Positions 1 through 23,176 of a stretch of 23,176 bases of DNA are shown here, in pieces. Source of the DNA: a virus. Below the pieces are notes generated by a model. That model had not been told where the DNA came from. It ran no database searches and saw nothing but the letters and a program-made list of their open reading frames with translations. A program made the translations under genes and the position numbers. The stretch's first letter is position 1. Every line of letters starts with the position of its first letter. Where the stretch lies: the IMG/VR virus record IMGVR_UViG_3300037486_000279, positions 1 through 23,176 of that record; one strand, 5' to 3'.

Positions 1-134
1 GACCGGGCCGCATCCTCAGGTAGAGGCATGACCACCTGGATGCCGCTTCTAGGGTCGGACGCAACGAGTACCTTCGTGCCGTTGTCGCCCGCCTGCACCT
101 GCACCTGAGCCTCAGCCAGCAGGAACTGTATCAT
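1..134 (-). CDS. Partial CDS, unknown phage protein (N-terminus only)
   Basis: The N-terminal 44 residues of a gene that runs off the left edge. It starts with MIQFLLAEAQVQVQ and continues through a region rich in V, G and D. The ATG (134-132) overlaps the TGA stop of the upstream gene (ATGA), so translational coupling is likely and no separate strong ribosome site is needed. It is the last visible gene of the packaging/structural operon. Its position after the portal and two structural-looking genes suggests a virion or assembly protein, but the fragment has no recognisable domain. Confidence 0.6.
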   Translation of the reverse strand, partial: MIQFLLAEAQVQVQAGDNGTKVLVASDPRSGIQVVMPLPEDAAR

Positions 135-682
135 GGGGTCAGCTGCTCGATGATGAACTGGTGCATGGTGAACGAGCCGGTCGCCGCCGTCTGCGTGAAC
201 CGGAAGTCCATCACATTCGCCGCCGTCGAGTCAAAGCCCGCACCCACGACCGGGGCCGTGTTGTACGGCACAGCGATGACGCCCGCCCACGGGCCAGTCG
301 CCACAGCCGCCACGTTCAGGAACGCCGTGGAGCGCAGCACGCCCATTCCCATCAGAGTGGCGCTGGTGCCTGAGCCTACTGAACGACAGGTCAGCAGGAA
401 CTCACCGAACCACGGCACAGTGGTCTGCGCCACGACATTCAGCGGCAGCGCCAGAGTATCGAAGACGGTGATGGCCGCATGGCGCACGTCCAGCCGGAAC
501 GTGCCCGGCGTGGTGACGACGCAGGACACCCGCCCGGAGCAGGTGATGCGCCACTGGCGACCAATCTGCCAGTAGCCCGCTGGCAGCGTGGTCGGCACGT
601 AGGTCGGCACGCATGATGCTGCCGACGCCGCCGTCAGGATTGGGCCGTCCGTATACGTTGATGCAATCACTTGAACTGGCAT
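131..682 (-). CDS. Putative virion protein, unknown family
   Basis: A 183-residue protein rich in T, A, V and G with almost no charged stretches, the composition expected of beta-rich capsid decoration, fibre or tail proteins. I recognise no named domain. It has a strong ribosome site (AGGAGGAA) upstream of the ATG at 682, sits 15 bases after the preceding gene, and overlaps the next gene by ATGA. Its place two genes downstream of the portal supports a structural role. The C-terminus (FTMHQFIIEQLTP) is consistent with a beta-sandwich edge, but this is inference from composition only. Confidence 0.6.
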   Translation of the reverse strand: MPVQVIASTYTDGPILTAASAASCVPTYVPTTLPAGYWQIGRQWRITCSGRVSCVVTTPGTFRLDVRHAAITVFDTLALPLNVVAQTTVPWFGEFLLTCRSVGSGTSATLMGMGVLRSTAFLNVAAVATGPWAGVIAVPYNTAPVVGAGFDSTAANVMDFRFTQTAATGSFTMHQFIIEQLTP

Positions 683-697
683 GTCATTCCTCCTGCG

Positions 698-1096
698 CTA
701 TTGATGCGCAATGTCTAGGTCGCCGGGCGGGTAGCGGTAGCTATCGCCGTTGTTGATGGTCCGGTTGGTTGTAGTACCATGATACAGGCAGTTGCCCCCT
801 GCATTGCTGTCAAAGATACCCATTCCCGCCACGTTGAACGGGCCGCCTGCCGTGCATGGGCCGAACAGGATTTCATTCGTGTTGGCCGTCGCCCCTGAGC
901 CAGCCGGGGCGTTCCAGGCCGTGACCTGCTGGCGAGCGTAGCCGGTCATAGCGCACTCAGTCGACCCGGCTCCTGTCTCACCTGGGTCGCCGTCGAACAG
1001 GGCCACCCACACCTGCAACCCCGGCGTTGTATAGGCCGTGTTCCGCAGGACGTGATTGATAAGGGCGTCTTCCAGGTAGTTGCTGAACGCACTCAT
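698..1096 (-). CDS. Phage structural protein of the small tail-fibre-like family
   Basis: A 132-residue protein with the layout of a widespread small phage structural family: an N-terminal helix ending in a short-loop (SNYLEDALINHVLRNTAYT), a strand with a DGDPGETG turn (VALFDGDPGETG), a GYARQ motif, a TNEILFG strand, a GIFDS turn and a final GDSYRYPPGDL segment. Members are usually annotated as tail fibre or hypothetical virion proteins. The ATG at 1096 directly follows the portal stop codon, so the two genes are co-translated. I am confident that it is a virion protein of this family, less so about where in the virion it sits. Confidence 0.65.
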   Translation of the reverse strand: MSAFSNYLEDALINHVLRNTAYTTPGLQVWVALFDGDPGETGAGSTECAMTGYARQQVTAWNAPAGSGATANTNEILFGPCTAGGPFNVAGMGIFDSNAGGNCLYHGTTTNRTINNGDSYRYPPGDLDIAHQ

Positions 1097-2992
1097 TCAG
1101 ACCCCCCCGTACTCATAGGTCGTCACGGCTTCGGTATCAGTCATGTCGCCCATTGCGTTGCGGTTGACCTTCTGCTTCTCCACTGACCGCACCACCCGCT
1201 CGGGCCCAGGCGTCACGATGGTCTGCTTGATGTCCGGCTGAGCCACGTTCACGATAGGCGCCGCCACCGCCACCTGCACGTCCGGCGCCTTCACCGCAGG
1301 CACGTGTACGTCCACCTGCACGTTAGGCGGCTTCAGCTCCTGTAGAACGGACATGCCCTCAGCCTGAATGGTAAGCCCCCCGCCGCCCGACTTCAGGGCA
1401 GCTATGAGCATGGCGTCACGGCTCTCCATTGACTTCACGAACAGCTGTAGCAGGTCGCTGGACTTCACCTCATCGTCCTCCTCAGGGTCAGCCAGTGCCC
1501 TGGTAGCCCGTTCGATTGCGCCCGCCAGCTCAGCGATGTCAGGTGACAACCGGGCCTGCTCGCCCTCGAACAGGGCGTGCAGCTCATCCTCATTGACGCA
1601 GGCCGCAGCCATGCGCCGGATGCGGTCGGCGTCCAGCTGGCCCAGGCACCGGCACTCAAACTCACGGGAGCGGGCCTTGCCCAGGCGCCGCACTTCAAAC
1701 TTCTCCCAGGCCCGCAGCTCAGAGAGCTTATCCCGGCTCACTACCGTAGGCGGCTTCTTGGAGCCGCCCTCAGGCGGAGGTGGCATGGCGCCATTGCCGC
1801 CGCCGAAGACAACCGTGGGGCTGGGCTTCGGCTTGTCCATCTCCTCACGGATGCGCTCGGTCTGCTCTTCGTCCAGGTCGTACCCCAGCACAGCCAAGGC
1901 CACGTCCAGCGCCACCCCGGCGTCAGTGAGGTTCTTCAGGGACACGCTGCGCTTGGCCTCGTCTTCCTGGAAGGCCTCAAGGCTCTCGGGTTCGAACTCC
2001 ATTGAGTACCCGGCAGGGTTCCAGAACTGGTCATTGAACTCAGCTTGAATGAACTTGCACTCCGGCACGATGGTCCGCTGTAGGAAGTGCAGCGTGTCCT
2101 CACCCGCCGTGGCGTTGGTGCTGGCGTCCGAGAACAGCAGCGTTTGCGGGATGCCCAGGGCAGCTGCAATGTCCTCCCGCTTCTCACGGGTCAGCAGCTG
2201 GTTGTTCAAGCTCTCCAAGCCCTCGCCAATGGGTACCGCCTTGACCATATCGGCGTTGACGACCTTGCTTGACCAGGAGTTGTTGAGGCCCTGCACAAAG
2301 GACTTCCACCACTCCTCGAGCCTGGTGCGCTCATTCTTATCAGTGCCACCGGCAAGGGTGAGCAGCGTCGCCTTGACCGCCCCCCTGGCGAAGAAGTTGG
2401 TCACGAACGCATCCACGTTGTACAGCACGCCTGCCGCCTGCGCCGCAGCCCTGGCCGGGAACGTCTTGCCTGGGCCGATTTCAACGTAGGGGTCCGGCTG
2501 CCACCAGTAGATGATGTCCTCAACCTTGACGTTGACGGACTGAGCGCCCACCTGCCTGGTGAACCCGGTCAACCCATTTACCGAGTCCAGCTTCGGGCTG
2601 ACTGAGGACGGCAGCAGGTAGCGCAACGGGGCGTCAGCTGTTTCACCCCTGGCCATGTAGGCCTGGCCACACAGCACCAGTGATGCCTCCACCAGCCACA
2701 GCAGCCTCAAAGGGTTGGGGAAGAAGGAGAAGGCTTCAGGGTCCCACTCATCAGGGTAGGACGCTACCGCCTCATCACCCTTGTAGATGGTGAACGGCAT
2801 AGACGCCACTGATGCGGCTCGCACGTCCACGCCCCTGTGCAGCCACGGGATGATGCTGTAGTAGTCCTTGATGCTCTGTACTGGGCTTGCTTGCTCTTCG
2901 CCTGTTAGGAAGTCCCAGGCTGACGTTGGGTACTGGGGTAGCTCGATGGACTTGCGCCCGGTCATGAGGATGTGCTTCAGCTCAACAGCCAT
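1097..2992 (-). CDS. Portal protein, HK97-like
   Basis: A 631-residue portal: the dodecameric ring at the capsid vertex through which DNA enters and leaves. The first 380 residues carry the typical portal pattern: IIPWLHRGVDVRAASVASMPF near the start, VEDIIYWWQPDPY, the NFFARGAVKATLL region, RLEEWWKSF, then LLTREKREDIAAALGIPQTLLF and NDQFWNP. From about residue 390 a low-complexity Pro/Gly/Lys linker leads into an extension of about 230 residues. That extension has a helical segment rich in E, R and A and a repetitive PNVQVDVHVP/APDVQVAVAAP tail. The ATG at 2992 overlaps the terminase end by 16 bases, and AGGGAG serves as ribosome site. Confidence 0.88.
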   Translation of the reverse strand: MAVELKHILMTGRKSIELPQYPTSAWDFLTGEEQASPVQSIKDYYSIIPWLHRGVDVRAASVASMPFTIYKGDEAVASYPDEWDPEAFSFFPNPLRLLWLVEASLVLCGQAYMARGETADAPLRYLLPSSVSPKLDSVNGLTGFTRQVGAQSVNVKVEDIIYWWQPDPYVEIGPGKTFPARAAAQAAGVLYNVDAFVTNFFARGAVKATLLTLAGGTDKNERTRLEEWWKSFVQGLNNSWSSKVVNADMVKAVPIGEGLESLNNQLLTREKREDIAAALGIPQTLLFSDASTNATAGEDTLHFLQRTIVPECKFIQAEFNDQFWNPAGYSMEFEPESLEAFQEDEAKRSVSLKNLTDAGVALDVALAVLGYDLDEEQTERIREEMDKPKPSPTVVFGGGNGAMPPPPEGGSKKPPTVVSRDKLSELRAWEKFEVRRLGKARSREFECRCLGQLDADRIRRMAAACVNEDELHALFEGEQARLSPDIAELAGAIERATRALADPEEDDEVKSSDLLQLFVKSMESRDAMLIAALKSGGGGLTIQAEGMSVLQELKPPNVQVDVHVPAVKAPDVQVAVAAPIVNVAQPDIKQTIVTPGPERVVRSVEKQKVNRNAMGDMTDTEAVTTYEYGGV

Positions 2993-4509
2993 GAGCGTCT
3001 CCCTGTGATGTGAGCACCGAACACGGCCATCACCACTGCATCGCCGTGGTCAGTTGAGCGCCCTATGCGTTTGCGAATGAGGTCCTTTTCTTCGATACGT
3101 AGTCTACCACCGCTCATCTGTTTAGTATGCACCGCTGTTAGGTCGCCTGTCAACAGGGGGTCAGGGGGTAGGGCCATGCGCTCGTCGTTCATAGGGTTCA
3201 GTAGGTCGCGCATGTAGCCCCACGCTGCGGCCCTCATATTGGCGTATCCTACCTCACCTGTCCTGTCTCGATAGTCTGTACCGGCACTGGCGTTGAAGGC
3301 CTCACACTGCTGGCCCAGCTCACGCAGCCTATGCACCACGCCCGTCCCGATTCCGATGACGTCCACCACTGCCTTGCCTCCCTTGTTCTCGAGCACCTGC
3401 ACCACGGCGCCGACAGTCTCCATCGTGTCCTCATTGGCGTTGGCCCGCACTGAGCTGATGCCCTTGTGGTAGGGCAGCGTTTCCCAGGCTTCAACGGCTT
3501 CCTGGTCCGCCTGACCCTTGCCGTCCAGGTGAGGCGGCTCCAGCTCATAGTAGTCAGCCAGGGTAGTCTTGTCGCCACCCGTGCCCCCGCCCACGTCCAC
3601 GCCCACGCACACGAACGCTCCAGGGAACCCTGCATCACGCCAGGCAAGCCACCTGTCATTGGCCGCCTCCACCCAGGACAGGGGTAGCATAGCCTCAGCG
3701 TCATCTTCTGCAAAATCACCCATCACGTGCCGCTGATAGGCTGCGCTGCCCTCGCCCCAGTTGGTCGCCAGCAGCCTAGCCCAGTCCTCTGATACCCGGC
3801 CCGCCTCAATGGCCTGCTTCAGCGTGACCCGCATCACCCACCAGTTAGCGTAGGCTGGCGCATGCGTCTGAATGTCGTAGAACCTTCCTGACGATAGGCC
3901 AGGGGTGGACACTGCCAGGGTGCGACAGTCGCCCGCACTCATGGCCCCCTCAACGCTATCCCACGTGTCAGCGTCAATCTCCTTCGCTTCATCCATGACG
4001 TAGAACAGGTAGTCGGCGTGTGCCCCTTCAAGGGCCGCCCCGTCAGTCGAGGCCAGAGCGAAGGCCATGCCGGTACTCAGGTGCAAGGAGAAGTCCAGCA
4101 GCTCACCCCCTGCATCAAAGGGTGGGCGCCCTATGACATCCCACCGGAGCCGCCTGGTCCACTTGTGAATCTCAGGCCACAGGTACTTGCTCAGCTGGCG
4201 CCAGTTGCTCGCCGTGGTGGGGCACTTCCAGTCCAGCCCGTCACGGGTCAGGGCGAACCACAGCACCGCCCAGGCCATGAAGGCCGTCTTTCCGAGGCCG
4301 TGAGGACCACGCACGCTCACCCGTTGCTCTGAGGCTATGGCCCGCAGGCCGTCAAGCTGGTAGGGTGCAGGACCCTGAGCAGGCTTCCACTCAATGCACT
4401 CAAGCACGAACGCCACCGGGTCATTGAAGTAGCGCCGCTGGAACGCTAGGTGCTGTGGGGTGCGCAGGCCCTGGCGCCGTACCGCCTCACGTAGGGCGTC
4501 CGCCGCCAT
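2977..4509 (-). CDS. terL: Terminase large subunit
   Basis: The ATP-driven DNA packaging motor and headful/site nuclease. With the start at 4509 it has 510 residues. The ATPase domain has Walker A GPHGLGKT at residues 68-75 and Walker B LFYVMDEA with the acidic pair at 173-174, followed by the coupling-type motif VSTPG near 200. The RNase H-like nuclease domain starts with VGVDVGGGTGGDKT (Asp305), has a DVIGIGTGV segment, and ends with DHGDAVVMA. A longer reading from 4623 is open but would overlap the small subunit by 137 bases. The ATG at 4509 has AGGTGA before it and overlaps by only 23 bases, so I prefer it. Confidence 0.9.
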   Translation of the reverse strand: MAADALREAVRRQGLRTPQHLAFQRRYFNDPVAFVLECIEWKPAQGPAPYQLDGLRAIASEQRVSVRGPHGLGKTAFMAWAVLWFALTRDGLDWKCPTTASNWRQLSKYLWPEIHKWTRRLRWDVIGRPPFDAGGELLDFSLHLSTGMAFALASTDGAALEGAHADYLFYVMDEAKEIDADTWDSVEGAMSAGDCRTLAVSTPGLSSGRFYDIQTHAPAYANWWVMRVTLKQAIEAGRVSEDWARLLATNWGEGSAAYQRHVMGDFAEDDAEAMLPLSWVEAANDRWLAWRDAGFPGAFVCVGVDVGGGTGGDKTTLADYYELEPPHLDGKGQADQEAVEAWETLPYHKGISSVRANANEDTMETVGAVVQVLENKGGKAVVDVIGIGTGVVHRLRELGQQCEAFNASAGTDYRDRTGEVGYANMRAAAWGYMRDLLNPMNDERMALPPDPLLTGDLTAVHTKQMSGGRLRIEEKDLIRKRIGRSTDHGDAVVMAVFGAHITGRRSWLLS

Positions 4510-4954
4510 CTTCACCTGCCAATCGGCTGGTGAAATAGTTGACCATGCGCTCAAACTCTTGGACTGGGTCAAGCCCCGCCTCCTGAGCCGCCTTGCGCCA
4601 TTCGATGACGGTCGGGGCGTCAAGCCCCAGCAGCTTGGCCCGCCGCTCCATGATGCGTAGAACGCTCATGACCGCTGAGTGATTGCCCTGCCTGGCGCCC
4701 GTCCACAGGCCCGTCAGCATGGCGTCAAGCCTGGCCAGCTCAAGCTGGCGCAGCTCATCTGCCGGTTGCTGTAGCGTCTTCTGAATGCCCGACATGACCG
4801 CCCGATAGGCGCCGGACGGGTGAGCATAGCCCAGCCGCTGCGCAATCACGTCGAACGTGACGCCCGCCTTGCGCAGCTCAAGGGCCTGCCGCTCTTTCTC
4901 CACGGCGTCGAGGCGCCGTACACTGGTCTTGCTTTCACGTCTGCCGCCCGGCAT
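4487..4954 (-). CDS. Terminase small subunit-like protein
   Basis: A 155-residue helical, basic-N-terminus protein directly upstream of the large terminase, overlapping it by 23 bases. Residues 20-55 form a helix-turn-helix-like segment (ALELRKAGVTFDVIAQRLGY followed by AHPSGAYRAV) suited to recognising the packaging site. The rest is long helices (LDAMLTGLWTGARQG, AVMSVLRIMERRAKLLGLDAP) as in small terminases. The ATG at 4954 has an AGGAGG site 7 bases upstream inside the end of the ParB-like gene. The assignment rests on the fold-like pattern plus position, not on a diagnostic motif. Confidence 0.75.
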   Translation of the reverse strand: MPGGRRESKTSVRRLDAVEKERQALELRKAGVTFDVIAQRLGYAHPSGAYRAVMSGIQKTLQQPADELRQLELARLDAMLTGLWTGARQGNHSAVMSVLRIMERRAKLLGLDAPTVIEWRKAAQEAGLDPVQEFERMVNYFTSRLAGEDGGGRPT

Positions 4955-5837
4955 GGTCTGCCTCCTGACATAATTCTACCAGCCGCTCCGCAGGCCTGGG
5001 ACCTAGTACCCGCTTGACCACCTTGGCCTCCTTGCCGCTGATGGTCAGTGCGAGGCGGAACACCTGCCCGTCCTTCGCTGCCAGCACCTTATCCTGTGCT
5101 GACTTGGCGTGCAGGATGGCCTGTTCACGCCTGCGCTGGGCTGCCACTGCGTCAGCCGTCATAGCGTAGATGGCATCACTGCCATCAGCCCCCCGGCTGT
5201 TCGAAGCTTCAGTCAGCTGGTCGCTGCCCTGCCTGATGAGGTCCGCCTCTTCTTGTCCGATGCTGTCAGGCACCCAGGCCTGGGCATACTCAGCGTTGGA
5301 CATTGCATCCGGCGCCGCAATGTCGCTGAGCAGCCGGTTTAGCTCAACATCGTCCAGCATCAGGCTGTCAGCTGCCCAGTCCAGGGCGCCCAGGGCCTGA
5401 AGGTCACGCAGCACTTCGGCTTCCAGCTCAACGTCATGGCTGCCATGCGCCCGGTTGTGCCTGATGGTGCTGATGCGTGCCTGCTCCACCGTCATGTTGA
5501 CCTTGACGATAGGGATAGTGGCCATGCCCAGGGACTTGGCCGCCAGCCACCGATGCTCGCCGTCCACAATGACGAGGTCCTGGTTCACCAGGATGGGCTG
5601 GGTAAAGCCATCCTCCTCGATGGACCGCAGCAGGAGCTCAAAGTCATGGTCTGATTGCCGGTTGGGGTTGTAGTCGTTGGCGTGCAGCTGTTCAATGGGA
5701 ACGTACTCCACCGCCAGCTTCTGTAGGATAGCGTTCTTTTTGGCGACCGCCTTCTTGCCCTTGCTGGCCGCCCGCCTTGACAGCACCCGCTCCTGGGTCA
5801 GCTCGGGAGTGGTATTGCTGGGGTCAACCTCAGACAC
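4935..5837 (-). CDS. ParB/Spo0J-like nuclease-domain protein (long form)
   Basis: A 300-residue protein with a ParB N-terminal/nuclease-type domain at about residues 43-150. It contains YVPIEQLHANDYNPN, a LLLRSIEEDGFTQPILV segment, the hallmark VDGEHRW box, and IPIVKVNMTVEQARISTIRHN with the conserved NRAHG. The remaining half is helical, charged and of unknown function. Phage proteins of this type sit near terminases and DNA methyltransferases and are thought to bind or nick DNA or use CTP; nothing here proves which. The start is GTG at 5837, supported by GGAGGTGG just upstream, and it overlaps the methyltransferase end by 8 bases. Confidence 0.85.
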   Translation of the reverse strand: MSEVDPSNTTPELTQERVLSRRAASKGKKAVAKKNAILQKLAVEYVPIEQLHANDYNPNRQSDHDFELLLRSIEEDGFTQPILVNQDLVIVDGEHRWLAAKSLGMATIPIVKVNMTVEQARISTIRHNRAHGSHDVELEAEVLRDLQALGALDWAADSLMLDDVELNRLLSDIAAPDAMSNAEYAQAWVPDSIGQEEADLIRQGSDQLTEASNSRGADGSDAIYAMTADAVAAQRRREQAILHAKSAQDKVLAAKDGQVFRLALTISGKEAKVVKRVLGPRPAERLVELCQEADHAGRQT

Positions 5838-6438
5838 GTTCCACCTCCAGTCCTTGCGTGCGCCACCAGTTTAGCAGCAGGTCGGCCCGCTTCGGGTTCA
5901 GCTCAGTGCCCACGAATTGCAGCCCCTGCCAGAAGGCACACTTGGCCGTTCGCCCCTTGCCTGAGCAGAAGTCCACCACTGCCCCGCCTGGGCAATCAAG
6001 CTCAATGGCCTTCTGCACCGTCAGCATATCATCCCAGCCGGTCAAGTCGAAGGGCAGTGGGTCGGGGCTGTTGAAGCTGATGCGTATCAGGTTGCTGGGC
6101 CGCTTGCGATAGTACACCACTTCCCAGCTGTTCGTGACGTAGGCGCCCTCGAACCTGGCTTGATGCTCGAGAGTGTCAATGAACTGGCGCCCCATTTCCA
6201 GGTAGGCGGCCCGTGGGCTGTACTTGCCGCACAGGCGTATCAGGCGCCTGGTCAGGTCCAGGAACTCAGGTGTGTCCTGCAAGCTGGCCTTGTGGTACCA
6301 GGTAGCCAGGTTGCCCCTATTCCACGGAGGGTCCACGTACACCAGACCCACCTGCACCCCGGCCATCACCTCCCGCAGGTCGTCTCTCAGAATGTCTGTG
6401 ACCATGAGGCGGTTGGCGCCCGCCTGGTAGTGGCTCAT
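5830..6438 (-). CDS. DNA methyltransferase-like protein, DPPW type
   Basis: A 202-residue S-adenosylmethionine-dependent DNA amino-methyltransferase of the permuted (beta-type) order. The catalytic DPPW is at residues 36-39 and the AdoMet-binding motif DFCSGKG comes later at 156-162, followed by FVGTELNPKRAD. This kind modifies exocyclic N6-adenine or N4-cytosine. It is short for the family and lacks an obvious target-recognition domain, so it may have relaxed specificity or need a partner. The ATG at 6438 overlaps the acetyltransferase stop (ATGA). Lying between ParB-like and acetyltransferase genes, it probably protects phage DNA from host restriction. Confidence 0.82.
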   Translation of the reverse strand: MSHYQAGANRLMVTDILRDDLREVMAGVQVGLVYVDPPWNRGNLATWYHKASLQDTPEFLDLTRRLIRLCGKYSPRAAYLEMGRQFIDTLEHQARFEGAYVTNSWEVVYYRKRPSNLIRISFNSPDPLPFDLTGWDDMLTVQKAIELDCPGGAVVDFCSGKGRTAKCAFWQGLQFVGTELNPKRADLLLNWWRTQGLEVERV

Positions 6439-6794
6439 GCTGGCCTCCGTTCCAGTAGGACCGCCCCGTTCTTGAAGGACCGCAGGACCTTGAACCCTCG
6501 GGCCTGCCAGAACGGCACCCGGTCGGCGGACTTGGCGTACACCCTGACCACGGCAGCAGCTCCAAGCCGCTCCAGCCGCAGCTGCACCCCGCTTTGACCG
6601 ATACCCATGCCACGGTATGCCACTCGCACGAACGCCCCCCTGAGCGTTGCTGTGTGGCCCACGTAGCTTATCCCGCAGCACCCCCGCCCCAGGGTATCCA
6701 TGAACCAGTCAGCCCGGACAGGCTTGACGGTCAGCAGGTGACCCTCACGCAGCAGGGGTAGAACCTCCTCGTAGGTAGCCGGTCGCCAGGTCAC
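6435..6794 (-). CDS. GNAT-family N-acetyltransferase
   Basis: A 119-residue acetyl-CoA-dependent acyltransferase. The acetyl-CoA pyrophosphate loop is visible as FVRVAYRGMGIG (the R/Q-x-x-G-x-G pattern), followed by the alpha-3 helix, a VVRVYAKS strand and the late PFWQARGFKVL segment typical of the GNAT C-terminal half. It starts at GTG 6794, overlapping the upstream stop as GTGA. The substrate is unknown. Its place directly before a DNA methyltransferase, in the manner of Mu Mom (a GNAT-fold DNA-modifying enzyme), makes DNA-base acylation possible, but it has no Mom-specific sequence signature that I can recognise. Confidence 0.8.
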   Translation of the reverse strand: MTWRPATYEEVLPLLREGHLLTVKPVRADWFMDTLGRGCCGISYVGHTATLRGAFVRVAYRGMGIGQSGVQLRLERLGAAAVVRVYAKSADRVPFWQARGFKVLRSFKNGAVLLERRPA

Positions 6795-7105
6795 CCCCGG
6801 CCCTCCTCATGACTCTCAAACCCCGGCGCCAGGTCACGGTTGATGATGCCGCCCATGTGCCAATACTTCCACTGGTCCAGATACAGGTAGGTGTACGTCT
6901 TGGACCAGAACCTGCCGCCCGTGCCGTACTTGGCGATGCACTCAGCCAGGAAGTCGAACTCAGTTGGGTCCGTCGCTTCCCTGCGCAGGGTGTACCAGTG
7001 CGGCGCCGTCTTGGCGTAGGTGATAGCCCAGCGCCAGTATGACAGCCCTATGAAGATGTCAATGCGCCGCAGCTCATCAGGTGGGATGCTGGGCTTGCTG
7101 TCCAT
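6791..7105 (-). CDS. Hypothetical phage protein with KYWHMG motif
   Basis: A 104-residue protein rich in aromatic residues (IGLSYWRWAITYAKTAPHWY, KTYTYLYLDQWKYWHMGG). The YLDxWKYWxMG...IINR pattern looks like a small phage family I have seen near DNA methyltransferase genes, but I know of no assigned function. The ATG at 7105 is served by AGGAGG, which overlaps the stop codon of the upstream PAPS-reductase-like gene. No membrane segment or signal peptide is evident. Confidence 0.65.
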   Translation of the reverse strand: MDSKPSIPPDELRRIDIFIGLSYWRWAITYAKTAPHWYTLRREATDPTEFDFLAECIAKYGTGGRFWSKTYTYLYLDQWKYWHMGGIINRDLAPGFESHEEGRG

Positions 7106-7113
7106 TGGGCCTC

Positions 7114-8253
7114 CTAGAAGCTCGCCTTGCCGTACCAGAATCCGGAGCCAGGTCTGAAGAAGTCGGGTTCAACCTGGGGAATGTGAGGTGACTTCACGCT
7201 GAACGGGTCGCCGCTGTACATAGACACCGCCAGCTGGCGCCAGCTGCCGAGGTTGGAGACGCATGTGTAGCATGGAGCCACGTCAGGTAGAGGCCCGTTG
7301 CTGTGGTGGGCATGGCAAGACAGGACCGTCTTCATGGCCGTCACTGCCCGGTCGGCAATCCAGGATGGCGCCGTGTCAATGCACGTCCGCTTGAAGCAGG
7401 CCTCCCATGACTCGTTGAGGTTCCTGAGCGGGCTGACCGCCCGGACGCCATACTTGGCAGCTGCACGGATGCCCGGCAGCCGCTCGCACATGGCGTCGAA
7501 CCACCTGGGCCAGGCCCTCATAGCCAGCTGAAGGCTGGGCACCCCTGCCACATTCATCGAGGGCGGGGCGATGCGCAGCCGGGAACGTGGCATGCCCATC
7601 CGGGCCATCACATCATAGGCGCTGTTATAGTCCCACCCATTGTCCTTGATAGCCTTCCAGACATCGCCATCCGTCCAGTCGTAAACCGGCCTGCACTCCC
7701 GCACTCCCTCCCGGTTGGGCTTGGTGAGGTACCCCTTGGACGAAAACAGGCCATACATCCGGCCCCGGCTTTCAGCCACCCGAAGCCCTATGACCTGGAA
7801 CAGGTCCTTGCCCGGCGCTGGGGGGAACCTATCCCTGGTTGTCATACGCTCAATGTTGATGTCGCCTATTTTGTAGGCCTGGGGCGGCGGTTGACGCACC
7901 CACTGCTCAGGTGGCAGCAGGGGGTCGAATACCCACCAGAAGGGCAGCTCACGGTTGAAGACGTTGAGTATGGGTTGGCAGGCATATATCCAGTGAAAGC
8001 TGACCTCAGGGCGGGTCGCCACCCTGGCGCAGTATTCAAACGTGCCAGGGAACATGATTTCCTCATCCCGCATTATCACGTCCACCGGCAGCGTGCCTGC
8101 CCGCTGCGCCGCAAGGATGCACACCTCAACGCAGATGCCGCTGTCCTTACCCCCGCTGAAGGACACCACGGGGCGATGCCCCTCAGCGTACAGGACATAC
8201 ATCCGTTCAACGGCAGCGTCAAAGACGTTCATGTCGAGCAGCCTACGGGGCAT
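7114..8253 (-). CDS. PAPS-reductase-family ATP pyrophosphatase (DndC-like)
   Basis: A 379-residue adenine-nucleotide alpha-hydrolase. The PP-loop SGGKDS is at residues 33-38 within PVVSFSGGKDSG. Family members activate ATP or PAPS to transfer or reduce sulfur; cellular CysH reduces PAPS, and DndC acts in phosphorothioate DNA modification. The protein is longer than CysH and has late cysteines (CHAHHSNG...CYTCVSN) that could hold a metal or Fe-S centre. The ATG at 8253 has GGAG 7 bases upstream and overlaps the ParB-like gene by 11 bases; the reading is open upstream to 8364, but that would overlap far more. Neighbouring DNA-modification genes suggest a DNA-related rather than sulfate-assimilation role. 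Confidence 0.85.
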   Translation of the reverse strand: MPRRLLDMNVFDAAVERMYVLYAEGHRPVVSFSGGKDSGICVEVCILAAQRAGTLPVDVIMRDEEIMFPGTFEYCARVATRPEVSFHWIYACQPILNVFNRELPFWWVFDPLLPPEQWVRQPPPQAYKIGDINIERMTTRDRFPPAPGKDLFQVIGLRVAESRGRMYGLFSSKGYLTKPNREGVRECRPVYDWTDGDVWKAIKDNGWDYNSAYDVMARMGMPRSRLRIAPPSMNVAGVPSLQLAMRAWPRWFDAMCERLPGIRAAAKYGVRAVSPLRNLNESWEACFKRTCIDTAPSWIADRAVTAMKTVLSCHAHHSNGPLPDVAPCYTCVSNLGSWRQLAVSMYSGDPFSVKSPHIPQVEPDFFRPGSGFWYGKASF

Positions 8254-8746
8254 AGGTGAACTCCGTGCCGCAGTTGGGGCAGACAACCCTCCCTGGTAGG
8301 GAGGGTTCTTCAGGCCCGCCAGGGTTGGGCGGTTGGCCCGGTTGGGCTGGTTGGTTGACCGCATCGAGAATTTCAGTCAGGCCGTCATCAGTCACCAGCT
8401 GCACCAGCGTGGCCAGCACCGCATCATCTGGAACAGCCAGGGCTGATAGCGGGTCCAGCGTCGCCAGTACCAGGTGCTCCTCCTCTTCGGTCAGGTCCAC
8501 GTACTTCACCGGTATGGACGCCTCACCCCTGCGCAAGGCCAGCGATACCCGCAAGTGCCCGTCCACCACGAACCCGCTGGCCCGGTTGACGATGACCTCA
8601 TTGACCCAGCCCACTCGGTCGAGCATCTTCTCAAGTGCGCCCTGTTGAGCCTTCGGGTGAATGCGCCAGTTCAAGGGGTTGGCCAGCAGCTGGTCCGGCG
8701 CCACCATGCCATGCCCTGAAATCCTATTCCGCCAGGAATGCGTCAT
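8243..8746 (-). CDS. ParB-like protein with C-terminal zinc-ribbon-like motif
   Basis: A 167-residue short ParB-domain protein: PDQLLANPLNWRIHP, LEKMLDRVGWVNEVIVN, the VDGHLRVSLA box (the DGxxR signature) and IPVKYVDLTEEEEHLVLATLD. After a Pro/Gly linker it ends with CPNCGTEF, half of a zinc ribbon or a small knuckle. I start it at ATG 8746, not at 8767, because a good promoter has its -10 element at 8758-8753, inside the longer reading. Transcription should then begin on the A of ATG 8746 itself. It is the first gene of the leftward operon, paired with the PAPS-reductase-like gene. Confidence 0.8.
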   Translation of the reverse strand: MTHSWRNRISGHGMVAPDQLLANPLNWRIHPKAQQGALEKMLDRVGWVNEVIVNRASGFVVDGHLRVSLALRRGEASIPVKYVDLTEEEEHLVLATLDPLSALAVPDDAVLATLVQLVTDDGLTEILDAVNQPAQPGQPPNPGGPEEPSLPGRVVCPNCGTEFTYAP

Positions 8747-8752
8747 GCGCCC

Positions 8753-8781
8753 ACCATAGCACCGCATCTAGCCTCGGTCAA
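8753..8781 (-). promoter_or_regulatory. Leftward promoter, predicted leaderless
   Basis: On the minus strand: -35 TTGACC (8781-8776), a 17-base spacer, extended -10 TGC-TATGGT (hexamer 8758-8753). The usual distance of about 7 bases puts the start of transcription at 8746, the first base of the ATG of the ParB-like gene, giving an mRNA with no leader. It would drive the whole leftward packaging operon. Confidence 0.65.
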
Positions 8782-9313
8782 GTACCAGGCGCCAGGGCAG
8801 GCTAGGAACGGGACTGAATAATTTACAGGATTGGGGGTTGCATAATTTGCAATAGTGCGCTATTCTATGAGCGTAGGAAGGGCCGCAAAGACCACCAGAG
8901 GCCCGACCACCACCCCCGAAGTCGGGGCCGAACCCTAACAACCTAAGCTGCCGAACGCCAGGGTTAGAGCGATGGCCTGGGGCAATGTGGTAGGGTAGAA
9001 CCACTATAGTATCCACGCCCCCCAGTGTTGGACGACCCGAAACGCAAAGCAGTTCAACCACCCAGGGGTACCGACCCCTCTGGTGCAGGCGCTACAGCGT
9101 GCGGCCATTGCCGCAGCCTAGTGAGCTGACTTGTCCGCCAAGGACGCCTGTCAACGCCTTGAGTTTCAGGCCGTTGAGCCTGTAGCAGCCCATGCGGCTG
9201 GACGAAGTCGGAGCATCTAGGTCCGACCAGAGCCAGCACTTCGGTGGGTTGCTACTGGCTTGAGGGCCTGACACTGTCCGGAACGTGGCGCCGCTGCCTG
9301 AAGGAGGCACCCC
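8782..9313. other. Divergent control region and long untranslated early leader
   Basis: 532 bases without a convincing gene, between the leftward promoter and the first rightward gene. It holds the rightward promoter at 8838-8866. It also holds about 440 bases of predicted leader with several clean hairpins: AGGGGT/ACCCCT (9064-9079), TGCGGC/GCCGCA around a CATT loop (9100-9115), GTCGGA/TCCGAC (about 9208-9226) and AGCCAG/CTGGCT (about 9232-9260). Open readings here on the minus strand would cross the promoters and lack ribosome sites. A second -10-like TATAGT at 9005-9010 has no good -35. Confidence 0.55.
8838..8866 (+). promoter_or_regulatory. Rightward early promoter with overlapping inverted repeat
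   Basis: TTGCAT (8838-8843), 17-base spacer, TATTCT (8861-8866). The -35 lies inside an inverted repeat TTGCA-TAATT-TGCAA (8838-8852), a likely operator. The same half-sites flank the -35 of the promoter at 19881, so one regulator may control both. The hexamer scores are moderate; the exact spacing and the AT-rich pocket in high-GC DNA are the main support. Confidence 0.5.
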
Positions 9314-9682
9314 ATGAACTTCCCGCTTGAGCTCACCCCTGCGCTGACCGGCGAAGATACCCGCCGGTTCCTTATGGCCATCCGCAACCCGAAGACGCTG
9401 GAGCTGCGGGCCAGCAAACCGGGGCCGAACGTAGGGCCTATCTGGAACCTGGACCCCGGTGAGGTGATGTACGTGTGGCGCATGGTGGCGTTTGCCATCA
9501 GCACCAACCCGAAGCACCACTGCCTGCCGATGTGCGCTGACTTTGACGTGCGCATCGCAGACTACCGTGAGCGCCTGGCCCGGACCCGTGAGCTGGACCT
9601 AATCGCTGATGCGATTGTGGATACAGTTCCGCCGTCGCTGTGGCATGGCGTTGCCCGATGGTCACGAGCCTTCGGGGGTTGA
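9314..9682 (+). CDS. Hypothetical early protein
   Basis: A 122-residue protein, the first gene of the rightward operon. It starts at ATG 9314 behind a strong GGAGG site inside a CCTGAAGGAGG box. It contains LELRASKPGPNVGPIWNLDP and a helical middle (VMYVWRMVAFAIS), with no motif I can name. Its TGA stop (9680-9682) directly abuts the first base of a hammerhead ribozyme, so cleavage would leave this coding region with an RNA 3' end about 36 bases beyond its stop codon. Confidence 0.7.
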   Translation: MNFPLELTPALTGEDTRRFLMAIRNPKTLELRASKPGPNVGPIWNLDPGEVMYVWRMVAFAISTNPKHHCLPMCADFDVRIADYRERLARTRELDLIADAIVDTVPPSLWHGVARWSRAFGG

Positions 9683-9746
9683 GGCCGAAACGTGGCAGGC
9701 CTGGAAACCTGCCACGTCGCTGGGTACCGCCCAGCCTGATGAGGCC
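9683..9746 (+). ncRNA. Type II hammerhead ribozyme (HHR1)
   Basis: Self-cleaving RNA with every core base present. Stem II 5' strand GGCC (9683-9686); GAAA (9687-9690); stem III CGTGGCAGG (9691-9699) pairing with CCTGCCACG (9708-9716) around loop CCTGGAAA; the A9690-U9717 pair; C17 at 9718, so the triplet is GUC and cleavage falls between 9718 and 9719. Stem I is GCTGGG/CCCAGC (9719-9735, loop TACCG). The catalytic CTGATGA is at 9736-9742 and the stem II 3' strand GGCC at 9743-9746. The open end at stem II makes it type II. It fills the gap between two genes, with the next ribosome site (AAGGAG) 4 bases after it. Confidence 0.92.
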
Positions 9747-9762
9747 ATGAAAGGAGCCGCCT

Positions 9763-9945
9763 GTGAAGCGCATTGCCTACTGGGTCCGCTACAGCCGGAT
9801 TGAGGCCGGTCGCACGGTTGGCCGTGGAAAGGTCATCGTGTGCAGCACGTCGCCCGCCCAGGCCATTGAGGACGCTGCTGATGTCCTGATGACCAAGGGC
9901 CTGGGGTTCAATACCCGCATCACCAGCGCCAAGCCGAAAGCGTGA
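9763..9945 (+). CDS. Small hypothetical protein between two ribozymes
   Basis: A 60-residue basic protein (MKRIAYWVRYSRIEAGRTV, then a strand KVIVCSTSPAQAIEDAADVL), perhaps a small alpha/beta domain of the kind found in many phage early genes. It starts at GTG 9763 with AAGGAG (9751-9756) 6 bases upstream. It is flanked on both sides by hammerhead ribozymes: HHR1 ends 16 bases before it and HHR2 begins at the base after its stop. If both cut, this gene would be released as its own small mRNA. Confidence 0.75.
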   Translation: MKRIAYWVRYSRIEAGRTVGRGKVIVCSTSPAQAIEDAADVLMTKGLGFNTRITSAKPKA

Positions 9946-10061
9946 GGCCGAAACCGGCACGCTACAGCCACTGCGGCCAGCCAGATGCCCTCCGGGGCCG
10001 AGAGCTTCCCAGTGGTCGAGGGCGTGCCGGTCGGGTGGACGACGCCACCCCTGAGGAGGCC
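9946..10061 (+). ncRNA. Type II hammerhead ribozyme with long stem III (HHR2)
   Basis: A second complete hammerhead core. Stem II GGCC (9946-9949); GAAA (9950-9953); stem III CCGGCACGC (9954-9962) with GCGTGCCGG (10022-10030); the A9953-U10031 pair; C17 at 10032 in a GUC triplet, so cleavage lies between 10032 and 10033. Stem I is GGGTGG/CCACCC (10033-10050). The core CTGAGGA (10051-10057) fits CUGANGA, and stem II 3' is GGCC (10058-10061). Stem III carries an insert of 59 bases with further pairs (CCACTG 9968/CAGTGG 10010; CGGCC 9974/GGCCG 9996). The ribosome site GGAGG (10055-10059) of the next gene lies inside the core. Confidence 0.9.
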
Positions 10062-10064
10062 GCA

Positions 10065-10226
10065 ATGCTGCACTACACGTACTTCCACACGGAGCGGGAA
10101 GCCACCCAGTTCAGGGCCAAGGCCAAGCGGCTCGGCTGGACCTGCTCCACCCCCTTCTTCCATGCGGAAGGGTACTGGCAGGGCGGGTGGTCAGTTTGCA
10201 CTAACTGGCCCTTCGCAGTTAGTTGA
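10065..10226 (+). CDS. Small hypothetical protein downstream of HHR2
   Basis: A 53-residue protein (MLHYTYFHTEREATQFRAKA... ending GGWSVCTNWPFAVS), rich in aromatic residues. The pattern of a short strand, a helix (EREATQFRAKAKRLGW) and a further strand suggests a tiny alpha/beta fold. The ATG at 10065 follows GAGGAGG, which is part of the ribozyme core and stem II of HHR2. A longer reading from 9942 in the same frame would run through the ribozyme and has no ribosome site. Function is unknown. Confidence 0.75.
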   Translation: MLHYTYFHTEREATQFRAKAKRLGWTCSTPFFHAEGYWQGGWSVCTNWPFAVS

Positions 10227-10228
10227 AC

Positions 10229-10294
10229 CCTCCGGACAGCGGGCGAGAGGTCGCCCGCTAGTCGGAGTGCTCAACCGGGGCACCAATGAGGAGG
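10229..10294 (+). other. Hammerhead-shaped three-way junction without intact core
   Basis: The spacer before the zinc-ribbon gene folds like the two ribozymes: closing stem CCTCC (10229-10233)/GGAGG (10290-10294), a 9-pair stem AGCGGGCGA (10238-10246)/TCGCCCGCT (10251-10259), a GTC triplet (10261-10263), then a weak stem I-like hairpin. The position, directly after a TGA and ending at the ribosome site, is also the same. The core is wrong, though: CGGAC replaces CGAAAC and CCAATGA replaces CUGANGA, so cleavage is not expected. The closing stem contains the GGAGG ribosome site and could hide it. Confidence 0.45.
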
Positions 10295-10299
10295 TCACC

Positions 10300-10752
10300 A
10301 TGACGAAGCTCTATGCTGACGGGCGCCCCGCTGAGCAGGGCGGCAGGCAGGTCAAGTATGACGCAGGAGGAACCCCGCACGTGATGCCCCAGGCGGTTGA
10401 GCCGCCGATGGTGGCGACGGTCAAGACAACAGGCACTGAGGCGATGTACTGCCCCTCCTGCCAGATGCGCACCACCCACTACCAGAACCCGAGCGCGCCG
10501 GGCGGTTGGCTCATCTTTGTGTGCGTGGTTTGCGGGAAGCAGGTCTACCGTGACCTTCCCCCTGAGCGCACCGTGCCTGATGCGCAGCTGCAAGATGCCC
10601 AGGCGAAGGACTTGGGGAAGCAGTACCAGCAGATGCGCTACCAGCTGTTCGAGATACGGGCGACCCTCTACCGCTTTCCCCAGTCGGAGCAGGAAACCCG
10701 CAACCTGACGGCAGCCCTGCTGCCGCTGATTGACCTAGCCCTGGAGGGCTGA
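10300..10752 (+). CDS. Zinc-ribbon protein, unknown function
   Basis: A 150-residue protein with a clear four-cysteine zinc ribbon: CPSC at residues 51-54 and CVVC at 75-78, separated by 20 residues. The N-terminus is flexible. The C-terminal third is helical (DLGKQYQQMRYQLFEIRATLYRF, then LTAALLPLIDLALEG) and could mediate dimer or partner contacts. Start ATG 10300 with GAGGAGGT upstream; an ATG at 10286 stops after five codons. Zinc ribbons in phage early genes often bind nucleic acid or the transcription machinery, but nothing more specific can be said. Confidence 0.75.
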   Translation: MTKLYADGRPAEQGGRQVKYDAGGTPHVMPQAVEPPMVATVKTTGTEAMYCPSCQMRTTHYQNPSAPGGWLIFVCVVCGKQVYRDLPPERTVPDAQLQDAQAKDLGKQYQQMRYQLFEIRATLYRFPQSEQETRNLTAALLPLIDLALEG

Positions 10753-10753
10753 C

Positions 10754-11041
10754 ATGAACAACGTGGCGAAGGAGACCCGAGGACGCCGCTGGTGGGCAAT
10801 GAGGTTCGCCCCGGTAGTGCCCAGGCACCACCCCTATCAGCTGGACACCGCCCGCCTGGGCTGCGTTGAGCATGAAGCTGAGTTCACCCGCTGGGTACAC
10901 CTGGTCACGCATGAGCACGGCTGGAAGCGTGTCACCGCCCACTACCACTGCACCCGAAGCTCCTACCGGCGCCTGCGCCGGGTCATGCTGAGCATCCAGT
11001 GGAGCAACCCTTACGCCTACCACCCCATCAGGAGGGCATGA
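10754..11041 (+). CDS. Hypothetical basic early protein
   Basis: A 95-residue, strongly basic and His/Trp/Tyr-rich protein (RRWWAMRFAPVVPRHHPYQL, TAHYHCTRSSYRRLRRVML). It starts at ATG 10754, two bases after the stop of the zinc-ribbon gene, whose last codons supply GGAGGG as ribosome site. Its charge suggests nucleic-acid binding, but I recognise no family. It ends in an ATGA overlap with a 37-codon gene. Confidence 0.6.
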   Translation: MNNVAKETRGRRWWAMRFAPVVPRHHPYQLDTARLGCVEHEAEFTRWVHLVTHEHGWKRVTAHYHCTRSSYRRLRRVMLSIQWSNPYAYHPIRRA

Positions 11042-11154
11042 TGACAATCGTAACGTGGCATGTCGGCTGGTACATCCGCCCGTGGTACTTCAAGGCTGGG
11101 CGGTTCGGTGTCGTCGCCCGCTGGCGACGGCATGGAGTGACGGTCGGCCTGTAG
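11041..11154 (+). CDS. 37-residue small protein
   Basis: A small gene encoding MTIVTWHVGWYIRPWYFKAG followed by 17 residues ending in GVTVGL. It is basic and aromatic and resembles the neighbouring small early proteins in composition. The in-frame ATGs at 11038 and 11041 both follow GGAGGG (11031-11036); spacing favours 11041. The ATG overlaps the upstream stop. It is too short for a family assignment, but the ribosome site, overlap and codon use are those of a real gene. Confidence 0.5.
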   Translation: MTIVTWHVGWYIRPWYFKAGRFGVVARWRRHGVTVGL

Positions 11155-11234
11155 CCGACCCCCGGCCCCCGGCTCCCCAGGCTTGCCGCCTGGGTGGCCA
11201 GGGAGCGGGAGCCGCCCGCTTTAGGAGGTGTGAC
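11155..11234 (+). other. Structured intercistronic spacer
   Basis: An 80-base GC-rich gap. CGGCTCCC (11170-11177) can pair with GGGAGCCG (11207-11214), and inside lies a 7-pair hairpin CCCAGGC/GCCTGGG (11176-11194); the two compete at their first bases. No hammerhead core is present. A ribosome site AGGAGG (11223-11228) follows the fold. Confidence 0.4.
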
Positions 11235-11576
11235 ATGCCCCGAACCTGGCTATGGCCGGACCACCGTATCAGCAAGAGCGAGAGTGCAGCACTGCGAGAG
11301 GAGCACAACCGGCTGGTGAACAGCCACGCCGCCCTGCTAAAGGCTCTGCGCATAGCGCAAGCGGCACTTGATGAGGACCCAGGGCTTGAGACACCTATCG
11401 GGCACACTATCAGCGCCGCCATTGCACAGGCGGACCCGCCGCCCATCTATGAGGGCAACCTGAGGGTGCGCATGATGGACGGGTCCAGCCCTGACCCCGG
11501 ATACTGGGCGACGGCCAAGGTTCTAGTGGCCAGCGCCGCCCAGGCGAACGTCACCGAGCAGGATGAACAACCCTAG
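11235..11576 (+). CDS. Hypothetical protein with N-terminal coiled coil
   Basis: A 113-residue protein. Residues 10-50 are a predicted coiled coil (SKSESAALREEHNRLVNSHA, then ALLKALRIAQAALDED), followed by a loop and a short C-terminal domain ending ANVTEQDEQP. The start at ATG 11235 is fixed by AGGAGG at 11223-11228; an upstream reading in the same frame from 11055 overlaps the preceding small gene and the structured spacer. It lies directly upstream of the RecT-like gene, so a recombination-linked role is possible but not shown. Confidence 0.65.
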   Translation: MPRTWLWPDHRISKSESAALREEHNRLVNSHAALLKALRIAQAALDEDPGLETPIGHTISAAIAQADPPPIYEGNLRVRMMDGSSPDPGYWATAKVLVASAAQANVTEQDEQP

Positions 11577-11588
11577 GCCGACTAGTCG

Positions 11589-11657
11589 CCCACGGCAAGA
11601 GGCTCCCCGATGCCACGGGGGGCCGTTGGCGTGTCCGACGCCACCCTGAAGGAGGGT
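11589..11657 (+). other. Folded spacer with hammerhead-like shape, core not intact
   Basis: Spacer before the RecT-like gene. ACGGC (11592-11596) pairs with GCCGT (11622-11626), and after one T comes a clean hairpin GGCGT/ACGCC (11628-11642). ACCCT/AGGGT (11643-11657) can form a third hairpin that holds the ribosome site. The order of stems and the CTGAAGGA sequence (11646-11653) recall the upstream ribozymes, but GAAA is missing and the CUGANGA box has an extra base. Confidence 0.35.
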
Positions 11658-11661
11658 AGAC

Positions 11662-12753
11662 ATGACCGACATGGCCACCGAGAAAGCCCTTGCGCTGCCC
11701 GGCCCGGTATCGTCCGAGCTGGCTGCAATGGGAAGCCGCAAGGAAGTCCGGGAGCTGGTGCGTCGCATCCAGACCCAGGCTCCGGGCGGGATGAAGTTGA
11801 CTCCGGCTGAATGCGTCACGCTGGCGCAATACTCATTCAGCCTGGGGGCTAACCCGCTGGTGGGAGAGGCATGGCTGCTCAAGAACCAGCGCTCTGGTGA
11901 AGTGCTGGGCGTCATGCCCGGCATGGCACTGTTCCGGCGCCGGGCCGATGAGAAGGATGAGCGCACTGGTGATGTGCGCTGGCTCGAGCCTGAAGTCATC
12001 ACCGACCCCGATGAGCTTGAGCGGCTGGGCATCCCTGATGATGCGTTCGTGGCCCTGCGAATGCGGCTGTACCGCCAGTCGCAGACCAAAGCGCACTCCC
12101 AGGCCGCCAAGACATTGGCTGAGGCTGGTGCGCCGTGGAACGACATCAAAGAGGCCCTGGGCCTGAAGCCCTACACTTCGGGGCTGGGCTGGGTCACCAG
12201 GACTGAAATGAGCCAGCGTGGCCGGGGCGGGCCGCAGGAAGGCCCGTACCAGATAGCTGAGCGCAGGGCCGAGAAGCACGCCTTGAAGCAGACCTACTCC
12301 CTGCCGTTCGGGTTCATACCGCTGGCTGAAGGCAGCAGCATACCGGACGGCGCCACCCTTGAGGACTACATCCATGAGGGTGAGTTTCAGGAGGTGGCTG
12401 CGCCACCGCCGCCGCCTGACACCAGAACCACGGAGCAGAAGCATGAGGCGGGCACCCAGGCCGCCGCAGCCCTGTTCGACACAGAACCCGCTCCGGCCCG
12501 CTCCGCAGCCCCTGCTGACCCTGAGCCGAGGTTGTGGGACGACGCCACGGTCAAGCGGGCCGCTGAGGCCTGGGAGAGCACGGGGGTACTTGATACCCCT
12601 GCGGCGACGAAGCATGTCATCATGCTACTCAACCTGTCGCCCTTCAAGCCTGGCGTCCCTGATACGTCCTTGGTCACCTGGGGGCGGTCCTACCGCTCCT
12701 ATCGTGAGCAGGGCATGACGACCAAAGAAGCCGCCGCCCTGGCGAAGGAATAG
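11662..12753 (+). CDS. RecT-like single-strand annealing protein
   Basis: A 363-residue protein whose central part matches the RecT/Bet-type annealing family. LTPAECVTLAQYSFSLGANP (residues 46-65), then LVGEAWLLKN and VLGVMPGMALFRRRADE, echo the family pattern of a helix followed by NPL-GE and a strand-rich core. Such proteins coat single-stranded DNA and anneal it to complementary strands during phage recombination and replication. The C-terminal 120 residues are Pro/Ala-rich with a predicted helical tail, possibly a binding site for host SSB or a partner. Start ATG 11662 has GGAGGG upstream. No exonuclease partner is seen nearby; the resolvase-like gene at 20220 may act later in the same pathway. 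Confidence 0.72.
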   Translation: MTDMATEKALALPGPVSSELAAMGSRKEVRELVRRIQTQAPGGMKLTPAECVTLAQYSFSLGANPLVGEAWLLKNQRSGEVLGVMPGMALFRRRADEKDERTGDVRWLEPEVITDPDELERLGIPDDAFVALRMRLYRQSQTKAHSQAAKTLAEAGAPWNDIKEALGLKPYTSGLGWVTRTEMSQRGRGGPQEGPYQIAERRAEKHALKQTYSLPFGFIPLAEGSSIPDGATLEDYIHEGEFQEVAAPPPPPDTRTTEQKHEAGTQAAAALFDTEPAPARSAAPADPEPRLWDDATVKRAAEAWESTGVLDTPAATKHVIMLLNLSPFKPGVPDTSLVTWGRSYRSYREQGMTTKEAAALAKE

Positions 12754-12856
12754 CCGGGGCCTCAAGGGCCGCATTCACGGCAGCTCCGGCCACCCCGTTA
12801 CAGGGGCTATGGGCACCGGAGGTTCGACCAATCACCGGCCCTGAAAGGAGGTCTAC
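12754..12856 (+). other. Structured intercistronic spacer before the HTH gene
   Basis: A 103-base gap with nested pairing. GGGCCG (12766-12771) pairs with CGGCCC (12836-12841); inside, CTCCGG (12784-12789) pairs with CCGGAG (12816-12821), enclosing a CCCC/GGGG hairpin (12793-12806). The fold ends at CCTGAAAGGAGG, which contains the ribosome site. No hammerhead core. It could be a translational control element or simply an mRNA stability fold. Confidence 0.4.
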
Positions 12857-13123
12857 ATGACTGATGAGCAGCTGACCCGACTGAAGCGGCTGGTCCGCCA
12901 GCCTTTCAGCGAGTGCGTCACCCTGGACGCCCATGAAAGACGAGTAGCCAACCTGTGCGCCCAGGGCTGGACCCTGCGCCAGGTAGCAAGCGAAATGGAC
13001 ATCAGCCCCAGCATGGCGAACTACCACATGCGCAACGCACTGCCGAAGCTGGGCGTGAAGCACAAGCGCCAGCTGAGCCAGCTGGCACTGGCCACCATCC
13101 GAGCCGAGATACTCAAGCTGTAG
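12857..13123 (+). CDS. LuxR/GerE-type helix-turn-helix regulator
   Basis: An 88-residue protein consisting almost only of a GerE-like DNA-binding domain (about residues 24-75): LDAHERRVANLCAQGWTLRQ, then VASEMDISPSMANYHMRNAL and PKLGVKHKRQL. This is the four-helix pattern of LuxR-type output domains, with the recognition helix at SPSMANYHMRNAL. There is no receiver or ligand domain, as in small stand-alone phage regulators. The ATG at 12857 follows AAAGGAGG. It is a candidate regulator of the operator-like promoters at 8838, 14403 and 19881. Confidence 0.78.
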   Translation: MTDEQLTRLKRLVRQPFSECVTLDAHERRVANLCAQGWTLRQVASEMDISPSMANYHMRNALPKLGVKHKRQLSQLALATIRAEILKL

Positions 13124-13147
13124 GCCTACGGGCCAAGGAGGAACGCA

Positions 13148-14191
13148 ATGACCGCCTCTACCGTGAGCGAAGTGCATGACATGGTGCAAGCCTGGGAGGA
13201 GCAGACGTTTGACGTGAAGGCCGAGAGCAAAGCCCTGCAATTCAACGGCGCCCGCTCCCTGACCTTCCCCCAGGCCAACCCGCTGTTCGGGGCTGGAACC
13301 CGCCAGGCGGGGTACTTGAACGACAACGCCTTCCTACAGCTGGCCGAGCGGTTCACCGTCCCTGCCGGGTGGGCGTTCGATGATACCCGCTGCCCGGCGC
13401 CCCTGCGTGAGCTGGTATTCAACTGGAAGCTCCAGAACGTCGAAGCCAAGCAGATGCTCCTGCGCAACCGCAACGGTCAGGATGGCGACGTGACCACCCG
13501 AGCCGTCCTGTCTGACCGATACCAGCCCTACGACCACGGCGCCCTGTGGGATGCTGTCAGCGCCGCCGTTGCGACGCTGCCTGAGGAGCCGAAGGTTATC
13601 CTGCGTGGCCCGGTTGGGGACGACATGAGGGGCTATCTGCTCTTCGAGGGAATCGCGTTTGACGCCCAGGCGCCCCGCCGTGGTACTGGCGATGGCGGAG
13701 GGTCGGGTGGGCTGCACCCCGCCGTGTACTTCAGCAATAGCGAAGTAGGCAAGGGGCGGGTCCGGGTGGCAGGAGGCCTCTACCGGAGCTACTGCGAGAA
13801 CGGCATGATTTACGGCTGGCGTGAAGACAGCGCCTTGGCCGTCACCCATCTGTGGTCAAACTACAATCACATCGCCCTGGCCGTGCATGAGGGCATTGCA
13901 AACGCCCTGACGCAGAGCGAGATTGCGGCGGTCCAGATGATTGCCGCAATGGACCAGCGCATTGAGCCGACTAGCCTCGGCGGCATCCTTGACCAGTGGG
14001 CTGAACGCTATGGCCTGACCGTCAAGAGCAAGGACGCCTGGAAGGCCCTGGTGACCAGCGCCCCCAGCCTGTTCGACGTGGTGAATGCCGCCACGGTCCT
14101 GGCACACAGCACAGATAGCGCCCAGGAGGTAGAGAACCTGGAGCGCATGGCTGGCGACTTGCTGGCCAACCAGTCCAATGCCCGGCCCTGA
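13148..14191 (+). CDS. DUF932-like phage/plasmid protein
   Basis: A 347-residue protein resembling the DUF932 (phage/plasmid-like) family. It shows a central DRYQPYDHGALWDAV segment, a YLLFEGIAFD strand, the VYFSNSEVGKGRVRVAGGLY block and YRSYCENGMIYG, the point where family members have a conserved C/N-NG motif. Members are common in phages and plasmids near RecT-like genes; their function is unknown. Start ATG 13148 lies behind AAGGAGG. A short Gly-rich insert (RRGTGDGGGSGG) lies between the two blocks. The end overlaps the next gene by 14 bases. Confidence 0.65.
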   Translation: MTASTVSEVHDMVQAWEEQTFDVKAESKALQFNGARSLTFPQANPLFGAGTRQAGYLNDNAFLQLAERFTVPAGWAFDDTRCPAPLRELVFNWKLQNVEAKQMLLRNRNGQDGDVTTRAVLSDRYQPYDHGALWDAVSAAVATLPEEPKVILRGPVGDDMRGYLLFEGIAFDAQAPRRGTGDGGGSGGLHPAVYFSNSEVGKGRVRVAGGLYRSYCENGMIYGWREDSALAVTHLWSNYNHIALAVHEGIANALTQSEIAAVQMIAAMDQRIEPTSLGGILDQWAERYGLTVKSKDAWKALVTSAPSLFDVVNAATVLAHSTDSAQEVENLERMAGDLLANQSNARP

Positions 14192-14405
14192 CTACGTCAT
14201 CTGGAGCTTTGAGCACCTTGCCTGGTGGGCACCCGCCAGGCAAGGATATGTCGATGAGCTTACCGCAGCTGGCCGCTACACCGCCAGGGAAGCCGGTGAT
14301 ATTGTCACCAACAGCATCTTCAATGATGAGGTTGCCGTCTACGGTATCCTCGCTGAGCGGGATGGCCCGCCGAAGTACCACCCATACCGGGGGCTGGCAG
14401 GATAG
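14178..14405 (+). CDS. Small hypothetical phage protein (WWxPxRxGY type)
   Basis: A 75-residue protein with the pattern WSFEHLAWWAPARQGYVDEL, TAAGRYTAREAGDIV. Small phage proteins with a similar W-EH-WW...GY...AGRY..-EA order are common in early regions; their function is unknown. It overlaps the DUF932-like gene by 14 bases and has no strong ribosome site, so coupled translation is likely. Its stop codon (14403-14405) overlaps the -35 box of the next promoter. It is the last gene of the early operon. Confidence 0.65.
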   Translation: MPGPDYVIWSFEHLAWWAPARQGYVDELTAAGRYTAREAGDIVTNSIFNDEVAVYGILAERDGPPKYHPYRGLAG

Positions 14406-14431
14406 ACATCATAGCCCAAACGTGCTACACT
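14403..14431 (+). promoter_or_regulatory. Sigma70-like promoter, extended -10
   Basis: TAGACA (14403-14408, one mismatch to TTGACA), exactly 17 bases, then TACACT (14426-14431) preceded by TGC (extended -10). Transcription should begin near 14438. It is immediately followed by a perfect palindrome (14431-14451). Confidence 0.6.
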
Positions 14432-14451
14432 GTGAGCTGCGGCAGCTCACA
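14431..14451. promoter_or_regulatory. Perfect 21-base palindrome, probable operator
   Basis: TGTGAGCTGC-G-GCAGCTCACA: 10-base perfect arms around a single G, overlapping the last base of the -10 box and the start of transcription. Most of the left arm would not be transcribed, so it fits a dimeric repressor site better than an RNA hairpin. A half-site copy, GTGAGCTGC, recurs at 14555-14563 just after the next promoter. Confidence 0.6.
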
Positions 14452-14515
14452 CCGCCTGGCTGACCGAGAGGCGGCCAACATCCGGGGGGTCCTAGCGACC
14501 CCCCGGATGCTTCTG
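14438..14515 (+). ncRNA. Candidate small RNA (about 78 bases)
   Basis: Between the promoter at 14403 and a very strong terminator-like hairpin there is no reading frame with a ribosome site. The predicted transcript contains a hairpin CCGCCT/AGGCGG (14452-14474) with an inner GG/CC pair, and then a 13-pair stem (14479-14509). A compact promoter-hairpin-hairpin unit with its own operator is the layout of an independent regulatory RNA. The alternative is an attenuated leader for genes further downstream. Confidence 0.45.
14479..14509 (+). terminator. 13-pair hairpin, terminator-like
   Basis: CATCCGGGGGGTC (14479-14491) and GACCCCCCGGATG (14497-14509) pair perfectly around CTAGC. The tail is CTTCT, a poor U-tract, so it may be a partial terminator or a stabilising 3' fold. 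Confidence 0.6.
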
Positions 14516-14519
14516 GCGC

Positions 14520-14548
14520 TTGCGCAATCATTCTTCATAGGGTATTCT
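14520..14548 (+). promoter_or_regulatory. Second promoter in the non-coding block
   Basis: TTGCGC (14520-14525), a 17-base spacer, then TATTCT (14543-14548). The -35 and -10 match the early promoter at 8838 (TTGCAT, TATTCT). TTGCGCAA at 14520-14527 is a short palindrome. The start would be near 14555, at the GTGAGCTGC repeat. Confidence 0.5.
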
Positions 14549-14554
14549 CATTGA

Positions 14555-14616
14555 GTGAGCTGCACGCACCGAATCGTCACCCCTGAAGCCCCGGCCACTA
14601 GGCGTCCGGGGCTTTT
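14555..14616 (+). ncRNA. Candidate mini-transcript (about 60 bases)
   Basis: The stretch between the promoter at 14520 and the terminator at 14586-14616 has no reading frame with a ribosome site. Its 5' end GTGAGCTGC is complementary to GCAGCTCAC at 14442-14450 in the upstream palindrome, so this RNA could also pair with the start of the neighbouring transcript. It may equally be a leader stopped by attenuation before 14943. Confidence 0.35.
14586..14616 (+). terminator. Intrinsic terminator
   Basis: AAGCCCCGG (14586-14594) and CCGGGGCTT (14606-14614) form 9 pairs around an 11-base loop, followed by TTTT (14613-14616). This is the most canonical terminator of the window. Confidence 0.8.
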
Positions 14617-14682
14617 GCGTTCCCCGACAACCCCAGGGTCCAACAGGAGCGGGATAGTGGGGAGCGCCATAGGCCACCATAG

Positions 14683-14936
14683 GGGCACGTCCCTCCAAAT
14701 GCCCCAGGCCGCAAAGTCCAGACGTGCCCGGAAGCCTCACCCTGAACCTGGGGTGCCGGGTGACCGTCCTGCCAGTGGAGTAACTCCCTAGCGTAAGGGC
14801 AGACCTGGAGCGCCCAGGCCACCCGTGCCTGGTGGGGAGTTATCGGGATGTGGGCTGCCCACTGCAATGACCGGCAGCACCTGACCCATCCGCAATGCTG
14901 AGGGTGGGATAGGCATTGCACCTGACCAAGAGGAGG
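14683..14936 (+). other. Structured non-coding region upstream of 14943
   Basis: About 250 bases with no supported gene and dense pairing: GGGCACGTC (14683-14691)/GACGTGCCC (14721-14729); TCACCC/GGGTGA (14737-14763); TAACTCCC (14781-14788)/GGGAGTTA (14835-14842) enclosing a CCAGGC/GCCTGG hairpin (14814-14832); GTGGG/CCCAC (14850-14862); GCAATGC (14892-14898)/GCATTGC (14913-14919). A second GCAATG at 14864-14869 competes for the same CATTGC. The 10-mer GCACCTGACC occurs twice (14877, 14918), the second just before the ribosome site at 14931. It looks like a 5' leader or a free structured RNA. It matches no class I can name. Confidence 0.45.
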
Positions 14937-14942
14937 CTCAAG

Positions 14943-15164
14943 ATGGCAGCAAAGAATACCGCACCAAAGAAGGCTCGTAGGTTCAAGATTGTAGACCTGG
15001 AATGCCAGTGGGCCGAGCTGACAGGCGAGAAGGATGAAACCTGCTACAGCTTCCCCTGCTACCGCATGGAGCTTCCAAGCGGCAAGGACTGGCTCATCTG
15101 TGCGGGGCATGCCGCCATGTTCGAGTTCCTGCAACGGGCGGTCAAGGAGAGGCCAGCGCAATGA
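14943..15164 (+). CDS. Small basic protein with four cysteines
   Basis: A 73-residue protein: a Lys/Arg-rich start (AAKNTAPKKARRFK) followed by a compact domain with cysteines at residues 21, 34, 39 and 53 (CQW, CYSFPCY, LICAGHA), which might bind a metal. Start ATG 14943 has AGGAGG at 14931-14936, immediately after the structured leader. Its end overlaps the next ATG (ATGA). Function unknown; it opens the second rightward operon. Confidence 0.7.
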   Translation: MAAKNTAPKKARRFKIVDLECQWAELTGEKDETCYSFPCYRMELPSGKDWLICAGHAAMFEFLQRAVKERPAQ

Positions 15165-15604
15165 GCACCCTGGACACCTACTTCGGGCCCAGGCCCGACA
15201 CCGGCCAAGGCCAGCGCAGCAGCGGGGATGAACTTCTGGCTAGGTCATTGCAGGTCCGCACCGGCTGGCGCTGCGAGGACGCTATCAAGTCCAGCCTGAC
15301 CGCCTTCTTCGACGCCTGGCCTGACTTGCTACCCCGTGGCTCCAAGCTGATGCCCATGCACTACGCCGCCTGTCGGGTAGTGCTGGACGAAGTAGGCGGC
15401 GATGAGGTTGAGGCGGCAGCTTTCATAACCTGGGCCGCTGACCATATCCACAAGCACGCCCCCCACTTGAGCATCAAGACAGGCCGCTCCCTGCTGTTCC
15501 TGCTTTCAGAGTGGCGCACCCTGCAACAGGCGCCAGGGTGGCAGCGTCAACCGTGCGCCCTGTGCTACACCTTCCACACGCCAGGAGAGTGCCCCGATGA
15601 CTAA
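15161..15604 (+). CDS. Hypothetical protein with C-terminal Cys cluster
   Basis: A 147-residue protein of mostly helical pattern (DELLARSLQVRTGWRCEDAI, EVEAAAFITWAADHIHKHAP, TGRSLLFLLSEWRTLQQAP). The C-terminal CALCYTFHTPGEC looks like a metal knuckle. In size and place it could be a replication or helicase-loading accessory protein, but I recognise no family. It starts with an ATGA overlap and ends 8 bases inside the next gene. Confidence 0.6.
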   Translation: MSTLDTYFGPRPDTGQGQRSSGDELLARSLQVRTGWRCEDAIKSSLTAFFDAWPDLLPRGSKLMPMHYAACRVVLDEVGGDEVEAAAFITWAADHIHKHAPHLSIKTGRSLLFLLSEWRTLQQAPGWQRQPCALCYTFHTPGECPDD

Positions 15605-16067
15605 CGTTCAGCGCAGCGATGGGAAAGTGGTCGGCCACGTGGTAGATGGTGTGTTCACCAAGAAGCTAGCCGAGAGGACACACCTGCTGCACCAGCCCCC
15701 CGGCTGGGCCTTTGACATCAGCTCGCTGCACAACGCCCGCCGCAAAGGGGCCGAGGACGTGGTGATTGAGGCCATTGACACCGGGCGGGTGTACAGCTCA
15801 ACCATCACCGCTATCCTGCGCTACGGGGTGCCCTTCAATCGGGGGCATGGTGACCAGGTGGTACTAGCCCTTTCACGCTGGACCACGCTGGACCCGAACC
15901 AGCCGATGCTGTTCCCACCCATAGTACCAGGCAGGGCCAGCGTCAAAGCTCCGAGCGGCTTCAATACCTGCCTGTGCCGCCACCCCTCTGAGCGCCACCG
16001 TGAGGGCGGCGCCTGTCTTGAGCTGGCCTGCACCTGCCAGCAGTTTGAGCCGTGGGAGACGCCATGA
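15597..16067 (+). CDS. Hypothetical protein with Cys-rich C-terminus
   Basis: A 156-residue protein. Residues 50-95 (AEDVVIEAIDTGRVYSSTIT, ILRYGVPFNRGHGDQVVLAL) have the look of a small beta domain. The tail CLCRHPSERHREGGACLELA followed by CTCQQF holds five cysteines and two histidines that could chelate zinc. ATG 15597 overlaps the previous gene; AGGAG lies 11 bases upstream. No family recognised. Confidence 0.6.
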   Translation: MTNVQRSDGKVVGHVVDGVFTKKLAERTHLLHQPPGWAFDISSLHNARRKGAEDVVIEAIDTGRVYSSTITAILRYGVPFNRGHGDQVVLALSRWTTLDPNQPMLFPPIVPGRASVKAPSGFNTCLCRHPSERHREGGACLELACTCQQFEPWETP

Positions 16068-16861
16068 GTGATACGTCACCCCTGGCCAAGCTCAACCGGG
16101 CTGAGCAGCTGCTGGCTGAGGCGTCGACCATCACCGACATCCTTGAGCTGCGGTCAGTTGGCAAGGCCGCTGAGGCGGCAGCTGTCGCCCTGGGGTTCTC
16201 TGAGGCCGCCCAGCACGCCAAGGTGTTCCAGTTGAAGGCTGAGCGCAAGGCTGGCCAGTACCTAGCCGACCACGTCCACCCAGGCAGGCCAGGAGAATCC
16301 TCCCGCAATGGGAGGGTTTTCCTGGGCGACCTTGAAATTGACCACCATCAGTCGTCCAGATGGCAGACCTTTGCCCGCCTCAGTGACGAGAAGTTCCTGG
16401 GGTTCATTGACGACCACCTGGCTAGAGGCTGGGAGGTAACGGCTGGGGGCATGGCCGCCTACGCCAAGAACGGCGCCCAGCAGAAGGTCGCCAGGCCCCG
16501 CCGAGCTGGCCTGCTGCTGTGGGTCCCGCTAGGAACCTGCGCCCTGTACGGTTACATGATTGAATGCTCAGGCGGCCTGGAAGGGCACCACCTCATCAGC
16601 AAGGACATGGCCAGGGGAAACGACGAGCTGCGCAACCTGCTCCGCACCTGCCCGCCAGAGCTGATGTCGCAGGTCTGCACCGCCCACAACGTAGGCAAGC
16701 TGGCGGATAGTCATAACGCCCGCCGCATCCTGCTCCTGCAGAAGGTTTACGAGTACGGGCTGGTCCACGTGTGGCAGTACATCAACAGCCTGCCGTGGAA
16801 GGTGCGCATGCCTGAGGACCGCTTTGAAGCCATGCTTGAACCGAAGGAGGTCAAGACATGA
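16064..16861 (+). CDS. Two-domain protein: phage helical domain plus HNH-like domain
   Basis: A 265-residue protein. The N-terminal half (residues 10-110) matches a helical phage/plasmid pattern: AEQLLAEASTITDILELRSV, the KVFQLKAERKAGQYLAD repeat-like helix and LEIDHHQSSRWQTFARL, as in small DNA-binding proteins next to methyltransferases. The C-terminal half has cysteines at 159, 168, 196 and 205 and the pairs GHH (174-176) and CTAHN (205-209). Around GLEGHHLISKDMARGN this resembles an HNH-type nuclease with a zinc site. An intact beta-beta-alpha-metal motif cannot be proved by eye. Start ATG 16064 overlaps the upstream stop. It could act in DNA processing or as a homing-like nuclease. Confidence 0.6.
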   Translation: MSDTSPLAKLNRAEQLLAEASTITDILELRSVGKAAEAAAVALGFSEAAQHAKVFQLKAERKAGQYLADHVHPGRPGESSRNGRVFLGDLEIDHHQSSRWQTFARLSDEKFLGFIDDHLARGWEVTAGGMAAYAKNGAQQKVARPRRAGLLLWVPLGTCALYGYMIECSGGLEGHHLISKDMARGNDELRNLLRTCPPELMSQVCTAHNVGKLADSHNARRILLLQKVYEYGLVHVWQYINSLPWKVRMPEDRFEAMLEPKEVKT

Positions 16862-17112
16862 ACCCGAAGACCCCGAAGACGCTGAGGGCGCTGGCGGACA
16901 GGTATCCTGACGGCCCCAGCCATGCGACATTCGACGCCCACGCCGACGCATGGGAGGCGGACATCATAGCGTGGTGCGATACAACGGTTGAGCGAGACGC
17001 CCTCCGCCAGCGGCTGGAGGCAACGGAGGCACTGGTGCTCCAGTACGACGGGCAGGCGGAGAAGCATCTTGCCGAGATTGCCGCCCTCGCCGCAGGGGAG
17101 AGTGAGCAGTGA
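16858..17112 (+). CDS. Small coiled-coil protein, paralogue of the next gene
   Basis: An 84-residue protein with Pro/Lys-rich start, then a helical region (TVERDALRQRLEATEALVLQ) and a tail AEIAALAAGESEQ. It starts at an ATGA overlap. Both the ALRQRL coiled-coil segment and the AALAAGE tail recur in the next gene together with the DNA that encodes them, so the pair arose by duplication. Function unknown. Confidence 0.6.
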   Translation: MNPKTPKTLRALADRYPDGPSHATFDAHADAWEADIIAWCDTTVERDALRQRLEATEALVLQYDGQAEKHLAEIAALAAGESEQ

Positions 17113-17406
17113 GCGACCTGACACCGTGCGAGGGGCTGTCGTGTCATGGATGGGTGTGTCGCTTTCATGGGCTAGACCAAGATGTGCAGGACGAGCTAAC
17201 CGCCCTCCGCCAGCGGCTGGCGGCGGCGGAGCAGAGGACGGACCGGATTGTGTGCGCCTTCAACGACTGCATCGCCCTGCGGAACTGGGACAGGGGCTTC
17301 GAGGACTACGCTGATGTGGCGGAGTTGAAGGCCGCCCTCGCAGGGGACAACACCGCCAAGCAGATGAAAGACCTGGAGTTCGTCGCCGCCCTCGCCGCAG
17401 GGGAGA
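16998..17406 (+). repeat. Direct repeats shared by two adjacent small genes
   Basis: CGCCCTCCGCCAGCGGCTGG occurs at 16998-17017 and 17201-17220 (203 bases apart). A 22-base block encoding AALAAGE occurs at 17080-17101 and 17385-17406 (305 bases apart), with a shorter version at 17330-17347. The different distances mean that indels followed the duplication. These identities exceed what the protein repeats require, so the duplication is recent or kept similar by recombination. Confidence 0.75.
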
Positions 17407-17447
17407 CAGACATGAGCGAGGAGGAGCGCCACCCTGATGCACTTTGA
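17109..17447 (+). CDS. Small coiled-coil protein, second copy
   Basis: A 112-residue protein. Its start is GTG 17109, overlapping the upstream stop (GTGA), with GGGGAG before it. A Cys/His-containing N-terminus (CEGLSCHGWVCRFHG) leads into the coiled coil ELTALRQRLAAAEQRTDRI shared with the previous gene, an insert, and the AALAAGE tail. The N-terminal C-x5-C-x4-C-x2-H suggests a small metal site missing from the first copy. It overlaps the sulfotransferase-like gene by 11 bases. Confidence 0.6.
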   Translation: MSDLTPCEGLSCHGWVCRFHGLDQDVQDELTALRQRLAAAEQRTDRIVCAFNDCIALRNWDRGFEDYADVAELKAALAGDNTAKQMKDLEFVAALAAGETDMSEEERHPDAL

Positions 17448-18174
17448 CCATATCTACGTTCACAGCCTGCCCCGCACGGGCGGGAATGCCATCGCTAGGT
17501 TCTTGCGGGATGCGTTCACTGACCTGGACGTGCCGTGCCAGGTCCATCACGCCCACTTCATGACGAACCAGCACCGCCACAACAGCGTGCCTGAGGCTCT
17601 ACTTGAACCCCTGCGCAGCTGCAACCCTGACCGGGTGGGCATCATCACGTCAAGCCGTGACCCGGTAGCCCGGAACGTGTCTGAGTTCTGGAGGTTTGCC
17701 GCCTGGCGCATCAAGGCCCCGGTCTACGAAAACCCCCAGGCGGCTACCGATGCCTTCTATGCCTACACTGACCACTGGGCACAGCACAGCTGGCACGGCA
17801 CTGAGCTGGCTCACTTCTGGGGCCTTGACCCGTTCGACAGCGTCAAGTACATGCTCCCGCCCGGCCTAATCTACGGCAGGCTGGCCATGACCCGGCTCGA
17901 GAACATCAGGCAGCTGCCGCTGGTTGTCAGTGAGTGGCTGGGCCTTGATGTCACCGCCTACCCAGTGCCGCATGATGAAGCCCGTCAGTCACGCTGGAAG
18001 GAGCATATACGCCCACCGCTACCGCTCAAGCTGACCGAGGCCTATCTAGACGCCATGTACCGCCCCGTTGGCGAGGGCTTCCTCTTCCCCCGCTGGTGGT
18101 ACGCCCCTGTTGAGCTTGAAGCCTTCAGGGGTCACTGGACAGCCATGATAGACTGGCAAGGGGGCGGCGCATGA
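17437..18174 (+). CDS. Sulfotransferase-like protein
   Basis: A 245-residue protein with the two hallmarks of PAPS-dependent sulfotransferases. The 5'-phosphosulfate loop is HSLPRTGGNAIARFL (residues 9-23) and the 3'-phosphate segment is TSSRDPVARNVSEFW (71-85). The latter also resembles bacterial capsular polysaccharide proteins of this superfamily. It would transfer sulfate from PAPS to a hydroxyl or amine acceptor, perhaps a surface sugar; the acceptor is unknown. The C-terminal part is aromatic (MYRPVGEGFLFPRWWY). ATG 17437 with GAGGAG 12 bases upstream. It may alter host or virion glycans. Confidence 0.7.
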   Translation: MHFDHIYVHSLPRTGGNAIARFLRDAFTDLDVPCQVHHAHFMTNQHRHNSVPEALLEPLRSCNPDRVGIITSSRDPVARNVSEFWRFAAWRIKAPVYENPQAATDAFYAYTDHWAQHSWHGTELAHFWGLDPFDSVKYMLPPGLIYGRLAMTRLENIRQLPLVVSEWLGLDVTAYPVPHDEARQSRWKEHIRPPLPLKLTEAYLDAMYRPVGEGFLFPRWWYAPVELEAFRGHWTAMIDWQGGGA

Positions 18175-18383
18175 GGCAGAAGCGTGAAGCGAAGCCCGGC
18201 AGCAGGCTTCCCGGTTACTCTTGGGCGGAAGGGCGAGCGACGAGAGTCGTGCATTGGCATAATGTTATCGCTCTGCCAGCTGGCAGGGTCTATGAGTGCG
18301 CCTTAGAGAGGCACCTTGACCGTCAAGAACTGCCTGAAATGGTGGCTGCGTTCATTGACCACAAGCACCTGCTGAGTACCTAG
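18171..18383 (+). CDS. Small hypothetical protein
   Basis: A 70-residue protein starting at an ATGA overlap with the sulfotransferase-like gene. It is basic at the N-terminus (MRQKREAKPGSRLPGYSW) with a strand/helix C-terminal part (RVYECALERHLDRQELPEMV). No family recognised, no signal peptide. Coupled translation is the main support. Confidence 0.55.
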   Translation: MRQKREAKPGSRLPGYSWAEGRATRVVHWHNVIALPAGRVYECALERHLDRQELPEMVAAFIDHKHLLST

Positions 18384-18399
18384 CCGTGAGCAGCGGCTG

Positions 18400-18615
18400 A
18401 TGCCTACCATCACCTATGACGGCGAGCAAGGCATCTGCCAGCCGCCCCGCTACGAGCTGCACAAGTACCACGTTTACGTGATACGCTTGGAGAACGGATT
18501 GCGCAGCGCGGTCTACGTCTCAACCGAGTTTCATGACGACGCCGGGCAGGAGAGGATTGTTCAGATGCTGGCCGACAATCTCAGGTCAGATATGGCGTCT
18601 GGACAGCCGTGCTAG
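18400..18615 (+). CDS. Small hypothetical protein
   Basis: A 71-residue protein (MPTITYDGEQGICQPPRYEL, then HVYVIRLENGLRSAVYVST) with a beta-rich middle and a helical tail (ERIVQMLADNLRSDMA). The ribosome site is weak. It ends 20 bases before the lipoprotein gene; TGCTAGACT at 18608-18616 looks like an extended -10 but has no -35. Function unknown. Confidence 0.5.
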   Translation: MPTITYDGEQGICQPPRYELHKYHVYVIRLENGLRSAVYVSTEFHDDAGQERIVQMLADNLRSDMASGQPC

Positions 18616-18635
18616 ACTAGACCCTGGAGGACACC

Positions 18636-19166
18636 ATGAGACTGACTAGCCTGATGATTGTCGTCGCCGCTATGGTGGGCTTCGCTTACGGCTGCAACGC
18701 AGCCACGCCCACGCCCGGCCCGGACTACGAGGCCACCATCGCCGTCCTTGAAGCGGACAAAGCAGCCTGCGGCGAAGGCTGGTATCAGACGATGGGAGCG
18801 CTCAACGAATGCTTGCAGCGCCCCACGCAGACCCCGCATGTCATCGTTGTGACGCCTGTCCCGCCGACGCTGGTGCCAGTGACGCCGACGCCACCCTACC
18901 CTGCAAACCTAGTCGCCTGCGATGAGGCACCGCTCGGCACCACGCTCTACGTCACGACCCGCACGACCGTCCGCTACTGGCACGCCGAGATATCGAACAA
19001 CCTCGGGCAAGCCGAAGCAGGTGAAGCGGGCAAGCTCATCGACAAGTCCAAGGACGCTGACGCCCTGTGGTGGTGGCGGGCTGAGGACCTTCGGACGAAT
19101 GACCACCCCTACGGTACGACCGGGTGGGTCAAGGCAATCTACTCCGGGTGCGTGCCGCCCAAATAG
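18636..19166 (+). CDS. Putative lipoprotein with SH3-like C-terminal domain
   Basis: A 176-residue exported protein. Residues 1-20 are a hydrophobic signal (LTSLMIVVAAMVGFAYGC) ending at Cys20 in a lipobox-like FAYGC, so lipid attachment is plausible. Then come a Thr/Pro spacer (ATPTPGPD), a short helix with two cysteines, a second spacer (VVTPVPPTLVPVTPTPPYP) and an SH3b-like domain (about residues 103-173: LGTTLYVTTRTTVRYWHA, ALWWWRAEDLR, TTGWVKAIYSGC). ATG 18636 has GGAGG 5 bases before it. Such Pro/Thr linkers are typical of secreted Chloroflexota proteins. A surface protein made by a phage may block superinfection or act with the next gene. Confidence 0.65.
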   Translation: MRLTSLMIVVAAMVGFAYGCNAATPTPGPDYEATIAVLEADKAACGEGWYQTMGALNECLQRPTQTPHVIVVTPVPPTLVPVTPTPPYPANLVACDEAPLGTTLYVTTRTTVRYWHAEISNNLGQAEAGEAGKLIDKSKDADALWWWRAEDLRTNDHPYGTTGWVKAIYSGCVPPK

Positions 19167-19864
19167 CGGCGGCAGCCCTGGCGCTCCTGCTCCTACAGGA
19201 GCCGCCGCCGCCCACCCCCGCTGAAGACGTACTAGGCCCCGCCCTAGCTGACCAGTGGCGTATCAAGAACGCCTGGCCATGCGGGGGCGGGGCTGACCAC
19301 TGCCTAGCGTCAGAGACTGATGCTATGGTGCTGACCCGAATCGCCCTGGCTGAAAGCCCATCCTCCATCAACGACCAGATATACGTGATGTGGCTCATAC
19401 GGCTGCGGGCTGAGCTAGGCTACAAGGAAGCCGGGCACTTCTCCGGCTACCGTGAGCTGTCCGGCAGGTGGGGGCCACCCACCGACATCAAGACTGAGGC
19501 CCTGTGCAGCGGCGGCTGCCAATTCCAGCCCGCCCAGGCCATTGATGACGTCTACTTTCCCTGTCGCCTGTCACCTACCTCGAATCTCCGCCTCATGCTA
19601 TGCCCCACGGACGACCAGCTCCCCTTGTTCGCCTTTGCTCACCGGGCCGCCCTGCAAGTCCTGAGGCAGCCGATGAGCGACTACCCTGAAGCCTTGCGTG
19701 GCTATGATGGTTTCCGGTCACCCAGCGTCACCGGCCCCGGCCAATTCAACCGCCCTGGCGGCTTGAGGTCAGTCCAGTTCTGGCCAGGCGCCAACATCTG
19801 GCGTGATGAAAGCCCGGACGACAACGTCTACTGGGACCGCCAGGCGGCTCCCTTCCCGCCCTAG
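19124..19864 (+). CDS. Secreted protein, SleB-like cell wall hydrolase candidate
   Basis: A 246-residue protein with an N-terminal signal or anchor (RVRAAQIAAAALALLLLQEP) and a Pro spacer. The segment AMVLTRIALAESPSSINDQI then VMWLIRLRAELGY follows the SleB/hydrolase-2 pattern, in which the Glu of the A-E-S/A motif is catalytic for peptidoglycan cleavage. Four cysteines in the middle (CSGGCQF, FPCRL, LMLC) could form disulfides outside the cell. The start is uncertain: GTG 19124 or GTG 19148, both without a good ribosome site and both overlapping the lipoprotein gene, so coupled translation is likely. The enzyme assignment is tentative. Confidence 0.5.
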   Translation: MGQGNLLRVRAAQIAAAALALLLLQEPPPPTPAEDVLGPALADQWRIKNAWPCGGGADHCLASETDAMVLTRIALAESPSSINDQIYVMWLIRLRAELGYKEAGHFSGYRELSGRWGPPTDIKTEALCSGGCQFQPAQAIDDVYFPCRLSPTSNLRLMLCPTDDQLPLFAFAHRAALQVLRQPMSDYPEALRGYDGFRSPSVTGPGQFNRPGGLRSVQFWPGANIWRDESPDDNVYWDRQAAPFPP

Positions 19865-19880
19865 ATACCATCCACCCCCC

Positions 19881-19909
19881 TTGCACCCGTTGTGCAATCC
19901 TGCTACAGT
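19881..19909 (+). promoter_or_regulatory. Promoter with operator-like inverted repeat
   Basis: TTGCAC (19881-19886), 17 bases, TACAGT (19904-19909) with TGC before it (extended -10). TTGCAC-CCGTT-GTGCAA (19881-19897) is an inverted repeat covering the -35 and most of the spacer. It would drive the HTH gene at 20018 after a leader of about 100 bases. The same TTGCA/TGCAA half-sites lie on the -35 at 8838. Confidence 0.6.
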
Positions 19910-20017
19910 AGGCCTATTCCTGGCGGAACAAGCCGGAGCGGGGCGCCACGTCCGCACAGGTGTGGTATTGCCCGCAGACATGAAGCGCCCGTCTCAGGGC
20001 CGCTCAGGGGGTTGGAC

Positions 20018-20263
20018 ATGCGCACAATCGAGGAGCTTGTCAGCATCATCACAGCTTACCGGGAAGCGGGCTACCGCTACGCCGACATCGCCGGCCTGTT
20101 CCCAGGCACCAGCCCCGCTGTCATCTGGAAGATTGAGCACAAGGGCTACGTGCCGAAGTCTAACAGCGTGCGCCGTGCCCTGGGCATGACTGAACTCATC
20201 ACCTATGAGGTGGAGCGCAATGGCGAAGGCAGGTTCACGAAGCGAGGTCCGGCGAGGACATGA
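20018..20263 (+). CDS. Small helix-turn-helix DNA-binding protein
   Basis: An 81-residue protein whose N-terminal two-thirds is a helix-turn-helix: EELVSIITAYREAGYRYADI, AGLFPGTSPAVIWKIEHKGY, then VPKSNSVRRALGM, as in small phage regulators where a KGYVPKxNxxRxALG tail follows the recognition helix. Start ATG 20018 behind CAGGGGG; a longer reading from 19892 would cover the promoter region and is not supported. It is the first gene after a promoter with an inverted repeat, so autoregulation is likely. It overlaps the resolvase-like gene by 44 bases. Confidence 0.7.
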   Translation: MRTIEELVSIITAYREAGYRYADIAGLFPGTSPAVIWKIEHKGYVPKSNSVRRALGMTELITYEVERNGEGRFTKRGPART

Positions 20264-20537
20264 CCGGGGCATTGCTGCCGAGTACCGAGCAGTGGCGCAG
20301 CTGGTCAAGCATGGGTACATCGTTATCAAGTCGGCTGGGTCCCTGGGGCCGTTCGATATGGTGGCGTTCCGCCCGGACGGGGTGAGGTTCATTCAGGTCA
20401 AGGCCGTCAGGGACGCCCTGCCGCACAGCGAGCTAGACGCCCTGGCCACCCTGGCCAAGATGGTCCCAGCCAGCTGCACCGTCGAGCTCTGGCGCACCAG
20501 CTTCCGCAAGCGGTCGTTTCAAGTGACCGTCTTCTGA
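20220..20537 (+). CDS. Holliday-junction-resolvase-like PD-(D/E)xK nuclease
   Basis: A 105-residue protein matching the Hjc/VSR-like nuclease pattern: DRGIAAEYRAVAQLVKHGYI (early Glu), VIKSAGSLGPFDMVAF (the Asp of the metal site) and DGVRFIQVKAV (Q-V-K, a variant of the E-x-K motif). This family cuts branched DNA, so it may resolve recombination or replication intermediates made with the RecT-like protein. ATG 20220 has GGTGGAG upstream; a reading from 20205 exists without support. The Q in place of the usual E/D of the motif is seen in some members. Confidence 0.72.
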   Translation: MAKAGSRSEVRRGHDRGIAAEYRAVAQLVKHGYIVIKSAGSLGPFDMVAFRPDGVRFIQVKAVRDALPHSELDALATLAKMVPASCTVELWRTSFRKRSFQVTVF

Positions 20538-20540
20538 ATC

Positions 20541-20575
20541 GCATGAGCCTGGGGGAGAGTGGCCCAGGCTCATGC
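20541..20575. terminator. Strong hairpin between convergent operons
   Basis: GCATGAGCCTGGG (20541-20553) and CCCAGGCTCATGC (20563-20575) pair over 13 bases around a 9-base loop. It sits between the stop codons of the rightward resolvase-like gene and the leftward holin-like gene, so it can stop both transcripts. Neither side has a U-tract, so it may act as a Rho-type or 3'-protecting hairpin. Confidence 0.6.
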
Positions 20576-20616
20576 TCGAAGGAGGAGTGCGGGCCGAGGC
20601 AACCCGCAGGAGGATG

Positions 20617-20931
20617 TCAGGGTTTGGGTTTCAGGTACTTGCCCCAGATGTCGTTGACGAAGTTGGCGCCACGCCCCAGGACGATGCCGGTCAGCACCAC
20701 ACCCAGCCAGGGCACACCGGGCGACGTGTACCCGAACACGGATGCAATCAGGTCGAAGCCGTAGGCCCAGGCAAAGCCCACGCCGACCAGCGCCGACACG
20801 TACATCAGCAGCCACTTGAACGGGGTCAGCTTCAGAACCTTGTCGAACAACGTGCCCAGGAAATACTCCACCGTGCCTTCCGTTGCCATGAAGCCGAAGA
20901 ACAAAGCGCCTAGCAGGGTAAAGCCGTCCAT
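20617..20931 (-). CDS. Holin-like small membrane protein
   Basis: A 104-residue membrane protein. Likely membrane segments lie at about residues 5-22 (TLLGALFFGFMATEGTVEYF), 40-62 (LLMYVSALVGVGFAWAYGFD) and 74-90 (WLGVVLTGIVLGRGANFV), with a basic C-terminus (KYLKPKP). Size, topology and place next to a GH25 lysin fit a phage holin, the pore that releases lysin. ATG 20931 has AGGAGG before it. No signature residue proves the holin role. Confidence 0.65.
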   Translation of the reverse strand: MDGFTLLGALFFGFMATEGTVEYFLGTLFDKVLKLTPFKWLLMYVSALVGVGFAWAYGFDLIASVFGYTSPGVPWLGVVLTGIVLGRGANFVNDIWGKYLKPKP

Positions 20932-20943
20932 CGTTGCCTCCTG

Positions 20944-21264
20944 TCAGTCGAGCGTGTGATTTACTAGCAGCGCCAGTATAACGGCATTGACCGCCAGCAG
21001 TAGCGGTAGGCCGACCTTCTCGATAATCCACTTGAACGTCACGTGCTGCCCGTCAGTGGCGACCCGCTCCGGCACAGCAGCCGCCGCTTCACGCTCACGG
21101 CACGCCCGCACCAGCTCCTCAAGCATGCTGTGATTGGCAGCTGAGGTTACCTGCACCGTCCGGACATCCTTGGTGAGCTGCACCGCCGATGCCTCAATGG
21201 CCTTCAGTCGTTCGTCCGTGGCGCCCCTCCAGCGTTCCCAGCCGTTCGGCGGGTCGAGTGGCAT
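20944..21264 (-). CDS. Putative holin-associated protein, XhlA-like layout
   Basis: A 106-residue protein with a coiled-coil soluble part (about residues 15-70: ATDERLKAIEASAVQLTKDV, SMLEELVRACREREAA) and one C-terminal membrane segment (KVGLPLLLAVNAVILALLVN). This layout is typical of XhlA-type lysis accessory proteins. I start it at ATG 21264, where GGAG overlaps the lysin stop; the same frame is open upstream to 21375 but that would lie inside the lysin gene. It lies between lysin and holin-like genes, a classic lysis cassette order. Confidence 0.65.
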   Translation of the reverse strand: MPLDPPNGWERWRGATDERLKAIEASAVQLTKDVRTVQVTSAANHSMLEELVRACREREAAAAVPERVATDGQHVTFKWIIEKVGLPLLLAVNAVILALLVNHTLD

Positions 21265-21274
21265 AGCTAGGCTC

Positions 21275-21958
21275 CTACACGTAGATGATATCCCGGTCCA
21301 TAAACCGGCTCGCCTGATACCCGTCCACCACGCCCCGCCCCTTGCTGGTCCACTGCCAGCCCGCCAACAGCTCAACCGACCACGGGAAGGGTATCACAGG
21401 CTTGGCCGGGCCGATGGCGCTGGGCACGAGGACGTCCTTGGAGTAGCGGGGCGGCAGCCCAGGGATTTGTCGAGGGTCATAGGGGTACGACGCTGGCAGC
21501 ACTCGCCACCGCCGCTCACCCCGGTTGACGAAGGGCTTGAGCTTTGGCGAGTTCCAGTACCATGCCGCCGTGTAGAATAGCAGAGGCACGGTAGGCAGCA
21601 GGTCGGCCACCGTGCCCATCCACTCAAGAGCCTGGTCAACCAGCGTCCGGCCTGACAGCTTGCTGTCATACAGGCCCAGCTCAAAGTCACCCACTACGAA
21701 GTGCGGCTTGCAATTCAGGGCAGCCACGAAGTGCTTGGCCTCGAGCCGGGGGTTTCTATTCCAGGGCCACAGCACGCCGTAGGCTCCGAACTTCATGCCG
21801 TGCTGGAAGCAGGCGTCACGGGTACGGGCATACTCAGAGTCGGGTGGCGCCACCCCGATGGTGCAGCGGGCCACGATGCCAGTGAAGCCCCTGGCCTTGA
21901 TTTTCGGGACGTTCAGCTTGCCGTTGTGTCGGCTGGTGTCAACCCAGGACTCCACCAT
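21275..21958 (-). CDS. Endolysin, glycoside hydrolase family 25 lysozyme
   Basis: A 227-residue GH25 muramidase: VDTSRHNGKLN with Asp7 at the start, GIVARCTIGVAPPDSEYARTR, FGAYGVLWPWN, the catalytic DFE (Asp91, Glu93) in VVGDFELG, and PLLFYTAAWYWN. GH25 enzymes cut the MurNAc-GlcNAc bond of peptidoglycan. The protein is a single catalytic domain of normal size with no signal peptide or wall-binding repeats, so it depends on a holin. ATG 21958 is preceded by GAGGAGA and overlaps the upstream gene by 46 bases. The family is frequent in phages of Gram-positive and related hosts. Confidence 0.9.
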   Translation of the reverse strand: MVESWVDTSRHNGKLNVPKIKARGFTGIVARCTIGVAPPDSEYARTRDACFQHGMKFGAYGVLWPWNRNPRLEAKHFVAALNCKPHFVVGDFELGLYDSKLSGRTLVDQALEWMGTVADLLPTVPLLFYTAAWYWNSPKLKPFVNRGERRWRVLPASYPYDPRQIPGLPPRYSKDVLVPSAIGPAKPVIPFPWSVELLAGWQWTSKGRGVVDGYQASRFMDRDIIYV

Positions 21959-22791
21959 CTTTGTCTCTCCTCAGGAAAGCTGAGTGACGTGAACTCCACC
22001 CGCTCGTACACGTCCAGACCACCACCTACGCCAGCATTGTAGATGCGCTTGCCCACCCGGTCAAATGCCCGCCTGGCCATCTGGTGAACCTCAATGAGCG
22101 TGGCGTCACGGTCCTCCAGGGGGTTGTCCTCCCAGGTCCAGTAGTCCGGGTGGAAGTGGTTGGGGTCGGCCACGCTGTTCCGGTAGATGGGCTTGATGCC
22201 CAGGTCGCACCCGATGACATACACCGGGTCGTAGCCCATAGCGAAGGCGAACTGAAGGGTAACATTCATCGTGCCGCCGTACTTGCACCACACCGGCAGG
22301 TGCCAGTCACGGGGCCTCTCATCAGTCTTCACGTACATACCAGCGTGGCCACAGGATACCGGGGTCCAGGTGACGTTGGCGAATTGCATGCCCCGCCACT
22401 CCTCGCTCACTGACTTGGCCTGCTCAAAGATATGCTGGTGGCCCAGGCGCAGGATGCAATGCTCAACCCCAGGCGCTACGTGCTGCGGCAGCACGAAGTC
22501 CTTGAAGGGGTTGCCGTACACGAACTTGGGATACTCCAAGCGCCCGTCCAGGTACATCGGGGCGTCCTCATTGGGGTTGCGTGCAGGCGGCCCGTGCGGC
22601 TTGTCCACGCCCAGCCACTCGATGAAGACATAGTAGGTGGGCCGCCACACTGTTCCACGGATGCCGTAGTCCGGCGCCGGGCCGTACAGCAGGTCAATCC
22701 GGTTCATGGCGAACGTGACCTCGCCCACCAGCTTGTCGAGGCACATATCCTTCAGCGATGGCCCATTGCCCACCACGAAAGCCCGTGTCAT
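21913..22791 (-). CDS. DUF115/sialyltransferase-like glycosyltransferase-type protein
   Basis: A 292-residue protein that opens with VVGNGPSLKD (residues 6-15), the nucleotide-binding signature shared by DUF115 proteins and CstII-like sialyltransferases. Later comes YVIGCDLGIKPIYRN (191-205) with NHFH (211-214), the conserved late motif of that fold. It may transfer a sugar or a related group; the substrate is unknown. The ATG at 22791 overlaps the upstream stop (ATGA) behind GGAGGG; a reading from 22821 exists. Phage copies are often found among late genes and may decorate virion or host surface glycans, perhaps together with the sulfotransferase-like protein. Confidence 0.7.
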   Translation of the reverse strand: MTRAFVVGNGPSLKDMCLDKLVGEVTFAMNRIDLLYGPAPDYGIRGTVWRPTYYVFIEWLGVDKPHGPPARNPNEDAPMYLDGRLEYPKFVYGNPFKDFVLPQHVAPGVEHCILRLGHQHIFEQAKSVSEEWRGMQFANVTWTPVSCGHAGMYVKTDERPRDWHLPVWCKYGGTMNVTLQFAFAMGYDPVYVIGCDLGIKPIYRNSVADPNHFHPDYWTWEDNPLEDRDATLIEVHQMARRAFDRVGKRIYNAGVGGGLDVYERVEFTSLSFPEERQRWWSPGLTPADTTAS

Positions 22792-23024
22792 GAACCCTCC
22801 GCCGCCATCCAGGCCGACCACTCAGGGTCATATATTCCGACCGCTGGGCCTACCTTGCCCCGCTCAGTCGCCGCCCCCGCACTCTTGGCCCGCCCGCTAT
22901 CCCTGTCGCTCCTGGCCCCGCTGTCGGCCCTGGTGGACGCTAGATAAGCCGAGTAGTCCCTCACGTCATCTGACGTTGGCTCCGTTCCCTCGAACCAGTA
23001 GCAGCGCAGGCGCCTGGGTATCAT
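22788..23024 (-). CDS. Hypothetical protein, charged and low-complexity
   Basis: A 78-residue protein with a short ordered start (MIPRRLRCYWFEGTEPTSDD, DYSAYLAST), a long Arg/Ser/Asp/Gly-rich middle (RADSGARSDRDSGRAKSAG) and a WSAWMAAEGS end. It overlaps both neighbours by ATGA. It could be a linker or virion-associated protein, but no family is recognised. Confidence 0.5.
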   Translation of the reverse strand: MIPRRLRCYWFEGTEPTSDDVRDYSAYLASTRADSGARSDRDSGRAKSAGAATERGKVGPAVGIYDPEWSAWMAAEGS

Positions 23025-23176
23025 GCTACCTCAACAGCTGGGTCAGTCGCCACAACATCATACTCATCAGGCAATAGGTCAATGGCGAAGACGAATGGGG
23101 AAGGCCCGCCGTAGCTGTTGCGCATCTGGTCAACCACCCAGTCCATCAGGTCATCCCTGGCGATGGGTAGGCCCGG
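23021..23176 (-). CDS. Partial CDS, unknown (C-terminal 51 residues)
   Basis: The C-terminal end of a gene entering from the right edge: it ends MRNSYGGPSPFVFAIDLLP, DEYDVVATDPAVEVA, then TGA at 23021-23023 overlapping the next start. It is part of the leftward operon leading to lysis. The fragment is too short to assign. Confidence 0.6.
   Translation of the reverse strand, partial: PGLPIARDDLMDWVVDQMRNSYGGPSPFVFAIDLLPDEYDVVATDPAVEVA

Follow-up and report, generated by a model that had tools for sequence, protein, structure and literature searches.

The window, a whole IMG/VR virus record of 23,176 bp, contains a tandem pair of type II hammerhead ribozymes, HH1 and HH2. A hammerhead between the first two genes had been claimed in the original prediction and is confirmed here, but a second one, which overlaps a ribosome-binding site, had been overlooked. 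Judged from the sequence and from modelled folds, the two ribozymes probably (at about 0.8) cut the transcript into separate mRNAs, with HH2 handing over the Shine-Dalgarno (SD) sequence of the gene that follows it, and phage mRNA processing appears to be the best reading of the arrangement. The features involved are as follows.

9314–9682 (+): gene 1, an open reading frame of 122 aa; its TGA stop (9680–9682) adjoins HH1
9683–9746 (+): HH1, a type II hammerhead, from descriptor, fold and covariance model R1
9718/9719 (+): predicted HH1 cut, after C17, from hammerhead chemistry
9750–9756 (+): AAAGGAG, the likely gene 2 SD, read from the sequence
9763–9945 (+): gene 2, an open reading frame of 60 aa with a GTG start at 9763; its TGA stop (9943–9945) adjoins HH2
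9946–10061 (+): HH2, the second type II hammerhead, from descriptor scans and folds
10032/10033 (+): predicted HH2 cut, after C17
10054–10059 (+): AGGAGG, the gene 3 SD, read from the sequence and from the association of N7 = G with ATG spacing
10065–10226 (+): gene 3, 53 aa, with its ATG at 10065, 5 nt past AGGAGG

The terminase and portal genes of the window lie on the minus strand, and a series of small plus-strand genes without known function diverges from about 9.1–9.3 kb. The terminase shares 42% identity with the terminases of Actinoplanes phage phiAsp2 and Streptomyces phage TurkishDelight. No close relative of the phage was found by blastn against INPHARED, or in IMG/VR searched with the 363-aa protein encoded at 11662–12753 or with gene 1. 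Terminase relatives (about 45–54% identity) gave no match to model R1, described below. Two ParB-like proteins (4935–5837 and 8243–8767, minus strand) and a PAPS-reductase-domain protein (7114–8364, minus strand) are also encoded near the packaging genes. Neither gene 1 nor gene 2 has a family match in Pfam or PHROG. The GC content of gene 1 by codon position (0.64/0.49/0.76) resembles that of neighbouring genes of the region, and that of gene 2 is 0.56/0.54/0.79. For gene 3 the corresponding values (0.46/0.56/0.81) favour a start at ATG 10065; a start at GTG 9942, reading through HH2, is disfavoured, the extension (0.83/0.66/0.68) looking non-coding.

HH1 begins immediately past the gene 1 stop codon, as predicted, and fills the space beyond it, three bases separating its end from the AAAGGAG motif. 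Stem II is formed from 9683–9686 and 9743–9746 (GGCC on each side) and is followed by GAA (9687–9689). Stem III (9690–9699/9708–9717) contains 10 contiguous pairs including A15.1–U16.1; the stem had been foreseen, with a count of nine. The GUC triplet ends at C17 (C9718), and stem I (9719–9725/9729–9735) has the expected six Watson-Crick pairs together with a U.G pair. The core CUGAUGA occupies 9736–9742, with N7 = U. The conserved elements (CUGAUGA, GAAA, GUC) are intact with zero mismatches, covering the class positions C3 U4 G5 A6 N7 G8 A9, G12 A13 A14, A15.1–U16.1 and H17. Every part named in the claim of a complete, mismatch-free type II hammerhead at 9683–9746 was found in its place. Minimum free energy folding returns precisely the hammerhead three-way junction (-37.1 kcal/mol, z -5.0, 0 of 200 shuffles as good). 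In the minimum free energy folds of both HH1 and HH2, stems I and III are loop-closed and stem II is open to the flanks. Against model R1, all of whose sequences come from outside the window, HH1 scores 61.4 bits (E = 2.5e-15). A clear pseudoknot between loop I and the 3' tail of HH1 was looked for and none was seen: at most three bases of the loop pair with the tail (two in HH2), and 3–4 bases with the 5' flank. The identity of HH1 as a type II hammerhead with a predicted cut at 9718/9719, as originally proposed, is strongly supported by its core, its modelled fold, the covariance model and the family context. Taken alone, HH1 is an ordinary further example of the known class of tandem phage hammerheads.

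HH2 begins directly past the gene 2 stop codon and ends 3 nt ahead of the gene 3 ATG. Its stem II (9946–9949/10058–10061) is again GGCC and is followed by GAA (9950–9952). Stem III (9953–9963/10021–10031) has eleven pairs and bears a long hairpin extension, the GUC triplet ends with C17 at 10032, and stem I (10033–10038/10045–10050) has six pairs. The core (CUGAGGA at 10051–10057, GAAA, GUC) is likewise intact, with N7 = G. Its fold gives z scores of -4.0 (for a slightly longer stretch) and -3.5. HH2 scores 24.1 bits against R1 over a partial alignment, the model aligning it only in part because stem III is long. Loop I lies outside the usual U-NNN-G of the family and stem III is unusually long, so HH2 cleavage may be slow. 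Because N7 is G, the core bases A6-G7-G8-A9 and the stem II bases G10.1-G10.2 together read AGGAGG, a perfect SD with the ATG 5 nt on.

The hammerhead descriptor matched none of 150 dinucleotide-shuffled versions of the window; over about 1.8 Mb of phage loci it made 177 matches in the real sequence and none in the reversed. A window scan allowing up to three core mismatches found exactly HH1 and HH2. A third hammerhead in 10227–10299, 11153–11236 or 11574–11662 was rejected, as no core is present in these spaces even with three mismatches. The covariance check called for by the original prediction had a mixed outcome. At the Rfam gathering threshold no family was reported in the window, HH1 and HH2 going unreported by the type II model RF02276, and relaxing the cut-off added nothing beyond a chance miRNA hairpin and an RF00008 match that is out of register; R1, as given above, recovered HH1. 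RF02276 also recovers just 3 of 9 good hammerheads in another phage record, IMGVR_UViG_3300038412_000035 (L007), and since it misses most of these the Rfam miss of HH1 and HH2 is a problem of sensitivity. The Rfam type II model thus misses many intact copies, so that phage annotations undercount hammerheads.

The GGCC-type type II core pattern occurs in at least 120 stretches of viral contigs. Among the matches listed, about 92% of those found by the core alone (n = 148) have both stems around the GUC. R1 was built from 36 hammerheads of other phages, also among the matches listed and none from the window. In the family alignment (A1), changes occur on both sides in 13 of 18 pairs, and 98.8% of cells pair, against 34–41% when the alignment is slid. 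This covariation belongs to the family rather than to the window copies, and the stems were among the selection criteria, about 8% of the core matches being discarded on that basis. The core and GUC are invariant in the alignment while the stem sequences vary, the core itself being a search criterion. Tandem copies are common (the maximum in any of the 20 records searched is 11), and many records hold a single hammerhead. L007 carries eleven R1 matches in one orientation over a span of about 5 kb.

For this hammerhead family it is a rule that the ribozyme begins immediately past a stop codon. In 98 of 127 dereplicated hammerheads (77%) the end of an open frame 60 codons or longer falls between -6 and +1 of stem II, mostly at 0 or +1, against 3–5% at control positions shifted by 500–1500 nt. 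An A precedes stem II in 133 of 137 cases, partly but not solely because stop codons end there.

The overlap of HH2 with an SD sequence prompted the idea that the core can be reused in this way, which was then tested on other hammerheads. In the first sets, an ATG that lies 3–9 nt downstream and opens at least 30 codons was present in 9 of 15 members with N7 = G, while only 7 of the 129 others had one (p = 7.5e-7). A second scan covered other stem II sequences; of the nine representatives that it contributed, seven fit. Pooled and dereplicated, 15 of 24 hammerheads with N7 = G (HH2 being one of the 15) have an ATG 3–9 nt after AGGAGG. The comparison with other N7 bases gives 7 of 101 for GG-type stem II (p = 1.4e-8) and 8 of 113 for all stem II types (p = 9e-9; 137 dereplicated hammerheads in all); dereplication was by sequence similarity rather than by tree, and these p values are nominal. 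Where N7 is C or U the ATG usually lies 15–45 nt downstream. None of the three representatives supplied only by the bacterial-genome scan fits the spacing. The fitting cases vary in their stems, flanks and genes, and sequence comparison indicates that reuse of the core as an SD recurs across many unrelated phages. HH2 fits this proposed SD-embedded subclass (N7 = G, AGGAGG, start codon 3–9 nt downstream) and HH1, with N7 = U, lies outside it. By secondary-structure estimate, the cost of opening AGGAGG is lower after cleavage in 13 of 17 SD-embedded members; the change is not clear for HH2 (4.4–4.9 kcal/mol before cleavage and 4.2–5.6 after, varying with the flank).

A hammerhead cut after C17 leaves a 2',3'-cyclic phosphate and a 5'-OH. 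HH1 and HH2 would cut the polycistronic plus-strand phage transcript after 9718 and after 10032, yielding separate mRNAs for gene 1, for gene 2 and for gene 3 onward, with gene 2 excised as a 314-nt RNA (9719–10032). As stems I and III are closed hairpins, each upstream product would end in hairpin III and each downstream product would begin with hairpin I. Such hairpin ends, together with the 5'-OH, should confer resistance to exonucleases and to decay that depends on a 5'-monophosphate. A ribosome terminating at the adjoining stop codon would sit over the 5' strand of the ribozyme, which begins there, and the ribozyme would fold once the ribosome has left. The HH2 core and stem II are also the gene 3 SD, which should make folding of the ribozyme incompatible with binding of the 30S subunit. 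Cleavage of HH2 would then hand the SD to the ribosome, since the two halves would be joined by four pairs only. A broader version, which we hold tentatively and think somewhat less probable than its converse, is that this is a widespread phage device: the folded hammerhead would block downstream translation, cleavage would remove the upstream message and turn on the next gene, N7 = G would be selected for the SD, and placement at the stop codon would tie folding to ribosome release.

The intercistronic structures could instead act mainly as spacers, RNA-stability hairpins or SD-masking elements that hardly cleave themselves in vivo, if at all, which we consider unlikely. A purely structural role needs no invariant unpaired core bases, yet these are intact in both HH1 and HH2, and in the family the core and GUC stay constant while the stems vary, with the reservation on the search criterion given above. 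Self-cleavage is nonetheless not assured by a good consensus, 14 of 18 consensus-conforming hammerheads having cleaved in vitro and four having been inactive (PMC3088659). The loop I–3' tail pseudoknot that is important for speed in some ribozymes (PMC3088659) is clear in neither HH1 nor HH2, and the space at 10227–10299 forms a three-way junction with an SD in its closing stem and without a hammerhead core. In the GGCC family as a whole, loop I–3' tail pairing is not above that of shuffled sequences (23 observed, 21.3 shuffled).

The same pair of cuts could have a different purpose, namely excision of gene 2 as the 314-nt RNA with ligation of its ends into a circular RNA rather than production of separate mRNAs. 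Two hammerheads of the same orientation do flank one short gene here, and likewise around gene 248 of Streptomyces phage Satis. However, arrays of this kind gave no spliced or circular products when Perreault 2011 looked for them (PMC3088659), and the many records with one hammerhead would be unable to make a circle, so we regard circularization as very improbable. That the elements are a chance resemblance or a decayed relic has still less to recommend it and is scarcely credible: the window has no Rfam family at cut-off, but the shuffled and reversed controls gave no matches, the E value of HH1 is very low, and two intact copies occupy adjacent gene spaces, each adjoining a stop codon.

Tandem intercistronic type II hammerheads are already known in phages, together with the proposal that they process transcripts (Perreault 2011, PMC3088659). 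HH1 and HH2 share with RF02276 and with these published ribozymes the stem II-open permutation, the core bases, the GUC and the occurrence of tandem copies flanking phage or prophage genes. They differ from RF02276 in falling below the Rfam cut-off and in the long, extended stem III and atypical loop I of HH2. In contrast with the published type II elements, the HH2 core forms the downstream SD and the ribozymes sit precisely at the stop codon; in the main text of PMC3088659 neither Shine-Dalgarno sequences nor ribosomes nor stop codons come up. In the arrays of Agrobacterium tumefaciens (ardA), Clostridium scindens and Azorhizobium, too, single genes are surrounded by several hammerheads within a single transcript (PMC3088659, Figure 3). 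All three cleaved in vitro, and the cloned A. tumefaciens array also cleaved in E. coli (PMC3088659). These arrays involve other genes and phages, and an SD overlap is undescribed for them. The HHphage hammerhead of haloviruses HF1 and HF2 similarly sits just ahead of a phage gene, 13 nt from the start, and its cleavage site is no more than three nt away from a mapped transcript end (PMC3088659). It differs in being a core variant from an archaeal virus, with no SD reported as part of the core. A search of the open-access literature yielded no paper describing phage hammerheads that overlap an SD or a stop codon, and within that literature HH2 and the SD-embedded subclass appear to be undescribed. 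For the function of phage hammerheads, a question since 2011, their precise placement and the reuse of the core as an SD give specific, testable claims, sharpened to the positions of the RNA ends, which gene is switched on, and the effect expected of a dead ribozyme that keeps the SD.

The Satis genome (MH576962.1) carries a hammerhead-like pair at 146783–146838 and 146472–146527 (53.0 and 52.3 bits) around gene 248. As in the window, two elements of type II hammerhead-like form point the same way on either side of a single short gene, but each Satis element has an additional U separating A9 from stem II, together with N7 = C and a tail of GUCAG. The pair is unannotated in the record; there is a third, weaker match at 165944–166006, and a similar match in phage Kradal. 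Satis is grown on S. lividans and offers a cultured test bed for hammerhead-like elements around gene 248.

Two further gene spaces of the window are structured. The space between genes 3 and 4 (10227–10299) folds into the three-way junction mentioned above, with z about -3.2 to -3.3 and no hammerhead core; its closing stem, CCUCC/GGAGG, holds the gene 4 SD in a placement like that of HH2. The space at 11574–11662 (z -3.0) begins at a UAG stop followed by GCCGA, again with no hammerhead core.

In about one-quarter of GGCC type II hammerheads the 3' tail right past stem II matches the core CUGAN in reverse complement. The tail base tracks N7, with 19 cases of N7 = C and GTCAG, eight of N7 = U and ATCAG, and one mismatch (28 dereplicated). 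Such tails are absent from HH1 and HH2; examples are found in loci L026, L075, L008 and L033 and in Satis (L217:6001–6063; the Kradal locus is L218). An alternative hairpin, CUGAN-GAGGCC-N'UCAG, could dismantle the core in these cases, perhaps making cleavage irreversible.
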